In this document: positions 1 through 64,000 of the stretch, piece after piece
How positions within the stretch are numbered: position 1 is the first letter of the stretch
How the letters are laid out: every line of letters starts with the position of its first letter
Origin: Candidatus Rokuibacteriota bacterium
GTDB taxonomy: Bacteria > Methylomirabilota > Methylomirabilia > Rokubacteriales > CSP1-6
Length of the DNA stretch: 64,000 nucleotides
Assembly (NCBI GenBank): GCA_030647435.1
Contig: JAUSJX010000155.1
Span: forward strand, 1-64,000
Reading direction: 5' to 3'
Made by a program: the position numbers and the translations under genes
Notes under the pieces: model-generated
Databases searched by the model: none
What the model was told of the DNA's origin: nothing
What the model saw: the letters and a program-made list of their open reading frames with translations, nothing else

Positions 1-182
1 CGCGGCGCCGCGCGGGCGCGGGGCGCGGGCGGGATGGGCGGCGGCGGGTCCTCGCGATCGAAGCGCTCCAGCCGCTCGGCCGCGTCGGGGAAGCCCGCGC
101 GCCACTCGCGCGCGCCCAGGCCAGCGAGAAACACGGTGGCCAGCACGAGCAGGAGCTTCAGCTGCGGGCGCGAGTAGCTCAT
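1..182 (-). CDS. N-terminal fragment of a single-pass membrane protein, possibly ComEA-like
   Basis: An open frame starts at an ATG (complement of 180-182) and runs off the left edge of the window, so only about 60 residues are visible. It begins MSYSRPQLKLLLVLATVFL, giving one hydrophobic membrane segment at about residues 8-25, followed by the motif REWRAGFPDAAERLERFDR and then a proline/alanine-rich linker. This short membrane anchor followed by a linker is the layout of ComEA-type DNA-binding proteins with a helix-hairpin-helix domain, but that domain lies outside the window. The product name is therefore a guess. It is too short for standard ORF cutoffs and is supported by the codon pattern and the membrane segment. 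Confidence 0.4.
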   Translation of the reverse strand, partial: MSYSRPQLKLLLVLATVFLAGLGAREWRAGFPDAAERLERFDREDPPPPIPPAPRARAAP

Positions 183-244
183 CTCGCGCCCAGCCTGCCA
201 CGTCCCCCCGCGCGCTTCTAGAGTGGCAGATCAGATACACCGCG

Positions 245-1361
245 CTACGGCGTCAGCGCCGCGCGCGTGATGCTCGTCGTCTCCTTGTTGTGCCACTCCG
301 AGGCGGCGAAGGCCTCGTTGATCTTCTCGAGCGGGTACTTGTGCGAGAGGATCCGGTCCCACGGCCAGCGCGTCTTGGTGCGCACGAGGAAATCGAGCGC
401 GCGCGGGATCACCCACGGGTCGTACTGGATCACGCCCACGATTTTCTTGGAGCCCCAGACGAGCAGGGAGGGCTCGAGCTCGATCGTGGCGCCGCGGCTG
501 ATCGTGCCGATCTCGAGGTAGGTGCCGCCCGAGCGCAGCATCTCGATGCCCTCGGGGATGACCGCCGGGAAGCCGACGAAGTCGCAGGCGACATCCGCGC
601 CCACGCCGCCCGTCCACTGGCGGACGAGCTTCACGCGCTCCTTGCGGTCGGGCACGTCCTTGAAGTTCAGCGCGTGATCGGCGCCGAAGGCCTTCGCCAG
701 CTCGAGGCGGCCGGGGATCTGGTCCACCACGATGACCGACGCGGCGCCCATGTCCTTGGCGACGGCCGCAGCATGGACACCGAGAGACCTCCCGCGCCCT
801 GGATGACCACGCTGTCGCCCAGGCGCACGCCCGCCACGTGGAGACCGTAGATCACCTGGGAGAGCACGCAATTGACGCCCGCCACCGCCTCGTCGGGGAG
901 CGCGTCGGGAACCGTGAAGATGGCGCCGCCGGGGCGGAGGTGGTAGTGGTCCGCGAAGGCGCCGTGCAGATGCGGGAAGGCGCCGGGCCCGAGCGGCCGC
1001 TCGATCTTGTTCGGGCAGGCGGCCGGTTCCTTGTTGAGGCAGGCGTAGCAGCGGCCGCACGGGTAGAAGTACGTATAGGCGACCCGGTCGCCCTCCTTGA
1101 GCGGGCGGCCGAGCGAGTCCGTCTTGACCTTCGACCCGAGCTTCGCCACGCGGCCCGTCATCTCGTGGCCGAAGATCCAGCCGTCGTCGGGGAGGCGGAG
1201 CGCCGCGTCCCCGCGCCAGAAGTGGAGATCCGAGCCGCAGACGTTGGCGTGGGTGACGCGGATCAGGACGCCCTCGGGCTCCACCTCGGGGATGGGCACC
1301 TCGCGGATCTCGAAGGGCTTGCCCGGCCGAAGAAGACCGCGGCTTTGGCGGTGGCCGGCAC
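245..1361 (-). pseudogene. Zinc-binding alcohol dehydrogenase with two frameshifts
   Basis: Medium-chain zinc dehydrogenase of the threonine/sorbitol dehydrogenase type. The start is a GTG at 1359-1361 preceded by AGGAGG (complement of 1368-1373), which overlaps the lysC stop codon. The N-terminal half keeps the catalytic-zinc motif NVCGSDLHF, the GHEMTG motif and the four-cysteine structural zinc loop (CGRCYAC plus a later Cys). The C-terminal half holds the nucleotide-binding domain and ends ITRAALTP. Two frame breaks interrupt it: one base appears missing in the C-run near 1322-1325, and a GA dinucleotide appears duplicated near 782-787, just after the GAGGL cofactor motif. Both breaks lie in simple runs, so they could be recent mutations or assembly errors. 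Substrate unknown. Likely co-transcribed with lysC. Confidence 0.75.
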
Positions 1362-1371
1362 GGACGGCCTC

Positions 1372-2601
1372 CTAGGCCGCGGGTTCTTTTCCGAGCTCGA
1401 AGGCGTCGTGGAGCGCGCGCACCGCGAGCTCGGTGTACTTGTCCTCGATGACGCAGGAGATGGCGATCTCGGACGTCGAGATCATCTGGATGTTGATGTT
1501 CTCCTTCGACAGCGTCGAGAACACGCGCGCGGCGACACCCGAGTGGCTGCGCATGCCGACGCCGACGATGGAAACCTTGGCGATGCGGTCGTCGGCGGTC
1601 ACGCCGCCGGCGCCGATCTCCTTGGCGACGGCTTCCAGCACGGTCTCCGCCCGCTGGCGGTCGTCGCGGGGCAGGGTGAACGAGATGTCCGTGGAGCCGT
1701 CGCGCCCGACGTTCTGGACGATCATGTCCACGACGATGTTCTGCTTGGCGAGCCCTCCGAAGACCTGGCTGGCGATGCCCGGGCGGTCGGGCACGCGCAG
1801 GATGGAGAGCTTCGCCTGACCCCGGTCGTGTGTGATGCCCGTGACCACCACGTCTTCCATGCTGTGATCCTCCCTGGTCACGAGCGTGCCCGGGTCCGGC
1901 TTGAAGCTGGAGCGGACGTGCACCGGGACGGCGAACTTCTTGGCGAACTCGACGGAGCGGGCCTGGAGCACCTTGGCGCCGAGGGCGGCCATCTCGAGCA
2001 TCTCGTCGTAGGAGACGCGCGCGAGCTTGCGCGCCTCCGGCACGACGTTGGGATCGGCGGTGTAGACGCCGTCGACGTCGGTGAAGATCTCGCAGACGTC
2101 GGCCTTGAGCGCCGCCGCCAGCGCGACGCTCGTGAGATCCGAGCCGCCGCGCCCGAGCGTCGTGATGTCCCCCGATTCGGTCATGCCCTGGAAGCCCGCC
2201 ACGACGACGATCTTGCCGGCGTCGAGGGCGGCGTGGATGCGCTCGGCCGTGATGCGCCGGATACGCGCCCGCGTGTGGACGCCGTCGGTGACCATGCCGA
2301 CCTGCGGTCCAGTGAAGGAGCAGGCGGGGCGGCCCATCGCCTGGAGCGCCATGGCGAGGAGACCGATCGTGACCTGCTCGCCCGTGGCCAGGACCATGTC
2401 GATCTCCCGCGGGTCGGGGGCGGGCGTGATGGCGTCCACCAGGGCGACCAGCGCGTCGGTCGTTTTGCCCATGGCGGAGACCACCACGACCATCCGGTGG
2501 CCTTTCGCCGCGGATTCGGCCACGCGGCGGGCGACGCTCTTGATCTTCTCGGGGTCGGCGACGGACGAGCCGCCGTATTTTTGGACGATCAGCTGGCCCA
2601 T
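1372..2601 (-). CDS. lysC: Aspartate kinase
   Basis: Phosphorylates L-aspartate in the first step of the lysine, threonine and methionine pathway. The 409-residue product is full length for the monofunctional lysC class. It opens with [14 protein letters not shown], the canonical aspartokinase KYGGSS motif, and has the kinase domain to about residue 250 (including GRGGSD and TDVDGVY) followed by two ACT regulatory domains in the last 145 residues (RVPDRPG and SIVGVGMRS segments). The ACT domains imply feedback control by lysine and/or threonine. The ATG lies about 10 bases downstream of a candidate -10 box, so the leader is extremely short. The frameshifted dehydrogenase follows, its ribosome site overlapping this stop codon. 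hom and thrC are about 3.5 kb away on the same strand. Confidence 0.95.
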
Positions 2602-2610
2602 GAGGGGGTC

Positions 2611-2640
2611 ATGCTACACGACCCCGTCATCGAGTGTAAA
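2611..2640 (-). promoter_or_regulatory. Putative sigma70 promoter of lysC
   Basis: On the minus strand TTTACA (2635-2640) and TAGCAT (2611-2616) are separated by 18 bases, matching the -35/-10 consensus at 5/6 and 4/6 positions. The predicted transcription start would be about 2604, only a few bases before the lysC ATG at 2601, so the transcript would be practically leaderless. The -35 hexamer is part of the first unit of the tandem array that lies immediately upstream. Confidence 0.45.
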
Positions 2641-2738
2641 GCCGCTGGGGGTGTAAAGCCGCTGGGGGTGTAAAGCCGCTGGGGGGTGTAAAGCCGCTGG
2701 GGGGTGTAAAGCCGCTGGGGGGTGTAAAGCCGCCAGGC
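2634..2738. repeat. Tandem array, 17-18 bp units, upstream of lysC
   Basis: Five complete units of GTGTAAAGCCGCTGGGG (starting at 2634, 2651, 2668, 2686, 2704) and a partial sixth at 2722. The period is 17 bp in the first two units and 18 bp afterwards because of one extra G. Each unit carries TGTAAA, the complement of the TTTACA that forms the -35 element of the lysC promoter. The array sits between lysC and the convergently placed 3' end of the DUF3106 gene. Confidence 0.9.
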
Positions 2739-2773
2739 CAATTGGCTTCGCCATGCTTTGGGCCGAGCCGTTG

Positions 2774-3466
2774 CTATCGAGGCAGGTGGCGGCTGCGCGG
2801 ACCTCCGGGCCCTACGTGACCGCCGGGCCGCCCATCGCCTCCCGGACGGTCCTCGCCGTCCGGACGCGGTTGGCCGGGGCCCGGCTGGCGCTGACGGTAC
2901 TGCTCGCGGGCCTGTTGGCGCTGCTCGGGTGTCATCTGGCGCCAGCGTTCCGCATTCCGCTCAATGGGCTGGCGCTGCTCGGGCGGCATCTGGCGCCAGC
3001 GCTCCGCATTCCGCTCAATGCGCTGACGCTGCTCGGGCGGCAGCCTCTGGAAGCGCTCGTGCGCCGCCTCGAGCTGGCGCCTCCGGTCCTCCGGCAGCGA
3101 TTGCCAGCGGCGGAAGTCCTCCGTGACGCGAGCCCGGTCCGCCGGCGACATGTTGCGCAGCCGCTGCTGATTCTGCCGGGCGGTCTGTCGCTCCTCAGGC
3201 GAAAGGCTCTGCCAGTGGCGGTAGTTCTCTATCGCTCCCTGCCGCTGCTCGGGCGTCATCTCCTTCCACTTCTGGAGATTGCGCTCAGCCTGCGCGCGCT
3301 CTTCGGGCGACAGGCGCTCGAGCCCGCGGACGGGAGAATTGCCGGGCTGGGCCGGCGCTGTCGAGGGAGGTGAAGCGGGCGCCTGAGCCCGAGCGACCGT
3401 CGGGACGGCCAGACAGGCCGCCAGCGCCAGGGCAGGAAGCCAACCGTACGAGCGATCCGTCAGCAT
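2774..3466 (-). CDS. Secreted DUF3106-type repeat protein
   Basis: A 230-residue protein with an N-terminal signal peptide (LALAACLAVPTVARA, cleavage near residue 27). The body consists of about seven degenerate helical repeats of the form RWQSLSPEERQ / RWRQMPPEQRQR, the DUF3106 pattern, followed by a proline/glycine/arginine-rich tail. It is the last gene of an operon with an ECF sigma factor, its putative anti-sigma factor and another small secreted protein, with only one base between it and the preceding stop. The context suggests a periplasmic partner of the sigma/anti-sigma pair, perhaps a sensor or chaperone-like helper; that role is inference. The 3' half carries an internal 54-bp tandem duplication. 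Confidence 0.75.
   Translation of the reverse strand: MLTDRSYGWLPALALAACLAVPTVARAQAPASPPSTAPAQPGNSPVRGLERLSPEERAQAERNLQKWKEMTPEQRQGAIENYRHWQSLSPEERQTARQNQQRLRNMSPADRARVTEDFRRWQSLPEDRRRQLEAAHERFQRLPPEQRQRIERNAERWRQMPPEQRQPIERNAERWRQMTPEQRQQAREQYRQRQPGPGQPRPDGEDRPGGDGRPGGHVGPGGPRSRHLPR
2921..3028. repeat. 54-bp tandem duplication inside the DUF3106 gene
   Basis: Two near-identical 54-bp units begin at 2921 and 2975, with the start of a third at 3029. Each encodes 18 residues (the ERNAERWRQMPPEQRQ type unit). The length is a multiple of three, so the frame is kept. This is the youngest-looking duplication in an otherwise diverged protein repeat. Confidence 0.8.
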
Positions 3467-3467
3467 G

Positions 3468-3788
3468 TCACCTCACCGCCCTTTTGGCCGGCTCGGCAGG
3501 GGTCGTGGCCCCCGCCCGAGCCGGCCGGTTGCTCGTCATCCGATCCAACAGGCGCATACGCTCGAAAAAGCTCAGGCGCTTCGCGATCTCGCGGTCGCGA
3601 GCGTAATTCGGGTTGTTCAGGACCTCGAGGTCGCGGAGCATCTCGGCGTCGATTTCGTCACTCTTGGCCTGTGGGGTCCGTGGTGCCGCCGGCGCTTCGG
3701 CGGCGCGCGCGGCCGCAGGCACCAGGCTCAGCAGCGCCGCAAGAGACAGCCTGGCCAGGTCGCGACGCCCGGAGCGATCGAGGGGCAT
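3468..3788 (-). CDS. Small secreted hypothetical protein of the sigma-factor operon
   Basis: The product is 106 residues with a signal peptide (LARLSLAALLSLVPAAARA, cleavage near residue 29). The mature part contains EIDAEMLRDLEVLNNPNYARD and a short basic amphipathic stretch (KRLSFFERMRLLDRM). It lies between the putative anti-sigma gene, 9 bases upstream, and the DUF3106 gene, 1 base downstream, so the three are almost certainly one transcript. The leucine/aspartate pattern resembles the periplasmic tail of the neighbouring anti-sigma protein, which would fit an interaction, but this is inference. No known enzymatic motif is visible. Confidence 0.65.
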   Translation of the reverse strand: MPLDRSGRRDLARLSLAALLSLVPAAARAAEAPAAPRTPQAKSDEIDAEMLRDLEVLNNPNYARDREIAKRLSFFERMRLLDRMTSNRPARAGATTPAEPAKRAVR

Positions 3789-3797
3789 GGGTGCCGA

Positions 3798-4232
3798 TCA
3801 TCCCTCGCCGCGCGTCGGCAAGCTGTCGAGCCGCTCGATGACATCGAAGTCCTCGAGGAGGTCGAGCTTCTGGACCACGTCGAGGTGGGCGATCACGTCG
3901 AGGCGGCTCGCCAGGATGGCGTTCTCCATCACGGCCGGGTCATTCGGGATCTGGCCGTGGCCCGGCAGGCCGATATAGACCAGCACCGCGACGAAACTCG
4001 CCGCCACGGCCATCTGGAACGGGCGGAGCGGCCAGCTCCACCCGGCCCAGCCGCGGCTCCCGCCACGCTCGAGCTTCTCGCGCAGCTCGGCGCGGTAGGC
4101 GCCCCAGTGCACGGGCGGCGGCTCGGGCGCAGTGCGCCTGAGCTCCGCGATCACATCCTTGAACTCGTCTTCTGGGAACTCGTCTTCCGGGAACTCGTCT
4201 TCCGGGAACTCATCTTCCGGCAGCCTACTCAT
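3798..4232 (-). CDS. Putative membrane anti-sigma factor with acidic EDEFP repeats
   Basis: A 144-residue protein whose ATG overlaps the stop codon of the ECF sigma gene by the ATGA arrangement, so the two are translationally coupled. The N-terminus is cytoplasmic and acidic: after MSRLP it has four copies of a five-residue EDEFP repeat, then about 45 polar residues. A single membrane segment follows (MAVAASFVAVLVYIGLPG, about residues 75-92). The C-terminal part outside the membrane has a repeated LDV pattern (RLDVIAHLDVVQKLDLLEDF). No zinc-binding HxxxCxxC motif is present. Assignment as anti-sigma rests on position and topology rather than a recognised domain. Confidence 0.6.
   Translation of the reverse strand: MSRLPEDEFPEDEFPEDEFPEDEFKDVIAELRRTAPEPPPVHWGAYRAELREKLERGGSRGWAGWSWPLRPFQMAVAASFVAVLVYIGLPGHGQIPNDPAVMENAILASRLDVIAHLDVVQKLDLLEDFDVIERLDSLPTRGEG
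4161..4220. repeat. Four 15-bp coding repeats (EDEFP)
   Basis: Four consecutive 15-bp units at 4161, 4176, 4191 and 4206 differ from one another by at most two bases and encode EDEFP on the minus strand. Such an in-frame array can gain or lose units by slippage and would change the length of the acidic cytoplasmic arm of the putative anti-sigma factor. Confidence 0.9.
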
Positions 4233-4831
4233 CCCTCGTCTCCCACGCGGCGCTTGAGCGCCGAGTACGCGCGGTGCAGGTGCACCCGCACCGTCGCCTC
4301 CGACAACTGCAGTACCGCGGCGATCTCCTTGGTGGACAGCTCCTCGCGGCATTGGAGCAGCACCGCCGCCCTCTGCTGCGGCGAAAGCTCGTCCACGGCC
4401 TCCCACACGCGGCTCATGCGGTGATCCGTGACCATGGCGTCCGTCGGGTCGGTGAAGGGAGCCGCGAGGCGCTCCACGGGGTCGCCCGCATCGCGCCCCT
4501 CGTCCCTGCCGCCCCAGCCGACCAGCCGCCGCCAGCCGCGCCGCTTCCGTTGGTGATCGAGACAGCAGTTGACCAGGATCCGGTAGAACCAGGTCGAGAA
4601 CTTGGCCTGACCGGCGAAGGATCCGGCCGACTCGTGGAGCCGGATGAAGGCTTCCTGTGAGCAGTCCTTGGCATCCTCCCCGTCCCGTACCACGGACCAC
4701 GCGATGCGGTACGCCCGCTCCTGGTAACGCTCGACCAGCAGGTCAAAGGCTCCCCCGTCCCGTTGGGCGATTCGCCGGCATAGGTCTTCATCGGACGGCT
4801 CGAGCGTCTCCACTACAGGCGATCTTCGCAT
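4229..4831 (-). CDS. ECF-type RNA polymerase sigma factor
   Basis: The product is 200 residues from the ATG at 4829-4831 (MRRSPVVETLEP), the start that matches family length; the frame extends upstream but without typical sequence. Region 2 is clear: DGGAFDLLVERYQERAYRIA, then DAKDCSQEAFIRLHES and FSTWFYRILVNCCLDHQRKR for the -10-recognition and melting helices. Region 4 is VDELSPQQRAAVLLQCREEL followed by the helix-turn-helix STKEIAAVLQLSEATVRVHL. It belongs to the RpoE-like extracytoplasmic-function group. Its gene starts an operon with a coupled membrane protein and two secreted proteins, the usual layout for an envelope-sensing regulator. Confidence 0.93.
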   Translation of the reverse strand: MRRSPVVETLEPSDEDLCRRIAQRDGGAFDLLVERYQERAYRIAWSVVRDGEDAKDCSQEAFIRLHESAGSFAGQAKFSTWFYRILVNCCLDHQRKRRGWRRLVGWGGRDEGRDAGDPVERLAAPFTDPTDAMVTDHRMSRVWEAVDELSPQQRAAVLLQCREELSTKEIAAVLQLSEATVRVHLHRAYSALKRRVGDEG

Positions 4832-5104
4832 ACGCTCGCCGAGCCGGCCAAACCCCCAGAATACCGCGCGCGTCGGGGCGTTTGCCCGACCCTGCCGCTG
4901 GTTCTCCACCCATGGCCATCTCCCGGTTCCCGAGCCCACCCGAGAACGCTCCTGTCAATTTGACGCAGCCGGGGACCATTGCGTTTACACCGGAAGCCAC
5001 CGGGAGTGCTTGGACTCCCCGTTGTCCCGCCCAGGTTTCAACCCCGATGGAGATTCATCACCTAGGACGGCTGGCGGGAGGGCAGCGTTTACGGCGGGGA
5101 AGGA

Positions 5105-6103
5105 CTAGTCTTGACGCACGTTTACGGACAGCCCTGCGCCCCGGCCGGCCTCGGCGAGGCTCACGTGCTCTACGACCAGGAGCAGGAGGCCCCAGACCGT
5201 AACGGGCACGAACTGCGAGGCGTGTAGCAGGAGCGAGAAGCCGAGGGCATCCGCTTTCCCAACGCCGAAAAAGGACAGCGCCAGGACGGTTGCCGCCTGG
5301 ATGACGCCGATGAAGCCCGGGCTGGACGGCAGGCTCACGCCGAGGCCGATGAAGGCGATGACACAGAGGGCGGCTGTCATCGGCAGCTCCAGGCTCGCCG
5401 CCCGAAAGCCGGTCCACACGGACAGCACGATGACCACCCAGATCACGACCGACCAGACGGCGGTCGGCAGCAGCTGGCTGGGCCGCCGCATCCCCTGGAG
5501 CCCGTCGCTCATGGTGTCGTAGACGACGACCAGGCGGCGCTCGATGCCCGGCCAGCGGTAGGTGAGCGAGTGGATCAGGATGCGGCAGGGCAGGGGCGCC
5601 GCCGCGATCGCGACCAAGACGACCATCATCGCCAAGACCAGTCCAAGGAAGACCTCCGACGCCCAGGCCACCTCGCGCGGCGTCGGGATCTGGAAGAAGA
5701 CGAAGGACAGCACGATGCCGACCGCCAGCCCGTCGAGCGCGCGCTCCACGACCAGCGTCGTCACCGTCGTCCAGAAGCGCTGGCCCCGCCGCGCTACGAC
5801 GTAGACGCGCAGGACCTCGCCGGCTCTCAACGGCAGCAGGTTGTTGCCCATGTAACCGATCATCACGGCGTTGAAAAGGTGGGTCGGCCTGGCTTTCTGG
5901 GGGAAGAGGTAGCGCCAGCGCACGGCGCGGGCCCAGAGGGAGGCCAGGTTCAGCGCGATGCTGACCGTGAGCCAGCCCCACCGCGTGTCGGCGAGGCGCG
6001 CAGTGACGGCGCGCAGATCCACGTTCCAGAAGAGCCAGACCAGGAGGGCCGCGCTGATCGCGATCCCGAGGAGGATCTTGACCAGCCGCCCGGCGGAGGG
6101 CAC
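5105..6103 (-). CDS. Flippase-like / LPG-synthase-type integral membrane protein (UPF0104)
   Basis: The product is 332 residues with about eight hydrophobic membrane segments, starting at a GTG six bases after thrC. It shows the family hallmarks LASLWARAVRWRYLF near residue 55-70 and MGNNLLPLRAGEVLRVY near residue 85-101, plus VSLPSSPGFIGVIQAATV in the C-terminal half. This family contains the membrane part of lysylphosphatidylglycerol synthase and many stand-alone lipid or glycan transport proteins. The soluble aminoacyl-transfer domain is absent, so lysyl-PG synthesis by itself is unlikely. The last gene of the alaC-hom-thrC operon; its link to amino-acid synthesis is probably only positional. 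Confidence 0.8.
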   Translation of the reverse strand: MPSAGRLVKILLGIAISAALLVWLFWNVDLRAVTARLADTRWGWLTVSIALNLASLWARAVRWRYLFPQKARPTHLFNAVMIGYMGNNLLPLRAGEVLRVYVVARRGQRFWTTVTTLVVERALDGLAVGIVLSFVFFQIPTPREVAWASEVFLGLVLAMMVVLVAIAAAPLPCRILIHSLTYRWPGIERRLVVVYDTMSDGLQGMRRPSQLLPTAVWSVVIWVVIVLSVWTGFRAASLELPMTAALCVIAFIGLGVSLPSSPGFIGVIQAATVLALSFFGVGKADALGFSLLLHASQFVPVTVWGLLLLVVEHVSLAEAGRGAGLSVNVRQD

Positions 6104-6109
6104 GAGCGG

Positions 6110-7168
6110 CTAGAGCCCGAGCTGGGCGAGGACGGCGTCGAGCCGCGCGGGAACGCTCACAGGCCGGGTCGCGGACTCGAGCGCCGTGTCCGGGTCCTTG
6201 AGCCCATGCCCCGTGAGCGTAAGCACGATCGTGGAGCCGGGTTCGAAGCGCCCGGCCTTGACCATCTTGGCCAGGCCGGCCACCGTCGCGCACGAGGCGG
6301 GCTCCATGAAGATGCCTTCTTCGCGGGCCAGCAGGCGATACCCGCGGATGATTTCCTCGTCGGTGACGGCGTCGATCCATCCCTGCGAGTCCTGGAGCGC
6401 TTCCTTGGCGAGCCCCCAGGAAGCGGGGTTGCCGATGCGGATGGCGGTGGCGAGCGTCTTGGGCTCGAGGATGACCCGGTTTTCCACGATGGGCGCGGCG
6501 CCCGCGGCCTGGAAGCCGACCATCTTCGGCAACTCCTTGGCGATGCCCGCCCGGTGGTACTCCCGGTAGCCCCGCCAGTAGGCCGAGATGTTGCCCGCGT
6601 TGCCCACGGGGATCAGGTGGTAGTCGGGCGCGCGCCCGAGCTGGTCCACGACCTCGAACGCGCCCGTCTTCTGCCCCTCGAGGCGGAAGGGATTCAGGCT
6701 GTTGACGAGCGTGACCGGGTGGCGCTCGGCTATCTGGGTGACGATCGACAGCGCCTGGTCGAAGTTGCCGTCCATCACGAGCACCGTCGCGCCGTGGATG
6801 GCGGCCTGCGAGAGCTTGCCGATGGCGACCGCGCCCTTGGGCACCATGACGAAGGCGCGAATGCCGGCCCGCGCCGCGTAGGCCGCGGCCGAGGCCGAGG
6901 TGTTGCCGGTCGAGGCGCAGATGACCGCCCGCGAGCCGGATTCCACGGCCTTGGAGATGGCCACGGTCATCCCGCGGTCCTTGAAGGAGCCCGTCGGGTT
7001 GAAGCCCTCGCACTTGAGGAAGATCCGCAGGCTCGGGTCGGTGGCTTCCGCGAGCCGCGGGGCGGGGATGAGCGGCGTGTTGCCTTCGTGGAGCGTGACC
7101 ACCGGGGTGCTCGGCGACACCGGCAGGAACTGCCGGTAGCGCTCGATGACACCGGGCCACGCGTTCAT
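6110..7168 (-). CDS. thrC: Threonine synthase
   Basis: Converts O-phosphohomoserine to L-threonine with pyridoxal phosphate. The protein has 352 residues, the compact class. The PLP lysine is K63 in GFNPTGSFKDRGM, the substrate loop CASTGNTSASAAAY follows, and the phosphate-binding glycines appear in VPVGNAGNISAYWRG. The ATG overlaps the stop codon of hom (ATGA), so translation is coupled. No separate homoserine kinase (thrB) gene is visible in the window; the phosphohomoserine donor must be made elsewhere. Full length and intact. Confidence 0.95.
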   Translation of the reverse strand: MNAWPGVIERYRQFLPVSPSTPVVTLHEGNTPLIPAPRLAEATDPSLRIFLKCEGFNPTGSFKDRGMTVAISKAVESGSRAVICASTGNTSASAAAYAARAGIRAFVMVPKGAVAIGKLSQAAIHGATVLVMDGNFDQALSIVTQIAERHPVTLVNSLNPFRLEGQKTGAFEVVDQLGRAPDYHLIPVGNAGNISAYWRGYREYHRAGIAKELPKMVGFQAAGAAPIVENRVILEPKTLATAIRIGNPASWGLAKEALQDSQGWIDAVTDEEIIRGYRLLAREEGIFMEPASCATVAGLAKMVKAGRFEPGSTIVLTLTGHGLKDPDTALESATRPVSVPARLDAVLAQLGL

Positions 7169-8466
7169 GCCGGCTCCACGCGGATCATGGTGGTGCGCGC
7201 CGCCACCACCGGCAGCTTGTCGATGGCCTGGAGCGCCGCGCGCATGTCCCGCTCCCGCGCCTCGTGGGTCATCATCACCACCGGCACCGCCTCGCCGTGG
7301 GCGCGCTCCTTCTGGAGCACCGAGACGAGCGAGATGTCGTGCTGCCCCAGGATGCCGGCGACCTGCGCGAGGACACCGGGCCGGTCCATCGCCATGACGC
7401 GCAGATAGTAGGACGACCGGATGTCCTCCATCCGCCGGAGCGGCAGCGGCCGCTCGCTGATCGAGGGCAGGTCGCCCTCCATGGCCGGGATGCCGTGGGC
7501 GACGCGCCGGGCGATCTCGAGCGTGTCCGACCAGACCGCCGACGCGGTGGGCAGCTGCCCCGCGCCCCGGCCGTAGAACATCAGGTTGCCGACATTGTCG
7601 CCGGTGATGAAGACGGCGTTGAAGACGCCCGACACCGCGGCCATCGGCGACCCGGCCGGGATCATGGTCGGGTGCACGCGGGCCTCGAGCGCGCCGTCGG
7701 CGGCTTTGGCGATGGCCAGGAGCTTGATCCGATAGCCGAGCTCGGCCGCGTTTAGGACGTCCTGCTGGGTGATCGCCGTGATGCCTTCCGTGTGGATGTC
7801 TTTGAGGTCCACGGCGGTGCGGAACGCGATCGTCGCCAGGATCTGGAGCTTGTGGGCCGAGTCCATGCCCTCGAGGTCGAGCGTGGGGTCGGACTCGGCG
7901 TAGCCGTGCGCCTGCGCCTCCTTGAGAACGACCGAGAAGTCGAGCCCCTCGTCGGCCATCTTCGAAAGGATGTAGTTGCAGGTGCCGTTGACGATGCCGA
8001 AGGCCGACAGCACGCGGTTCGCCGTCAGCCCGTCCTTGACGGCGCGGATGAGCGGGACACCCCCCGCCACGGCCGCCTCGAAGCCCAGCATGACGCGGTT
8101 GCGGCGCGCCGCCTCGAAGATCTCGGGGCCGTGGTGGGCCAGCAGCGCCTTGTTGGCGGTGACCACGTGCTTGCCCGCGTTGAGGGCCTTGAGGATGAAG
8201 GTGCGCGCCGGCTCGAGCCCGCCCACGAGCTCGATGACGACTTGGACCGCGGGGTCGTCGAGCACCCGCCCGGCGTCCGGGACGAGCGGGAGGCGCTTGA
8301 GATCGAGGCCTTCTCTCGGCCGCGTGGTGTCGGCGTCCGCGATGGCGTGCAAGGTCAGCCGGCACCCGGCGCGCTCCTGCATCTCGGCGCCGTGGGTCTG
8401 GAAGACTTTGACGACGCCGCTGCCGACCGTGCCGAGGCCGAGGAGGCCGATCTTGATCTCGTTCAT
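7165..8466 (-). CDS. hom: Homoserine dehydrogenase
   Basis: Reduces aspartate semialdehyde to homoserine using NAD(P)H. The 433-residue protein has the N-terminal Rossmann motif GLLGLGTVGSGVV (G10, G12, G15), the catalytic domain including SAFGIVNGTCNYILSKM and the EGMDSAHKLQILA substrate region, and a C-terminal ACT domain of about 80 residues beginning SSYYLRVMAMDRPGV. The ACT domain predicts threonine feedback inhibition. It follows the aminotransferase by 40 bases and overlaps thrC by four. Confidence 0.96.
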   Translation of the reverse strand: MNEIKIGLLGLGTVGSGVVKVFQTHGAEMQERAGCRLTLHAIADADTTRPREGLDLKRLPLVPDAGRVLDDPAVQVVIELVGGLEPARTFILKALNAGKHVVTANKALLAHHGPEIFEAARRNRVMLGFEAAVAGGVPLIRAVKDGLTANRVLSAFGIVNGTCNYILSKMADEGLDFSVVLKEAQAHGYAESDPTLDLEGMDSAHKLQILATIAFRTAVDLKDIHTEGITAITQQDVLNAAELGYRIKLLAIAKAADGALEARVHPTMIPAGSPMAAVSGVFNAVFITGDNVGNLMFYGRGAGQLPTASAVWSDTLEIARRVAHGIPAMEGDLPSISERPLPLRRMEDIRSSYYLRVMAMDRPGVLAQVAGILGQHDISLVSVLQKERAHGEAVPVVMMTHEARERDMRAALQAIDKLPVVAARTTMIRVEPA

Positions 8467-8506
8467 GAGGGAGCCGTGAGCCGAGGCCCGCTGCGCGCCG
8501 GCGCCG

Positions 8507-9679
8507 TCAGCGGGCCGAGAGGGTCTTAAGGCCGCGGAGGGCCTGCTTGATGCGCTGCTCGTTTTCGACGAGGGCGAAACGGACATAGCCCTCTCCGTAC
8601 TCGCCGAAGCCGATGCCCGGGGAGACCGCCACCTTGCACTCCTGGATGAGCATCTTGGAGAACTCGAGCGAGCCCATGGACCGGAACGACTCCGGGATGG
8701 GCGCCCAGACGAACATGGTCGCTTGCGGCTTCGGCACAGACCAGCCGAGCTTGTTGAGCCCGTCCACCAGGACGTCGCGGCGCTTGCGGTGGACCTCGAC
8801 GATGTCCGCCACGCACTTCTGGTCTCCCTCGAGGGCGATGATGGCGGCGATCTGGATGGGCTGGAAGGCGCCGTAGTCGAGATACGACTTGATCCTGGCC
8901 AGCGCCTGGACCATGCGCGGGTTCCCGCACACGAAGCCCATCCGCCACCCCGGCATGTTGTACGACTTCGACAGCGAGAAGATCTCGACCCCGACCTCTT
9001 TGGCTCCCGGGACCTCGAGGAAGGAGGGGGGTCTGTAGCCGTCGAAGGCGAAGTCGGCGTAGGCGAAGTCGTGGACGACCATGAGCTCGTGCTCCTTGGC
9101 GAAGTCCACCACCCTGGCGAAGAAGTCGCGGTCCACGCACATCGTGGTCGGATTATGCGGGAAGGAGAGGATGAGGAGCTTGGCCTTGGGCCAGGACAGG
9201 CGCGCGGCCTCCTGCAGGCGCGCAACGAAGTCCTCGCCCGGCACCAGCGGCACGGAGCGCAGGTCCCCGTCGGCGATCACCACCGAGTACGAGTGGATGG
9301 GGTAGGTCGGGTTCGGCACCAGCACCCCGTCGCCCGGCTGGAGGACGGCGAGCGCGAGGTGGGCCATGCCCTCCTTGGCCCCTATCGTGGCGATGGCCTC
9401 GGTCTCGGGGTCGATCTCCACTCCGTAATGGTCCCGGTACCAGGTGGTGATGGCCTTCCGGAGCCGTGTGATGCCGCGGGAAGCCGAGTAGCGGTGATTC
9501 TTGGGGTTCTGGGCCGCCTCGATCAGCTTGTCAACGATGTGCTTGGGCGTGCCCAGGTCGGGGTTGCCCATGCCGAGATCGATGATGTCCTGCCCCTTCG
9601 CCCGAGCCTTGGTCTTGAGGTCGTTGACGATGGCGAAGACGTAGGGCGGAAGGCGCTTTATCCGGTAGAAGTCGTCCAT
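8507..9679 (-). CDS. alaC: Alanine-type class I aminotransferase (AlaC family)
   Basis: PLP-dependent aminotransferase, 390 residues from the ATG at 9677-9679. Diagnostic segments are [17 protein letters not shown] at the N-terminus, [13 protein letters not shown], the [12 protein letters not shown] loop and the Schiff-base lysine K238 in [15 protein letters not shown]. The sequence closely resembles alanine-forming AlaC enzymes, which sit near LL-diaminopimelate aminotransferases; the latter remains an alternative given the neighbouring aspartate-family genes. It is the first gene of the operon with hom, thrC and a membrane protein and has its own TTGACA-type promoter 22 bases upstream. A longer frame exists upstream but would overlap that promoter. 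Confidence 0.85.
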
Positions 9680-9700
9680 GGCGGGTGTCGGAATGGCCAA

Positions 9701-9730
9701 ATGATACTTCCGAGGCTCGCGGAGTGTCAA
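9701..9730 (-). promoter_or_regulatory. Putative sigma70 promoter of the alaC-hom-thrC operon
   Basis: On the minus strand a perfect TTGACA (9725-9730) and TATCAT (9701-9706, 5/6) are spaced by 18 bases. The predicted start near 9694 gives a leader of about 15 bases before the ATG at 9679. It faces away from the bactofilin promoter 56 bases to the right. Confidence 0.65.
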
Positions 9731-9786
9731 GAAACGGCCTGCTGGCGAGCACATAGCTCGCATTTGGCGCGTCGGGAAATCCGGGG

Positions 9787-9816
9787 TTGACACCCCCAAA
9801 GAGCGCGTGCTACAAC
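9787..9816 (+). promoter_or_regulatory. Putative sigma70 promoter of the bactofilin operon
   Basis: TTGACA at 9787-9792, an 18-base spacer, then TACAAC at 9811-9816 (4/6). The predicted start near 9823 leaves a leader of about 140 bases before the first bactofilin ATG at 9965. Confidence 0.55.
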
Positions 9817-9964
9817 CCCCGTGACCCGGCAGGGCCGGGAGCGTCTAACATCCTTCCCGTCGCGCCCGATCGAGAACGTGTTCCGCCTCTCCGAGTCTGG
9901 CCGCCGAGGCCACCGGGGGGACAGGGCCGGGCAGCGGCAGCCGCAGCACGTTGAGGAGGCAGTG

Positions 9965-10435
9965 ATGCTTGGACGGAACAGCAGCAAGCCGCAGACGACG
10001 ACGTCGTTGTCCCAGGAGATCGCGGCCGGTCCCAAGGCCAACACCGGGCCGCTGCTGACCATCGTCGGCGCCTCGGCGAAGCTCGAGGGCAAGTTCGAGA
10101 TCACCGACTCGATCCAGATCGAGTGCGAGGTGGGTGGCGAGCTGTCGGTGGGCGGGAAGCTGGTCATCGGCGAGAAGGGAGTCGTCAACGCCAACGTCCT
10201 CACCGTGGATGCCGTCATCATGGGCGTCTACGAGGGCAACATGGTCGCCACGGGCAACGTCGAGATCGCCGAGACGGGCCGAGTCACCGGGAACATCGAG
10301 ACGGACTCGCTCGTGATCTCCAAGGGCGGCTTCTTCAACGGCAACGTCGTCAAGAGCAAGGGCGACGACGCCGCGATGGGGCCGCGGCCCGTCCATTTGG
10401 TGGATGGGGCTCGCGCTGTCACGACGCAGCGGTAA
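9965..10435 (+). CDS. Bactofilin (first of pair)
   Basis: Polymer-forming cytoskeletal protein, 156 residues. The ATG at 9965 is preceded by GAGGAGG (9953-9959) at good spacing, which decides the start over the longer open frame. After a 35-residue tail, the core is the DUF583 right-handed beta-helix, with repeating six-residue turns such as GKFEITDSIQIECEVGGELS and GNVEIAETGRVTGNI. Bactofilins form membrane-associated filaments that position peptidoglycan enzymes. A second bactofilin and an M23 endopeptidase follow directly, the arrangement typical of cell-shape modules. Confidence 0.9.
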   Translation: MLGRNSSKPQTTTSLSQEIAAGPKANTGPLLTIVGASAKLEGKFEITDSIQIECEVGGELSVGGKLVIGEKGVVNANVLTVDAVIMGVYEGNMVATGNVEIAETGRVTGNIETDSLVISKGGFFNGNVVKSKGDDAAMGPRPVHLVDGARAVTTQR

Positions 10436-10465
10436 GGGGGCGGATTCCCCCCACGGGGGCCGACC

Positions 10466-10876
10466 ATGTTCAAGCGCAGGCGAAAGCCGGCGGGCAGCAA
10501 CGGTCTCACGGCCTTCATCGACGAGGGCTCGGAGATCGAGGGGCGGTACACGTTCAGTGGGACGGTCATGCTGAACGGGCGGTTCAAGGGTGAAATCTCG
10601 ACCACCGACACGCTGATCATCGGCGACAAGGGGGTCATCAACGGTGACATCCGCGCCGGGCAGGTGCTGGTGAGCGGCGAGGTGGTGGGCAATATTCTGG
10701 GGACAGAGCGCGTGGAGCTCAAGCGCACCGCCCGCGTCTTCGGTGACGTCGAGGCGCCGGTGGTGGTCGTGGAGGAGGGCGTGCTGTTCGAGGGCCACTG
10801 CCGCATGACGAAGACCAATCCCAACGCCGAGACCGTGCCGACGCGGGACTTCTCGGTCGTGCCGATCAAGCGCTGA
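10466..10876 (+). CDS. Bactofilin (second of pair)
   Basis: The product is 136 residues beginning MFKRRRKPAG, a short basic tail suited to membrane or partner contact. The beta-helix core runs from about residue 20 to 115 (GSEIEGRYTFSGTVMLNGRF, DTLIIGDKGVINGDIRAGQV, ERVELKRTARVFGDVEA). It lies 30 bases after the first bactofilin and 5 bases before the M23 gene. The two bactofilins are clearly different in sequence, so they may co-polymerise or act separately. Confidence 0.9.
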   Translation: MFKRRRKPAGSNGLTAFIDEGSEIEGRYTFSGTVMLNGRFKGEISTTDTLIIGDKGVINGDIRAGQVLVSGEVVGNILGTERVELKRTARVFGDVEAPVVVVEEGVLFEGHCRMTKTNPNAETVPTRDFSVVPIKR

Positions 10877-10881
10877 GGGTT

Positions 10882-11769
10882 ATGCCGGCGCGGCGCGAGT
10901 TCAACCTCCTGGTGGTCCACGGCGACGGGCGACGCATCGCCCGGCTGACCCTTCCGAGGTGGCTGATTCTGACGGTCTTGGCCCTCGTCCTGGCCGTACC
11001 CGCCTCCGTCACCGTCATCTACAAGGACTACCTCACGCTGCGCAGCCAGCGCGCGTCGTTGAACGAGCTCAGTGCGCGCGTCGTGGTGCAGCAGGAGGTG
11101 ATCGACGCCTCGCAGACGAAGATGCGGCAGATCCGCGCCGAGATCGACGGCTGGCGCGAGCTGCACGCCAAGATCTGGGAGCCCTTCGGTCCCGAGGACG
11201 GCGCCAGCAAGCGAAGCGCCGGCATCGGGGGCGGCACGGGCCCGTCGCGCGCCGCCGAGACTCCCGAGCGCGCCGCCATCGGCGACGAGCTCGAGCGCCT
11301 GACGGGCATCGTCAAGGAAGAGGGGGACAACCTCCGCGCCCTCGAGCGCTTCCTCGGCCGCGCCACACGCGTGCTGGCGGCGCTGCCGTCACGGTGGCCC
11401 GTGCGCGGCCCCGTCAACTCGGGTTTTGGCGGCCGCACCTCGCCCTGGTCGGCCAAGTCGGAGTTCCACAGCGGGCTCGACATCGGCGCTCCGATCGGCG
11501 CGCTGGTTAAGTCGCCGGCGCCCGGCACCGTGGTCTTCGCGGGCGTGAATGCCGAATACGGCCAGACGCTGATCATCGAGCACGGCAACGAGACGAAGTC
11601 GCTCTACGGCCACCTCTCCAAGCTCAGCGTCGCCGTGAACCAGAAGGTGCAGCGCGGAGATGTTATCGCGATGACCGGCAATACCGGGCGCTCCTCGGGC
11701 CCGCACCTGCACTACGAGATCCAGGTCAAGGGCCAGTCGGTCAACCCCACCAGCTACCTCTGGGAGTGA
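10882..11769 (+). CDS. M23 family peptidoglycan endopeptidase, membrane-anchored
   Basis: The product is 295 residues. An N-terminal membrane anchor (WLILTVLALVLAVPASVTVIY, about residues 27-47) is followed by a predicted coiled-coil region (about residues 50-100), a low-complexity linker and the LytM/M23 domain from about residue 170. Zinc and catalytic residues are present: H196 and D200 in EFHSGLDIG and the HLH at 275-277 in SSGPHLHYEIQ. The enzyme should cleave peptide cross-links in the periplasm. The bactofilin neighbours suggest that its location or activity is directed by the filament, as in bactofilin-LytM shape systems of other bacteria. Confidence 0.93.
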   Translation: MPARREFNLLVVHGDGRRIARLTLPRWLILTVLALVLAVPASVTVIYKDYLTLRSQRASLNELSARVVVQQEVIDASQTKMRQIRAEIDGWRELHAKIWEPFGPEDGASKRSAGIGGGTGPSRAAETPERAAIGDELERLTGIVKEEGDNLRALERFLGRATRVLAALPSRWPVRGPVNSGFGGRTSPWSAKSEFHSGLDIGAPIGALVKSPAPGTVVFAGVNAEYGQTLIIEHGNETKSLYGHLSKLSVAVNQKVQRGDVIAMTGNTGRSSGPHLHYEIQVKGQSVNPTSYLWE

Positions 11770-12179
11770 TCCGGCCCAGGTTCGTCCTTCTGGGGGCGCT
11801 GCTCGCCCTCGCGGCCGCGGGCCCGGCCGCCGCACAGGCGCTCGACCCCTCCTCGCAGGACGCGCTCAACAAGACGCTCCAGATCCTCCTCGATCCCAAC
11901 GCGCGCGCGGGCGAGCTCGCGAAGAATTCCCAGGGGACCGCGGTAGACCAGCAGGTGCGCGCGCTCGCGGGCTCGGACGCGCTGACGCAGGAGTTCTACG
12001 CGGTGGCCGGCCAGGTCCTGACGGAGCTCGCCCAGAGCACCGGCGGCGACCCGCAGAACATGCTCCAGGCCGTCGAGCGCGCCAAGACCGACCCCGCCGG
12101 CTTCGCCGCCATGCTGAGCCCCGCGACACAACAGCGGCTTCGCGACCTGTCCGTCAAGCTCTCCGACCGAAAGCGCTGA
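11766..12179 (+). CDS. Small secreted hypothetical protein
   Basis: The product is 137 residues. The GTG at 11766 overlaps the stop of the M23 gene (GTGA), indicating translational coupling. A signal peptide is clear (LLGALLALAAAGPAAAQA, cleavage near residue 24). The mature protein is helical and alanine/glutamine-rich with no recognised domain: DPSSQDALNKTLQILLDPNA and QNMLQAVERAKTDPAGFAAM. Its fixed place at the end of the bactofilin-M23 operon suggests a periplasmic helper of the hydrolase, which is inference only. Confidence 0.65.
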   Translation: MIRPRFVLLGALLALAAAGPAAAQALDPSSQDALNKTLQILLDPNARAGELAKNSQGTAVDQQVRALAGSDALTQEFYAVAGQVLTELAQSTGGDPQNMLQAVERAKTDPAGFAAMLSPATQQRLRDLSVKLSDRKR

Positions 12180-12186
12180 GCCGGGA

Positions 12187-12397
12187 GGCGGCTCAAAAAG
12201 GTCCAGATGCGAGGCGGCGCCCCGCTGTTCGAGTTGAGCGACGGCCTGTGCCGTCGCGAGACGAGGGCTGGGTTGATTCCGCACGCGAGGCGTCCGACTG
12301 TCTCAGCCCTCGCCTCGGGGCTCCGCCCCTCAGCTCGAACGGCCACGAGCGTGCGGCCGAGGGCGTCAACGAAGCAGATGGGCCTTTTTCAGCCGCC
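12187..12397. repeat. Palindromic dispersed repeat, copy A (211 bp)
   Basis: Ends in 24-bp imperfect inverted repeats (12187-12210 and 12374-12397, 20 of 24 positions complementary) with the visible core GGCGGCT-AAAAAGG. Inside, further pairs face each other: GTTCGAGTTGAG with CTCAGCTCGAAC, and CGAGGGCTG with CAGCCCTCG, plus small local hairpins such as CGACGGC-CTGT-GCCGTCG and GGGGC-TCC-GCCCC. A second copy lies at 14145-14375 in the same orientation. No transposase frame is visible. It lies between convergent genes and ends two bases before the stop codon of the minus-strand hydrolase. It could be a MITE-like element, a REP-type sequence or a bidirectional terminator. Confidence 0.85.
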
Positions 12398-12399
12398 GA

Positions 12400-13128
12400 T
12401 CAGGAGCTGTGGTTGCGGAGGAAGTTCAGGCAGATCTCGTTGAACGCGGCGGCCTGCTCGATGAAGTGCATGTGGCCCGCGTCCGGGATCTTGGCGAGCT
12501 CTGAGCCCGGGATCAGGGCGTGGAGGTCTTCCGACGCCGACGGGGGCACGAGGATGTCCTCCGTGCCCGTCGTGATCAGGGTCGGCACGCGAAGGGAGGC
12601 CAGCCGGTCGCGCGTGTCGTGGGCGCGGATGGCCTCACCCTGGCGGCTGAGCCCGGTGAGACTCGTGGAGAAGGGGTACTCGAGGGCCCGCAGGATCCAC
12701 GTCTCCACGAAGTCGGGCCGCTCGACGAACGTCTTCCGGCTCAGCAGCCAGGGCAGGGAGAAGTGGGCGAACTCTTCCGCGTCGCCGCGGGCCTTCACGC
12801 GCAGGAAGTTGTCGATGACGAGCCGGCCGTAGCGGTCCACGCCGGAAGTGGTGCAATGGAGCTGGAGCGAGAGGACGCGCTCGGGGTGCCGGAGCGCCAG
12901 CTCCTGGGCGATCATCCCGCCCATCGACGCGCCGCAGATGTGCGCGTTTCGCACGCCGAGCTGGTCCATCAGGCCCACCACGTCGTCGGCCATTCCCGGG
13001 ATCGTGTAGCGCGCATCCGGGGCGTCGCTCTGTCCGGCGCCGCGGTTGTCGAGTGCGATCACGTCGAACTCGGCGGCGAGCGCGGGCACCTGGAAGGCCC
13101 AGGCGGTGTGATCGCCGCCCCAGCCCAT
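12400..13128 (-). CDS. Alpha/beta hydrolase
   Basis: Alpha/beta-hydrolase fold, 242 residues from the first in-frame ATG. The nucleophile elbow is GASMGGMIAQ, the acid is in TGTEDILVPP and the histidine is in DAGHMHFIEQ; the oxyanion region GWGGDHTAW stands at the N-terminus. Homology-like sequence (PKLQVGDVGIFYQRVG) continues about 28 codons upstream in the same frame to the stop codon of the DapA-like gene, without any ATG, GTG or TTG. The true start may therefore be a rare codon, or the first strands were lost. Substrate not predictable. Likely co-transcribed with the DapA-like gene. Confidence 0.8.
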   Translation of the reverse strand: MGWGGDHTAWAFQVPALAAEFDVIALDNRGAGQSDAPDARYTIPGMADDVVGLMDQLGVRNAHICGASMGGMIAQELALRHPERVLSLQLHCTTSGVDRYGRLVIDNFLRVKARGDAEEFAHFSLPWLLSRKTFVERPDFVETWILRALEYPFSTSLTGLSRQGEAIRAHDTRDRLASLRVPTLITTGTEDILVPPSASEDLHALIPGSELAKIPDAGHMHFIEQAAAFNEICLNFLRNHSS

Positions 13129-13212
13129 AAGGAGGACGAGCGACGGCGGGCGTGTCGGCCCGACGCGCTGGTAGAAGATCCCGACGTCACCGACCTGGAG
13201 CTTTGGGATGGC

Positions 13213-14109
13213 TCAGGCTCCGACGGCGCGGAGGATCTCGCCGAGCTCGTCCAGTGTGCCCGCGTCCAGGGCCGGCGCCGGCGGGCGGACGCGCGCCGCG
13301 TCGATCCAGCCGCGGCGGCGGAGGATCTCCTTCCTGATGCCGACGGCCGTGCCGGGCGTCGAGCCCGGCTGGCTCTCGTAGCGGATGAGCGGCAGCCAGC
13401 GGTAGAAGAGAGCCCGGGCCTCGTCGCGGCGGCCGGCGACGAAGTGATCGCGGATTGCCTTGAGCGCCTCCGGGTAGGGGAAGCCGGTCATGGCGCCGTC
13501 GGCCCCGCGCGATAGCTCCTCGAAGAAGTAGACGCCCCCGAGCCCCCCGAATATCGCCACGCGCCGCGAGAGCAGCTCGCGCAGCCGCGTGATCTTGGGC
13601 AAGGTCGGCGCCTCCTCGAGCTTGACCGCCTCGATCGCGGGGATTTCTTCGCACAGGCGGGCCATGAAAGCCGCTGGCATCGTCACCTGGGTCGTGACGG
13701 GCTCGTCCTGGAGCACGAGCGGGACTGCGGCCGCGTCCGCCACCGTCCGGTAGTACTCGGCCACCGCGTCGAGGTTCTTGAGGCCCGCCGGCGGGGCGAC
13801 CATGAGCCCGTCGGCCCCGTGCTCCTGGGCCATGCGGGTGAAGGACGTCGCGAGATGCGTGCCCGAGGCGGAGACGCCCACCACGACCGGCACGCGGCCG
13901 CGCACCTCCTTGACGACGCCCTCGACCACGCGCCGCCGCTCCTCATCGGTGAGGCGGTGGGCCTCGCCGGCGATACCGAGCAGGGTGACGCCGGTGATGC
14001 CCGTGGCGAGGGCGGCTTCGACGAGACGCGGCAGTCCTCTAGCGTCGAGCTCGCCGCCGTCCGTGAACGGCGTCGCCATGATATGGAAGACGCCCGACCA
14101 CTCGATCAT
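13213..14109 (-). CDS. DapA-family aldolase/lyase of unknown substrate
   Basis: The product is 298 residues with the DHDPS/N-acetylneuraminate lyase TIM-barrel layout. The Schiff-base lysine is kept in IEAVKLEEAP. Two other hallmarks of true dihydrodipicolinate synthase are changed: the GTTGE loop reads GIAGE, and the tyrosine of the YNxP motif is replaced by glutamine (LVLQDEP). It is therefore unlikely to be the lysine-pathway enzyme and more likely a catabolic keto-acid lyase or hydratase. The ATG at 14107-14109 was chosen because upstream sequence belongs to the palindromic repeat. A hydrolase follows directly in the same direction. Confidence 0.8.
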   Translation of the reverse strand: MIEWSGVFHIMATPFTDGGELDARGLPRLVEAALATGITGVTLLGIAGEAHRLTDEERRRVVEGVVKEVRGRVPVVVGVSASGTHLATSFTRMAQEHGADGLMVAPPAGLKNLDAVAEYYRTVADAAAVPLVLQDEPVTTQVTMPAAFMARLCEEIPAIEAVKLEEAPTLPKITRLRELLSRRVAIFGGLGGVYFFEELSRGADGAMTGFPYPEALKAIRDHFVAGRRDEARALFYRWLPLIRYESQPGSTPGTAVGIRKEILRRRGWIDAARVRPPAPALDAGTLDELGEILRAVGA

Positions 14110-14144
14110 CGGGAGGCCAGACTCCTCATTGTCGACAGTTGGCA

Positions 14145-14375
14145 GGCGGCTCAAAAAGGTCCAGATGCGAGGCGGCACCCCGCTGTTCGAGTTGAGCGAC
14201 GGCCTGTGCCGTCGCGAGACGAGGGCTGGGTTGATTCCGCACGCGAGGCGTACGAACCAACATCTCAGCCCTCGCCTCGGGGCTCCGCCCCTCAGCTCGA
14301 ACGGCCACGAGCGTGCGGCCGAGGGCGCCCCAACAGTCTTTGCTAAATGGCGCAGATGGGCCTTTTTCAGCCGCC
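14145..14375. repeat. Palindromic dispersed repeat, copy B (231 bp)
   Basis: Second copy of the element at 12187-12397, same orientation, nearly identical over both ends and the central arms. It differs by two small insertions, about 4 bp in the centre and about 16 bp before the right end. Its terminal inverted repeats are 14145-14168 and 14352-14375. As in copy A, the right end stops two bases before the stop codon of a minus-strand gene (here oppF). No clear target-site duplication is visible on either side. Confidence 0.85.
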
Positions 14376-14377
14376 TG

Positions 14378-15352
14378 TTACGCGCGGACCTGGCACGCGA
14401 CCCAGTGACCGGGCGAGATCTGCTTCAGCACCTGCTCGTGCTCGGAGCAGGCCGGCACACGGACGGGGCAGCGCGTGTGGAAGCGGCAGCCGGAAGGAGG
14501 ATTGATCGGGCTCGGTACGTCGCCTTCGAGCAGGATGCGCTTGCGCTTGACCGCCGGATCGGGGATCGGCACCGCGGAGAGGAGCGCCTCGGTGTAGGGG
14601 TGCTTCGGGTTGTTGTACAGCTCCTTGGCCGGCGCGATCTCGACGATCTTGCCGAGGTACATGACGGCCACGCGCGTCGAGATGTGCTCGACCACGGAGA
14701 GGTCATGGGCGATGAAGAGGTACGTCAGGTTGAACTGCTTTTGGAGATCCTCGAGCAGGTTGATGACCTGCGCCTGGATCGACACGTCGAGCGCCGAGAC
14801 CGGCTCGTCCGCGACGATGAGCTTGGGGCTGACGGCCAGGGCCCGGGCGATGCCGATGCGTTGGCGCTGGCCGCCCGAGAACTCGTGCGGGTAGCGGCGC
14901 AGGTGGTCGGAGCTCAAACCGACCGTCTCGAGGAGGTGGATGACGCGCTCCTCCCGCTCCTTACGCGTCTTGGCGAGCTTGTGGATCACGATCGCCTCGC
15001 CGACGATCGACCCCACCGTCATGCGCGGATTGAGCGAGGCGTACGGGTCCTGGAAGATGATCTGCATGTCGCGCCGCAGATGGCGGAGCGACCGCTTGTC
15101 GAGCGCCGTGACGTTCTGTCCCTCGAAGGTGACCTCGCCCGACGTGGGCTCGATCAGGCGCAGGATGCAGCGCCCCGTCGTGGACTTGCCGCAGCCGGAC
15201 TCGCCCACGAGGCCCAGCGTCTCGCCCTTCTGGATCGTGAACGAGATGTCGTCCACGGCGTGGACGCGCGCGACCTCGCGGGAGAAGAGCCCGCCGCGGA
15301 TCGGGAAGTACTTCTTGAGGTTCTTGACCTCGAGGAGCGGAGTCTCAGCCAT
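14378..15352 (-). CDS. Oligopeptide/dipeptide ABC transporter ATP-binding protein (OppF/DppF type)
   Basis: ATPase subunit energising uptake of peptides or similar solutes. The product is 324 residues with Walker [10 protein letters not shown] at 50-58, the Q-loop [11 protein letters not shown], signature [10 protein letters not shown], Walker [13 protein letters not shown] and the C-terminal oligopeptide-family extension with the four-cysteine cluster ([15 protein letters not shown]). It is paired with an OppD-type ATPase 9 bases upstream. No permease or binding protein lies next to the pair, so the membrane partners must be encoded elsewhere. Confidence 0.93.
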
Positions 15353-15361
15353 GGGTTCCCT

Positions 15362-16339
15362 CTAGTAAAGCCAGCAGGCGACCTTGTGCCCGGGCTTCAC
15401 TTCCTTGATGACGGGATCCTTCTCGGTGCACACCGACTTCACGAAGGGGCAGCGCGGCGCGAAGCGGCAGCCCGGGGCGATCTCACCTCGGAGCGTGGGC
15501 ACCGTCCCCGGAATCGTCTCCAGCCGGCGCCGCTCCGTCGCGGCCAGGTCGATCCGCGGGATGGAGCGGAGCAGCCCCTGCGTGTAGGGGTGCAGCGGCT
15601 CCTTGAAGAGGTCCGCGACCGAGGCCTCCTCGGCCACCTTGGCCGCGTACATGACCACGACGCGCTGGGCGGTCTCGGCGATGACGCCCATGTCGTGGGT
15701 GATCAGCATGACCGCCATCTTGAGCTTGCTCTTGAGCTCGTTCAGTAGCTCGAGGATTTGAGCCTGGATCGTGACGTCCAGCGCCGTCGTGGGCTCGTCG
15801 GCGATGAGGAGCTTGGGGTTGCACGAGAGCGCCATGGCGATCATGATGCGCTGGCGCATGCCGCCCGAGAGCTGGTGCGGGTATTCCTTCACGCGGCGCT
15901 CGGCGTTGGGGATGTGCACGAGCTTCAGCATCTCGACCGTCTTGTCCATGGCCGCCCGCCTGCCCAGCCCCTCGTGGAGCCTCAAGGCCTCGGCGATCTG
16001 CTCGCCGCAGGTGAACACGGGATTGAGGGACGTCATGGGCTCCTGGAAGATCATCGAGATTTCTTTGCCGCGGATCTTCCGCATCTGGCGGGCGGGCAGG
16101 TCCACGAGGTTCGTGCCGTTGTAGAGGATCTCGCCCTCGATGATCTTGCCCGGGGGCGACGGGATCAGCTTCATGATGCTGAGCGCGGTCACGGACTTTC
16201 CGCAGCCGGACTCGCCCACGACCCCGAGGGTCTCTCCCTTCTCGATGTACAGGTCCACGCCGTCCACGGCGCGGACGATGCCCTCGTCGGTGAAGAAGTA
16301 CGTCTTGAGGTTCTTGACGTCCAGCAGGCGCTCGGCCAT
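15362..16339 (-). CDS. Oligopeptide/dipeptide ABC transporter ATP-binding protein (OppD/DppD type)
   Basis: The product is 325 residues with Walker A GESGCGKS at 42-49, [12 protein letters not shown], signature [10 protein letters not shown], Walker [13 protein letters not shown] and the C-terminal cysteine cluster ([15 protein letters not shown]). Together with the following OppF-type protein it forms the heterodimeric ATPase pair of a peptide-type importer. The upstream neighbour is a threonine aldolase, not a permease, which makes this an orphan ATPase pair. Confidence 0.93.
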
Positions 16340-16355
16340 ATCGTGTGGGCTCCCG

Positions 16356-17393
16356 TTACCAGGGCTTCGTGATCTCGCGGAACGCGTCGAGGGCGCGGTC
16401 GATGTCCTCCCGGTCCACGTCCTTGTGGGTCACGCATCGGATGGCGCCGGGCCCGATCTGGTGGATCTTGACCTTGCGGGCCAGGCAGCCGGCGGCGAGC
16501 TCGGCCGACCCGCCCTCTCGGTCCACCTGGAAGATGACGATGTTGGTCTGAACCTTGCCGGGGTCGAGCCGCACCCGCGGCATCCGGGCGAGGCCGCCTG
16601 CCAGCGCTCTCGCGTTGGCGTGGTCCTCAGCGAGCCGGTCCACCATGCTCTCGAGCGCGACTAATCCGGCCGCGGCGAGCACGCCCACCTGGCGCATCCC
16701 GCCGCCCAGCATCTTCCTCACACGGCGCGCGCGCGTCACGAACTCGCGCGAGCCGCAGACGAGAGAGCCGACCGGCGCCGCCAGGCCCTTGGACAGGCAG
16801 AAGGTGATCGAGTCGACGGGCCGCGCGAAGTCGGCGACCGGCCGGCCGAGCGCCACCGCGGCGTTGAAGATGCGCGCGCCGTCGAGATGCACCGGGACAC
16901 CGTGGGCACGCGCCGCCGCCGCGACGTCGGCGATCTCCTCGGGCGTGCAGCAGGTGCCGCCGTGACGGTTGTGCGTGTTCTCGAGGCAGACGAGCCCGGT
17001 CGCCGGGATATGGATGTTGCTCGGCCGCACGCTGTCGCGGACCTGGACGGCGGTGAGGAAGCCTCGCTCGGTCGCGATCGGCAGGGTCTGCACGCCGCCG
17101 AACACTGCGGCGCTCGCTCCCTCGTAGTTGAAGATGTGCGAAGCGCGGTCGAGGACGATCTCCTGGCCGTGGCGCGTCTGCGCGAGCACGGAGACCAGGT
17201 TGCCCTGGGTGCCGGAAGAGACGAAGAGCGCCGCCTCCTTGCCGGTGAGGCGAGCGGCCATCTCCTCGAGGCGCTGGACGGTCGGGTCCTCCTCCCACAC
17301 GTCGTCGCCGACCTCGGCGCGCGCCATGGCCTCGCGCATGGCCGGCGTCGGCAGCGTCAGCGTGTCGGAGCGGAGATCCACGATGTCGTGCAT
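16356..17393 (-). CDS. Low-specificity L-threonine aldolase
   Basis: PLP enzyme cleaving threonine or allo-threonine to glycine and acetaldehyde. The product is 345 residues; [18 protein letters not shown] at the start, the ENTHNRHGG loop, [10 protein letters not shown] for cofactor-ring contact and the Schiff-base lysine in [12 protein letters not shown] are all present. The ATG at 17391-17393 is two bases after the bamD stop, which decides the start over the longer frame and puts the gene in one transcript with bamD. Glycine produced here could feed the glycine cleavage operon elsewhere in the window, as inference. Confidence 0.92.
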
Positions 17394-17395
17394 GG

Positions 17396-18205
17396 CTAGT
17401 TCGAGGCCGCCGTCCGCAGCCGCTGGCTCGCCCGGCGTCCCCACTCGGTGTAGCCGTACTCGTCGGCCAGCTTCCTGAACATCTGCTGCGCCTCCTCGGT
17501 CCGGCCCTCGCGCGCGTTGATGTCGGCCAGCCGGTAGAGCGCCTCCGGGACGATCAGGCTGCGCGGATAGTCCTTGAGGACGCCCTCGAGCCGCTGGCGC
17601 GCGGCGACGGGGTTGTTCTCGTTCTCGAGGTAGTACGCCGCCACCCAGAGCTCCTTCTGGGCGATGCGGCCGCGGCAGATGTCGATCTTGGCCAGGGCAT
17701 CGGAGGCGTAGCGGCTGTCGGGGTACTCGCGCACCAGCTTCCTGAACTGCTCCATCGCCCTGACCGTCAGGCCCTGGTCCTGCTCGACGGGCTTCATCTG
17801 GTCGTAGTAGCTCATCGCCAGGCGGAACTGGACGAGGTCGGAGATCTCGTGGCGCGGGTAGAACGACATGAAGCTCTCGAACTCCTTGATCGCCTTGTCG
17901 AACGTGCCCTCGCGAAAGTAGGTTTCGCCGATGAGGAAGCGCGCCCGCGCAGCGTAGTTCGACTGCGGATGGCGCTCGACGATCTTCTGGAAATTGGCCC
18001 GCGCCGCCACGTAGTTTTTCTTGTTCATCTCCTGCTCGCCCGCCTGGTAGAGGTCGCCGGCGGGCAGGAGCGCCTGGGGCTTCTGGCGGAACATGTCCTC
18101 GATCGTCGCGCAGCCGCCCAGGCCCACCGCGAGGGCGAGCGCGCAGGGCACCGCGGCACGGCGGATCGATCCAGAAATGCGCGTCAAGAGGGGGTTCTGT
18201 GCCAA
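17396..18205 (-). CDS. bamD: Outer membrane assembly lipoprotein BamD
   Basis: Component of the BAM complex that inserts beta-barrel proteins into the outer membrane. The product is 269 residues with a lipoprotein signal ending in LGGC (Cys32) and tetratricopeptide repeats through the rest: YQAGEQEMNKKNYVAARANF, YAARARFLIGETYFREGTFD, ISDLVQFRLAMSYYDQ, EALYRLADINAREGRTEEAQ. The initiation codon appears to be TTG at 18203-18205, which gives a normal signal peptide. Evidence that the organism has an outer membrane. Confidence 0.9.
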   Translation of the reverse strand: MAQNPLLTRISGSIRRAAVPCALALAVGLGGCATIEDMFRQKPQALLPAGDLYQAGEQEMNKKNYVAARANFQKIVERHPQSNYAARARFLIGETYFREGTFDKAIKEFESFMSFYPRHEISDLVQFRLAMSYYDQMKPVEQDQGLTVRAMEQFRKLVREYPDSRYASDALAKIDICRGRIAQKELWVAAYYLENENNPVAARQRLEGVLKDYPRSLIVPEALYRLADINAREGRTEEAQQMFRKLADEYGYTEWGRRASQRLRTAASN

Positions 18206-18229
18206 GAGATTCAGTCCAATTGGGCCCCA

Positions 18230-18258
18230 GTTTTACGGGCAGAGTCCGCCAAAGTCAA
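18230..18258 (-). promoter_or_regulatory. Putative sigma70 promoter of bamD
   Basis: Minus-strand TTGACT (18253-18258) and TAAAAC (18230-18235) with a 17-base spacer. The predicted start near 18223 gives a leader of about 18 bases before the TTG start of bamD. Its -35 box is only five bases from the -35 box of the divergent promoter at 18264-18292. Confidence 0.5.
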
Positions 18259-18263
18259 GGACG

Positions 18264-18292
18264 TTGACAGGGTCCGGGGCCGCCGGTATCAT
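18264..18292 (+). promoter_or_regulatory. Putative promoter of the LarA-like gene, leaderless type
   Basis: TTGACA (18264-18269), 17-base spacer, TATCAT (18287-18292, 5/6). The expected transcription start, six to seven bases further, coincides with the ATG at 18299. No ribosome-binding site precedes that ATG, consistent with a leaderless mRNA. Confidence 0.65.
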
Positions 18293-18298
18293 CCCGCC

Positions 18299-19549
18299 AT
18301 GCCGCTGCCCAGGATGTACAGGGTGAGGCAGTCCTTCCACCGCCAGCGCTTGGCCGACATCCCCGCCGGGGTGCGGACTGCCATGGCCGAGGCCCGGCTG
18401 CCCGTCAAGCGCGGAGACACCGTGGCTGTCGGTGCCGGCAGCCGCGGCATCGCCAACATCGCGGTCATCGTCCGGGCCGTGGTGGACCATCTGAAGGGGC
18501 TCGGCGCGAAGCCTTTCGTCTTCCCCGCCATGGGCAGCCACGGCGGCGCCACGGCGGAGGGGCAGCTCGAGATCCTGGCGCACTACGGCATCACGGAGGC
18601 GACCATGGGCTGCCCGCTCAGGGCCAGCATGGACGTCGTCCAGGCCGGCCTGGCCCTCGGCCTGCCCGTCTGGTGCGACAGGATCGCCTCCGAGGCCGAT
18701 TGGATCGGCGTCGTCAACCGCGTCAAGCCGCACACGGACTTCAAGGGCTCAATCGAGTCGGGGCTCTTCAAGATGATGACGATCGGGCTCGGCAAGTACC
18801 ACGGCGCGACCCAGTACCATCGGGCCAACGTCAACCACGGCTACGAGACGGTCATCACCGCCGTGGGGCGCGAAATGCTCGCCAAGGCGCGGATCGGTTT
18901 CGGTCTGGGCATCGTCGAGAACGGCTACGACGAGACGGCCAAGGTCGAGGCCTTCAACGCCGAAGACCTCGAGGCGGGCGAGCGGCGCCTGCTCAAGGAA
19001 GCCCGCGAGTGGATGGCGCGGCTGCCGTTCTCGCCGATCGACGTGCTCGTGGTGGAGGAGATCGGCAAGAATATCTCCGGCGCCGGTATGGACACCAACA
19101 TCATCGGGCGCCCGTCGAACCCCCACGAGCCTTTCCCGAACGACCCGAAGATCCTCTGGATCGTCGCGCTCGATCTGACGGAAGACAGCGGCGGCAACGC
19201 CACCGGCATCGGCAACGCGGACTTCACCACGCGGCGGCTGGCGGACAAGATCGACTGGAAGAAGACCGCCATCAACTGCCTGACGGCCTGCGCCCCCAAC
19301 GGCGCCAAGCTCCCGCTCACGTTCGACTCGGACCTCCAAGCCGTGGACAGCGCGCTCAACTGCATCGGCCTGACCAAGCCCGAGCAGGCGCGGGTCATTC
19401 GGATCAAAAACACGCTCATGATCGGGGAGATCGAGTGCTCCGAGGCCTACCTCCCCGACATCAAGAAGCGCCCCGACCTCGAGGTCGTGGGCGAGGCGGG
19501 CCCGCTCGGCTTCGACGCCGCGGGTCGAATCATTCCGCTCGGTCACTGA
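18299..19549 (+). CDS. LarA-like protein (DUF2088, nickel-pincer racemase superfamily)
   Basis: The product is 416 residues from the ATG at 18299. The N-terminal domain has VAVGAGSRGIANI and the superfamily loop AMGSHGGATAEGQ with H81, corresponding to the catalytic region of LarA-type alpha-hydroxyacid racemases or epimerases. GVVNRVKPHTDFKGSIESG and KTAINCLTACAPNGAKLPL are further conserved-looking segments. No larB/C/E genes for the nickel-pincer cofactor are in the window. The TAXI-TRAP transporter begins 28 bases downstream, so the protein may act on the imported hydroxyacid; that substrate link is inference. The frame is open further upstream but crosses the promoter. Confidence 0.8.
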   Translation: MPLPRMYRVRQSFHRQRLADIPAGVRTAMAEARLPVKRGDTVAVGAGSRGIANIAVIVRAVVDHLKGLGAKPFVFPAMGSHGGATAEGQLEILAHYGITEATMGCPLRASMDVVQAGLALGLPVWCDRIASEADWIGVVNRVKPHTDFKGSIESGLFKMMTIGLGKYHGATQYHRANVNHGYETVITAVGREMLAKARIGFGLGIVENGYDETAKVEAFNAEDLEAGERRLLKEAREWMARLPFSPIDVLVVEEIGKNISGAGMDTNIIGRPSNPHEPFPNDPKILWIVALDLTEDSGGNATGIGNADFTTRRLADKIDWKKTAINCLTACAPNGAKLPLTFDSDLQAVDSALNCIGLTKPEQARVIRIKNTLMIGEIECSEAYLPDIKKRPDLEVVGEAGPLGFDAAGRIIPLGH

Positions 19550-19577
19550 AAATCAAACCCTTGGGGAGGTCCAGGAC

Positions 19578-20558
19578 ATGACACCATTTCTCGCTCGCAG
19601 TGTGGTGATGGTAGCGGCGGCGCTCCTCGCGGGCGCCTGCATCGCGGCCCCCGCCGCCGCCCAGCAGAAGGCGAGCCTCGTCTTCTCGGCCGGCCCCACG
19701 GGCGGCAGCTGGACCCCGATGGCCGCGGCCACAGCCGACGTGATCAAGAGGAAGTTCCCCGAGCTGGACGTGCAGGTCGAGCCGGGCGCGGCCCTGGTCA
19801 ACATGGAGAAGATCCGCAACGACAAGGCCGACCTCGGCTGGTCCATGACGACCGTGCTGGCCGACGCGCGGGCAGGCACCAACACCTGGAAGGGCAAGCA
19901 GACCGACAAGCCTCTCCTTGTAGCGAACTACTACCCGAACGTCTGGCAGCTCGTGGTGCCCCAGGACTCCGACGTCAGGAAGCTTGCCGATCTCAAGGGC
20001 AAGGCCGTGGCGCTGCCCCCGCGGGGTAACACCAGCCTGGCCGAGGGCTGGGAGCTGCTGCTCAAGGTGAGCGGCATGAAGCTCGACGATCTGGGCACGA
20101 AGAGCTTCGGGTCCATCTCGGAGAACGTCGAGCTCATCAAGAACCGCCAGGCCGTGGCCATGGGGTGGTACACCGTGGTGCCCGCCAGCTTCGTCCTGGA
20201 CCTGGGTTCGTCGCGCAAGCTCCGCATGGTGCCGGTGTCCGAGGACGTCATCGCCAAGATGCGCCAGTTGAATTCCGGGTTCGTCCGGCACGTGGTCCCG
20301 AAGGGGGTGTACGCGGCCTACGGGATCGACGAGGACGTGGTCACCATCCAGGCCCCCACGATCCTCATCGCCTCGTCCAAGACGCCGGCCGACGTGATCT
20401 ACAAGGTCACCAAGGCCATCGTCGAAGGGCGGGAGAGCTTCGGCAACGTGGCCGCGGCGATGAAGGGCGTGACGGCCAAGGACATGGCGCAGAACTTCGG
20501 TCTGCCCCATCACCCGGGCGCGGAGAAGTATTACAAGGAGGCGGGTCTCCTGAAGTAG
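19578..20558 (+). CDS. TAXI family TRAP transporter solute-binding protein
   Basis: Periplasmic binding protein, 326 residues, with a signal peptide (VVMVAAALLAGACIAAPAAA) and the TAXI-family opening LVFSAGPTGGSWTPMAAAT. The ribosome site GGGGAGG lies about 10 bases before the ATG at 19578. Later segments MEKIRNDKADLGWSMTTV and AVALPPRGNTSLAEGWELL fit the bilobed fold. It is followed, after 8 bases, by the fused 4TM/12TM permease, completing a tripartite TAXI-TRAP importer. Ligand unknown; glutamate-like or keto/hydroxy acids are common for the family. Confidence 0.92.
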   Translation: MTPFLARSVVMVAAALLAGACIAAPAAAQQKASLVFSAGPTGGSWTPMAAATADVIKRKFPELDVQVEPGAALVNMEKIRNDKADLGWSMTTVLADARAGTNTWKGKQTDKPLLVANYYPNVWQLVVPQDSDVRKLADLKGKAVALPPRGNTSLAEGWELLLKVSGMKLDDLGTKSFGSISENVELIKNRQAVAMGWYTVVPASFVLDLGSSRKLRMVPVSEDVIAKMRQLNSGFVRHVVPKGVYAAYGIDEDVVTIQAPTILIASSKTPADVIYKVTKAIVEGRESFGNVAAAMKGVTAKDMAQNFGLPHHPGAEKYYKEAGLLK

Positions 20559-20566
20559 TCGCGGCC

Positions 20567-22456
20567 GTGCGCAAGCTCGTCGGCTACAGCGGGCTGGTCG
20601 TAGGCGTGGTGGCGGTCGTCATGTCCGTCTACCACGTCTACGCCCGCCTCACGACCGCGGCGCCCGACAGCCTGGTCCTCCGCATCATCACGCTGGCCTT
20701 CAGCCTGGTCCTGGCTTTCCTGCTCTTCCCGAGGCGGAGCGGCGCGACGCGGGACCGGATCCCGTGGACCGACCTCGCGCTCGCCGCGGCCTCGCTGGCC
20801 AGCGTCGGCTACCTGTTAGTCCGCTACGACTACATCACGATGCGCATGCCCACCGCCGACTCCCTCAGCGCGGCCGACATGGAGGTCGCCGGGCTCGGCA
20901 CGCTGCTGGTCCTCGAAGCGACCCGGCGGGCCATCGGGGCCGCCCTGCCCATCGTGGCCCTCTGCTTCATCGCCTACGGCCTGGGCGGTCCCTGGTTCCC
21001 CGGCGGCCTGCGCCACCGCGGGCTCTCGCTCGAGATCCTGCTCGACCAGACCTACTTCACGACCGAGGGGATCTTCGGGATCGCCCTCGGCGTCGCCGGC
21101 TCCTACGTCATTCTCTTCGTCATCTTCGGCGCCTTCCTGGAGAAGTCGGGCGCCGGCCAGTTCTTCATGAACTTCGCCAACGCAATCGCCGGCGGCCAGC
21201 GCGGGGGGCCGGGGAAGGTCTCGGTCGTGTCCTCCAGCCTCTTCGGGACCATCTCGGGCTCCGCCGTGGCCAACGTGATGGTCGACGGCTGGCTGACCAT
21301 CCCGATGATGAAGCGGACCGGGTTCAAGCCCGAGGCGGCGGCGGCGATCGAAGCGGTCGCCTCGACGGGCGGCCAGATCATGCCGCCGATCATGGGCGCG
21401 GCCTCCTTCGTCATGGCCGAGTTCATGGGCGTGCCGTACTCGCACGTGATGCTGGCGGCGCTCATCCCGGCACTGTTCTACTACGGCGCGCTCTTCGCCG
21501 CGATCCACTTCAACGCCATCCGCGGCGGCCTGCGGGGCATCCCCAAGGCGGAACTGCCCGATCTCCGCCAGATCATGTGGCGGCAGGGCCACCTCTTCCT
21601 CCCGCTCCTGGTCATCTTCTTCCTGCTGGTGCAGGGCTACACGGCGACCTACGCGGCCATCATGTCCACGGCAGTGGTCTGGGCGCTGTCCTGGCTGCGG
21701 CGGGAGACCCGCGTGGGGCTGCGGGGGGCGGTGGAGGCGCTGCGGGACGGCGCCCTACAGACCGTGCCCGTGGCCATGGCCACGGCCTCCGCCGGCATCG
21801 TCATCGGCGTGATCCTCCAGACCGGGCTGGCCATCCGCTTCACGAGCTTCCTGGTGGCGGTGGCGGGTGAGGCGCTGATCGTCGCGCTCGTGATCACGAT
21901 GCTGGCCGCCATCACCCTCGGCATGGGGATGCCCACCACGCCCGCCTACATCATGCTGGCCGCGCTCCTGATCCCCGCAGTCATCAAGCTCGGGGTCGCC
22001 CCCATGGCCGCCCACATGTTCGCGTTCTACTTCGCGTGCCTGTCGGCCGTCACCCCGCCCGTCGCCCTCGCCGTCTACGCGGCGGCGTCGATCAGCAAGG
22101 GCAGTCTGTGGGGCGCGGGGCTCCAGGCGGTCAAGTTCGCTGCGGCCGGCTTCATCGTGCCGTTTTTCTTCGTGTACTCGCCGGCGCTGCTCTTCGAGGG
22201 GCCGTGGACCGGCATCGCGGTAGCCGTGGCCACGGGGACCATCGGCGTGGTGGCGCTTGCCGCCGGACTAGAAGGCTACTTCATCCGACCGGCGACCTGG
22301 GTCGAGCGCGCGCTCTTCGTCGGAGCTGCGCTCCTGCTCATCTACCCGGGGGTCCTGACCGACGGTGGCGGCCTGGTTCTGCTGGGGGTGGGCCTGGGCC
22401 TCCAGAAATTGCGGCCCCCGGTGGTCATCCCGGTGCGAGTGGTCGCGCCCTCGTGA
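20567..22456 (+). CDS. TRAP transporter fused permease (4TM/12TM)
   Basis: The product is 629 residues from a GTG at 20567 (RKLVGYSGLVVGVV). The N-terminal four-helix part is followed by a DctM-like domain: GPGKVSVVSSSLFGTISGSA and ASTGGQIMPPIMGAASFVM are the duplicated signature regions, and TLGMGMPTTPAYIML lies in the second half. It transports the ligand presented by the TAXI protein using an ion gradient. The stop codon overlaps a 30-codon frame (GTGA) that probably encodes a tiny membrane protein. Confidence 0.93.
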   Translation: MRKLVGYSGLVVGVVAVVMSVYHVYARLTTAAPDSLVLRIITLAFSLVLAFLLFPRRSGATRDRIPWTDLALAAASLASVGYLLVRYDYITMRMPTADSLSAADMEVAGLGTLLVLEATRRAIGAALPIVALCFIAYGLGGPWFPGGLRHRGLSLEILLDQTYFTTEGIFGIALGVAGSYVILFVIFGAFLEKSGAGQFFMNFANAIAGGQRGGPGKVSVVSSSLFGTISGSAVANVMVDGWLTIPMMKRTGFKPEAAAAIEAVASTGGQIMPPIMGAASFVMAEFMGVPYSHVMLAALIPALFYYGALFAAIHFNAIRGGLRGIPKAELPDLRQIMWRQGHLFLPLLVIFFLLVQGYTATYAAIMSTAVVWALSWLRRETRVGLRGAVEALRDGALQTVPVAMATASAGIVIGVILQTGLAIRFTSFLVAVAGEALIVALVITMLAAITLGMGMPTTPAYIMLAALLIPAVIKLGVAPMAAHMFAFYFACLSAVTPPVALAVYAAASISKGSLWGAGLQAVKFAAAGFIVPFFFVYSPALLFEGPWTGIAVAVATGTIGVVALAAGLEGYFIRPATWVERALFVGAALLLIYPGVLTDGGGLVLLGVGLGLQKLRPPVVIPVRVVAPS

Positions 22457-22545
22457 GCCGCGCCGCCCTGGCCGCACTGACGCTGATCGCCCTCGCGCTG
22501 ATCGCTGGGACGATCGCCTACGGGGTCTTCCGGCTCTACGCCTAA
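22453..22545 (+). CDS. 30-residue single-helix membrane protein
   Basis: A GTG at 22453 overlaps the permease stop (GTGA). The short product has a basic N-terminus (SRAALAAL), one hydrophobic helix (LIALALIAGTIAYGVF) and ends RLYA. Size, coupling and composition suggest a small accessory membrane subunit of the TRAP transporter. It is too short for automatic detection, and translation is not proven; the frame could also be chance. Confidence 0.45.
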   Translation: MSRAALAALTLIALALIAGTIAYGVFRLYA

Positions 22546-22559
22546 TGCCGCGGGGCGTC

Positions 22560-22589
22560 TTGACAGCCCCCCGCTCCCCGGCATAGAGT
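22560..22589 (+). promoter_or_regulatory. Putative sigma70 promoter of the sugar-type ABC operon
   Basis: TTGACA (22560-22565), 18-base spacer, TAGAGT (22584-22589, 4/6). The predicted start near 22596 gives a leader of about 57 bases containing the strong site GAGGAGGAGGAA just before the ATG at 22653. Confidence 0.5.
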
Positions 22590-22652
22590 CCCCCACCATT
22601 TCCTGACCGGGTCCCTGTTCCGACGGCTTTCAACCATGAGGAGGAGGAACCT

Positions 22653-23930
22653 ATGGGTTCTGTCAACCGCCGCGAGTTCCTGACCGCTACGGGCGCCGGC
22701 CTGGCCGGCATCCTTGCCGCTGGGGTGCCGCCCGCGCGCGCCCAGCAGCGGGAGATTTCCTATCTCTGCTGGAACAACTTCGCCCCGGCGTCCGACAAGA
22801 AGCTGGCCGAGATCGGCCAGCGCTTCACCAAGGACACGGGCGTCAAGCTGAAGATCGACCATGTCTCGCACATGGGTCCGCAGCAGTCCAAGTACGCCTC
22901 GGAGGTGCAGACCCAGGCCGGCCACGACCTCGTCGAGATGCGGATGCATTTCCCGTGGCTCTACGAGCCCCAGCTGGTCGATGTCTCGGACGTCGTGGCG
23001 GAGCTCGAGAAGAAGTACGGCAAGGCGCTCTCCTCCGCGTACGAGGGGGGCCATGTGAAGGGCGTCTGGCGCGCCGTGCCCCAGTATCACACCATGTTCG
23101 TCCCCACCTACCGGGAGGACCTCTTCAAGAAGGCGAGCCTCAAGGTGCCGGACACCTGGGAGGAGCTCTATACCGTCGGCAAGGAGCTCAAGAAGATGGG
23201 GAACCCGGTCGGCATCCCCATCAGCCAGAACTACGATTCCATTTCTACTGCCAGCCCGGTCCTCTGGTCCTTCGGGGGCATGGAGGTAGACAAGGACGGC
23301 AAGACGGTTCGCATCAACTCGCCGGCCACGGTGCAGACGATCGAGTGGTACAAGAAGATGTACCGCGACTGCATGGAGCCCGAAGTGCTCTCGTGGTCGG
23401 ACTCCAGCAACAACGAGTCGATCCAGCAGGGCAAGGCGGGCTGGGTCCACAATCCGCTCAGCGCCTACATCGTGGCGCGAAACCGCAAGCTCGTCACGAC
23501 CGATGGAATGAACCACCACCGGAGCCTCACCGGCCCGCACGGTCGCCACGAGACCGACGTCCCGCGCCACATCGCCATCTGGAAATTCTCCAAGAACATC
23601 GAGCCGGCCAAGGAGTGGATCCGTTACCTGCTCGGCAAGCGTGAAGTCTACGACGAGTACATCATGTCCGGGGACGCGTTCAACTTGCCCGTCTACGACA
23701 AGCTCCAGGACCACCCGGTGCTCAAGACCGACCCCAAGTATGCCGCCCTCAAGGGCGAGGGGATCCAGTACCACACCTACGGCTGGCCCGCGCCGCCTTC
23801 GGACAAGGTCCAGCTCATCACCAACACCTACTTGCTGCCCAACATGATCGCCAAGGCGGTGACGGGCACGTCGACGAAGGACTCGATCGCCTGGGCCGAG
23901 ACCGAGATGAAGAAGATTCTTGCCGGGTGA
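22653..23930 (+). CDS. ABC transporter substrate-binding protein (family 1, Tat-exported)
   Basis: Extracytoplasmic binding protein, 425 residues. The N-terminus NRREFLTATGAGLAG is a twin-arginine signal, with cleavage near PPARAQQ at about residue 32. The mature protein has the family-1 (maltose/glycerol-3-phosphate type) layout, for example LAEIGQRFTKDTGVKLKID, VPQYHTMFVPTYREDLF, TWEELYTVGKELKK and GKAGWVHNPLS. The two permeases downstream complete the membrane part. Tat export suggests folding before secretion. The ligand is not predictable; carbohydrates and polyols are usual. Confidence 0.9.
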   Translation: MGSVNRREFLTATGAGLAGILAAGVPPARAQQREISYLCWNNFAPASDKKLAEIGQRFTKDTGVKLKIDHVSHMGPQQSKYASEVQTQAGHDLVEMRMHFPWLYEPQLVDVSDVVAELEKKYGKALSSAYEGGHVKGVWRAVPQYHTMFVPTYREDLFKKASLKVPDTWEELYTVGKELKKMGNPVGIPISQNYDSISTASPVLWSFGGMEVDKDGKTVRINSPATVQTIEWYKKMYRDCMEPEVLSWSDSSNNESIQQGKAGWVHNPLSAYIVARNRKLVTTDGMNHHRSLTGPHGRHETDVPRHIAIWKFSKNIEPAKEWIRYLLGKREVYDEYIMSGDAFNLPVYDKLQDHPVLKTDPKYAALKGEGIQYHTYGWPAPPSDKVQLITNTYLLPNMIAKAVTGTSTKDSIAWAETEMKKILAG

Positions 23931-24013
23931 GCCGCAGCCCGTTGGGGGAACCGCAGCCGCAGGCGAGGCGACCACGAGAACAACGAGGCGAACAAATATG
24001 GTAATCGGCTAGC

Positions 24014-24958
24014 ATGGCTGCCGTCAGAGCCGACGAGATTCTGGTTCCGCGCGGGCGGCCGCGCGGAACCGCGCGCCTGAGCGTGTGGCTCGATCGAGAG
24101 CGGATCCTGGGGCCGGTGTTCGTGACACCGGCCCTGCTCCTGCTGCTGCTCCTGGTCGCCTATCCATTCGTGATGGCGGTGTATTTCTCCCTCTCCAACG
24201 CCTTCATCGGCCGGCCGAGCGAGTTCATCGGCATCAGGAACTTCGTGCAGCTGTGGGACAGCGACGCCTTCCGCCAGACTTTCCAGAATGCCTTCGTGTT
24301 CACCGGCATCGCGGTCGTCTTCAAGGTCGTGCTGGGCATCGTCCTGGCGCTCCTGCTCAACGAGCAGCTCTGGTTCAAGCGGATGATCCGCGGCGCGGTG
24401 CTCCTGCCCTGGGTCATCCCGACCGCGCTGTCGACGCTGGGCTGGTGGTGGATGTTCAACTCGCTCTACAGTGTGGTCAACTGGACCGGCATCGCGCTGG
24501 GGGTCATGGACCCGCCGGGGCCCAACTGGCTCGGCCAGAGGTACTACGCCATGGCCGCGGTGATCACGGTCAACATCTGGCGCGGCCTGCCCTTCTTCGC
24601 CCTCTGCATCCTGGCCGCGCTCGTGGCCATCCCGAAGGAGCTCTACGAGGCGGCCGAGGCCGACGGTGCCGGCGCCAACTCCCGCTTCTGGCACATCACA
24701 CTGCCCTTGCTCAAGCCGGTGCTCGCCGTCGTCGTGCTCTTCTCCACCATCTTCACCTTCAGCGACTTCAACATCGTCTACGTACTGACCCGCGGCGGGC
24801 CCATCAACTCAACCCACCTTTTCGCGACGCTCTCGCGCGTGCTGGGGATCGACACCGGGCGCATCGGCGAAGGCGCGGCGGTCTCGCTGTACCTCTTCCC
24901 GCTGCTGGTGTTCGTCGTCTGGGCGCAGCTGCGGTTCGTGCGGAAGCAGGCCTACTGA
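24014..24958 (+). CDS. ABC transporter permease (MalF/UgpA type)
   Basis: The product is 314 residues with six membrane helices, an N-terminal cytoplasmic arm of about 35 residues and the EAA loop that contacts the ATPase (ELYEAAEADGAGANSRFWHI). It starts 83 bases after the binding protein and overlaps the second permease by one base (TGATG). Confidence 0.93.
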   Translation: MAAVRADEILVPRGRPRGTARLSVWLDRERILGPVFVTPALLLLLLLVAYPFVMAVYFSLSNAFIGRPSEFIGIRNFVQLWDSDAFRQTFQNAFVFTGIAVVFKVVLGIVLALLLNEQLWFKRMIRGAVLLPWVIPTALSTLGWWWMFNSLYSVVNWTGIALGVMDPPGPNWLGQRYYAMAAVITVNIWRGLPFFALCILAALVAIPKELYEAAEADGAGANSRFWHITLPLLKPVLAVVVLFSTIFTFSDFNIVYVLTRGGPINSTHLFATLSRVLGIDTGRIGEGAAVSLYLFPLLVFVVWAQLRFVRKQAY

Positions 24959-25803
24959 TGGCGGTGGCGAAGCGCCCTCTGCTCCGGAAGACGATGCGGC
25001 ATCTGGCGCTCCTGCCCTTCCTCGTGTTCGCGCTGTTCCCCTTCTACCACATGGCTCTGACCTCGCTGAAGCAGGACAAGGAGCTCTACGACCGGCACGC
25101 GGTGCCGCTCATCATCCGCCAGGCGCCGACCCTCGAGCACTACAGCAAGCTGATCTGGGAGACCGAGTTTCTCACCTGGACCAAGAACAGCCTGCTCGTG
25201 ACCGCGCTTGCCACGACCGCGTCCGTGGCCATCGGGACCGTCGCGGCCTATGCGCTGGCCCGGCTCAAGTTCTTCGGCGTGAGCACCTTTGGCACGGGCA
25301 TCTTCGTGACCTACCTCGTGCCCACGACGCTCCTGTTCCTGCCGCTGGCGCAGGTCGTGAACTGGCTCGGGCTGGGCGATTCGAAGTGGGCGCTCGTGCT
25401 GACGTACCCGACGTTCCTCGTGCCGTTCTGCACCTGGCTCCTCATGGGCTACTTCCGCACCGTCCCGAAGGAGGTCGAGGAATGCGCCATGGTCGACGGG
25501 GCCACGCGCATCCAGGCGCTTTGGCGCATCGTGCTGCCCATCGCCGTCCCGGGACTCGTCTGCGCGGTGCTCTTCGCCTTCACCCTGTCGTGGAATGAGT
25601 TCATCTACGCGCTGACCTTCACCTCCTCGTCAGACCAGATCACCGCCAGCGTGGGGGTCACGAGCGAGCTGATCCGGGGAGACATCTACTTCTGGGGCGA
25701 GCTGATGGCGGGCGCCATCCTGGGCTCCGTGCCCATCGTCATCCTCTACGTCTTCTTCCTCGACTACTACGTCTCCGGCCTCACGGCCGGGGCCATCAAG
25801 TAG
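24958..25803 (+). CDS. ABC transporter permease (MalG/UgpE type)
   Basis: The product is 281 residues with six membrane helices and the EAA loop EVEECAMVDGATRIQALWRI. The ATG at 24958 overlaps the preceding stop. The operon ends here without an ATP-binding subunit: the sequence after 25803 is a graveyard of gene fragments, so the ATPase is either shared with another system or was lost in the rearrangement. Confidence 0.93.
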   Translation: MAVAKRPLLRKTMRHLALLPFLVFALFPFYHMALTSLKQDKELYDRHAVPLIIRQAPTLEHYSKLIWETEFLTWTKNSLLVTALATTASVAIGTVAAYALARLKFFGVSTFGTGIFVTYLVPTTLLFLPLAQVVNWLGLGDSKWALVLTYPTFLVPFCTWLLMGYFRTVPKEVEECAMVDGATRIQALWRIVLPIAVPGLVCAVLFAFTLSWNEFIYALTFTSSSDQITASVGVTSELIRGDIYFWGELMAGAILGSVPIVILYVFFLDYYVSGLTAGAIK

Positions 25804-25827
25804 CCGCCTCCGCATTAGCCCGCATCT

Positions 25828-25923
25828 GACGAGCCACGCCTGGTCGCGCTCTACGACCGCCTCTCGCGCCACACGGCGTACCAGCGCTTCTCCACGGTGA
25901 GGCGGCGCCTGCCGCCCGACTAG
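25828..25923 (+). pseudogene. Remnant of a GNAT acetyltransferase
   Basis: A 31-codon stretch ending in a stop reads LVALYDRLSRHTAYQRF and RRRLPPD, which matches the N-terminal part of GNAT domains fused to acyl-CoA synthetases. No start codon or remaining acetyl-CoA-binding region follows. It marks the beginning of the degraded zone between the sugar transporter and the truncated TRAP genes. Confidence 0.5.
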
Positions 25924-25994
25924 CTCCATTACTGCGCGTAAGTAGCATAAAGCCTGTTCTCGGACGCGGCGGCCCTGGGGGCCGTGTCACAGCC

Positions 25995-26372
25995 TGGCAC
26001 GACGGGACCACGCACTTCCTCTTCGAGCCGGTGGAGTTTCTCGAGAAGCTCGCGGCCTTGACGCCGCGACCTGAGATCAATCTGGCGCTCTATCACGGCG
26101 TGCTGGCACCACACACGCGCGCTGGCGGCCCGAGGTCGTCGCCCATCACCGCGCGGAGAGTGGCGCAGCGACAGATCCGGGAGCCGTATCGGGAAACCTC
26201 GGGCCAGGGCGCGGGAGCGCACCCAGGCCCGCTACTGGACGTGGGCCTTGCTGGATGCGCCGGCCGGATGCAGCTGATCGCCACGATCGACGACCCGGCC
26301 GTGATTCAGCGGATCCTTGCCCATCTCGGGCTGCCCGGTGCGCGCAGGATCCCCGGCCCCCGTTGCCCCTGA
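25995..26372 (+). pseudogene. Degraded IS91-type transposase remnant
   Basis: The sequence reads WHDGTTHFLFEPVEFLEKL, then INLALYHGVLAPHTR, which is the conserved C-terminal region of IS91/IS801-family (Y2) transposases. After a scrambled stretch it resumes with MQLIATIDDPAVIQRILAHL, the usual last segment. A piece RYWTWALL appears in another frame between them. The N-terminal catalytic domain and the CPRC zinc motif are missing, so the element is dead. It probably took part in the local rearrangements. Confidence 0.7.
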
Positions 26373-26634
26373 CCGCGGCAGGAGCCGAGCAGCCGACACT
26401 TCCCGGCGTGACGGTCTAGGCGGTGTCGGGGGTCCGGGCAGCCGCGGACGTCTGCCCTGCCGGTGCCTGATGGTCCCCTGGACGGCTCCCACCCTGTGAT
26501 TCAAGACCCCGATTTGATCTCGGATCCCCGCTCTGGCAGGATCGGCGCGAGGTGGGAGCGGGTTTATCCGCGCTGTGACAAGGCAGACTCCGGGGGAAGA
26601 CCCTCGGGCGCGGCGGGCCCTGACTGAGAACGGG

Positions 26635-26832
26635 TTTTATGTTATCTACGCTCAGGCCGACGGGTGGACCCGGAGCCAGCCGATCATGATGCAGGTCGGG
26701 GAGTGCGCGGGCGCGGCGGCGGCGGGCGCCGCCCTGGACGGCGTGGTGCCGCGCCGCGTGGACATGAAGAAGGTTCACGACGCGCTGAGGCGCGGTGGCG
26801 CCCATTTCCTGTTGCCGGTTGGCGGAGGGTAG
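26635..26832 (+). pseudogene. C-terminal remnant of an FAD-dependent oxidoreductase
   Basis: An open stretch ending at 26832 reads QPIMMQVGECAGAAAAGAAL followed by GVVPRRVDMKKVHDALRR. This resembles the end of FAD-dependent oxidoreductases, where a GQAAGTAAALA-like helix is followed by a short helix pair. The rest of the gene is absent. About 200 bases before it (26373-26574) hold no gene; they include a short stretch (near 26496-26514) resembling the 22-bp inverted repeat found at 36738-36839. Confidence 0.4.
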
Positions 26833-26950
26833 TCAAGGCGAGCGGCGGCGGAGCATAGTGGGCGGCGTGTCCGGTGGGACCAAACCGCCCGCAACGGGTC
26901 ATCGTGTACGCGCTGCGCTCCACGAGAAGTCAACGGCAGAGGGAGAGACC

Positions 26951-27682
26951 ATGAACAAGATCATTGCGGTACTGGCGGCGGCCGCAGCAGTGTGGATGAT
27001 CCCGGGAATGACTCGGGCGGAGACGTTTCGGTTGATCATCGGCGCGGGGCACCCGGTCCCTGCGGCGTCCTGGGTTGCTCCGATGCAGACCTTTCTCCAG
27101 GTCGAGGTCAAGAAGCGAGTCGAGCAGAAGACCGGGCACAAGATCGAATGGGTCGAAGCCTACGGCGGCTCAGTCGCCAAGCTGGGCGAGGTCCTGGAAG
27201 CCGTGGAGAACGGCCTCATGGACATCGGCGACGTGCACGTGCCCTTCGAGCCATCGAAGCTGCTGGCCTACAACTTCGGATATTTCGTTCCCTTTGGCAC
27301 CGAGAACGTGGTGCTGGCGGGAAAGGCAGCCCGTAAGGTCTTCGATACCTTTCCCCAGCTTCCGGCAAACCTGGAGAACAAGTTCAACCAAGTCTACATC
27401 GCGACGGGTGCGGTCACCAACTACAACCTGGTGACGACCTTCCCCTGGACCAAGGTCGAACAGTTGAGGGGCCGCAAGATCGCGGCAGCGGGACCGAATA
27501 TTCCCTGGCTGCAGGCGGTGAAGGCGGTGCCCGTCCAGTCCAACTTGAACGAAGCCTACACCTCCCTCCAGACCGGGGTCTATGACGGGTGGATCATGAT
27601 CCCGGACGCCACCTATTCCTTCAAGCTCCACGAGGTGGCTAGCAATTACACGATCACCAGCTTTGGCGCGATCCCCAACTGA
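26951..27682 (+). pseudogene. Truncated TRAP transporter solute-binding protein (DctP type)
   Basis: A good start (GGGAGAG before ATG 26951), a signal peptide (IAVLAAAAAVWMIPGMTRA) and a DctP-like body (HPVPAASWVAPMQTFLQVEV, VEQLRGRKIAAAGPNIPWL, AYTSLQTGVYDGWIM) are intact up to SFGAIPN. There a stop appears at residue 244, about 80-100 residues earlier than normal. The next bases encode the end of a DctM permease in another frame. The simplest reading is one deletion that removed the end of dctP, all of dctQ and most of dctM. It might also be an assembly collapse. Confidence 0.75.
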
Positions 27683-27905
27683 CCCGCTCTGGTTTGCGAT
27701 CGTGTCCATCGTAGCGATCGAGATCGGTCTCCTGACCCCTCCATTCGGCATGGTGGTCTTCGCCATGAGATCGGCCATCGGAGAGGAGGTGCAAGTCGAG
27801 GAGATCTTCGCGGGCGCCGTCCCGTTCATCCTGATGCTGGGTGTGGCTCTCGCCATCATCATCGCCTTCCCCAGATTGAGCACCTGGCTCCCCTCGCTGA
27901 TGTAG
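27681..27905 (+). pseudogene. C-terminal remnant of a TRAP large permease (DctM)
   Basis: Beginning at DPLWFAIVSIVAIEIGLLTP and continuing PPFGMVVFAMRSAI, this is the last membrane hairpin region of a DctM protein, which ends at 27905. It has no start of its own and joins directly to the truncated dctP at about 27675-27685. An intact DctM is encoded 1.7 kb downstream but is not identical, so this is not a simple duplication of that gene. Confidence 0.7.
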
Positions 27906-28023
27906 GGACGTATTCAAGCTGACCTTCAGCGAGTGACGCCGGCGTCCTCCGCCAGCCCGTCCGTGACACCCTTGTCGAACCGTGTCTCGAGCTCGTCCAT
28001 CGCGATTGCGCCGGGGCGTCGTG

Positions 28024-28053
28024 TTGACACATTTTCCGAGCCCGTGCTATACG
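28024..28053 (+). promoter_or_regulatory. Putative sigma70 promoter of the intact TRAP operon
   Basis: TTGACA (28024-28029), 18-base spacer, TATACG (28048-28053, 4/6). The predicted start near 28060 gives a leader of about 35 bases carrying AAGGAGAT (28081-28088) before the ATG at 28095. The spacer end GTGCTATA resembles the bactofilin promoter. Confidence 0.6.
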
Positions 28054-28094
28054 TGTCGCACCTCCCCAACCTTTCCAATCAAGGAGATACCTTT

Positions 28095-29114
28095 ATGAAG
28101 CGCCTCCTCCTCGTGATCCTCGCGCTCGCGTGCGTCGTGGTCTCTGCGGCGGCCCCGGCGGCAGCCCAGTACAAAGCCGAGTTCAAGAACAGCCTGGTGG
28201 TGGGGCCTGCCGGGCCATGGGGCGAGGCGGCGATCAAGTTCGCCGATCTGCTCAAGGAGCGGACCCAGGGGCGGATCAACGTGAAGAACTACTTCGCCGG
28301 CCAGCTCTTCGCCGGCAAGCAGACCAACGAGTTCCTGCTCCTCAACCAGGGCGTGGCCGACTTCGCCCTGGGCTCGACGATCAACTGGTCGCCCCAGGTC
28401 AAGGAGCTCAACCTCTTCGCCATGCCCTTCATGTATCCCTCCTACAAGTCGCTCGACGCCGTGGAGAACGGTGGGCCGGGGCAGCATTTGTGGAAGCTCA
28501 TCGAGGCCAAGGGCGTGATTCCGCTGGCCTGGGGCGAGAACGGCTTCCGCGAGATCACCAATTCCAAGCGGCCCGTGCGCAAGCCCGAAGACCTCGAAGG
28601 CTTGAAGGTGCGGGTCGTCGGCTCTCCGATCTTCATCGACACCTTCCGCGCGCTGGGCGCCAACCCGGTGAACATGAACTGGGGCGAGGCCCTGACCGCG
28701 TTCCAGACGGGCACGGTGGACGGGCAGGAGAACCCGGTGGTGTCGGTCATCCAGCCCTACAAGCTCTGGACCGTGCACAAGAACATCACGCTCTGGCGCT
28801 ACGCCATCGACCCGCTGATCCTGGGCGTGTCGAAGATCACCTGGGACAGCCTCAGCCCCGCCGATCGCGAGATCGTGAAGAAGACGGCGGTGGAAGTGAT
28901 GGTGGCGCAGAAGGCCGGCGCGCGCGCCGGGCTCGACGGCTCGCTCGAGGCTGTCGAGATGCTGAAGAAGAACGGCATGGAGGTGGTGATGCTCTCGCCG
29001 GCCGAGGTGGCCCCCTTCAAAGCCAAGACCAAGCCGGTCTATGACAAGTGGGTCCAGGAAGTCGGCGCCGACCTCGTCAAGTCGGCCGAGAGGATCATCG
29101 CGGAGACCAAGTAG
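28095..29114 (+). CDS. dctP: TRAP transporter solute-binding protein (DctP)
   Basis: The product is 339 residues, intact. The start at 28095 is fixed by a strong AAGGAG site and the signal peptide LLLVILALACVVVSAAAPAA. The DctP fold is shown by FADLLKERTQGRINVKNYF, EDLEGLKVRVVGSPIFIDTF (with the carboxylate-binding arginine region), ALGANPVNMNWGEALTAF and TGTVDGQENPV. The latter segments are typical for binding of C4-dicarboxylates or similar carboxylates. The stop overlaps the dctQ start. Confidence 0.95.
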   Translation: MKRLLLVILALACVVVSAAAPAAAQYKAEFKNSLVVGPAGPWGEAAIKFADLLKERTQGRINVKNYFAGQLFAGKQTNEFLLLNQGVADFALGSTINWSPQVKELNLFAMPFMYPSYKSLDAVENGGPGQHLWKLIEAKGVIPLAWGENGFREITNSKRPVRKPEDLEGLKVRVVGSPIFIDTFRALGANPVNMNWGEALTAFQTGTVDGQENPVVSVIQPYKLWTVHKNITLWRYAIDPLILGVSKITWDSLSPADREIVKKTAVEVMVAQKAGARAGLDGSLEAVEMLKKNGMEVVMLSPAEVAPFKAKTKPVYDKWVQEVGADLVKSAERIIAETK

Positions 29115-29575
29115 TGCGGCGCCTCGCCCACCACTTCGAGGAGGCCCTGGCCGGGGGCCTCCTCGTCGTGATGGCGGTGCTGGCCTTTCTCAACATCCTG
29201 GCCCGCTATCTCACGCGCTATTCCTTCGCCTTCACCGAGGAGATCGAAGTCGCCGCCCTGGTCTGGATCACCATGCTGGGTGCGGCCATCGCGTTCCGTG
29301 AAGCGCTCCATCTGGGCTTCGGCATCCTGCGCGACCAGCTTCCGCGGCCCATCCGGCGGGGGCTGGCGGCCCTGACCGGCGTGACGGCGGTCGCCACCAT
29401 GGCCATGCTCACCTGGGCGGGATGGTGGCAGATCCAGAGCCAGATCGCGCTCGGCACGACGTCGGAAGCCTTGGGCATCCCCGAGTGGATCTACACGGCG
29501 GCGCTGCCCGTCGGGGCGCTCCTCGTCATCATCCGGGTGCTGCAAGCGCTCCGGACGGAGATCGCCCGCGCCTGA
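29114..29575 (+). CDS. dctQ: TRAP transporter small permease (DctQ)
   Basis: The product is 153 residues with four membrane helices, starting at a GTG that overlaps the dctP stop (TAGTG). The conserved helix-2 region reads RYSFAFTEEIEVAALVWITM, followed by GAAIAFREALHLGF, the family hallmark. Its stop overlaps the dctM start by one base. Confidence 0.95.
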   Translation: MRRLAHHFEEALAGGLLVVMAVLAFLNILARYLTRYSFAFTEEIEVAALVWITMLGAAIAFREALHLGFGILRDQLPRPIRRGLAALTGVTAVATMAMLTWAGWWQIQSQIALGTTSEALGIPEWIYTAALPVGALLVIIRVLQALRTEIARA

Positions 29576-30864
29576 TGGACTGGCTCGGGGTCGTCTGGTT
29601 CTTCGGCCTCTTCATTCTCCTGCTGGCGATCGGCGCGCCCATCGCCGTGGGGCTCGGGGCGACCGGCGTGTTTCTGATCTGGAAGTTCAGCCTGGGCATG
29701 GCCGCCATCGGCCCGACCTTCTATTCGAACTTAGCCAAGTTCCAGCTCCTGGCCATCCCGTTCTTCATCATGGCGGGGCTCATCCTCGAGCGCGTGGGGA
29801 TTTCGGAGCGACTCGTCCGTCTTGCGAGCCTCCTCATCGGTCCGGTCCACGGCGGGCTGGCGTTGGTGGCCATCGTCTGCTGCGTGTTCTTCGCCGGCAT
29901 CTCGGGCTCGGGGCCGGCGGACACGGCGGCGCTGGGAACCATTCTGATCCCGGCCATGGCGGCGCGAGGGTACGCGAAACCCTTCGCCTCGGCGCTGGTC
30001 GCTTCCGGCGGCTCCATCGCCATCATCATTCCGCCCTCCATCGCCTTCATCATCTACGGCGTCATCACCAATACGTCCATCCCGGCGCTGTTCGCCGCGG
30101 GCGTCATCCCGGGCCTGGTCGTCGGCGCCTGCCTGGCGATACCGGCCTACGTGATCTCGCGCCGTCACGGCTGGCGGGGCGACCGCTACGGCACCCGCGC
30201 GGAGATCCTGCGCGCGCTGCGCGACTCCGTCTGGGGACTGCTGGCGCCCGTGATCATCCTGGGCGGCATCTACGGCGGCGTCTTCACCCCCACCGAGGCC
30301 GCGGTGGTGGCCGTCTTCTACGGGCTCTTCGTGGGCATCGTCGTCTACCGCTCGCTCAGTCTGGTATCGCTGTGGGGCATCATCCGGGACACGGTGGTGT
30401 CCTCGGCGGTGGTCATGCTGATCGTGGGCTTCGCGGGACTCTACGCCTGGGCCGGCTCCACCATGGGTGTCATCGACCAGATCACCCAGGCCCTGCTGGG
30501 GCTGTCGAAGACCCCCTGGGTCGTGCTCTGGACGATCAACCTCCTGGTGTTCCTGGCGGGCTACATCCTGGACGCCGTCTCGATCTACTACATCTTCGTG
30601 CCCATCATCATGCCGATCATGGCGGCCTTTGGCTGGAATCCCGTCTGGATCGGCGTGATGCTCACCGTGAATATCGCCATCGGCCAGGTGACGCCGCCCG
30701 TGGCGGTGAACCTCTACGTGGCCGCCAACATCGCCAAGCTGTCCTTCGACGAGATTTCCCGGGCCGTCTGGCCATTCGTGCTGGCTATGCTGCTCTCGTT
30801 GTTCATCGTTACCCAGTGGCCGGGCCTCTCGACGTTCCTCCCCGCGTTGTTCGGCCTCAAGTAG
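29575..30864 (+). CDS. dctM: TRAP transporter large permease (DctM)
   Basis: The product is 429 residues with about twelve membrane segments. Signature regions are KFQLLAIPFFIMAGLILER, FAGISGSGPADTAALGTIL, ASGGSIAIIIPPSIAFIIYG, GVFTPTEAAVVAVFYGL and GQVTPPVAVNLYVAANIA. It forms the sodium-driven channel of the tripartite importer with DctP and DctQ. After its stop, 123 bases without a gene separate it from the convergent P-type ATPase; a weak GTCCT-GAA-GGAC hairpin is the only structure there. Confidence 0.95.
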   Translation: MDWLGVVWFFGLFILLLAIGAPIAVGLGATGVFLIWKFSLGMAAIGPTFYSNLAKFQLLAIPFFIMAGLILERVGISERLVRLASLLIGPVHGGLALVAIVCCVFFAGISGSGPADTAALGTILIPAMAARGYAKPFASALVASGGSIAIIIPPSIAFIIYGVITNTSIPALFAAGVIPGLVVGACLAIPAYVISRRHGWRGDRYGTRAEILRALRDSVWGLLAPVIILGGIYGGVFTPTEAAVVAVFYGLFVGIVVYRSLSLVSLWGIIRDTVVSSAVVMLIVGFAGLYAWAGSTMGVIDQITQALLGLSKTPWVVLWTINLLVFLAGYILDAVSIYYIFVPIIMPIMAAFGWNPVWIGVMLTVNIAIGQVTPPVAVNLYVAANIAKLSFDEISRAVWPFVLAMLLSLFIVTQWPGLSTFLPALFGLK

Positions 30865-30987
30865 AAGAGAAGACCCTTTCGCTTTCGTCAACGGCGGGCA
30901 CGTCCTGAAGGACGGCGAGCACACCGGGTCATCCGCCTGTGGTGGGGGCCTGGCGCTCTCCGGCTGGGCGTCGGGGCGACGCTCGGT

Positions 30988-33900
30988 TCACGCCCCGTGC
31001 CTCTTTCGCACCAGCCACTTCCGTCCCTCCTCGAGTGTGAGCATGGCGGGCGGGAGGGCGAGCAGGACGGACCACTCGGCGAACGCGAGCGGCGCCAGGC
31101 CGAAGATGTCGCGAAGGGGAGGGACGAGCACGAGGGCGAGCAGGAGGGCCAGTTCGGCCGCGATCCCCAGCCAGACATGCGGATTGCTGAACAGACCGGC
31201 GCGGAAGACGGACTCGCGGTCCGTGCGGCAAGCGAAGATATTCCCCACCTGGGCGGCGACGATGGCTGCGAAGGTCATCGTGGTGGCGCGGCGGTAGAGC
31301 GGACCCGTGGCCGCCATGGGCAGGCCCGGTCGCCAGCCCGCCAGCCAGTACGTCCAGAAGAAGGCGGAGAGCGCCAGGGCCGCCTCGGCGGCGCCGAGGA
31401 AGGCGTAGGCGCGCAGGAGCCGGCGTCCCCCGAGCAGCCGCGCATCGCGAGGACGCGGCGGCCTGTCCATCACGTCCTTCTCTGGCGGCTCGGCGCCGAG
31501 CGCGAGGGCGGGGAGCAGATCGGTCCCGAGGTCCACGGCGAGGATCTGCATCACGGTGAGCGCCAGCGGGATGCGGAAGAACACGAGGGCGAGGAAGGGC
31601 ACCAGCTCGGGCACGTTCGACGCGAAGATGTAGGTCACGAACTTCCCCATGTTCGCGTAGATCGCCCGCCCCTGGCGCACCGCCGCCACGATGGAGGCGA
31701 AGTTGTCGTCGGTGATCACCATCACCGCCGCTTCCTTCGCGACCTCGCTGCCCCGCTTGCCCATGGCCACGCCGATGTCGGCGGCCTTGAGCGCGGGCGC
31801 ATCGTTGACGCCGTCCCCGGTGACCGCCACCACCTCGCCCGACGCGCGCAGCGCCGAGACGATCGCGAGCTTGTGGGCCGGCGAGGTGCGCGCGAAGAGG
31901 ACGCCCGGCTCGCCCAGGAGCTGCCGGAGCGCGTCCGGCGGCAGCCGGTCGAGCTCCTCTCCGCTGATCACCTTGTTGACGGGCAGGCCGATCTGCGCGG
32001 CGATGGCCTTGGCGGTCAACCCGTAGTCGCCGGTGATCATCATCACCCGGATCCCCGCCCGCCGGCAAAGCGCCACCGCGTCCTTCACCTCGGGTCGCGG
32101 CGGATCCCAGAGCGCGACCAGGCCGAGGAGGGTGAGCTGCCGCTCCACCGCCGAGGCCCCGGCGCCCACGAGACCATCGGCGAGGGGACGCCGGGCGACG
32201 GCGAGGATGCGCAGGCCCTCAGCGGCCAGCCGGTCATGATCCGCGAGGACGCTTCGGCGGACGTGGTCGCTCAGCGGCACCGTCCGGCCCTCCCAGCGGA
32301 TCGTGTCGCAGAGGGCCAGCGTCTCCTTCGGCGCTCCCTTGACATACGCGGTGGCGCCTCGGTCCGTCGCGCGCACGAGGGTCATCCGCTTGCGAAAGGA
32401 GTCGAACGGGTACGGGGCGAGGAGCTCATGGGCTTGCCTGAGCTTGTCGGGATCCACGCCGAGTCGAGCGCCGGCGGCCACCAGCGCCACTTCGGTAGGA
32501 TCGCCGCGCTCCGGCGTGGCCTGCGAGGCGAGCGCTGCCGCCTCGAAGAGCTCGCGGAGATCGGGCGCGCTCTCGCCATCCAGGGCATCGGTCGTGAGGG
32601 TGCGTCCCTCGATCCACACGCACCGGGCGGCCATGCGGTTCTGGGTGAGCGTGCCGGTCTTGTCCGTGCAGATGACCGTGATGGCCCCGAGAGTCTCCAC
32701 CGCCGAGAGCCGCTTCACGAGGCTCTTCTGGCGGACCATGCGCTGGACGCCGAGCGCCAGCGCGAGCGTGAGCGTCGGCAGCAAGCCCTCCGGGACATTG
32801 GCGACGATGACGCCGAGAGCGAAGAGGAATCCCTCCCCTATGGGGAGGACGCCCGTCGACACGCCGAGGGCGAAGAATCCTGTGCCGAGAGCGGCGGAGA
32901 GGAAGGAGACGAGCCGGGTGACCCGCGCCATCTCGCGCTGGAGCGGGCTCGGCGCCTCGGGCACCGACTGGGTGAGCTCGGCGATGACGCCGATCTCCGT
33001 CTGCATGCCGGTGGCGCGCACGACGAAGCGGCCAGCGCCGGCGACCACCGCGGTTCCCGCGAAGACCAGCTCCGGCCGCTCCCGGACAGGCACGCTGGCC
33101 CGGTTGTTTCCGACCGCCGGGAGCTTGAACACCGGATGCGACTCGCCGGTGAGCGCGCTCTGATCGACCCTCAGTCCCGCCGCCGAGAGGAGCTGGCCGT
33201 CGGCCGGCACCTGGTCACCCTCGCCGACCTCGACGACGTCGCCGGGCACGAGCTCGGCGGCGGCGAGGCGCAGCGCCTGACCCGAGCGGAGCGCGGTGAT
33301 CGCCGCGGGAAGCATTTCCTGTAGCGCTTCAACGGCTCGTTCGGCGCGGTATTCCTGCAAGAAACCGAAGACACCGTTGACGACGATCACGGCGAAGATT
33401 GCCCAGCCCAGCTCGGCCATTCCGGCCAGCACGGCGAAGACCCCGGCGACCCAGAGGAGCACGGCGAAGAAACTCCAGAACTGCTCGAGGAGGTGCATGA
33501 GGAGCGGCCGGCGCCGCAGGCGCTCGAGCCGATTCGGGCCGCATGCGAGGCGCCGCCTGGCGGCCTCGGCCGCGCTGAGCCCGGTAAGCCTCGAGCCGAG
33601 CAGGCTGAGCAGCTCGGCGGTGCCCAACGACACCTCGCCGGCAGAGCGCTCGGCGGGCGACAGCGCCTCGACCAGCGCCTCGCGTGTCGTGGCCGCGCGG
33701 GCGCGATCCGCGATCCCCGGCTCGGCCAGGCAAGCCATGAGCCGGCCGACCAGACGGAGGGCGCGGGCGCTGTCACCGACGGCCGCGATGAGGACCACGG
33801 CCGCTTCCACGGGCGGCAGGCCGGCCGTGAGCCGCGGTCGGTGGGCGAGGTTCACCCAGCGGAGCGTCACGCTCCCGGCATCGCGGGTGAGCGAGTGGAT

Positions 33901-34059
33901 CAGGGCGACACCCGGAGCGATGAGAAGGCAGCCTGGCCCCTCCACCGGCAGAAGGTCGAGCCGCAAGAGGACGTCGCCGGGCGAGGCGATCTCGGGGCCG
34001 AGACACACAGGATCGCCGCCCAGGAAGGGGGAGATGGCCAGCGACGCGTCAGCCATCAC
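30988..34059 (-). CDS. P-type ATPase, Na+/K+-ATPase-like (P2C), with N-terminal PTS EIIA-like domain
   Basis: The product is 1023 residues from a GTG (an ATG is the next codon). Residues 5-135 resemble a PTS EIIA/IIA-Ntr domain, keeping a histidine (H55) in APGVALIHSL. The pump follows: actuator TGES near 304-307, PEGL in M4 (E424), phosphorylated D466 in CTDKTGTLTQN, nucleotide-binding YVKGAPKE, hinge TGDGVNDAPAL, SNVPEL in M5 and AVDLGTDLLPA in M6. The M4-M6 cation-site residues match animal Na+/K+-ATPases (P2C) better than Ca2+ pumps. The following gene upstream is a universal stress protein only 18 bases away. EIIA-type regulation of an ion pump is inference. Confidence 0.88.
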   Translation of the reverse strand: MMADASLAISPFLGGDPVCLGPEIASPGDVLLRLDLLPVEGPGCLLIAPGVALIHSLTRDAGSVTLRWVNLAHRPRLTAGLPPVEAAVVLIAAVGDSARALRLVGRLMACLAEPGIADRARAATTREALVEALSPAERSAGEVSLGTAELLSLLGSRLTGLSAAEAARRRLACGPNRLERLRRRPLLMHLLEQFWSFFAVLLWVAGVFAVLAGMAELGWAIFAVIVVNGVFGFLQEYRAERAVEALQEMLPAAITALRSGQALRLAAAELVPGDVVEVGEGDQVPADGQLLSAAGLRVDQSALTGESHPVFKLPAVGNNRASVPVRERPELVFAGTAVVAGAGRFVVRATGMQTEIGVIAELTQSVPEAPSPLQREMARVTRLVSFLSAALGTGFFALGVSTGVLPIGEGFLFALGVIVANVPEGLLPTLTLALALGVQRMVRQKSLVKRLSAVETLGAITVICTDKTGTLTQNRMAARCVWIEGRTLTTDALDGESAPDLRELFEAAALASQATPERGDPTEVALVAAGARLGVDPDKLRQAHELLAPYPFDSFRKRMTLVRATDRGATAYVKGAPKETLALCDTIRWEGRTVPLSDHVRRSVLADHDRLAAEGLRILAVARRPLADGLVGAGASAVERQLTLLGLVALWDPPRPEVKDAVALCRRAGIRVMMITGDYGLTAKAIAAQIGLPVNKVISGEELDRLPPDALRQLLGEPGVLFARTSPAHKLAIVSALRASGEVVAVTGDGVNDAPALKAADIGVAMGKRGSEVAKEAAVMVITDDNFASIVAAVRQGRAIYANMGKFVTYIFASNVPELVPFLALVFFRIPLALTVMQILAVDLGTDLLPALALGAEPPEKDVMDRPPRPRDARLLGGRRLLRAYAFLGAAEAALALSAFFWTYWLAGWRPGLPMAATGPLYRRATTMTFAAIVAAQVGNIFACRTDRESVFRAGLFSNPHVWLGIAAELALLLALVLVPPLRDIFGLAPLAFAEWSVLLALPPAMLTLEEGRKWLVRKRHGA

Positions 34060-34077
34060 GCAGTGGGCCGTGGGTGA

Positions 34078-34527
34078 TCAGAGCCCGTGGCGGCCCGGCC
34101 GGATCAGCATGAGCTGCGCATCGGCCTTCCTGACCACCTGCTCGGCGACGCTGCCGAGCACGGTGCGTCCGACCGCGCTCCGTCTCTCCGTCGTGACGGC
34201 GATCAGATCGGCCCCGAACGCGTCGGCTTCCAGGAGGATCTCGGCGGCCGGATCGCCGAAGCGCACCACACACTCGACGTCCGCGGCGCCATCGAACTGC
34301 ATCTCGACCGTCCGCAGATAGTCGAGCCCTTCCGCTTCCAGGCGCGCCATCTCCTCGTCAGCGTACGCCAGCATTCGGCCTTGCTCGCTCACGCGATTCT
34401 GGGGCACGGGCGCCACCTGGAGCAGCCGCACGGTGGCCCCGCTTCCGCGAGCGATGTCGGCCACGAGCGGCACGACGACCTCCGCCACGGGCGATTCATC
34501 GAGCGGCACCAGAATTCTCTTCGCCAT
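34078..34527 (-). CDS. Universal stress protein
   Basis: The product is 149 residues with the UspA fold: KRILVPLDESPVAE at the start with the nucleotide-contact aspartate, VVRFGDPAAEILLEADAF and TERRSAVGRTVLGSVAEQVV, the glycine-rich segment that binds ATP phosphates in many members. A strong AAGGAGG site lies before the ATG and overlaps the stop of a tiny upstream frame. It forms an operon with the P-type ATPase downstream, suggesting a shared role in stress or energy limitation. Confidence 0.92.
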   Translation of the reverse strand: MAKRILVPLDESPVAEVVVPLVADIARGSGATVRLLQVAPVPQNRVSEQGRMLAYADEEMARLEAEGLDYLRTVEMQFDGAADVECVVRFGDPAAEILLEADAFGADLIAVTTERRSAVGRTVLGSVAEQVVRKADAQLMLIRPGRHGL

Positions 34528-34542
34528 GGTCAGATCCTCCTT

Positions 34543-34653
34543 TTACAGCGCCGCGACGGTATCGCCGACGCCTGACACGGTGAGCCCGGCGCACTCGGCG
34601 TGGAGGAAGACGCGCTTTCCACGCAGGTCGAGTTGGGTGACGCTGAGTCTCAT
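34543..34653 (-). pseudogene. 36-codon frame resembling the phosphoglycerate kinase N-terminus
   Basis: An ATG at 34651-34653 with a GGAG site begins MRLSVTQLDLRGKRVFL, which matches the first strand and loop of phosphoglycerate kinase, then diverges and ends VSGVGDTVAAL. The Arg-Val-Asp-Phe-Asn substrate motif of PGK is replaced. Its stop (TAA, 34543-34545) overlaps the ribosome site of the universal stress gene. It is either a pgk remnant left by a rearrangement or a recycled leader peptide for the stress gene. Confidence 0.5.
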
Positions 34654-35097
34654 GGCTGACTCCAACAAAGCTTGTCGTCCGCAAGCCGCATGCCATGCAG
34701 CCGAGCGTGGAGCAGCGCGAGACAAGGCAGAGTAATCGAGCGGATCGGACAGGCCCGGCCCGCCTTGCCGGCGGCTGAGCGCGAGAGCCGCTGCGGCGAA
34801 GCTGCCTCATTGCGGAGCCTGCGCCCCAATCGCCTCAAGCCTTTGCCGCTGGCGGAGGAGCGGAATCGGAGGGGGGTCAAGCCTTTTTGGAATCGAGCGG
34901 TATGGCTCGCGCTATGCATCAGCTCCTGGGGGGAGTCGCGTCTGGCCGCGCTCCGACCTGCCCAGGAAGCTCGCAGGGCTGTGACAAGGCAGGCCCCACG
35001 GTTAGGGTTTTTGGCCGCTGGTCGTGGTCGACGCGGCGATCTTCGTGCCGCGATTGCTGGTCAAGTCCGTCGGAAGACGTCTCAGGAGGACACGTCC
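34654..35097. other. Intergenic region without a recognised gene (444 bp)
   Basis: Divergent spacer between the stress-protein operon (minus) and the P5C dehydrogenase gene (plus). Open frames are present on both strands but none resembles a known protein or has a convincing start. The right end carries AGGAGG at about 35085-35090 for the next gene. The string CTGTGACAAGGCAG (near 34978) also occurs near 26571 in the degraded zone, which hints at shared mobile-element debris. No clear promoter was found. Confidence 0.4.
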
Positions 35098-36732
<1,635 letters not shown>

Positions 36733-36737
36733 GCGAG

Positions 36738-36839
36738 ATCGGGGTCAGGTCTTGCAATCCGACATGAGGGCCCCGCAGCTGCTCGTTCGCCGCGGCTGGG
36801 TCTGGCGGGCAATGTGTGATTGCAAGACCTGACCCCGAT
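36738..36839. repeat. Inverted-repeat element with perfect 22-bp arms (REPIN-like)
   Basis: Arms 36738-36759 and 36818-36839 are perfectly complementary over 22 bp; the core is GGGGTCAGGTCTTGCAATC. The 58-bp centre is GC-rich. The GGGGTCAGGTCTTG motif is well known from repeats associated with REP-associated tyrosine transposases. No such transposase is in the window. It lies between the convergent pruA and GNAT genes and could serve as a terminator for both. Confidence 0.85.
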
Positions 36840-36874
36840 TTCGCGGGGGAAGACCCTCGAACCGGATAGCTCGC

Positions 36875-37372
36875 CTAGAGGAGCTTCTCCATGATGAGCG
36901 TGTCCACCCACCGGCCGTCGAGCGTGCCCTGCTCGTGGTAAACGCCGACGCGGCTGAAGCCCAGGCGCTCGTAGAGGCGCACGCCCCCCGCGTTGGTGGG
37001 GAAGGTGGACAGCACCATCTTGTGGTAGCCGATCTCGCGCGCCAGCTCGATGAGGCGCTCGAGCAGGCGGTGGCCCACGCCCTTGCCGCGCCACGCGCGC
37101 TCGACGTAGACGGAGAAGTCGGCGACGTGCCGGTAGGCGGGGCGCGCGTTGAAGACGTTTAGACTTCCCCATCCGACGAGGACCCCGCCGGACTCCGCCA
37201 CGATCACCGGGTGGCGGGGGCCGCGCGCCGCCATCCACTCGCGGCGCTCTTCAGGCGTGCGCAGCTCGGTCTCGAGCGTCGCCACGCGGTCTTCGATCCC
37301 CTGGTTGTAGATCAGGCAGACCGCTTCGGCGTCGCCCGCGCGCGCGGGCCGGAGCGTGACCGCTGCCCTCAC
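36875..37372 (-). CDS. GNAT family N-acetyltransferase (phosphinothricin acetyltransferase-like)
   Basis: The product is 165 residues from a GTG that overlaps the preceding stop (GTGA). The acetyl-CoA site is VYVERAWRGKGVGHRLLERL (the R/Q-x-x-G-x-G/A motif), and the end NAGGVRLYERLGFSRVGVYH matches the Pat/YwnH group. LRPARAGDAEAVCLIYNQGI at the start supports the assignment. Members acetylate amino-acid analogues such as phosphinothricin or methionine sulfoximine; the true substrate here is unknown. It is coupled to the shortened epimerase upstream. Confidence 0.88.
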   Translation of the reverse strand: MRAAVTLRPARAGDAEAVCLIYNQGIEDRVATLETELRTPEERREWMAARGPRHPVIVAESGGVLVGWGSLNVFNARPAYRHVADFSVYVERAWRGKGVGHRLLERLIELAREIGYHKMVLSTFPTNAGGVRLYERLGFSRVGVYHEQGTLDGRWVDTLIMEKLL

Positions 37373-37722
37373 TTCGCCGGCTCCAGCTCGCGCGCGTCGA
37401 GCCGTCCCGCCTTCTTGAGCACGGCGAATTCGTCGAGCGTCATCCGAATGCCATCCTTGAGCCCTGTGCGCGGCGTAGGGCCGAGATCCTGCTGGTAACC
37501 CGGGTCGGCCAGCTCGCCTACGACGCGGGTCACGCCGTCGCGGTCGGCGATGTCGCCCTTGACCATGACGACGTCGCGCAGGCGCTCCGGCCCCAGGATC
37601 ATGCGCATGCGCCACGGGTCGTCGCCGAGGTCGAAGGCCACCGGCTTCTCGCCGGCCTCCAGCAGCCGCTTGCACACCCACGCCCCGATGCAGCCGAACG
37701 CTCCCGTCACCAGCGTCGCCAT
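37369..37722 (-). pseudogene. Internally deleted NAD-dependent epimerase/dehydratase
   Basis: The product is 117 residues. It starts with the complete Rossmann motif LVTGAFGCIGAWVCKRLL of SDR-type nucleotide-sugar epimerases and VVMVKGDIADRDGVTRVV, then jumps after about residue 75 to what looks like the family's C-terminal tail (TGLKDGIRMTLDEFAVLKK). About 180-200 residues, including the catalytic YxxxK, are missing while the frame is preserved. It therefore cannot be an active epimerase. The overlap with the acetyltransferase gene keeps it in an operon, so it may still be translated. Confidence 0.65.
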
Positions 37723-37760
37723 GGTGTTCAGGATCTCCTCGCCGCGCGGTCTGTACGCCG

Positions 37761-37790
37761 CCGACTTTTATTCACCACTTTGGGTATAAT
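37761..37790 (+). promoter_or_regulatory. Promoter with perfect TATAAT before the methyltransferase
   Basis: TATAAT at 37785-37790 matches the -10 consensus fully; a weak -35 (CCGACT, 37761-37766) lies 18 bases upstream. The expected transcription start is at 37796-37798, on the GTG at 37798, so a leaderless transcript is likely. The ATG at 37789 overlaps the -10 box and would not be transcribed. Confidence 0.6.
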
Positions 37791-37797
37791 GCGGCCC

Positions 37798-38523
37798 GTG
37801 TTCGACAGCAAATTCTTCGAGGAGTCGTGGCCCACCATCTCCCGCGGCCTCGAGTCCGAGGCGGACGCCGAGACCGAGGTCGGCTGGATCCTCGGCCACG
37901 TGCGGCCGCCGGCCGGCGGGCGCGTCCTCGACGCGCCGTGCGGCTTCGGCCGCCACTCGCTCGCACTCGCGCGGCGCGGCTTCGGGGTCACGGGCGTGGA
38001 CCTCTCCGAAACCGAGCTCGGCCGCGCCAAGGAGCGCGCCCAGGCCGCCGGGCTGCCGCTCCAGCTGGTCAAGCAGGACATGCGCGACATGGAGTTCTCG
38101 GGCGAGTTCGATCTGGCCTTGAACCTCTTCTCGAGCATCGGCTTCTTCACCGACGACGAGGACCGCCTCCTCCTCGACCGCTTCTGCACCGGGCTCAAGC
38201 CGGGCGGCGCCTTCGTCCTCGATACGCGCAACCGCGACTTCGTCATCCACGACGTGACGCCCGAGGAGACGGTGCAGCTGCCGGAGGGCACGGTCCGCGT
38301 CAAGAACCGCTTCGACGTGCGCACGAGCCGGATCCAGCAGGACTGGTGGCTCGAGGACCAGCACCGCCTGCTGGGCCAGACCGAGATCCGCCTCTACTCC
38401 GCCCACGAGCTCCTGCGCATGCTGCGCCCGGAGCGCTGGTCCCAGGTCGAGCTCTTCGGCGGCCTCGACGGACGCCCGTTCGCCCTCGAGTCCCCCCGCA
38501 TCGTCCTCGTGGCGACCAAGTAA
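37798..38523 (+). CDS. Class I SAM-dependent methyltransferase
   Basis: The product is 241 residues from the GTG at 37798, chosen because the TATAAT box makes the alternative ATG at 37789 untranscribable. The SAM-binding motif I is VLDAPCGFGRHSLALARRG, followed by GVTGVDLSETELGRAKE (acidic residue for ribose) and the motif LALNLFSSIGFF. The C-terminal part IRLYSAHELLRMLRPERW resembles small-molecule methyltransferases. Substrate unknown. The next gene starts 27 bases later in the same direction. Confidence 0.87.
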   Translation: MFDSKFFEESWPTISRGLESEADAETEVGWILGHVRPPAGGRVLDAPCGFGRHSLALARRGFGVTGVDLSETELGRAKERAQAAGLPLQLVKQDMRDMEFSGEFDLALNLFSSIGFFTDDEDRLLLDRFCTGLKPGGAFVLDTRNRDFVIHDVTPEETVQLPEGTVRVKNRFDVRTSRIQQDWWLEDQHRLLGQTEIRLYSAHELLRMLRPERWSQVELFGGLDGRPFALESPRIVLVATK

Positions 38524-38550
38524 CCCAGTCATAGGAGACCCGCTACCGTC

Positions 38551-39531
38551 ATGAAGCCCCTCGTGATCCTTGCCGGCCCCATCCATCCGGACGGCGTCAA
38601 ACAGCTCGAAACGGAAGCGCGTGTGGTCGTTTCTAACGAAGAGACGGAAGCGGGGATGATCAAGGCCGCGCAGGAGGCCTCGGGCATCCTCTTCCGCACC
38701 AAGCCCAACTGCACGCGGTCGCTGATGGCGGCCTGCAAGCAGCTCAAGGTCATCGGCCGTCACGGCGCCGGGCTCGATATCGTGGACCTCGAGGCCGCGA
38801 CGGATCTCGGCGTGGCGGTCGTCCACGCCCCGGGCTCCAACTCCAACTCCGTCGCCGAGCACGCGATCATGCTCATGCTGGCCTGCGCCAAGCAGGCGGT
38901 GGTCGTGGACAAACGCACGCGGCTGGCCGACTGGAGCAAGGGTCGCTGGCAGGGCCTGCTCGAGATGAACGGCCGGACGCTCGGCATCATCGGCGTCGGC
39001 AACATCGGGCGTCGGGTGGCGAAGATCGCGGGCGCCATGGGCATGCGCGTGATCGGCTACGACAAGTACGTGGCGGCCGACGAGCTCCGGAACCGCGGCG
39101 TCGAGCCCATGCCGGACATGGCCTCCGTCCTCCGGCAGGCCGACGTCGTCACGTGCCACACGCCCCTCACGCGGGAAACGCGCCACATGATCGACGCCGT
39201 GGCGATCGCCCTGATGAAGCCCGGCGTGATCTTCATCAACACCTCTCGCGGCAAGGTCCAGGACGAGGAGGCGCTGCGCGTGGCGCTCGAGGGCGGCAAG
39301 ATCCGAGCGGCGGGCATCGACGTGTTCGAGGAGGAGCCCGTCTCCTCGGACAGCCGGCTCCTCCAGCTCGACAACGTGATCGTGAGTCCGCACATCGCCG
39401 GCGTGACCGAGGAGACGACCCGCGGCATGGCGATCCAGGTCACAGCCGAGATGCTGCGCGTGCTCCGCGGCGAGAAGCCGCACGTGCTCGGCAACCCCGA
39501 CCTCTGGCCCAAGCTCGGCCACCTGAAGTAG
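38551..39531 (+). CDS. D-2-hydroxyacid dehydrogenase (phosphoglycerate dehydrogenase-like)
   Basis: The product is 326 residues. NAD-binding motif GIIGVGNIGRRVA (148-153), catalytic arginine in INTSRGKVQDEEAL, glutamate in GIDVFEEEPV and histidine in VSPHIAGVTEE are all present, so the enzyme should be active. The short form lacks the ACT domain of classical SerA. Neighbours act on 5-oxoproline/glutamate-type compounds, so it may be a catabolic 2-hydroxyacid or hydroxypyruvate enzyme rather than the serine-pathway one. Confidence 0.88.
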   Translation: MKPLVILAGPIHPDGVKQLETEARVVVSNEETEAGMIKAAQEASGILFRTKPNCTRSLMAACKQLKVIGRHGAGLDIVDLEAATDLGVAVVHAPGSNSNSVAEHAIMLMLACAKQAVVVDKRTRLADWSKGRWQGLLEMNGRTLGIIGVGNIGRRVAKIAGAMGMRVIGYDKYVAADELRNRGVEPMPDMASVLRQADVVTCHTPLTRETRHMIDAVAIALMKPGVIFINTSRGKVQDEEALRVALEGGKIRAAGIDVFEEEPVSSDSRLLQLDNVIVSPHIAGVTEETTRGMAIQVTAEMLRVLRGEKPHVLGNPDLWPKLGHLK

Positions 39532-39561
39532 ATTCAGAGGCACACACACCCGGAGGACGAG

Positions 39562-40350
39562 ATGCCTATCGACACGCGCCACCCGAGAGAGATTCGCGCC
39601 GACATCCGAAGCGGCAAGCTCCACGGCGTCACCGCGGGGCTGGGGCCTGGGTTCGTCCAGGCCAATATGGCCGTGCTGCCCAAAGAGGACGCCTACGATT
39701 TTCTCCTCTTCTGCCAGCGCAACCCGCGCCCGTGCCCGCTGATCGAGGTGACGGAGGTCGGCTCGCCCGAGCCCGTCGGCGTGGCGCCGGGCGCCGACCT
39801 CCGTACCGACCTGCCGCGCTACCGGATTTACAAGGACGGCGTGCTCGCGGATGAGGTGACGGACGTCAAGGCCTTCTGGCGCGACGACCTCGTCGCCTTC
39901 CTCCTCGGCTGCTCCTTCACCTTCGAGTGGGCGCTGATGGACGCGGGCATCCCTTTGCGGCACGTGGATCGCGGCTGCAACGTCTCCATGTGGAAGACCA
40001 ACGTCGCCTGCCGCCCGGCGGGCCGCTTCCACGGCCCCATGGTCGTCTCGATGCGGCCCATCCCGTACCAGATGGTCGCCAAGGCTGTGACGGCCTCGGC
40101 GCGCTTCCCCGGCGCCCACGGCGCGCCCGTGCACGTGGGCGATCCCGCGCACCTCGGCATCAAGGACATCTCGAAGCCCGACTGGGGCGACTTCGTCGGC
40201 ATCGAGCCGGGGGAAGTCCCGATGTTCTGGGCGTGCGGCGTGACGCCGCAAGCGGTGGCGCTGGCGTCGAAGCCCTCGTTCATGATCACCCACAGCCCGG
40301 GCCACATGTTCATCACCGACGTGCCGAACTCCACCCTCGCCGCGTTCTAG
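39562..40350 (+). CDS. Putative hydro-lyase / D-glutamate cyclase (DUF1445, YcsI family)
   Basis: The product is 262 residues, the normal family length. Conserved-looking stretches are GLGPGFVQANMAVLP, VAFLLGCSFTFEWALMDAGI, NVSMWKTNVAC, HGAPVHVGDPAHLGIKD and HSPGHMFITDV. The family includes mitochondrial D-glutamate cyclase, which turns D-glutamate into 5-oxo-D-proline, and Bacillus YcsI, encoded beside kipI/kipA. Here too it is followed three bases later by PxpB and PxpC, so function in a 5-oxoproline pathway is a reasonable inference. Confidence 0.85.
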   Translation: MPIDTRHPREIRADIRSGKLHGVTAGLGPGFVQANMAVLPKEDAYDFLLFCQRNPRPCPLIEVTEVGSPEPVGVAPGADLRTDLPRYRIYKDGVLADEVTDVKAFWRDDLVAFLLGCSFTFEWALMDAGIPLRHVDRGCNVSMWKTNVACRPAGRFHGPMVVSMRPIPYQMVAKAVTASARFPGAHGAPVHVGDPAHLGIKDISKPDWGDFVGIEPGEVPMFWACGVTPQAVALASKPSFMITHSPGHMFITDVPNSTLAAF

Positions 40351-40353
40351 CCG

Positions 40354-41085
40354 GTGGGCATCTACGCCGAGCCCCGCTTCCTGCCCTGCGGGGACCTCGC
40401 GCTGTCGGTCGAGCTGGGTGACGACATCAATCGCGAGGTCAACGCGCGGGTTCTCGCGCTCGAGTACCTGATCCAGCAGAAGGCGCTGGGCGGCGTCACT
40501 GAGACCCTGCCGAGTTACCGCTCGCTCCTCGTCTACTACGACCCCTTCACGGTTGGTTGGGACGAGCTGACCAAATCCCTTCGCGCGCTGTGCCGGGAGG
40601 CCCGGCCCGAGGTGCTGCCGCCGGCACGCACGGTCGAAATCCCGTGCTGCTACGGTGAAGACCTGGGCTTCGAGCTCGCGGCGGCGGCCAAGAAGATCGG
40701 CTTGCCGCCGGACGACGTCGCGCGGCTCCACGCCTCGACCGACTACTACGTCTACTTCGTCGGCTTCACGCCGGGGCTGCCCTACATGACGGGCATGCCC
40801 GACCGCCTCGAGATCCCGCGACTGGATCAGCCGCGGACCAAGACGCCGCCCGGCAGCGTCGCCATCGGCGGCATCCAGTGCTGCATCTACTCTGTCGAGA
40901 GCCCCGGCGGCTTCTGGGTGCTCGGCCGCACTCCGCTGCGCCTGTACGACCCGTCGGCCGCCGATCCGATCCTCCTCCGCGCCGGCGACCACGTCCGCTT
41001 CCGCATGATCTCCCGCGCCGAGTACGACACCATCGCCGGCGCCGTGGCGGAGGGTACCTATACCCCGCGCATGGAGCGCGCCTGA
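40354..41085 (+). CDS. pxpB: 5-oxoprolinase subunit PxpB (KipI family)
   Basis: The product is 243 residues from a GTG. Family marks are PCGDLALSVELGDDIN, SYRSLLVYYDPF, EIPCCYGEDLGFELA, the FTPGLPYMTGMP loop and SVAIGGIQCCIYSVESPGGF. With PxpA and PxpC it forms the ATP-dependent enzyme that opens 5-oxoproline to glutamate. The stop overlaps the pxpC start. No pxpA gene lies in the window. Confidence 0.9.
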   Translation: MGIYAEPRFLPCGDLALSVELGDDINREVNARVLALEYLIQQKALGGVTETLPSYRSLLVYYDPFTVGWDELTKSLRALCREARPEVLPPARTVEIPCCYGEDLGFELAAAAKKIGLPPDDVARLHASTDYYVYFVGFTPGLPYMTGMPDRLEIPRLDQPRTKTPPGSVAIGGIQCCIYSVESPGGFWVLGRTPLRLYDPSAADPILLRAGDHVRFRMISRAEYDTIAGAVAEGTYTPRMERA

Positions 41086-42026
41086 TGCCGAGCGTCCTCA
41101 TCCACGACGCGGGACCGCAGACCACGGTCCAGGACCTCGGCCGGCGCGGATCGCTGCGGGTGGGCATCCCGCCGTCGGGCCCCATGGACCGCGAGGCCTT
41201 TCTCCTCGCCAACCGCCTCGTGGGCAACGCCGATGACGCGGCGGGGCTCGAGTGCACGCTCATCGGGCCGCGCATCGAGTTCGCCGACGAGCGCTGGGTC
41301 GCGGTCACGGGCGCCGACATGCCCGTCACGCTCAATGGCGCGGCCATGCCGCGCTGGGCGGCTTTCGAGGTCGAAGCGGGTGAAGTCCTGCGGTTGGGAC
41401 CGGCGGCCTCGGGAGTGCGCGGGTATCTCGCCGTTTCCGGCGGCATCGACACGCCGCCCGCGTTGGGCTCGCGCGCCACCTATCTCCGCGGCCAGCTCGG
41501 AGGCCTCGAGGGAAGGGCCCTCCGCAAGGGCGACTGCCTGCCGCTCGGCCCCGCCTCGGGCGGCGCGCCCGCCGAGGTCCACGAGGAGATCATCCCCGAC
41601 TACACGGTCGAGCCCACAGTGCGCGTGGTGCTCGGGCCCCAGGACGACCGCTTCACCAAGCGCGGCATCGCGGCGCTCTTCGACGCGCCGTACGAGATGA
41701 CGTCGCAGAGCGACCGCATGGGCGCCCGCCTCCGCGGGGAGCGCATCGAGCACACGCGCGGCCACGACATCATCTCCGACGGCGTGGCGCTTGGCGGCAT
41801 CCAGGTCGTCGGCGACGGTCAGCCCATCGTGCTCCTGGCCGACCGGCAGTCCACGGGCGGCTACACGAAGATCGGCACGGTATGCTCCTTCGACATCGGG
41901 CGGGTGGCCCAGGTCAAGCCGGGGCAGCGGCTGCGCTTCCGCCGCGTGACCGTGGCCGAGGCCCACGAGTTCCTGCGCGCCTACCGCCGCGAGCTCGACG
42001 ACGCGATCCCATTCCCCTCAGCCTAG
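41085..42026 (+). CDS. pxpC: 5-oxoprolinase subunit PxpC (KipA / biotin-dependent carboxyltransferase-like)
   Basis: The product is 313 residues from the ATG overlapping the pxpB stop. Typical segments are GPQTTVQDLGRRGSLRVGIP, SGPMDREAFLLANRLVGN, YLAVSGGIDTPPALGSRATY and VLLADRQSTGGYTKIGTV. It is the partner of PxpB in 5-oxoproline hydrolysis and shares its fold with the urea carboxylase/allophanate hydrolase carboxyltransferase domain, the main alternative assignment. Confidence 0.9.
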   Translation: MPSVLIHDAGPQTTVQDLGRRGSLRVGIPPSGPMDREAFLLANRLVGNADDAAGLECTLIGPRIEFADERWVAVTGADMPVTLNGAAMPRWAAFEVEAGEVLRLGPAASGVRGYLAVSGGIDTPPALGSRATYLRGQLGGLEGRALRKGDCLPLGPASGGAPAEVHEEIIPDYTVEPTVRVVLGPQDDRFTKRGIAALFDAPYEMTSQSDRMGARLRGERIEHTRGHDIISDGVALGGIQVVGDGQPIVLLADRQSTGGYTKIGTVCSFDIGRVAQVKPGQRLRFRRVTVAEAHEFLRAYRRELDDAIPFPSA

Positions 42027-42062
42027 GAGAGGGGCGACGGAAGCCAGGAAGGAGTCACCAAC

Positions 42063-43391
42063 ATGACCCTCGAGACTCTCGTCAACGACTACAAGGCCAA
42101 GACCTCCCGCTCGCGCCAGATGTACGAGGAGGCGCTCCGGGTCATGCCGGGCGGCAACAGCCGCACGACGACCTTCTTCGACCCGTACCCCTTCTACATC
42201 ACGCGCGGCGCTGGCGCCCGCATCTGGGACGCCGACGGCGCCGAGCGCCTCGACTTCAACGGCAACTACACGAGCCTGATCCTGGGCCACGCGCACCCGT
42301 CGGTCGTCGAGGCCGTCGCCGAGCAGGCGACGCGCGGCATGTCCTTCCCCGGGCCGAGCGAGCACGAGGTCAAGCTGGCGGGGCTGCTGACCCAGCGCAT
42401 ACCGAGCATGGAGGTGGTCCGCTTCGCCAACTCGGGCACCGAGGCGACGATGAACGCCGTGCGCGCCGCGCGCGCCTTCACGGGACGGAGCAAGCTCGCC
42501 AAGTTCGAGGGCGCCTACCACGGCACGCACGACTGGGTGCTGGTGAGCGTCTCGCCCGACCCGGCCAAGTCGGGCTCGCGCAAGCGGCCGAAGCCTGTCG
42601 CATACTCGGCCGGCGTGCCGGACACCGTGCTCAAGCTTTCCGTAATCCTGCCGTGGAACGACGCCGACGCGTGCGTAAAGATCCTCGAGAAGCAGGGGCG
42701 CGACATCGCCGCGCTCATCGTGGATCCGCTCATGGCCAATGCCGGCCTGCTCGTGCCCCAGCCGGGCTTCCTCGAGCGCCTGCGAGAGGTGACGGAGCGT
42801 CTCGGGATCGTCTTGATCTTCGACGAGGTCATCTCATTTCGCGTAGCGCCGGGCGGGGCGCAGCAGCGCTTCGGCGTCCGGCCGGACCTGACCACGCTCG
42901 GCAAGATCATCGGCGGCGGGCTCGCCGTCGGCGCCTTCGGCGGGCGCGCGGAGGTGATGAACTACTACGACCCGCGCGGCGGCAAGGGACGGATCAGCCA
43001 CGGCGGCACCTTCAACGCCAACCCGGTGACCATGGCCGGCGGTGTCGCGACGATGCAGGAGCTGACGCCCGACGCCTACGCGAAACTCGATGCCCTCGGC
43101 GATCGCCTGCGCGCCGGCGTCAAGCGCGTCCTGTCCAAGAACAAACAGCCCGCGCAGGTGACGGGGCTCGGCTCGCTCTTCTGGATCCACTGGACGAAGA
43201 AGCGCCTGAGCGACTACCGCTCGAGCCGCCCCGCGGATGCCGAGCGGCCGCTCCGCACCTTCATGGCGCTCCTCAACGACGGCGTGCTCCTGACCCAGCG
43301 AGGGCTCGGCTGCTGCTCGCTGGCCATGGTCGACGCGGACGTTGACCGCTTCCTCGAGGCGTTCGGCCGCGTGGTCGAGAAAGAGGCGTAG
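42063..43391 (+). CDS. Class III aminotransferase, glutamate-1-semialdehyde aminomutase-like
   Basis: The product is 442 residues. ALRVMPGGNSRTTTFFDPYPF and RFANSGTEATMNAVRAARAF are typical of the GSA-aminomutase (HemL) group, the PLP aspartate/glutamine region is LIFDEVISFRVAPGG and the Schiff-base lysine is in TTLGKIIGGGLAVGAFGG. Because it sits at the end of a hydroxyacid dehydrogenase/PxpBC cluster, a catabolic transaminase or mutase role is more likely than heme synthesis. Confidence 0.88.
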   Translation: MTLETLVNDYKAKTSRSRQMYEEALRVMPGGNSRTTTFFDPYPFYITRGAGARIWDADGAERLDFNGNYTSLILGHAHPSVVEAVAEQATRGMSFPGPSEHEVKLAGLLTQRIPSMEVVRFANSGTEATMNAVRAARAFTGRSKLAKFEGAYHGTHDWVLVSVSPDPAKSGSRKRPKPVAYSAGVPDTVLKLSVILPWNDADACVKILEKQGRDIAALIVDPLMANAGLLVPQPGFLERLREVTERLGIVLIFDEVISFRVAPGGAQQRFGVRPDLTTLGKIIGGGLAVGAFGGRAEVMNYYDPRGGKGRISHGGTFNANPVTMAGGVATMQELTPDAYAKLDALGDRLRAGVKRVLSKNKQPAQVTGLGSLFWIHWTKKRLSDYRSSRPADAERPLRTFMALLNDGVLLTQRGLGCCSLAMVDADVDRFLEAFGRVVEKEA

Positions 43392-43434
43392 TCTTCGCCG
43401 GGCGAGGCATAATGGGCGGCGAGGGAGGTTTCCC

Positions 43435-43869
43435 ATGACCACAACGCATCGCATCGTCTCAGGGATGACAGCCATCGTGTTCGCCGCGGCGCTCTCTGGC
43501 TGCGCGTCCGCGCCGGCCACGCCCACTATCTACGCCTATCCGGCCCAGGGCCAGACGCCCCAGAAGCAGGCACAGGACGGGAGCGAGTGCCAGACCTGGG
43601 CCAAGCAGCAGAGCGGGTGGGATCCGGCGACGAGCACGGCGAAGGGCGCCGGCATCGGGCTGGCCATCGGCGCGCTGACCGGCGCGGCGGCAGGAGCCGC
43701 CATCGGTGCGGCCACCGGACATGCGGGCACGGGCGCGGCGATCGGCGCCGCGGCCGGCGGCGTCGGTGGCGCGGCCTACGGCGGGACCAGCCAGTATGGG
43801 AAGGGCCAGGCGGGCTACGACCAGGCCTTCGGCGCCTGCATGAGCGCCAGAGGCTACACGACGAAGTAG
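43435..43869 (+). CDS. Glycine-zipper lipoprotein
   Basis: The product is 144 residues from the ATG at 43435, preceded by GGGAGG. The signal peptide ends in the lipobox ALSGC near residue 22. The central part (residues about 65-105) is a glycine-zipper: GAGIGLAIGALTGAAAGAAI followed by GAATGHAGTGAAIGAAAGG. Two cysteines flank it (SECQTW and GACMSARGY). Such proteins are outer-membrane-associated with unknown or structural roles (YMGG-like/17-kDa antigen type). A CATAAT box at 43408-43413 may start it. A stable hairpin follows the stop. Confidence 0.75.
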   Translation: MTTTHRIVSGMTAIVFAAALSGCASAPATPTIYAYPAQGQTPQKQAQDGSECQTWAKQQSGWDPATSTAKGAGIGLAIGALTGAAAGAAIGAATGHAGTGAAIGAAAGGVGGAAYGGTSQYGKGQAGYDQAFGACMSARGYTTK

Positions 43870-43878
43870 CAGCGCCGT

Positions 43879-43913
43879 CGCCCCGACGCGGTTACGAATC
43901 CCGCGTCGGGGCG
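43879..43913 (+). terminator. Hairpin with 13-bp perfect stem after the glycine-zipper gene
   Basis: Arms 43879-43891 and 43901-43913 (CGCCCCGACGCGG and its exact complement) enclose a 9-base loop. It begins nine bases after the stop codon. Only a short weak T-run (TAGTTCC) follows, so termination may be inefficient or factor-assisted. It separates the lipoprotein from the glycine cleavage operon. Confidence 0.65.
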
Positions 43914-43963
43914 TAGTTCCCATTGCGGCCCCGGAGCCCATCCATTAAGATGATGGGGCTGCC

Positions 43964-45076
43964 ATGACGGACACCCCGGTTCCCCTCAAGCGGACTCCAT
44001 TGCGCGATGTCCACGCTGCGGCCGGCGCCAAGATGGTCCCCTTCGGCGGCTGGGACATGCCCGTCCAGTACACCGGCATCATCGAGGAGCACCGCTGCGT
44101 CCGCTCGGCCGTCGGGCTCTTCGACATCAGCCACATGGGCGAGTTCGAGGTGCGCGGGCCCGGCGCGCTGGCCGCCGTCCAGACGCTCACCACGAATGAC
44201 GCCTCCACGCTCGCCATAGGCCAGGTCCAGTACTCGCTGCTCTGCTATCCGGAGGGCGGCATCGTGGACGACCTGACGCTGTACCGCCTGGCCGAAGACC
44301 ACTACATGCTGACGGTCAACGCCTCCAATATCGACAAAGACTGGGCCTGGGTGACCGAGGGCGGCAGAGGCGGCGGCTGGACGAACGTGAGTGCCGAAAC
44401 GGGGCTCCTGGCGGTGCAGGGGCCCAAGGCCGAGGCCCTGGTACAGAGGCTGGCCGACAGGGACGTGACGCGCGTCCTCTACTATCAGTTCGCGCAGGGC
44501 GCCGTCGCGGGCGTGCCGTGTCTCATCTCGCGCACGGGCTATACGGGCGAAGACGGCTTCGAGCTGTATGCGCCCGCGGCGCAGCTCGAGACGCTCTGGC
44601 ACGCGCTGATGGGGGCGGGCAAGGGCGACGGGATACAGCCCATCGGGCTCGGCGCGCGGGACACGCTGAGGCTCGAGATGAAGTTCGCGCTCTACGGCAA
44701 TGACATCGACGAGACGACGAACCCGCTCGAAGCGGGGCTCGGCTGGGTGGTCAAGCCGGCCAAAGGCGAGTTCATCGGGCGTGCCGCCATCGAGGCGATG
44801 AGGGCCGCGGGAGTCACGCGCAAGCTCGTGGGCTTCGAGATGGCCGAGCGCGCCGTGGCGCGCCACGGCTACCGCCTGCTCAAGGCCGGCGACCCCGTGG
44901 GCGTCGTCACCTCGGGCTCCTTCTCGCCGAGCCTCGAACGCTGCATCGGCATGGGATATGTCCGGGCCGACCTTGCACCGGTCGGCGCCGAGCTCGACGT
45001 GGACATCCGCGGCCAGGCCCACCGGGCGCGGGTCGCCAAGACTCCGTTCGTCCCCTCACACGCCAAGAAGACCTAG
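43964..45076 (+). CDS. gcvT: Glycine cleavage T protein (aminomethyltransferase)
   Basis: Transfers the methylene carbon from aminomethyl-lipoyl GcvH to tetrahydrofolate, releasing ammonia. The product is 370 residues, full length. Key segments are AAGAKMVPFGGWDMPVQYTG, SAVGLFDISHMGEFEVRG, SRTGYTGEDGFELY (folate pocket) and GLGARDTLRLEMKFALYGND with the catalytic aspartate region. First gene of the gcvT-H-PA-PB operon. The 94-base upstream gap holds a hairpin and a possible -10 box, but I see no glycine riboswitch. Confidence 0.96.
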   Translation: MTDTPVPLKRTPLRDVHAAAGAKMVPFGGWDMPVQYTGIIEEHRCVRSAVGLFDISHMGEFEVRGPGALAAVQTLTTNDASTLAIGQVQYSLLCYPEGGIVDDLTLYRLAEDHYMLTVNASNIDKDWAWVTEGGRGGGWTNVSAETGLLAVQGPKAEALVQRLADRDVTRVLYYQFAQGAVAGVPCLISRTGYTGEDGFELYAPAAQLETLWHALMGAGKGDGIQPIGLGARDTLRLEMKFALYGNDIDETTNPLEAGLGWVVKPAKGEFIGRAAIEAMRAAGVTRKLVGFEMAERAVARHGYRLLKAGDPVGVVTSGSFSPSLERCIGMGYVRADLAPVGAELDVDIRGQAHRARVAKTPFVPSHAKKT

Positions 45077-45085
45077 GAGAGCACG

Positions 45086-45478
45086 ATGGCGAATGTTCCG
45101 GGAGAGCTTCGATACACGAAAGAACACGAGTGGGCCAAGCTCGAGGGGGACAAGGCCCGCGTCGGCATCACGGCTTTCGCGCAGGAGCAGCTGGGCGACG
45201 TGGTCTTCGTCGAGCTGCCCAAGGTCGGCGCCAAGATCACCGCCATGAAGACCTTCGGAGTGGTCGAGTCGGTCAAGGCCGTCTCGGACCTCTTCGCGCC
45301 GCTCAGCGGCGAGGTGGTCGAGATCAACGCCGAGCTGCCCAAGAAGCCCGAGGTGGTGAATGCCGATCCCTACGGCCAGGGCTGGATGATCGTGATCAAG
45401 CTCTCCAACGCCAAGGAGTGGGACGGGCTCATGCCGGCCGGCGACTACGGAAAGCTCATCGCCGCGGCGGGGCACTGA
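45086..45478 (+). CDS. gcvH: Glycine cleavage H protein
   Basis: Lipoyl carrier of the glycine cleavage system, 130 residues. The lipoylation site is K64 in GVVESVKAVSDLFAP. RYTKEHEWAKLEGDKARVGI at the start and AELPKKPEVVNADPYGQGW in the second half are standard. Located 9 bases after gcvT. The LipM-like octanoyltransferase three genes downstream is its likely modifying enzyme or partner. Confidence 0.97.
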   Translation: MANVPGELRYTKEHEWAKLEGDKARVGITAFAQEQLGDVVFVELPKVGAKITAMKTFGVVESVKAVSDLFAPLSGEVVEINAELPKKPEVVNADPYGQGWMIVIKLSNAKEWDGLMPAGDYGKLIAAAGH

Positions 45479-45482
45479 GACC

Positions 45483-46826
45483 ATGCGCTACATCTCCAAT
45501 ACGCCGGCCCAGCAGCGGGAGATGCTGGCGCAGATCGGCGTGGGATCGATCGAGGACCTCCTCGCGCGGATTCCAACGAAGGCCCGGCTGTCCCGCCCGC
45601 TCAACGTGCCGGCGGCCATGGCCGAGACCGACCTCGTCCGCCACCTGCGGGCCCTCTCGGCGCTGAACGCCAACGCCGACGACTACGCCTGCTTCCTGGG
45701 CGCGGGCTCCTACGACCACAGCGTGCCGAGCCCGATCAATCACCTGATCTCGCGCGGCGAGTTCTTCACGGCCTACACGCCCTACCAGCCCGAGGCGAGC
45801 CAGGGGACGCTCCGCTCCATCTTCGAGTACCAGAGCATGATGGCGGAACTCACCGGGATGGACGTCGCCAACGCGTCGCTCTACGACGGCGCCTCCTCGG
45901 TGGCCGAAGCGGCGCTGATGGCCCACGCGGTGACGGAGCTGAACGCGATCGTCCTCTCGAAGGGCCTCAACCCGCTCTATCGCCAGGTCGTCGAGACGTA
46001 CTGCGAGGGGCCGGGCATCCGTCTCAAGTCGGCGCCGATCGGCGACGGGGCGACGGACCTCGACGCCCTCCGGAAGGCCGTCTCGGGCCAGACAGCGGCC
46101 GTCGTCATCCAGCACCCGAACTTCTTCGGCTGCCTCGAGGACGTCAAGGCGGCGGCCGACATCGCGCACGCGGCCGGCGCGCTTCTGATCGTCGTGGCCG
46201 ACCCGGTCAACCTGGGACTGCTCACGCCGCCCGGCGCGCTCGGCGCGGACCTGGTTGTAGGCGAGGGGCAAGGGCTCGGCGTGCCGATGAGCTTCGGAGG
46301 CCCGAACCTGGGCGTGTTCGCGGCGAAGCAAGAGCTGGTGCGGCGGATGCCCGGCAGGCTCGTCGGGGCCACGGTGGACCTCGACGGCCAGCGCGGCTTC
46401 GTGCTCACGCTCCAGACCCGCGAGCAGCACATCAGGCGCGAGAAGGCGACCTCGAACATCTGCACCAACGTGGCCCTCTGCGCGCTGATGGCGACGATCT
46501 ACGTTGCCATCATGGGCAAGGTCGGGATCCGCAAGGTCGGAGAGCTGTCCACGGCCAAGGCGCACTACGCCGCCGAGACGTTCGCGAAGATCCCGGGGGT
46601 GCGGCTCCGCTTCACGGCGCCTTTCTTCAAGGAGTTCACCCTCGAGCTTCCGAAATCCCCGGAGCGAGTGGCGAAGCGGTTGATGAAGGAGAAGATCCTG
46701 GCCGGCGTGCCGTTGAAGGCCTTCGACCGCGCCCAGAAGGACTGCCTGCTCGTGGCCGTGACAGAGAAGCGCACGCGCGGCGAGATCGACGCCTACGCGG
46801 CCGCGCTCGCAGCCGCGGTGGCCTGA
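45483..46826 (+). CDS. gcvPA: Glycine dehydrogenase (decarboxylating) subunit 1
   Basis: N-terminal half of the two-subunit P protein, 447 residues. [20 protein letters not shown] and [14 protein letters not shown] match the subunit; [19 protein letters not shown] and [20 protein letters not shown] are diagnostic. It lacks the PLP lysine, which resides in subunit 2. It starts 4 bases after gcvH and ends 7 bases before gcvPB. Confidence 0.97.
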
Positions 46827-46833
46827 GGCGCCC

Positions 46834-48306
46834 ATGCACACCGCCAAGCCCGGTTACGACAAGCTGATCTTCGAGCTGTCCTGTCCCGGCCGCCACGCCC
46901 ACTCGCTGCCGGAGTGCGACGTGCCCGTGAGCGACCCGGCCCAGCTTCTGCCGAAAGAGCACCTCCGCGCGGCGCCGCCAGAGCTTCCGGAGGTATCGGA
47001 GGTGGACGTCGTCCGCCACTACTCGCGCTTGAGCCAGATGAACTACGGCGTGGACACGCACTTCTACCCGCTCGGCTCCTGCACCATGAAGTACAACCCG
47101 AAGATCAACGAGGACATGGCGCGGCTGCCGGGCTTCGCCCGCCTGCACCCGCTCACGCCCGAGGTCGCCGCACAAGGGGCGCTCCGGCTCATGGACGAGC
47201 TGTCGCGGGACCTGGCGGAAGTCTCGGGGATGGACCACGTCTCGCTCCAGCCCGCCGCGGGCGCCCAGGGCGAGCTGGCCGGCGTGCTGATGATCCGCGC
47301 CTATCACCTCGCGCGAGGCGAGCGGCGCACCAAGGTCCTCATCCCCGACTCGGCTCACGGGACCAACCCAGCCTCGACGGCGCTGGCGGGCTACTCGGTG
47401 GTGGAGCTCAAGAGCGAGCAGAACGGCGACGTGGACCTGCTCGACCTCGAGCGGCACCTGGGAGACGACGTCGCAGCCTTCATGATCACCCAGCCCAACA
47501 CGCTCGGGCTCTTCGAGTCCAGGATCCACCAGATCACCGAGATGTGCCACGCCAAGGGCGTGCAGGTCTACATGGACGGCGCCAACTTCAACGCCATCCT
47601 CGGCATCACGCGCCCCGGCGACCTGGGCTTCGACGTCTGCCACTTCAACCTGCACAAGACTTTCACGACACCGCATGGCGGCGGCGGTCCCGGCGCGGGG
47701 CCCGTCGGCATCAAGGACCATCTCGCGCCGTTCCTGCCCACGCCGGTCCTCGTCAAGGACGGCGACGAGTACGCCTTCGACTGGAACCGGCCGCAGTCCA
47801 TCGGCAAGCTCCAGGCGTTCTGGGGCAACTTCGGCATGCTGGTGCGCGCGTGGACCTACATCCGCACCATGGGCCCCGACGGCCTGCGCGCCGTCTCCGA
47901 CAACGCCGTGCTCAACGCCAACTACATCCTGAGCCGCCTCGAGGGGGAGTACGACCGCTCCGCGCCCGGGCCCTGCATGCACGAGTGCGTGCTCTCGGCG
48001 CGGCGGCAGAAGAAGCTCGGCGTCACGGCCACCGACATCGCCAAGCGCCTTCTCGATCTGGGCTTCTACGCGCCGACGACGTATTTCCCGCTCATCGTGG
48101 AAGAGGCGCTGATGATCGAGCCGACCGAGACCGAGTCCAAGGAGACGCTCGACGAGTTCTGCGACGCCATGATCCAGATCGCCCGCGAGGCGCGGGACAA
48201 TCCCCAGCTGATCCACGACGCCCCGGTAACGACGCCGGTGCGCCGTCTCGACCAGACGGGCGCCGCGCGCCAGCCGCGCCTCAAGTGGACGCCCCAGGCC
48301 AAGTGA
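46834..48306 (+). CDS. gcvPB: Glycine dehydrogenase (decarboxylating) subunit 2
   Basis: Catalytic half of the split P protein, 490 residues, decarboxylating glycine and passing the aminomethyl group to GcvH. PLP is bound by K275 in [56 protein letters not shown] and [20 protein letters not shown] are family hallmarks. The stop overlaps the next gene (GTGA). The dihydrolipoyl dehydrogenase (L protein) is not encoded in this window. Confidence 0.97.
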
Positions 48307-49133
48307 CGCTCCCCAGTTTCCGGCTCCTCGTCACCGAGCCGCTGGACGGCGCCGCCAACATGGCGCTCGACGAGGCCCTCCTGCTCTCGCGCCTGCGTCA
48401 CGGCTCGCCGCCCACGCTCCGCTTCTTCGGCTGGGCGCCGCCCACGATCTCGCTGGGCTACGGCCAGCGGCTCGACGGCCGCATCGACCTGGAGACCGCG
48501 CGCGCGATGGGCCTCGGCCTCGTGAGGCGGGCCACCGGAGGCAGCGCCATCCTCCACGAGGGCCCCGACTTCGAGATCACCTACAGCGTCGCGGCGGCGG
48601 TGGGCGACTTCGACGGCGCAGCCGACCTCCTCGAGACCTACCGCTGGATCGGCGAAGGGCTCCTGGCCGGCCTGCGTGCGCTGGGTGCGCCCGTCGAGAT
48701 GGTGCCCGTCCAGCCCTCGGATCCGGCGGCGATGCCCGTCTTCTGCTTCGCGCGGACCGGGTCCTTCGAGCTGGAGGTGGCCGGCCGCAAGCTCGTGGGC
48801 AGCGCCCAGCGACGGCAGGGCGCGGCCTTTCTCCAGCACGGCGCCATCATGCTGGGGACCGAGCCCGGGCGGCTGCGTCGCGTCTTCCCCGGCGGCCGCG
48901 ACCCGCTGGCGGACATGACGACGCTCGAGGCCGTGCTGGGCCGGCGCCCGTCCTTTGACGAAACCGCCGAGGCGCTCGCCGAGGGCTTCCGGGCGGCGCA
49001 TGGGCTCACGCTCGAGCCGGGCGGCTTGTCGGAGGAAGAAGCGGCGCTGGCCGGGATGCTCGAGCGCGAGAAGTACGCGACCGACGATTGGACGCGGGCC
49101 GGTCGGGCTCCGCGCGCGCTCACCATCGTCTGA
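48303..49133 (+). CDS. lipM: Octanoyltransferase LipM / lipoate-protein ligase family
   Basis: The product is 276 residues from a GTG overlapping the gcvPB stop. The biotin/lipoyl-transferase fold is shown by [39 protein letters not shown] and the lysine in [20 protein letters not shown] (K163). A cysteine (C148, in [17 protein letters not shown]) lies where Bacillus LipM has its acyl-carrying cysteine, favouring an octanoyl-ACP:GcvH transferase over an ATP-dependent ligase. Its position directly after the gcv genes supports modification of GcvH. Confidence 0.82.
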
Positions 49134-49609
49134 TGGCGGCAGCCGCGCGCGAGTTTCCCGACGCGCCGCGGGTCGGCGTGGGCGCCGTGGTCCTCGACGG
49201 CGAGCGCGTGCTGCTCGCGCGGCGCGGCCGCCCGCCGGGGCAGGGCAAGTGGAGCATCCCGGGCGGCCTCGTGCATCTCGGCGAGCGCATCGAGGACGCG
49301 GTCGTGCGCGAGATCGAGGAAGAGTCGGGGCTGCGCGTGCGGGTCCTCGGCTTCTGCGGGGTCATCGACCGCGTCGTGCGCGAGCAGGACGCCGTCCGCT
49401 ACCACTACGTGATCATCGACTACGTCGCCGAATCCGTGGGCGGCCGGCTCCAGGCGGGCAGCGACGCCGCCGAGGTCCGCTGGGTCGCCGTGGACGACCT
49501 CGGCCAATACGACACCACCGACGGGCTCGCGGACATGATCCAGCGGGCCCGCGCCATCCAACGAGCCGTATCAGCCCAAAGCAACCAATCAGGAGGCCCG
49601 ATTCGATGA
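49133..49609 (+). CDS. Nudix hydrolase
   Basis: The product is 158 residues from the ATG overlapping the lipM stop (TGATG). A complete Nudix box spans about residues 42-64: GGLVHLGERIEDAVVRE followed by IEEESGL, with the metal-binding REIEEE. The fold start VGVGAVVLDGERVLLARRG resembles ADP-ribose or (d)NTP pyrophosphatases of the MutT group. Substrate not predictable. Its stop overlaps the pepA ATG. Confidence 0.92.
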   Translation: MAAAAREFPDAPRVGVGAVVLDGERVLLARRGRPPGQGKWSIPGGLVHLGERIEDAVVREIEEESGLRVRVLGFCGVIDRVVREQDAVRYHYVIIDYVAESVGGRLQAGSDAAEVRWVAVDDLGQYDTTDGLADMIQRARAIQRAVSAQSNQSGGPIR

Positions 49610-51105
49610 AGCTCTCCCTCGACACCAGCGGCCTCACCGAGGTCCGCGCCGATGCGCTCATCGTAGGCCGTCACTCGGACGACGCGAAGGTCACCGGAGC
49701 GCTGGCTGCGGTGGACAAAAAGCTCGGCGGCCTGCTCTCCAAGGTCATGGCGGCCGAGAAGTTCGAGGGAAAGATCGGGCAGGTGAGCCACGTCCACACG
49801 GACGGCCGCCTGCGCGCTGCGCGCGTGCTCGTGGCGGGACTCGGCCCGAAGAAGGATAGCGGCGCCGAGGCCGTGCGCCGGGCCGCGTCGGCCGCCGCGC
49901 GCCGCGCCCGCGATCTCGGCGCGCGGAGCGCCGCGGCGTACCTCGCCGCCGACGGGGTGCCGGCGCGGGCCCGCGCCCAGGCGACTGCGGAAGGCGCGGT
50001 GCTCGGCACGTACCGCTTCGACAAGTACCTCAAGGAGAAGAGCCCAAAGAGACTCGACTCGCTGGCGGTGAGCGAGCCGGAGCGGCGGAGCCACGCCGCC
50101 GCCGAGGACGGGATGCGGGCGGGGGAGACCTGGGCCGCGGCCACCTGTCTCGCGCGCGACCTCGTCAACGAGCCCGCCAACGTGGTGACGCCCGCCTACC
50201 TCGCCCGGCGCGCGCAAGAGATCGCCCGGGCGGGGCGCCTCGGGCTCAAGGTGCTCGAGCGCGCGGACTGCGCCAGGCTCGGCATGGGCGCCTACGTCGG
50301 CGTCGCCCAGGGCAGCCACGAGCCGCCGAAGTTCATCCACCTGACGTACAAGCCGAAGGGACGAGCGCGCAAGCGCGTGGTCGTCATCGGCAAGGGCATC
50401 ACCTTCGACTCGGGCGGCCTCGACCTCAAGCCGGCCGACGGCATGTACCGGATGAAGGACGACATGTCGGGCGCGGCCGCGGTGCTGGGGCTCTTTCAGG
50501 CGCTGCCCAAGCTCGCGCTGCCGGTCGAGGTCCACGGCCTCATCGCCGCCACCGAGAACATGCCCTCAGGCACCGCGCAGCGTCCGGGGGACGTGGTGTG
50601 CGCCATGAACGGGCTCACGATCGAGATCGGCAACACCGACGCGGAGGGGCGGCTCACGCTCGCGGACGCGCTGGCGTACGCGGCGAAGGAGATCAAGCCG
50701 GACGAGATGCTCGACCTCGCGACGCTGACGGGCGCGGTCGTTGTCGCGCTCGGCATGGGTCTCTCCGGCGTGTTCGCGACCGACGACGGTCTCGCGGATC
50801 GCGTGCTGGGCGCCGCCGAGGCCGCCGGAGAGAAAATGTGGCGGCTTCCGCTGCACGACGAGTACAAGGAAGGGCTCAAGAGCGACATCGCCGACCTCAA
50901 CAACATCTCGAGCCAGCGCGGAGGCGGCGCCATCGTGGCCGGCCTCTTCATGCGCGACTTCACCGACGGCCGCCCGTGGGCGCACCTCGACATCGCCGGC
51001 ACGGCCTTCACCGAGCGCGAGCTGCCGCTCGGGCCCAAGGGCGGCACGGGCGTCGGTGTGCGCACGCTGCTGGCGTACCTCTCAGCGCTCGCCGGCAAGC
51101 GGTAG
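49606..51105 (+). CDS. pepA: Leucyl aminopeptidase (M17)
   Basis: Cytosolic manganese/zinc exopeptidase, 499 residues from the ATG at 49606 (AGGAGG upstream, overlap ATGA with the Nudix gene). The N-terminal macro-like domain covers the first 170 residues. Catalytic domain marks: VVVIGKGITFDSGGLDLKP, RMKDDMSGAAAVLG, ATENMPSGTAQRPGD and the family signature NTDAEGRLTLADAL, which holds metal ligands. Hexameric enzyme removing N-terminal residues, likely supplying free amino acids including glycine. Confidence 0.95.
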   Translation: MKLSLDTSGLTEVRADALIVGRHSDDAKVTGALAAVDKKLGGLLSKVMAAEKFEGKIGQVSHVHTDGRLRAARVLVAGLGPKKDSGAEAVRRAASAAARRARDLGARSAAAYLAADGVPARARAQATAEGAVLGTYRFDKYLKEKSPKRLDSLAVSEPERRSHAAAEDGMRAGETWAAATCLARDLVNEPANVVTPAYLARRAQEIARAGRLGLKVLERADCARLGMGAYVGVAQGSHEPPKFIHLTYKPKGRARKRVVVIGKGITFDSGGLDLKPADGMYRMKDDMSGAAAVLGLFQALPKLALPVEVHGLIAATENMPSGTAQRPGDVVCAMNGLTIEIGNTDAEGRLTLADALAYAAKEIKPDEMLDLATLTGAVVVALGMGLSGVFATDDGLADRVLGAAEAAGEKMWRLPLHDEYKEGLKSDIADLNNISSQRGGGAIVAGLFMRDFTDGRPWAHLDIAGTAFTERELPLGPKGGTGVGVRTLLAYLSALAGKR

Positions 51106-51951
51106 ATGCCCGGCGGCGTAGACCTCCACACCCACACGACCGCGTCCGACGGCACCTACACGCCGTCCGAGCTCGTGGCGGAAGCGTCCAGGCGCGGCGT
51201 GCGCGTTCTCGCCGTCACCGACCACGACTCGACCGAGGGGCTGGCCGAGGCCATGGAGGCCGCCGCGCGGAGCCGTCCGCTCGAAATCCTCCCGGGCATC
51301 GAGATTAACTGCGACGTCGAGGGCGCCGAGATCCACGTCCTGGGCTACCTCATGGACTGGCAGGCGCCGTGGTTCCAGGAGTTCTGCCGCGAGCAGCGGC
51401 GGGAGCGGCGCGAGCGCGTCCACCGGATGGTCGAGCGGCTGGCCGCCCTCGGCATGCCGCTCGAGGCCGACGAGGTGTTCGCGATCGTCAAGGAGGGCTC
51501 GGCGGGGCGCCCGCACGTGGCGCAGGTCATGGTCGCGCGCGGCTACGTCAAGACGGTGCGCGAGGCCTTCGACAAGTACCTGGGCTCGGGCAAGCCCGGG
51601 CACGTCCAGAGGAAGAAGCTCACGCCGGAGGACGCCGTGCGGCTGATCCGGAAAGCGGGCGGCGTGCCGGTCTTCGCGCACCCGGGGCTCGCCGACCGCG
51701 ACGAGCTCATCCCGGGGCTCATCGCCGCCGGCCTCATGGGTATCGAGTGCTACTACGCCGAGCACTCGGCCGCCCAGCGCGCGGCGTATCTGCAGATCTG
51801 CAAGGACCACGACCTGGTCGCCACGGGCGGCTCGGATTTCCACGGCCCCAAGGTGCGCGCCGCCAGCCTGGGCTCGCCCGCCGTGCCGATGTCCGCGGTC
51901 GAAGCCCTCCGCACCAAGGCCGCCGCCTCGCGCGCCTCGCTCGTATCCTGA
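51106..51951 (+). CDS. PHP domain metal-dependent phosphoesterase
   Basis: The product is 281 residues starting immediately after the pepA stop. Metal ligands are seen in VDLHTHTTASDGTY, AVTDHDSTEG, EILPGIEINCD, the VFAHPGL segment and GGSDFHGP, the full PHP set. The family includes 3',5'-nucleoside bisphosphate phosphatase (YciV/RnaM type), which also has the inserted helical domain visible here at about residues 95-180. Last gene of the eight-gene gcv operon. Confidence 0.92.
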   Translation: MPGGVDLHTHTTASDGTYTPSELVAEASRRGVRVLAVTDHDSTEGLAEAMEAAARSRPLEILPGIEINCDVEGAEIHVLGYLMDWQAPWFQEFCREQRRERRERVHRMVERLAALGMPLEADEVFAIVKEGSAGRPHVAQVMVARGYVKTVREAFDKYLGSGKPGHVQRKKLTPEDAVRLIRKAGGVPVFAHPGLADRDELIPGLIAAGLMGIECYYAEHSAAQRAAYLQICKDHDLVATGGSDFHGPKVRAASLGSPAVPMSAVEALRTKAAASRASLVS

Positions 51952-51977
51952 ACCACGAAGTGCTGGCAATCTGCCGA

Positions 51978-52118
51978 GCGGGGCTGGGGGGTACCCTCCC
52001 GGGACCACGCTGACCCGCAGCGCGTTGTGTTCTCTCGGTTGGGGCCACGAGAAATCGGTCTCCTGCTTCGGCGGCGCGCAGAAGATACGGGTCCCGGGAG
52101 GGTACCCCCCAGCCCCGC
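51978..52118 (+). repeat. Small element 1 with perfect 29-bp inverted arms
   Basis: Arms 51978-52006 and 52090-52118 are exactly complementary over 29 bp (core GGGGTACCCTCCCGGGACC type sequence). The 83-bp centre (52007-52089) begins ACGCTGACCCGC and ends GCGCAGAAGATACG. The centre reappears, diverged and inverted, in element 2. No open frame with coding character. It begins 26 bases after the PHP gene. Confidence 0.85.
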
Positions 52119-52197
52119 CCTCCCCGCTACGTCGACGACCTGCTATCTCACTCGCCCGGGATTGCCCGGGTTGTGTCCTGCGATTCTCCTCACGCGA

Positions 52198-52345
52198 GCC
52201 GGCCGGGGGCGGGGGCAGCCTCCGTGGACCCGTATCTTCTGCGCGTGGTCGAAGCCAGACACCTCCGTCCCGTGGCGCCATAGAGAGGGCGCAAAGGGCC
52301 GCGGGTCAGCGTGGTCCGCGGAGGCTGCCCCCGCCCCCGGCCGGC
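52198..52345 (-). repeat. Small element 2 with 33-bp inverted arms, opposite orientation
   Basis: Arms 52198-52230 and 52313-52345 pair over 33 bp with one mismatch (T52225 against G52318, a G-U pair if transcribed from the plus strand). The 82-bp centre, read on the minus strand, begins ACGCTGACCCGC and ends GCGCAGAAGATACG, as in element 1, with a variable middle. The arm sequence is different from element 1 except for the innermost GGACC/GGTCC. Bases 52119-52197 between the elements hold nothing recognisable; 52346-52388 is the tail of the thioesterase gene region. Confidence 0.85.
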
Positions 52346-52388
52346 GTATTGTCGGCACACTTCCGGCTCGGGACATCAGGCGCGGTGA

Positions 52389-53264
52389 TCAGGCGTAGTT
52401 GGGGAACATTCTCCGGAAGACTTTGGGGGGTGTGCGGGGCTTGAAGTAGGCCATCTGCCGCTCCGAGTAGTCGGTGCCGCCGCGGAAGACGATGGACGCG
52501 GTGGCGATGAGCGTGCCGGACGATGTGCTCAGCGTGCTCTCCGTGCGCCAGAAGGTCCGCTTGCGGTCTATCGGCGTCACGTCGGCGAAGCGCCCGGACG
52601 CGACGAGCGTGCCGTCGAATGACGCGTCGGGCTCGTGGAGGCTGACGGCGAGACGGTTGGTCAGGCCGCCTTCCTTCATCACGAGCGCTCCCAGCCACCA
52701 CGCGACTTCATCGAGTAGCACCGGTGCTAGACCCGGGTGGAGGCGGTCGCCGCCCGCGCGCCACGGCGCGCGCGGAGTCAGTCGCGCCCAGACGCCTTCC
52801 TCGTCGAAGGACAGCGCCACCTGGAGGCCGAGCGGATTGCCAGCGCCGCAGGCCAGGCAGTAGTCCGACATGGGCAGGGGAGAGCCGTCGTCGCCGCCGA
52901 TCCACGCGCCCGCCGTCGCGGGCGCCGCCGGCAGGTCGGCGACGCTGCCGCTCGTCAGGGTATGGCCGTCCTGGAGAATGGTGAAGCCGACGGCGTCGGC
53001 ACCACGGTCGACCTGGAGGTCGAGCGCGGTCTCGATCGGGACGGACGAGGTCAGGCGCCCGTCGACGCGGCGCGGGCCCGGGGCGCGGCCGAGCCGTATC
53101 GCGGCGGCGTCTACTAGTCCAACGAGGCAGCCGCCGTGCACGATGCCGGGCCAGCTTTGAAGGGACTTCGGCGCCTCGAGCCTGCCGCGTCCCGTCTCGG
53201 ACAAGCCCAGCGCGTGCTCGAACGCCTGCGCGATGGTGTCCAGCGGCAGGCCTACTCTCCGCAC
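52389..53264 (-). CDS. Two-domain hotdog-fold protein (acyl-CoA thioesterase-like)
   Basis: The product is 291 residues, probably from a GTG at 53262-53264. Two hotdog domains are recognisable: the first with GIVHGGCLVGLVDAAAIRLG and the second with YCLACGAGNPLGLQVALSF and APVLLDEVAWWLGAL, the motifs of PaaI-type thioesterases. A typical role would be acyl-CoA hydrolysis. The double-domain arrangement is less common than single-domain proteins. It is transcribed away from the MFS gene across an 83-bp divergent gap. Confidence 0.75.
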   Translation of the reverse strand: MRRVGLPLDTIAQAFEHALGLSETGRGRLEAPKSLQSWPGIVHGGCLVGLVDAAAIRLGRAPGPRRVDGRLTSSVPIETALDLQVDRGADAVGFTILQDGHTLTSGSVADLPAAPATAGAWIGGDDGSPLPMSDYCLACGAGNPLGLQVALSFDEEGVWARLTPRAPWRAGGDRLHPGLAPVLLDEVAWWLGALVMKEGGLTNRLAVSLHEPDASFDGTLVASGRFADVTPIDRKRTFWRTESTLSTSSGTLIATASIVFRGGTDYSERQMAYFKPRTPPKVFRRMFPNYA

Positions 53265-53347
53265 GTGCTACATTTGATAGGAGTCATGGCAACGCAAACC
53301 ATAATCGCGGCCATTCTACGCCTCGGGGAAAGCGGGCCGCAACGCTC

Positions 53348-54553
53348 GTGATCCGCGGGCTCGAGCTCATCGTCGGCGGGCCCTTCGCGCGGGCGACGCT
53401 CACGAACTTCTTCTTCATGTCGAGCCTCAGCTGTTTCATCCTCCTGCCGCTGTACGTCCACCGGCTGGGCGGGACTGAGGCCGAGATCGGCCTGGTCCAG
53501 GGCGTGTACAGCGCCGCCGGCATCGTCTGCCAGCCCGTGATCGGCCTCTGGCTCGATCGTGTCGGTCGTCGTTTCTTCATGGCGCTCGGCGTGTTTCTGC
53601 TCATCGTCTCCTCCGCCGCCTTCCTCGTCAGCCACTCGCTGGCGCTGCTGGCCGCGCTCCGCGTCGTCCAGGGGCTGGGCTTCTCGGCCTTCTTCGTCGC
53701 GAACTACCTGCACGTGGTGGACCTCGTGCCCGTGGAGCGCCGAGGCTGGGCGCTCGGCATCTACGGCGTCTCCGGCTTCCTCGGCACCGCGCTCGTTCCC
53801 GTCGCGGGGGAGATCATCGTGAACCGCCTGAGTTTCCACTGGCTCTTCGCGCTGTCAGTGCTGCTGGGCGGCGTTTCGGCCTGGCTCGTGGTCACGACAC
53901 GCGGCATCCGCCCGCCGACCTTGGGCGATGGACCGGGGATCGGCTCGCTGCGCGCGGGGCTGGCCGAGGTGCTTCGGCTCCACATGGCGCTGACCTTCTT
54001 CTTCGGGCTCGGGACGGGCGTCATGTTCACCTTCCTGCCGACCTTCGGCGAGGGCTTGGGCGTCCACAGCGTCAGCCTCTTCTACACCGCCTACGCCATC
54101 GCGGCGGTGGGAGTGCGCGTGGGCGGCGGGAACCTCATCGACACGCGCGGGCGGCGCGCGACCATCATCCCCTCCATGTTCGTGCAAGCTGCCTCCGCGG
54201 GGCTGCTGACCGCGATGGCGCTCCTGGTGCAGCCGCACATGACCGTGCCCGTCGTGCCGTTTCTGTTCCTGGCTGGGCTCTTGGCGGGCGGCGCCCACGG
54301 CTTCCTCTACCCGGCGCTCGCGGCGCTCCTGATGGACGTGACCCCGGAGGCCCGGCGGGGAGGCGTGGTCGGCATCTTCAGCGCGGTCTTTCTCGTTGGC
54401 AACGCGCTGGGGTCCATCGCCTTCGGCTACGTCGCTCACGGCCTTGGATACGGCGTCATGTGGAGCACGCTGACGCTCCTGCTGGCGGCCGGTTTCCTCC
54501 TTTCCTTCCGGCTTCGAGTTGGTTACGCCGTGAAAGCTCCCCACGCGATTTGA
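53348..54553 (+). CDS. MFS transporter
   Basis: The product is 401 residues with twelve predicted membrane helices, starting at a GTG. The MFS loop motif between helices 2 and 3 is GLWLDRVGRRFFMALGV, and the second-half counterpart is GGGNLIDTRGRRATIIPSM. VAGEIIVNRLSFHWLFALSV and ALLMDVTPEARRGGVVG are typical of drug-efflux-like members. Substrate unknown. Confidence 0.9.
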   Translation: MIRGLELIVGGPFARATLTNFFFMSSLSCFILLPLYVHRLGGTEAEIGLVQGVYSAAGIVCQPVIGLWLDRVGRRFFMALGVFLLIVSSAAFLVSHSLALLAALRVVQGLGFSAFFVANYLHVVDLVPVERRGWALGIYGVSGFLGTALVPVAGEIIVNRLSFHWLFALSVLLGGVSAWLVVTTRGIRPPTLGDGPGIGSLRAGLAEVLRLHMALTFFFGLGTGVMFTFLPTFGEGLGVHSVSLFYTAYAIAAVGVRVGGGNLIDTRGRRATIIPSMFVQAASAGLLTAMALLVQPHMTVPVVPFLFLAGLLAGGAHGFLYPALAALLMDVTPEARRGGVVGIFSAVFLVGNALGSIAFGYVAHGLGYGVMWSTLTLLLAAGFLLSFRLRVGYAVKAPHAI

Positions 54554-54620
54554 CTTGGCTCGACCCGGGCCCGATACTGCTGGCGCGCGCGGGGCGCAGG
54601 CGCGCCGGAGGAGGGTGAAG

Positions 54621-55151
54621 ATGGCGAGACTCGCACTGGTGCCGCACGTCGGACTGCCGCTCCTCATTGCCGCGGCGCTCGCCGCCGCGCCCGCGCGTCT
54701 GCCCGCGCAGACGCCCGCGCCCGCCGGCCCGCAGGAGGCCGGCGTGGTCGGGCTCTTCCTCGATTCCGCGAGCCTCCAGCCCACCGTGGTCCTGCAGGGC
54801 AAGCGTGACCGCCGGAGCTTCGGCATGGCGATCGGCGCGGCGGAGGCGACCGGCATCGTCTACCCGCTCGAGCATCGCGTCCCGCCGCGACCGCTGACCC
54901 ACGATCTCTTCCTGACGCTCTTCGGCCGGCTCAAGGTCACGGTCACCCGCGTGGTCATCACGGATCTCAAGGACGGGATCTACTACGCCACGGTCTTCCT
55001 CGACGCGGGCGGCAAGGAGATGCAGCTCGACGCGCGCCCGTCGGATGCCATCGCGCTCGCGATCCGCGCCAAGGCGCCGGTGCTCGTCGAGGACCGCGTG
55101 TTCGACAAGTCTGAGCTCCTGCCGGGTCCGCTCCCGGCGCCGCTCATCTAG
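54621..55151 (+). CDS. Secreted bifunctional-nuclease (BFN, DUF151) domain protein
   Basis: The product is 176 residues from the ATG at 54621 (GGAGGAGG upstream). A signal peptide (LLIAAALAAAPARLPAQ) is followed by the BFN domain: QPTVVLQGKRDRRSFGMAIG, PRPLTHDLFLTLFGRL, VTRVVITDLKDGIYYATVF and QLDARPSDAIALAIRAKAPV, the last being the family hallmark. Most bacterial BFN proteins are cytoplasmic, so export is unusual. Followed after 3 bases by an AAA ATPase. Confidence 0.85.
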   Translation: MARLALVPHVGLPLLIAAALAAAPARLPAQTPAPAGPQEAGVVGLFLDSASLQPTVVLQGKRDRRSFGMAIGAAEATGIVYPLEHRVPPRPLTHDLFLTLFGRLKVTVTRVVITDLKDGIYYATVFLDAGGKEMQLDARPSDAIALAIRAKAPVLVEDRVFDKSELLPGPLPAPLI

Positions 55152-55154
55152 CCG

Positions 55155-56132
55155 ATGGCTCCCGACGAGCCCGCGGGCGCCGGCGCGGCGGCGGAAGGCG
55201 GGGATCTCGACAGCCAACAGTGGGCGATCCAGCGCCGCATCGACGACGTCTTCGCCAAGCTCGGGGAAAAGTTCGGGGATCTCTCCGGGCGCGTGGTGGT
55301 GCGGATCAAGCCCGAGACGACGTTCGCCCAGATCGGAGGCCTGCGCGAGGCCAAGAGCATCGTGCGGAGCTTCGCGACGGCCCTCACGGACCCCGAGCTC
55401 TACCGCAAGTGGGGCATCACGCCGCCCAAGGGCGTGCTGCTCTACGGCCCGCCCGGCACGGGCAAGTCGCTGCTGGCCCGCGCGCTCGCCACCGAGACGG
55501 GCTCGGTCTTCTACCACCTCAAGCTGATGAACCTGACTTCCAAGTTCGGCCCGAACACGGGCGAGCTTCTGCAGGAGATCCTGGCCGTCGCGAAGGAGCA
55601 GGGCAAGGGCGTGCTCTTCCTCGACGAGGCCAACGCGCTGTCGCTCGAGCATCTGCTCCCGCCCGCGCAGGCGCGGGAGGCCTCCGCGCGGCTGGTGGCG
55701 GCGCTCTGCGAGAGGCTCGACGGCCTTGACGACTTCTCACGGATGATCGCGATCGGCTCCACAAGCCGCACCGACTCTGTCGACTCTTCGCTGGTCGCCC
55801 CGGGTCGTCTAGACCGCCTGGTGGAAGTGACGCTTCCCGACGGTCCCGAGCAGCAGGAGATCCTTGAGCTGGCCCGCAAGCGCGCCGAAGCCGCCGCGGG
55901 GCGCACGCTCTTCAGCGACCTCGACTACCGCTCCGTGCTGCCGCCCATGGGCGGCATGAGCGGGGCGGAGATCTCCGAGATCACCCGGCGCGCGCTCGAG
56001 CAGAAGGTCCACGCGGCGGGGCAGGGGCAGGAAAAGGGGCTCGTCACGACGCAGGATCTCCTCCAGCAGATCGACCGCTACCGCCGCACGCGGGAGATGG
56101 TCGAGAAGATCCGCTACGGACAGTACCTCTAA
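55155..56132 (+). CDS. AAA family ATPase (CDC48/FtsH-like module)
   Basis: The product is 325 residues, one AAA module. Walker A GPPGTGKS at 98-105, Walker B VLFLDEAN at about 153-160, a sensor-1 region IAIGSTSRTDSVDSSL, arginine-finger-like RLDRLVEV and the C-terminal helical lid GMSGAEISEITRRALEQK are present. No protease or substrate-recognition domain is attached; the first 60 residues (QQWAIQRRIDDVFAKLGEKF) may be an adaptor helix. It is probably co-transcribed with the BFN gene and a small protein. Confidence 0.88.
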   Translation: MAPDEPAGAGAAAEGGDLDSQQWAIQRRIDDVFAKLGEKFGDLSGRVVVRIKPETTFAQIGGLREAKSIVRSFATALTDPELYRKWGITPPKGVLLYGPPGTGKSLLARALATETGSVFYHLKLMNLTSKFGPNTGELLQEILAVAKEQGKGVLFLDEANALSLEHLLPPAQAREASARLVAALCERLDGLDDFSRMIAIGSTSRTDSVDSSLVAPGRLDRLVEVTLPDGPEQQEILELARKRAEAAAGRTLFSDLDYRSVLPPMGGMSGAEISEITRRALEQKVHAAGQGQEKGLVTTQDLLQQIDRYRRTREMVEKIRYGQYL

Positions 56133-56147
56133 CAGACGGGGGCCGAC

Positions 56148-56420
56148 ATGAGCGAGAAGGTGCTAAGCACGGGACACAAGCCGATGGAGGCGGTTCACGC
56201 CGACGACCGGCCGTGGGAGACGCTGCGCTGGCCCGGTCAGTGGAGCAAGATGCTCTTCCACCCCGATCCCCACTTCGAGCCGCCGCTCGTGACGAAGACC
56301 GGCGGGCTGATGCTCTTCTGCCAGTACCAGGGACCGACGACCCAGGGCCGCCCGATCTACGACGGCCGCTTCAACATGACCGCCCGCAAATCCGTCGCCG
56401 AGGAAAACGTCGACATCTGA
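56148..56420 (+). CDS. Hypothetical 90-residue protein, possibly a cut-down cupin
   Basis: The product starts MSEKVLSTGHKPMEAVH and contains RPWETLRWPGQWSKMLFHPD and MLFCQYQGPTTQGRPIYDG. The two segments are reminiscent of the N- and C-terminal edges of 2,4'-dihydroxyacetophenone dioxygenase-like cupins, with the metal-binding centre missing, but I am not certain. It lies 15 bases after the AAA gene and 39 before the thioesterase, so it is likely expressed with them. Confidence 0.5.
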   Translation: MSEKVLSTGHKPMEAVHADDRPWETLRWPGQWSKMLFHPDPHFEPPLVTKTGGLMLFCQYQGPTTQGRPIYDGRFNMTARKSVAEENVDI

Positions 56421-56459
56421 TCCGCAAATGATCCGGAGCGGTGGTAGGATGGCCGCTCG

Positions 56460-56876
56460 ATGCCCTCGGTCACGCAGATCCGCGTCCGCTACAAGGACAC
56501 CGACACCATGTCGGTCGTCTACTACGGCAACTACCTGACCTACTTCGAGGTCGCCCGCGTCGAGTACCTGCGGCAGAGGGACCTGCCGATGTCCGAGGTG
56601 GACAAGCGCATCCACATGCCCGTCGTGGAGGCCTTCGTGAAGTACGTCAAGCCCGCCAAGCTCGACGACCTCCTCGAGGTCAGCTCGCGAGTCAGCGAGC
56701 GCAGGCGGGCGAGCTTCACCTTCTCGTACGAGATCAGGAACGAGGCCAAGGAGCTCGTGGCCACGGGGTTCACGCGGCACGCCTGCTGGGATCCCGCCAC
56801 GGCCAAGATGATCGCGCTGCCCGACTGGCTCAAGGAGATCATGCCGGATGCCGACCTCGACCCGACCGATCGCTGA
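56460..56876 (+). CDS. Acyl-CoA thioesterase (YbgC/FadM type)
   Basis: The product is 138 residues with the 4HBT hotdog fold. The active-site signature is RVRYKDTDTMSVVYYGNYLT followed by YFEVARVEYLRQRDLPMSEV, in which the aspartates activate water. In Proteobacteria YbgC sits with the Tol-Pal genes; here it overlaps the fhs gene by 29 bases and no tol genes are present. Confidence 0.9.
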   Translation: MPSVTQIRVRYKDTDTMSVVYYGNYLTYFEVARVEYLRQRDLPMSEVDKRIHMPVVEAFVKYVKPAKLDDLLEVSSRVSERRRASFTFSYEIRNEAKELVATGFTRHACWDPATAKMIALPDWLKEIMPDADLDPTDR

Positions 56877-58494
56877 CATCGCCCGCGAGCTGGGGCTCGC
56901 GGCGGAGGAATGGCTGCCGTATGGCCGCGACAAGGCCAAGGTGCTGCTGCCGGCGCTCCACGCCCGGAGCGGCAGGCCCGACGGCAAGCTCGTCGTCGTC
57001 TCGGCGATCACCCCGACGCCCGCCGGCGACGGCAAGACCACGATGACGATCGGTCTCGGCCAGGCGCTGTGGCGCGTGGGTGCGCGGCCCGTCATCGCGC
57101 TCCGCGAGCCTTCGATAGGCCCCACGCTCGGCATGAAGGGCGGCGGCACGGGCGGCGGCCGCTCCCAGGTCGTGCCGATGGAGGACATCAACCTCCACTT
57201 CACGGGCGACTTCCACGCCGTCACCTCAGCCCACAACCTCCTCGCCGCCGCCGTGGACAACCACCTTCACCACGGCAACGTGATCGGCATGGACGTGCGC
57301 CAGGTGCTGTGGGGGCGCGTCCTCGACCTCAACGACCGCGCGCTGCGCAACGTGGTCGTGGGGCTCGGCGGCCGGATGGACGGCGTGCCGCGCGAGGCGG
57401 CCTTCCTCATCACCTCGGCCTCCGAGATCATGGCGGCGCTCTGTCTCGCCGAGGACCTCTCGGACCTCAAGGCGCGGCTCGGCCGCATGCTGGTGGCGCT
57501 CAAGCCCGACGGCACGGCGGTCCTCGCCGACGAGCTCAAGGTCACGGGCGCCATGGCCGCCCTGCTCCGCGACGCCGTCCACCCGAACCTCGTCCAGACC
57601 ATGGAGGGCACGCCGGCCCTCGTCCATGGCGGGCCCTACGGCAATATCGCCCACGGCTGCAACTCAGTCGTCGCGACGCGCATGGCGCTCAAGCTCGGCG
57701 ACATCTGCCTCACCGAGGCCGGCTTCGCGACCGATCTCGGCGCCGAGAAGTTCTTCGACATCAAGTGCCGGCTGGCGGGGCTCCGGCCCGACGCGGCCAT
57801 GATCGTGGCGACGGCGCGCGCGCTCAAGTACCACGGCGGCGTGCCGCTGACCGAGCTGGGCAAGGAGAACGTGGAGGCGCTCGTCCGCGGTCTCGACAAC
57901 CTCGACGCCCACGTCGCCTGCGTCCGCCAGTTCAAGGTGCCGGTGCTGGTCGGGCTCAATCGCTACCCGACCGACACCGAGCGCGAGTACCAGGCCGTGC
58001 TCGACCGCTGCGGCAGGCTCGGGGTGCAGGCCTACGTGGCGGATGTCTTCGGCAGGGGCGGGGAGGGGGGCGAGGACCTCGCGCGTGGGCTCCTCAAGCT
58101 CCTCGAGACTGAGCGCTCGGCCTTCGCGCCGCTCTACCCGCTCGACGCCTCCGTGAAGGCCAAGCTGGAGACCATCGCCACCCGCATCTACGGCGCCGAC
58201 GGGGTCGAGTACCCGAAGAAGGTGGACCGTCAGATCGCCCAGGCCGAGGCGCTTGGCTACGGCCGGCTGCCCGTCTGCGTGGCCAAGACGCAGCGGTCGC
58301 TGTCCGACGACCCGACCCTGCTCAACCGGCCGCGCGGTTTCCGGATCACGATCAACGACCTGCGGATCTCGGCTGGGGCGGGGTTCCTCGTGGCGCTGGC
58401 CGGCGACATCACGACCATGCCGGGGCTGCCGCGCAAGCCCAATGCCGAGGGCGTGGACGTCACGCCGGACGGGGTGATTACGGGGCTCTTCTAG
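56848..58494 (+). CDS. fhs: Formate-tetrahydrofolate ligase
   Basis: Activates formate to 10-formyl-tetrahydrofolate with ATP. The product is 548 residues, slightly shorter than the usual 555-560. P-loop TPTPAGDGKTT at 55-65, REPSIGPTLGMKGGGTGGG, DINLHFTGDFHAVTSAHNLL, EAGFATDLGAEKFFDIKCR and the GDITTMPGLPRKP end motif are intact. The start ATG at 56848 lies inside the thioesterase gene. Together with the glycine cleavage operon it links to one-carbon metabolism; no folD or acetogenesis genes are in view. Confidence 0.96.
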   Translation: MPTSTRPIADIARELGLAAEEWLPYGRDKAKVLLPALHARSGRPDGKLVVVSAITPTPAGDGKTTMTIGLGQALWRVGARPVIALREPSIGPTLGMKGGGTGGGRSQVVPMEDINLHFTGDFHAVTSAHNLLAAAVDNHLHHGNVIGMDVRQVLWGRVLDLNDRALRNVVVGLGGRMDGVPREAAFLITSASEIMAALCLAEDLSDLKARLGRMLVALKPDGTAVLADELKVTGAMAALLRDAVHPNLVQTMEGTPALVHGGPYGNIAHGCNSVVATRMALKLGDICLTEAGFATDLGAEKFFDIKCRLAGLRPDAAMIVATARALKYHGGVPLTELGKENVEALVRGLDNLDAHVACVRQFKVPVLVGLNRYPTDTEREYQAVLDRCGRLGVQAYVADVFGRGGEGGEDLARGLLKLLETERSAFAPLYPLDASVKAKLETIATRIYGADGVEYPKKVDRQIAQAEALGYGRLPVCVAKTQRSLSDDPTLLNRPRGFRITINDLRISAGAGFLVALAGDITTMPGLPRKPNAEGVDVTPDGVITGLF

Positions 58495-58499
58495 CCGTG

Positions 58500-58508
58500 T
58501 GATATACT
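58500..58508 (+). promoter_or_regulatory. Extended -10 promoter before the ABC operon
   Basis: TGATATACT contains the extended -10 motif TGn followed by TATACT (5/6). No good -35 is visible, as is common for extended -10 promoters. The predicted start near 58515 gives a leader of about 28 bases before the ATG at 58543. Confidence 0.45.
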
Positions 58509-58542
58509 GCGCGATGGCCCAGGCGGAAAACGGGCCAACTCC

Positions 58543-59520
58543 ATGATCCAAGTCGACCGACTGACGAAGAGCTACGGGCCGGTGACGGCCGTCCACGACG
58601 TGTCGTTCAACGTCGAGAAGGGGCAGATCGTCGGCTTCCTGGGTCCCAACGGGGCCGGCAAGTCCACGACGATGAAGATCCTGGCCTGCTTCATGGCGGC
58701 CAGCGGCGGCAGCGCCCGGGTCGCGGGTTTCGACGTCTTCACCCAGTCTCTCGAGGTGCGCCGGCGCATCGGCTACCTTCCGGAGAACTCCCCGCTCTAC
58801 ACCGACCTGCCGGTGGCCGCGTATCTCGACTTCGTTGCCGAGGCCAAGGGCGTCCCGCGCGGGGTGCGCCGGTCCAAGGTCGCCGACGTGATGGACCGCT
58901 GCTCGATCACCGACATGCAGCACCGGCTCATCGGTAAGCTCTCCAAGGGATACCGGCAGCGGGTGGGGCTGGCGCAGGCGCTCTTAGGCGACCCGGAGGT
59001 GCTGATCCTCGACGAGCCCACCATCGGGCTCGACCCGCGCCAGATCGCCGAGATCCGCGCGCTGATCAAGTCGCTGGGCGGTCAGCACACGGTCATCCTC
59101 TCCACGCACATCCTGCCGGAAGTTTCCATGGTCTGCGACAGCATCATCATCATCAACCGCGGCCGAGTCGTGGCCAAGGGCACCCAGGCGGAGCTGGTGG
59201 AGCAGGTCTTCCCCGCGGCGCGTGTGGAGGTGGAGGTGGCCGGCCCCGGAGAGGCCATCGCTTCATCTCTAAAGACCCTGCCCGGCGTGACGTCGGTGGA
59301 AGGGGTCGGCGCCCGTGACGGCGCCTCCCGGTTCGTCGTCGAGTCGCCGCGCGGGCGCGACGTGCGCGGGGAGCTGGTGCGGCTCGTCGCGGGCCGCGGC
59401 TGGGAGCTTCTCGAGCTGCACCAGGTCGGGCTCTCCCTCGAGGAGGTCTTCATCCGCGTCGTGGCGGGCGAGGAGCACGCGCCGCAGATCCTGGAGTCGG
59501 TGGTGGAGGAGACGCAGTGA
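58543..59520 (+). CDS. ABC transporter ATP-binding protein (GldA/NatA-like)
   Basis: The product is 325 residues with Walker A GPNGAGKST at 34-42, Q-loop YLPENSPLYTDLP, signature LSKGYRQRVG, Walker B VLILDEPTIGLD and the switch histidine in STHILPEVS, followed by a C-terminal regulatory extension of about 100 residues as in GldA-like proteins. The permease start overlaps its stop (GTGA). With the next three genes it makes a GldA-GldF-GldG-DUF4340 cassette. Confidence 0.92.
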   Translation: MIQVDRLTKSYGPVTAVHDVSFNVEKGQIVGFLGPNGAGKSTTMKILACFMAASGGSARVAGFDVFTQSLEVRRRIGYLPENSPLYTDLPVAAYLDFVAEAKGVPRGVRRSKVADVMDRCSITDMQHRLIGKLSKGYRQRVGLAQALLGDPEVLILDEPTIGLDPRQIAEIRALIKSLGGQHTVILSTHILPEVSMVCDSIIIINRGRVVAKGTQAELVEQVFPAARVEVEVAGPGEAIASSLKTLPGVTSVEGVGARDGASRFVVESPRGRDVRGELVRLVAGRGWELLELHQVGLSLEEVFIRVVAGEEHAPQILESVVEETQ

Positions 59521-60287
59521 GGGGCTGGCTCCCGGTCTTCAAGAAAGAGATGCGCCTCTACTTCGGGTCGCCGGTTGCGTATGCCGTCGGGACCTTCTTC
59601 CTCTTCATTGCCGCCTTCTTCTTCGCGCCGAACTTCATCCAGTACGCGGACGTCTCGATGCGCGCGGCCATGCAGCCGCAGATGGGACAAAGCCTCAACG
59701 CCACGGAGAGCATCCTGCGCCCGCTCACGTACAACATGGCCGTGGTGCTGCTCTTCTTCATCCCGATGCTGACCATGCGCCTGTTCGCGGAGGAGAAGCG
59801 CTCGGGTACCATGGAGCTCCTGCTGACCTACCCGCTGCGCGACGGCGAAATCCTCGCGGGCAAGTTCCTGGCCGCCCTGTCCCTCTACGCCTCCATACTC
59901 GCGCTGACGCTCTCGTACCCCATTACCGTCGCCTGGTTCACCCGGATCGAGTGGGGCGCCGTCCTGACCGGCTACCTCGGCCTCCTGCTCGTGGGCGCGG
60001 CCTTCCTGTCCATCGGGCTCTTCGTGTCGTCGACCACGGAGAACCAGATCGTGGCGGGCTTCGGCACCTTCGGCGCCCTCTTGACCCTCTGGCTGCTCGG
60101 CTGGTTCGCCGACTCGGCCCAGGGCACGCTCCGCACCGTGATCCAGCAGGCCGCCATCATCGAGCACATGGAGAGCTTCGCCAAGGGCGTCCTCGACACG
60201 AAGGACCTCGTCTACTACCTCTCGGTGACCGCCTTCGCGCTCTTCCTTACGCTCCGCTCGCTCGAGTCGAAGCGGTGGCGGGGTTAG
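59517..60287 (+). CDS. ABC-2 type permease (GldF-like)
   Basis: The product is 256 residues with six membrane helices. AEEKRSGTMELLLTYPLRDG and EILAGKFLAALSLY are the family signature of ABC-2 permeases of the GldF/NosY type, and FVSSTTENQIVAGFGTFGAL follows. It starts at a GTG overlapping the ATPase gene. The substrate is not known; in gliding Bacteroidetes homologues are accessory, and in other phyla the system may export lipids, peptides or polysaccharide parts. Confidence 0.9.
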   Translation: MRGWLPVFKKEMRLYFGSPVAYAVGTFFLFIAAFFFAPNFIQYADVSMRAAMQPQMGQSLNATESILRPLTYNMAVVLLFFIPMLTMRLFAEEKRSGTMELLLTYPLRDGEILAGKFLAALSLYASILALTLSYPITVAWFTRIEWGAVLTGYLGLLLVGAAFLSIGLFVSSTTENQIVAGFGTFGALLTLWLLGWFADSAQGTLRTVIQQAAIIEHMESFAKGVLDTKDLVYYLSVTAFALFLTLRSLESKRWRG

Positions 60288-60297
60288 GGTAGTCCCC

Positions 60298-61920
60298 ATG
60301 ACGTTGCTCATGACGCTGCTCAAGCGCTGGGGGATGTGGGGCGCCGTGCTCTGCCTGCTGGGCGCCGGCGGGCTCGCGCTCTTTGCGTCGTGGATGACGC
60401 GGCTGCAGTGGGCGCTCGTGATCGCCGCCGCCGTTCTGTTCGTCGCGGCGGCCGCGCTCAACTGGCGCGAGGGCGCCTCGCTCCTCGGCCGCCGCGGGAT
60501 GCGCCACGGCGCAAGTGCGGCCTTGCTGGTGCTGATGGCCCTGGGCGTGGCGGTGCTCGCCAACGCCGTGTCGCTCCGCTACAACGCGCGCTGGGACCTG
60601 ACCGAGAACAAGCGCCACAGCCTCTCGCCACAGACGGTCAAGCTGGTCCGGGGGCTCACCGCGCCGGTCGAGGTCATCAGCTTCTTCCGCTCCGACATGC
60701 CCGGCAAGCGCACGGCCGAGGACCTGCTCAAGCAGTACGCCCAGGCCTCCGGGGGCAAGTTCACCTACCGCATGGAGGACCCCGACCGCTCGCCGGGGCT
60801 CGCGCGGCGCTACGGCGTTGAAAGCTACGGCACGCTCGTGATGCAGAGCGGGGACAAGTCCGAGAAGGTGCTCGACGCCGATGAGGATCGGCTGACGAAT
60901 GCCGTCGTCAAGGTCACCCGCTCCGGCAAGCCCGTGATCTACGTCGTCAAGGGGCACGGGGAGCGCGATCTCTCGACCGCCGAGCGGGCGGGTCTCAGCC
61001 AGGCCAAGGAGCAGATGGAGAAGGCCAACTACACCGTCAAGGAGCTCGAGCTGGCGCGCCAGGCCAAGGTGCCGGCCGACGCGGCCGTCGTCATCGTCCC
61101 GGGGCCGAAGACCGATCTCCTGCCGCCCGAGCTCGCGGCTCTCGATGCGTACCTCGCGCAGGGCGGCCGTGTGCTCTTTATGGCCGACCCGCTCCAGGCC
61201 GACGGCCTCGTCAAGTACCTCGCCAAGTACGGCGTCGCGCTGGGGAACGACATCGTCGTTGAGCCGAGTCCCATCGGCCAGCTCTTCGGCGTCGGGCCCG
61301 AGGTGCCGATCGTCACGGGCTACGAGCAGCACCCGATCACCAAGGACATGGCCAACGTCATGACGGGCTTCCCGGTCACGCGCTCGGTCGCGCCGGCGAA
61401 GGAGGAGCGCCCGCTCGAGGGAATCAGGGCGACGGCGCTGGCCAAGACGAGCCGCGATTCTTGGGGCGAGACCGACCTGGCTGGGCTCAGGCGCGGGCAG
61501 CCCGCGCGCCGGGATCCGGCGGATACACCGGGGCCCGTGTCCGTGCTGACCGCCGTCACGATCGTGCCGGCGCCGGGCGCCAAGACCGAGCCCAAGGCCG
61601 AGCCCAAGGCCGAGCCCAAGACAAATGGTGACGCGGCCAAGAAGCCCGAGGGACGCCTGGTCGTCCTGGGCACCTCGACCTTCGCCGCGAACCAGGGGCT
61701 CGGCTTCCAGGGCAACCGCGATCTCTTCCTCAACATCGTTTCCTGGCTCGCCGGGCAGGAAGGCGAGATCGCCATCCGTCCGAAGGACACGCGCCAGAAC
61801 CCGATCTTCCTCACCAGCGCCCAGAGCCGGACCGTCCTGTGGCTCTCCATCGTCATTCTGCCGGGCGCCGTGATGGTGTGCGGGATCTGGTTGGTTGTCC
61901 GCCGCCGCCGCATCAACTAG
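60298..61920 (+). CDS. GldG-like ABC auxiliary membrane protein
   Basis: The product is 540 residues. Three hydrophobic segments lie at the N-terminus (to about residue 95), then a large extracytoplasmic domain beginning YNARWDLTENKRHSLSPQTV, the hallmark of the Gldg/ABC-transporter-auxiliary family, with TAPVEVISFFRSDMPGKRTA and PVIYVVKGHGERDLST. A last membrane helix (WLSIVILPGAVMVCGIWLVV) ends the protein. A small direct repeat encodes three copies of the five-residue TEPKA/AEPKA unit near 61580-61620. It couples the ABC-2 permease to DUF4340. Confidence 0.88.
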   Translation: MTLLMTLLKRWGMWGAVLCLLGAGGLALFASWMTRLQWALVIAAAVLFVAAAALNWREGASLLGRRGMRHGASAALLVLMALGVAVLANAVSLRYNARWDLTENKRHSLSPQTVKLVRGLTAPVEVISFFRSDMPGKRTAEDLLKQYAQASGGKFTYRMEDPDRSPGLARRYGVESYGTLVMQSGDKSEKVLDADEDRLTNAVVKVTRSGKPVIYVVKGHGERDLSTAERAGLSQAKEQMEKANYTVKELELARQAKVPADAAVVIVPGPKTDLLPPELAALDAYLAQGGRVLFMADPLQADGLVKYLAKYGVALGNDIVVEPSPIGQLFGVGPEVPIVTGYEQHPITKDMANVMTGFPVTRSVAPAKEERPLEGIRATALAKTSRDSWGETDLAGLRRGQPARRDPADTPGPVSVLTAVTIVPAPGAKTEPKAEPKAEPKTNGDAAKKPEGRLVVLGTSTFAANQGLGFQGNRDLFLNIVSWLAGQEGEIAIRPKDTRQNPIFLTSAQSRTVLWLSIVILPGAVMVCGIWLVVRRRRIN

Positions 61921-61930
61921 CCGCCCAGCG

Positions 61931-63700
61931 ATGAGCTGGAAGACCCTGACCGTCCTCGCCGTTCTCGCCGCGGGCCTCGGCGGCTTCCTCGTCGTAGACA
62001 GCTACTGGCTGACCCCGAAGCGCGAGAAGACGGCCGGCGTCAAAGGACGCCTGTGGACCATCGAGCCCAAGGACGTCCTAGGGCTGACCATCAAGCGCAA
62101 GGACGACACGATCAAGCTCAAGCGCGCGGGCGACGGATGGGAGATGCTGGAGCCGGTGAAGACGCGGGCCAACAGCGGCGCCGTCAACGAGATGGTGACG
62201 GGGCTCGCGACCGTGAGGGTGGACCGGGAGATCGACGCCAACCCGTCCAAGCCGAGCGACTTCGGCCTCGAGCCGCCGGAGGCCCTGGTCACGCTCGAGG
62301 TCAAGGGCCAGGCCGCGCCGCTCACCCTCGCCGTGGGCGGCAAGAACCCGACGGGGGTCTGGGTCTACGCGCGCGAGGGAAGCAAGCCGGCCGTGGTCGC
62401 GATCGGCGACTCGGTCTCCCGCGATGTTACGCGCCCGGTCGCCGAATTCAGGGACAGGACCCTCTTCGCCTTCGACCGGCGGAACGTCAGCGCGGTCGAC
62501 CTCGACCTCGACGGGTCGAAAATGACGTTCGAAGCGGAGGAGGGGGGCAAGTGGCGCATCGCCAAGCCCGGCCCCTTCCGGGGCGACGCCGAGATGATCA
62601 CGGAAATGCTCGACAAGCTCGCGAGCGTCACGGCGAAGGAGTTTCTCGGTCCACAGAAGTCGCCGGCAGCCTACGGCCTCGACAAGCCCTCGCGGGTGAC
62701 GCTCTGGCTCGGCAAGGACAAGGACCGCACGTCCAAGACCCTCCTCCTGGGCAAGGTCGACGCCGCGAAGAAAGGCGTCTACGTCCAGCGCCAGGGCGAG
62801 CAGGAAGTGCTGTTGGCCCCCAGCGAGACCTGGGACAAGCTGCCGAAGACCGTCGCGGCGGCGCGCGACAAAGTGGTCTTCGCCTACGCCTACGACAAGG
62901 TCAACCGCGTCGAGATCGAGAGCGCGGCGGGGACCGTTAAGCTCGAGCGAGATGGCATCAACTGGAACATCACGGCGCCAGAGGCTCTCAAGGCCGACAG
63001 CGGCGCCGTCAATGGCCTGCTCTGGCGCATCCGCGACCTGCGCGCCTCGGGCTTCCTCGACGAGTCGCCGGCCGGCGTCGCGCGCTACCTGTCCAAGCCC
63101 GACGTGACGGTGAAGATCTGGGAGGAAGGCGCCAAGGAGCCCAAGATCCTGCTCCTGGGGCTGTCCAATGCGGTTAAGGTCGGCGAGCCGACGGGCGTGG
63201 CGGCGCCGAGCGCGAAGGGTCCGGTCTTCATGGTCGAGGCCAAGGACATCCGAGATTTTTCCAAGACGACGACGGACCTGCGCGACAAGAGCGTGGTCGC
63301 CTCCTTCGATATGAAGGAGGTCAAGCGCGTACGCCTTACGGTCGGCGACAAGCGCCTGCTGCTGGAGCGCCGCGGGGAGGACGAATGGCGGGTGCTCGAG
63401 CCGTCGAAGGGTCCGGCCAAGGAGATCAAGGTCACGGGCCTGCTCCTGACGCTGCGCGCCCTCAAGTGGAAGGAGATCGCCGCCGCGGACGGCGCCGACG
63501 CGGCGCGGTTCGGACTGGACAAGCCCGAGGTCGAGATCGCCGTGCTCAAGGCGGACGGCAAAGAGATGGCGGGCCTGGCCATCGGACGGACCGACCCCAA
63601 GCTGAGCTACGTGCGGAGCAAGTCGTCGCCGGTCATCTACGCGGTCGACCCGAAGTTGCTGGAAGACATCCGCAAGGCGCCCTCCGAGATCCCCGGCTAG
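61931..63700 (+). CDS. DUF4340 repeat protein of the Gld-type ABC cassette
   Basis: The product is 589 residues with a single N-terminal membrane anchor (LTVLAVLAAGLGGFLVV). The exported body consists of four diverged DUF4340-type units, each with an IKRKDDTIKLKRAGDGWEM- or RLTVGDKRLLLERRGEDEW-like strand pair and an ending such as PSDFGLEPPEALVTLEV or AARFGLDKPEVEIAVL. DUF4340 genes commonly follow gldG-like genes outside Bacteroidetes. Probably the periplasmic part of the transport complex; ligand unknown. Confidence 0.85.
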   Translation: MSWKTLTVLAVLAAGLGGFLVVDSYWLTPKREKTAGVKGRLWTIEPKDVLGLTIKRKDDTIKLKRAGDGWEMLEPVKTRANSGAVNEMVTGLATVRVDREIDANPSKPSDFGLEPPEALVTLEVKGQAAPLTLAVGGKNPTGVWVYAREGSKPAVVAIGDSVSRDVTRPVAEFRDRTLFAFDRRNVSAVDLDLDGSKMTFEAEEGGKWRIAKPGPFRGDAEMITEMLDKLASVTAKEFLGPQKSPAAYGLDKPSRVTLWLGKDKDRTSKTLLLGKVDAAKKGVYVQRQGEQEVLLAPSETWDKLPKTVAAARDKVVFAYAYDKVNRVEIESAAGTVKLERDGINWNITAPEALKADSGAVNGLLWRIRDLRASGFLDESPAGVARYLSKPDVTVKIWEEGAKEPKILLLGLSNAVKVGEPTGVAAPSAKGPVFMVEAKDIRDFSKTTTDLRDKSVVASFDMKEVKRVRLTVGDKRLLLERRGEDEWRVLEPSKGPAKEIKVTGLLLTLRALKWKEIAAADGADAARFGLDKPEVEIAVLKADGKEMAGLAIGRTDPKLSYVRSKSSPVIYAVDPKLLEDIRKAPSEIPG

Positions 63701-63715
63701 CCTTTCGACAGCGCC

Positions 63716-64000
63716 ATGACGTCTCCCTCCGCCGGCGTCTACCTCAGGCAGATGGAGCTGGGCCCGATGCAGAACTTCGTCTACCTCATCGGTGACCCGG
63801 AGACGCGGGACTGCGTCGCGGTGGATCCGGCCTGGGAGATCGACGCCATCCTGGAGCAGGTCAGGGCCGACGGGATGCATCTCACCGGCGCGCTCGTCAC
63901 CCACACGCACCAGGACCACGTCGGCGGCCACCTCTTCGGCCGCGACATCCCCGGGATCGAGGATCTCCTGGCCAAGGCCCCGGCCAAGGTCTACGTCCAC
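63716..64000 (+). CDS. Metallo-beta-lactamase-fold hydrolase, cut by window end
   Basis: From the ATG at 63716 the frame runs off the right edge, giving 95 residues. QMELGPMQNFVYLIGDPETR and the metal motif THTHQDHVGGH (HxHxDH) identify the MBL fold, glyoxalase-II-like group. The rest of the domain lies outside the window. It starts 15 bases after the DUF4340 gene. Confidence 0.88.
   Translation, partial: MTSPSAGVYLRQMELGPMQNFVYLIGDPETRDCVAVDPAWEIDAILEQVRADGMHLTGALVTHTHQDHVGGHLFGRDIPGIEDLLAKAPAKVYVH

Follow-up and report, generated by a model that had tools for sequence, protein, structure and literature searches.

Gene-end hairpin repeats of a Candidatus Rokuibacteriota genome as a probable family of non-autonomous transposable elements

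The window (the whole 64-kb stretch of DNA that was analysed) contains two near-identical palindromic elements, copies A and B. Each consists of a scaffold with paired terminal arms that carries internal modules. Genes were called with a codon-usage caller trained on the window, and the module boundaries were drawn by eye by comparison with 121-bp copies of the same element. The features are as follows.

11766..12179, plus strand: small protein gene (137 aa), with its TGA stop 7 bp left of copy A
12187..12397, plus strand: copy A, 211 bp, scaffold with modules X and Y, flanked by two convergent genes
12187..12210, plus strand: left arm of copy A, with the tandem G.A motif CCA-GA-TGC towards its inner end
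12223..12278, plus strand: module X of copy A, REP-like, GTTCGAG...CGAGGGCTG, substituting a short stretch of the 121-bp scaffold
12299..12346, plus strand: module Y of copy A, REP-like and complementary to X, substituting the apical loop of the 121-bp scaffold
12374..12397, plus strand: right arm of copy A, GCA-GA-TGG ... CCTTTTT
12400..13128, minus strand: gene right of copy A, with its TGA stop 2 bp from the copy
13213..14109, minus strand: minus-strand gene next downstream of copy B, with its start 35 bp from the copy
14145..14375, plus strand: copy B, 231 bp, scaffold with modules X, Y and Z
14145..14168, plus strand: left arm of copy B
14181..14236, plus strand: module X of copy B
14261..14308, plus strand: module Y of copy B
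14330..14351, plus strand: module Z of copy B, CCAACAGTCTTTGCTAAATGGC, missing from copy A
14352..14375, plus strand: right arm of copy B
14378..15352, minus strand: gene right of copy B, with its TAA stop 2 bp from the copy

From their sequences we take the gene right of copy A to encode an alpha/beta-hydrolase-like protein and the gene right of copy B a peptide ABC-transporter ATP-binding protein. The two copies are 97% identical between 12183-12297 and 14141-14255, and identical between 12301-12365 and 14263-14327 as well as in their 24-nt right ends (12374-12397 and 14352-14375). The arms pair (27 nt at 85% in copy B), and both copies fold far better than shuffled sequence, with z-scores of -7.2 and -7.4 for A and B and 0 of 200 dinucleotide shuffles as good. 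The coordinates, near identity and 24-bp terminal inverted ends described in the initial annotation are thus confirmed, and there is, as it had also stated, no transposase frame inside either copy. Searched with no mismatches, the arm pattern occurs in the 64-kb window solely at the four ends of A and B; with up to two mismatches there are five matches, against a mean of 0.29 and a maximum of 2 in shuffles.

Copies A and B belong to a large dispersed family. The home genome comprises 5.79 Mb in 176 contigs; copy B (231 bp) used as a BLAST query gives 64 matches in it, and 107 ends (51+56) match a degenerate arm pattern vs 3 (2+1) for a reversed control pattern. The 68 raw hits include duplicates and nested pairs, and 58 distinct elements were extracted from the fetched home-genome loci. 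The basic unit is a hairpin of 119-122 bp, most commonly 121 bp (20 of the 68 raw hits), and 28 of the 58 distinct elements measure 117-123 bp. A full copy is an imperfect palindrome of ~121 nt with covarying 24-nt terminal inverted repeats at both ends, often accompanied by an extra partial end copy ~20 bp outside the left arm. There are ~60 copies; they have no coding capacity, and most of the complete ones span 119-231 bp. The longer copies have modules inserted at set positions (X ~+51, Y ~+40 and Z ~+17 bp); the combinations seen are X, Y, Z, X+Y, Y+Z and X+Y+Z. The larger size of A and B comes from these optional modules, of which X and Y are REP-like and mutually complementary, on a unit of ~121 bp. 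What had been read as internal GTTCGAG/CGAGGGCTG arms are accordingly two optional modules present in A and B and missing from other copies. The two copies do differ in length as noted earlier, and modules describe this better than spacer indels of 4 and 16 bp; the 16 bp correspond to an optional module close to the right arm that B has and A lacks. A single recent segmental duplication giving rise to A and B, without further copies or covariation, is ruled out by the unrelated flanks of the two copies, the ~60 further copies and the covarying pairs described below.

The home genome also contains a sister repeat family with other ends (GTACTGGGCCAA...) and a similar apex motif (GAGGCGTACGT...GTACGTTGAGCG). 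It carries the same REP-like modules as the family of A and B, inserted in both orientations, and was seen at L064 (about 2955-3220), L066, L068, L069, L070 and L071. Two further loci, L065 and L067 (around 2960-3150), hold clusters of REP-like modules without the element scaffold, and L085 has three tandem copies at 1501-1911 with a period of ~146 bp.

An alignment of the family shows covariation. Among 28 basic copies, double changes that keep the pair are found at 16 of 38 predicted pairs, and in an unfitted MAFFT alignment of 90 sequences at 23 of 32 pairs, kinship being ignored in both counts. The 90 sequences consist of 58 from the home phylum and 32 from Nitrospirae, Deltaproteobacteria and one unclassified bacterial MAG. 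The suggestion that selection acts on the structure is supported by these pair-keeping changes. The identity of the arm bases varies freely as pairs (e.g. CG/TA/GC at one position), which fits a requirement for pairing rather than for a fixed protein consensus. The most conserved part is instead the unpaired or G.A-paired core. GA faces GA inside the arms in 60 of the 90 sequences; next to the apex, GA faces GA in 57 and GC in 27.

The two strands are not equivalent. In 23 well-aligned pairs, chosen after the alignment was seen and excluding middle-stem columns that are unreliable across phyla, there are 38 G.U vs 10 A.C pairs, with nine columns leaning to G.U and none to A.C (kinship ignored). 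Over all 32 pairs the counts are 225 G.U and 49 A.C, or 59 vs 49 without the columns in which G.U is the commonest pair. With RNA energies the left-to-right strand is the more stable in 58/58 sequences of the home phylum and 32/32 from other phyla, and with DNA energies in 58/58 and 26/32, again ignoring kinship and with the strand of the other-phyla sequences assigned by model R1, which itself contains G.U pairs. Among the home-genome copies, modules included, the same strand is the more stable in 49/58. Probably, then, one strand is under pairing constraint, as RNA or as single-stranded DNA. The Rfam covariance models give no match at gathering score in the window and four weak hits (E at least 2.4) in 12100-14450. 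A known RNA family was rejected, there being no Rfam match.

Matches to model R1 are found in 28 of 60 relatives, home genome included, and in 43 of 95 genomes of the home phylum, where at most 37 candidates were scored per genome and the counts are lower bounds. The relatives in Nitrospirae and Deltaproteobacteria were obtained with a pattern that is one G short for the home genus and misses the home clade. Of the nine genomes behind these other-phyla loci, Nitrospirae MAGs included, eight have R1 matches, as do 64 of 198 genomes from the phylum of one Deltaproteobacteria MAG (18 candidates scored in each). The same pattern also matched loci of 96 nt in Ramlibacter and one locus in Anaerolineaceae. 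A Chloroflexota control sample gave R1 matches in 4 of 199 genomes; seven Chloroflexota loci (L348-L354) share the inner motif of the family and may, judging from that motif, be true distant relatives, so the control is not strictly negative. As judged from the aligned sequences, the predicted fold is conserved between distantly related bacterial groups. A 121-nt query had no match in plasmid and phage collections, nor did two exact patterns in IMG/VR viral contigs, and spread by phage, plasmid or virus was set aside for lack of a match with these queries.

The position of the element is strongly biased. The 58 home copies fall between convergent genes (29) or tandem genes (27), with two at locus edges and none inside a gene or between divergent genes. 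The background, from the window and 40 fetched loci with element-bearing gaps included, is 31 convergent, 209 tandem and 32 divergent gaps. A stop codon lies within 30 bp of 54 of the 58 copies. Of 47 stops on the right, 25 are separated from the element by exactly 2 bp. The arm provides stops in the remaining frames too, and in six of the 47 cases its own TGA and TAA (-9 and -12) are used. Left-side stops peak at 21 bp (9/40) and 2 bp (6/40); the 21-bp class has the extra partial end copy outside the left arm, a layout that recurs in similar form in several Nitrospirae and Deltaproteobacteria copies. Simple ORF calling, with some short neighbours, places 26 other-phyla loci between convergent (5), tandem (16) or divergent (2) genes, with three unassigned; in five (L259, L262, L268, L274 and L277) the right end is 1-2 bp away from a stop codon.

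The bases flanking the copies point to a preferred target. YTAR occurs at right offset +3 in 26 of the 58 home copies and in at most four at any other offset scanned, and on the left at -25 in ten copies and -6 in six. Both sides have it at the expected offsets in 7 of 58, and A and B have none. Most target duplications are therefore decayed, one-sided or absent. Orthologous slots were sought in four congeners, using gene ends joined into one query and a stretch of the window, and 44 of the 58 were alignable in at least one. In congener G001, 39 aligned slots comprise 24 that are empty (a gap of 60 bp or less that lacks the arm motif, a definition under which remnants count as empty), nine with an element in the same orientation, four in the opposite orientation and two others. 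Clean empty sites carry CTAG at L005 (G001), L010 (G001 and G003), L018 (G001) and L033 (G004), TTAG at L007 (G001) and GTAG at L020 (G001). At these approximately six sites the NTAG appears on both sides after insertion, and at L005, L007 and L018, where the neighbours are convergent, the four bases serve both stop codons. Two nearly clean absent sites (L027 in G001 and L056 in G003) do not fit an NTAG duplication, the other absent sites are messier, and L002 and L019 in G001 are apparent remnants that keep the outermost arm bases only. The slot of copy B lacks the element in G001 and holds the 121-bp form in G003, while that of copy A in G001 holds a basic copy in the opposite orientation. 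Insertions are thus polymorphic between congeners. The earlier observation that there is no clear target duplication holds for A and B and not for the family, in which an NTAG target is seen at other copies and empty sites.

CTAG itself is scarce in the window, where 25 are seen vs 65 expected from trinucleotides; 13 of these touch a predicted stop codon, seven are in coding sequence and five elsewhere. Since CTAG is rare and often at stops, an element that seeks CTAG and is purged from coding sequence would collect at stop codons. Slots aligned to L007 and L024 (L173, L198, L199 and L208) contain another palindromic repeat (CCCTCACCCTGCCCTCTCCCC...) in several relatives where the home genome has an element of the A/B family, as if hairpin families swap at gene ends.

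The gene-end position, together with the strong fold and the presence of other palindromic repeats in the same slots of relatives, would also be expected of a conserved host regulatory or terminator RNA, selected at gene ends for termination or for protection of mRNA 3' ends and spread by homologous exchange. At least four A and at least four T flank the stem on both sides in 31 of the 32 sequences from other phyla and in 28 of the 58 from the home genome, giving an A-tract/GC stem/T-tract layout. However, the T-tract is broken in 26 of the 58 home copies, and the 24 of 39 slots that are empty in G001 are difficult to reconcile with a conserved host RNA. Of the 27 copies between tandem genes, 10 would be transcribed from the upstream gene as the well-folding strand and 17 as its complement. 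Service to the upstream mRNA therefore does not explain the conserved strand asymmetry and is probably not what maintains the fold. Such an RNA is therefore considered unlikely. A plain structured RNA locus, raised in the initial annotation, is likewise disfavoured because insertions are polymorphic and the elements point either way with respect to the gene upstream.

A classical MITE, derived from an insertion sequence by deletion and dependent on a DDE transposase that recognises its terminal repeats in double-stranded form, would account for the terminal inverted repeats, the four-base flanking repeats and the lack of coding capacity; covariation of the arms would then stem from quasi-palindrome correction. 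This origin appears doubtful, and somewhat more so than a host RNA. The arm bases vary freely as pairs with no kept consensus, and arm-to-arm correction should erase the conserved GA/GA sites and the G.U pairs, both of which persist in most of the 90 sequences. Moreover, neither a transposase with ends matching the arms nor an autonomous parent with these ends was seen among ~100 of the 107 home-genome ends listed and the fetched loci. At L041 one pair of ends is separated by 2.1 kb, apparently because unrelated DNA has inserted into an element. This insert of ~2 kb (L041 2966-5129, G000:C76:59465-61628) has an edge that begins GTGCG on the minus strand, presumably resembling the 5' end of a group II intron.

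Mobilisation by a RAYT (Y1 transposase), as for REP/BIME-type elements, would fit the strand-specific imperfect hairpin, the NTAG at its foot, the REP-like modules inside it and the TAG given to flanking genes, as described for GTAG REPs (PMC3733652), but it is very improbable, given that the only Y1 gene of the home genome is flanked by a different repeat, that 121 bp far exceeds the REP length of 20-40 bp stated in the same paper, and that Y1 presence does not track copy number across 60 genomes (no Y1 match occurs in G001, G002, G003, G025, G026 and G033, each with about 30-60 copies, and no copy in G039-G042, which have 3-8 Y1 matches). A RAYT partner is thereby ruled out for the home genome and as a general companion. 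The Y1 gene lies at L031 (966-1956) with GGGGTCAGGTCTTG repeats on its flanks, and at L036, from 2935, a GGGGTCAGGTCTTG-like repeat pair lies inside an element of the A/B family. The earlier proposal of a MITE or REP-like element mobilised in trans is upheld in that the elements are MITE- or REP-like, dispersed and without a transposase of their own; a RAYT as the mobiliser is not supported. The ~121-bp unit with its optional modules, the siting at gene ends and stop codons, the occurrence in further phyla and the strand specificity of the fold go beyond what that proposal anticipated.

Based on these observations, copies A and B are most likely members of a family of non-autonomous transposable hairpins. 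The element would insert at a four-base NTAG site, mostly CTAG, which is rare in this GC-rich genome and often part of a stop codon. The four bases would afterwards stand on both sides, so that the upstream gene keeps its stop and convergent genes sharing the four bases both keep theirs; insertions at gene ends would be tolerated because the stop codons survive. The bias towards gene ends would then reflect target choice together with purifying selection. Mobilisation may depend on a trans-acting recombinase that recognises one folded strand, as single-stranded DNA or as RNA, and an enzyme that handles a folded strand is preferred because the arm bases covary as pairs and keep no fixed consensus. 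The A-tract/GC stem/T-tract ends could function as a two-way transcription terminator, although the T-tract is broken in 26 of the 58 home copies and a terminator scan came out near chance, with three hits in 3.2 kb vs 1.2 expected, one in copy B and none in A.

A more far-reaching proposal, which we regard as possible and offer tentatively, is that these elements form their own class of transposable hairpins in the home phylum, Nitrospirae and Deltaproteobacteria. They would move as a folded single strand, with conserved internal G.A-paired sites serving as recognition points for a recombinase of neither the RAYT nor the DDE kind, and would seed portable gene ends with stops in three frames and a two-way terminator.

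Among known systems the closest in description are the Yersinia palindromic sequences (YPAL), which insert close behind stop codons. The two families are alike in their stem-loop, filled and empty sites and stop-codon adjacency (within 30 bp in 54/58 copies here), and apparently in having target duplications. Likened by description, they differ in that YPAL duplications are 3-26 bp long and those of the A/B family four bases, and in that the A/B family belongs to other phyla. YPAL (or RU-2) is a stem-loop of ~168 bp with target-site duplications of 3-26 bp, sites that are filled in one species and empty in another, and targets in or beside dyad symmetry, reported from Yersinia and Erwinia (PMC2229807). 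The anatomy and habits of the A/B family match bacterial MITEs of the YPAL type (PMC2229807, PMC2267715, PMC2847712). ERIC, RUP and Correia/NEMIS are described as small A+T-rich repeats with terminal inverted repeats, mostly TA at the termini and stable stem-loops (PMC2229807). In contrast, the A/B family is GC-rich, has NTAG flanks and a strand-specific fold. The termini of GTAG-tagged REPs and REPINs often supply a TAG stop to the flanking gene (PMC3733652); the A/B family differs from them in having no RAYT link, a length three to six times greater and pairing over the whole element. Chunjie, a MITE of Geobacter uraniireducens, is described as multi-copy, mostly intergenic and 178-235 bp long, and the pneumococcal SPRITE as a dispersed element resembling a Rho-independent terminator (PMC10969869). 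Compared by description, Chunjie is like the A/B family in being multi-copy, mostly intergenic and from a host of a related group, and may or may not be akin to it, while SPRITE resembles it in description alone, as dispersed and terminator-like. A search of the open-access literature found no description of the A/B family. We presume that similar repeats occur in Geobacter-like genomes.

The length of ~121 nt and the core motifs are kept between phyla while the arms are free as pairs, which suggests a mobility mechanism that reads the shape of one strand. The enzyme, if found, would add to the small number of known systems that work on folded single strands. A covariance model would serve annotators for a repeat that has no Rfam match. 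Landing at an NTAG stop codon may illustrate how a mobile element settles in compact genomes without breaking genes, and would offer a way for gene ends to acquire or exchange hairpins.

Follow-up and report, generated by a model that had tools for sequence, protein, structure and literature searches.

What keeps two long arms complementary when the arms themselves vary from copy to copy? The question is raised by two small elements that lie in opposite orientation in a 64,000-nucleotide stretch of Candidatus Rokuibacteriota DNA (the window, by which we mean the whole stretch analysed). The original prediction described cores of 83 and 82 bp between long arms, and both are present as described. 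An inverted-repeat search finds the arms of element 1 complementary at 29 of 29 positions (100%) and those of element 2 at 32 of 33 (97%), and the two take second and fourth place when the inverted repeats of the 64-kb window are listed by length. The one mismatch in the arms of element 2 is C.A in core orientation and G.U on the opposite strand, in agreement with the G-U pair that had been expected in plus-strand RNA. The two cores are 77% identical, and in folding against shuffled sequences both elements fall far below the shuffles (z -8.4 and -8.2). The pair very probably consists of two tail-to-tail, non-autonomous IS630 (Tc1/mariner-type) MITEs of ~219 bp; the further steps, which concern the hairpin and core function, are ones that we infer.

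The element boundaries originally proposed were too narrow. Outward of the arms, a second, outer inverted repeat starts at CTAG, and because these outer repeats were seen the arm-only boundaries were replaced by the wider units of Table 1. Such a MITE would be built of a terminal repeat of ~30 bp, an arm of ~30 bp, a core of ~83 bp, a second arm and a second terminal repeat, and the 219-bp unit length comes from comparisons of filled and empty sites of related copies. The left terminal repeat of element 1 is a decayed copy of CTAGTGTCCTG..., its core carries the motif blocks ACGCTGAC.CGC, GCCACGA and CAGAAGATACG, and in the junction segment CGTCGACGACCTGCT corresponds to an inner right end that is conserved in other copies (GTCAACGACCTGCTGAG). 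The right ends of the two elements meet, and their left ends face two convergent genes. The terminal repeats of the pair have decayed to CTCGTATCCTG and CTGATGTCCCG, with CTCG and CTGA in place of CTAG. An upstream PHP-domain-like open reading frame apparently takes its last codons and its TGA stop (51949-51951) from element 1's decayed left terminal repeat.

Table 1. Features of the two elements in the window (positions count from the first nucleotide of the window).
Feature	Position	Strand	Basis or remark
Element 1, whole MITE unit, ~219 bp	51940..52158	+	left end at fixed 57-nt core offset
Element 1, left terminal repeat (CTCGTATCCTGAACCACGAAGTG...)	51940..51973	+	13/18 consensus match at expected offset
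Element 1, left arm	51978..52006	+	29/29 complementary to 52090-52118
Element 1, core, 83 nt	52007..52089	+	model R1 match 51997-52099, 109.8 bits
Element 1, right arm	52090..52118	+	arm pairing
Element 1, decayed right end and junction to element 2	52119..52161	.	alignment to other copies
Element 2, whole MITE unit, ~218 bp, inverted	52162..52379	-	inner boundary approximate
Element 2, right arm (own strand)	52198..52230	-	arm pairing
Element 2, core, 82 nt	52231..52312	-	model R1 match 52221-52322, 101.2 bits
Element 2, left arm	52313..52345	-	arm pairing
Element 2, left terminal repeat (CTGATGTCCCGAGCCGGAAGTGTGCCGACAATAC)	52346..52379	-	15/18 consensus match at offset 57

The outer ends link the elements to a known family of insertion sequences. 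They match IS630-family terminal inverted repeats (CTAGTGTCCTGTCTC...) within the same genome, and an end-pattern search of the window's own genome found the repeat on either side of a 1.16-kb insertion sequence that encodes an IS630-family transposase (NCBIfam NF033545, E 1.9e-73; flanks CTAGTGTCCTGTCTCGGAAG... and CTAGTGTCCTGTCCCAGAGATTCGATAACAAA). In a 219-bp copy in genome G093 (contig C256) the outer repeat is almost perfect, with CTAGTGTCCTGTCTCAGA... on both sides; this copy starts with CTAGTGTCCTGTCTCAGAGATCCGAAGACAAAG, ends in the same repeat and has CTAG at both ends. CTAG also stands at both ends of the insertion sequence, which is itself without the core, and related IS630 copies in G009, G004, G071, G022 and G006 have the same kind of end, with a C before each end found. 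An apparently intact IS630-family insertion sequence at a gene-end CTAG (L219 1421-2584, G000:C83) is probably the element that partners the MITEs. Copies of three genera have the terminal repeat at a fixed offset from the core (57/59 nt), and the repeat scores at least 14 at 27 of the examined ends versus at most 0.35% of control segments. Element ends in genus g2 (G005) differ in sequence from those of other genera.

Mobility is indicated by orthologous sites. Three empty sites in G013 have TAG/CTAG at the point where G094 has an insertion of 219 bp (L137, L142, L131); the alignment of a G013 empty site to the filled G093 site L157 is less clean, and the first empty-site query, made with one locus, found no ortholog. 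The shared IS630 ends, the TAG/CTAG sites and the empty sites together identify the elements as IS630-type MITEs, and on sequence comparison both identity and mobility are well supported, so the mobile-element option of the original prediction was the right one. No transposase gene lies inside the 219-bp unit, and core lengths of 82, 83, 84 and 86 vary by single bases, which leaves no conserved reading frame. An IS630 transposase acting in trans would insert the element at TA, preferably within CTAG. IS630 transposase was found in G000, G004 and G006; a close IS630 was looked for and not found in G093, G094, G013, G088 and G005, several of which are copy-rich. For the window pair, both of whose outer repeats are decayed, position, offset and relatives point to MITE membership.

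The core family has a narrow distribution, within a group of uncultured bacteria of soil and groundwater. The core search gave roughly twelve copies in the genome of the window itself and 22 in one of the same genus. The search of related genomes with a covariance model, which the original prediction had proposed, gave ~120 matches in 12 of 57 genomes of one Rokubacteria family (up to 23 per genome) and no copies in 38 other genomes of the phylum; the named relatives are Candidatus Rokubacteria/Rokuibacteriota genomes. Half-matches in G025 and G026, which belong to other families of the order, and in G001 were set aside as apparently due to chance, some of them lying within coding sequence. 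Viral contigs searched with one pattern gave no match, and a search of the literature on Rokubacteria repeats found nothing relevant. Rfam has no family match in the window at the gathering score, and at relaxed thresholds only generic long-hairpin models appear, below threshold. In G005, loci L178-L194 form a diverged subfamily of ~15 copies with the same core motif and outer repeats of a different kind, likewise close to TAG. Some other copies are degenerate and truncated (L177, L179, L199). At L221 1625-1720 (G094:C28), a short core-less derivative retains terminal repeats and arm remnants, with CTAG at its left end, and in a truncated copy at L220 1578-1680 (G000:C141) fused fragments of A-type and B-type arms come after the left terminal repeat.

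Inverted pairs like that of the window are common among the copies, at similar spacing. An assembly chimera, one of the refuting cases originally named, is unlikely for the window pair because pairs of the same layout occur at independent loci in both G000 and G004. Pairs in G000, G004, G006 and G094 are nearly all tail to tail and none is clearly head to head. Copies at some contig ends (L132, the start of G000 C28, the end of G000 C66, and G094 C30) resemble assembly fold-backs or fold-back joins, in which the flanking sequence returns in inverted form past the element; it seems that long hairpins cause breaks in these assemblies.

Copies have a characteristic position relative to genes. They sit on TAG/CTAG at gene ends, mostly 5-60 nt past a stop codon as judged with a home-made gene caller. 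In the window, CTAG occurs 25 times versus 185 expected, and 13 of the 25 are at gene ends. IS630 prefers TA within CTAG (Tenzen & Ohtsubo 1991, as cited in PMC2170065 and PMC6811581). With CTAG scarce in these GC-rich genomes and about half of its occurrences at gene ends, where it holds the TAG stop, this targeting accounts for elements that lie just after stop codons, and the IS630 preference thus provides a simple explanation for repeats in that position. Between genes of the same direction, orientation is about even (24 versus 22), so the elements do not simply belong to the message of the upstream gene.

Comparison of arms across copies, also proposed originally, shows that they are variable and that they pair in almost every copy. 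Calling the arms of the two elements unrelated was an overstatement: across copies both share a G-rich then C-rich plan and fall into two related types. Among 106 distinct sequences, 95% of stem cells are paired versus 82% after shuffling, and 229 stem cells are doubly changed versus 66 in shuffles. This covariation is seen among copies from several genera, and compensatory stem changes are visible directly in orthologous copies of related genomes. Pairing extends into the conserved block at an R-Y pair (columns 13/97 of A2) beside a bulged A, which is GC in 31 and AU in 7 of the first 38 copies with no mispair. Inside the core, the conserved unpaired blocks are ACGCTGA, GCCACGA and CAGAAG.YACG. 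Covariation supports the stem only; the helices inside the core, which show too little variation or are broken in some copies, are putative.

Conservation is concentrated at the centre. Full-length alignments show 96-99% identity at the core ends, from where identity falls outward to near background in the terminal repeats. Copies were collected with the core model, which favours intact cores and could bias conservation, so seven orthologous pairs were compared, which reduces this bias and does not remove it. In these pairs, changed positions make up 5/252 (2%) of the motif blocks, 68/464 (15%) of the rest of the core and 78/426 (18%) of the outer ends (Fisher p 4e-9 and 8e-12). The low rate of change in orthologous insertions indicates that the motif blocks are under selection after insertion. 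Selection on a hairpin, as originally suggested, thus gains support for the core-adjacent stem and the core motif from covariation, compensatory changes in orthologs and motif constraint. In two orthologous pairs the core is inverted between its arms relative to its flanks, from which it follows that arms recombine, a process that would also homogenise them and so bears indirectly on the original suggestion of ends replaced by copying one arm to the other.

The strand on which the hairpin matters can be approached through imperfect pairs. Isolated arm mismatches in core orientation are A.C in 38 distinct events versus G.U in 9 (p 2.5e-5), and the A.C excess holds in all classes of gene orientation. 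Since A.C read from the other strand is G.U, it appears to be on the strand opposite to core orientation that the hairpin matters; it is the mismatches that point to this as the putative folded strand. Gene-strand mutation bias is unsupported as the cause, given the excess in all orientation classes and, in the two best-sampled genera, no G-to-A bias inside the core to match it. Folding energy was rejected as a strand test since shuffled controls differ much alike and composition explains most of the difference. We suggest that the arms would stay complementary through selection on an opposite-strand hairpin, most likely of RNA, helped by arm recombination.

Two explanations would derive the elements from something other than IS630. 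A family of structured RNAs or 3'-end terminators that stands on its own, with no relation to transposons, would suit the location shortly after stop codons, the very stable stems and the lack of an Rfam relative, but it is at odds with the IS630 terminal repeats and CTAG target and is contradicted by the empty sites. No T-run of an intrinsic terminator follows either window stem, and orientation is not fixed; the terminator or attenuator that had been considered for the pair is accordingly unsupported, and the broader explanation is very improbable. Even harder to credit is mobilisation of a REP/BIME system by a RAYT (Y1) transposase. The pairs that lie inverted where two convergent genes have their 3' ends do resemble BIMEs (PMC3733652), and a PF01797 gene occurs in 5 of 9 multi-copy genomes versus 6 of 48 others. 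This origin was nevertheless rejected because no core element adjoins any of the eight Y1 genes examined, several of which are flanked instead by unrelated GGGGTCAGGTCTTGCA-type sequence, and because IS630 ends account for the units. The window also holds, at 36733-36844, an inverted repeat (GGGGTCAGGTCTTGCAATCC...) of the type that flanks RAYT-like Y1 transposase genes in several Rokubacteria genomes; it represents a separate REP-like family.

The remaining alternatives concern the core. Ordinary dead MITEs, in which the core is mere interior and its conservation reflects recent spread and the search method, would leave just such degenerate, truncated and core-less derivatives (L177, L179, L199, L221, L220), and inversion is known for the Correia element (PMC10969869). 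Against this stand the 2% of changes in the motif versus 15-18% in neighbouring parts of vertically inherited orthologs and a stem that covaries between copies of several genera, and we regard it as rather unlikely, if a serious competitor. Somewhat less probable still is a core to which a protein binds as DNA, in the way that gyrase or IHF binds BIMEs, and which acts as DNA or cruciform and not as RNA. Nearly random orientation between tandem genes fits a DNA site or cruciform, as do cores that invert. A double-stranded site, however, needs neither complementarity that enters the conserved block (columns 13/97 of A2) nor strand-asymmetric mismatches. Stem, strand asymmetry and constraint together fit an RNA hairpin recognised by a host factor, and the core motif would most likely act as such a structured RNA. 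The most far-reaching reading, to which we give somewhat less than even chances, is a core that is a new family of structured RNA, distributed among Rokubacterial genomes by IS630-type MITEs and afterwards retained by the host, in which the opposite strand would fold, the stem would be free to change if it pairs and the hairpin could flip between its arms.

Bacterial MITEs are usually treated as decaying leftovers. Ends that decay around an inner core nearly unchanged in vertically inherited copies offer a case for testing whether a transposon can deliver an RNA of use to its host. A close likeness is to RUP of pneumococcus, an IS630-Spn1-associated MITE (PMC2229807) that is likewise small, non-coding and intergenic, has IS630-matching terminal repeats, inserts at TA and has a transcript that folds into a long stem-loop. 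RUP differs in its length (107 bp) and phylum, and PMC2229807 does not describe for it a conserved core enclosed by a covarying stem. In Neisseria, Correia/NEMIS elements (PMC2229807, PMC10969869) are also TA-flanked MITEs with a long RNA hairpin and known inversion, but there RNase III cuts at the terminal repeats, whereas here the terminal repeats decay and the inner core and stem are conserved. ERIC/IRU are TA-flanked hairpin repeats found at gene 3' ends in Yersinia, for which PMC2229807 and PMC10969869 report neither an IS630 partner nor a layout of variable arms and constant core. REP/BIMEs also form inverted pairs on the downstream side of genes, frequently where two genes converge (PMC3733652), but they are palindromes of 20-40 bp tagged with GTAG/CGTC, and the GTAG type has a RAYT transposase; neither was found here. 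The IS630 family itself (PMC2170065) has the terminal repeats and TA/CTAG target in common with these elements, which are without a transposase gene, as the insertion sequences are without the core. What distinguishes the Rokubacteria elements is a conserved centre with its pairing stem between decayed outer ends, as if the host had kept them for use.
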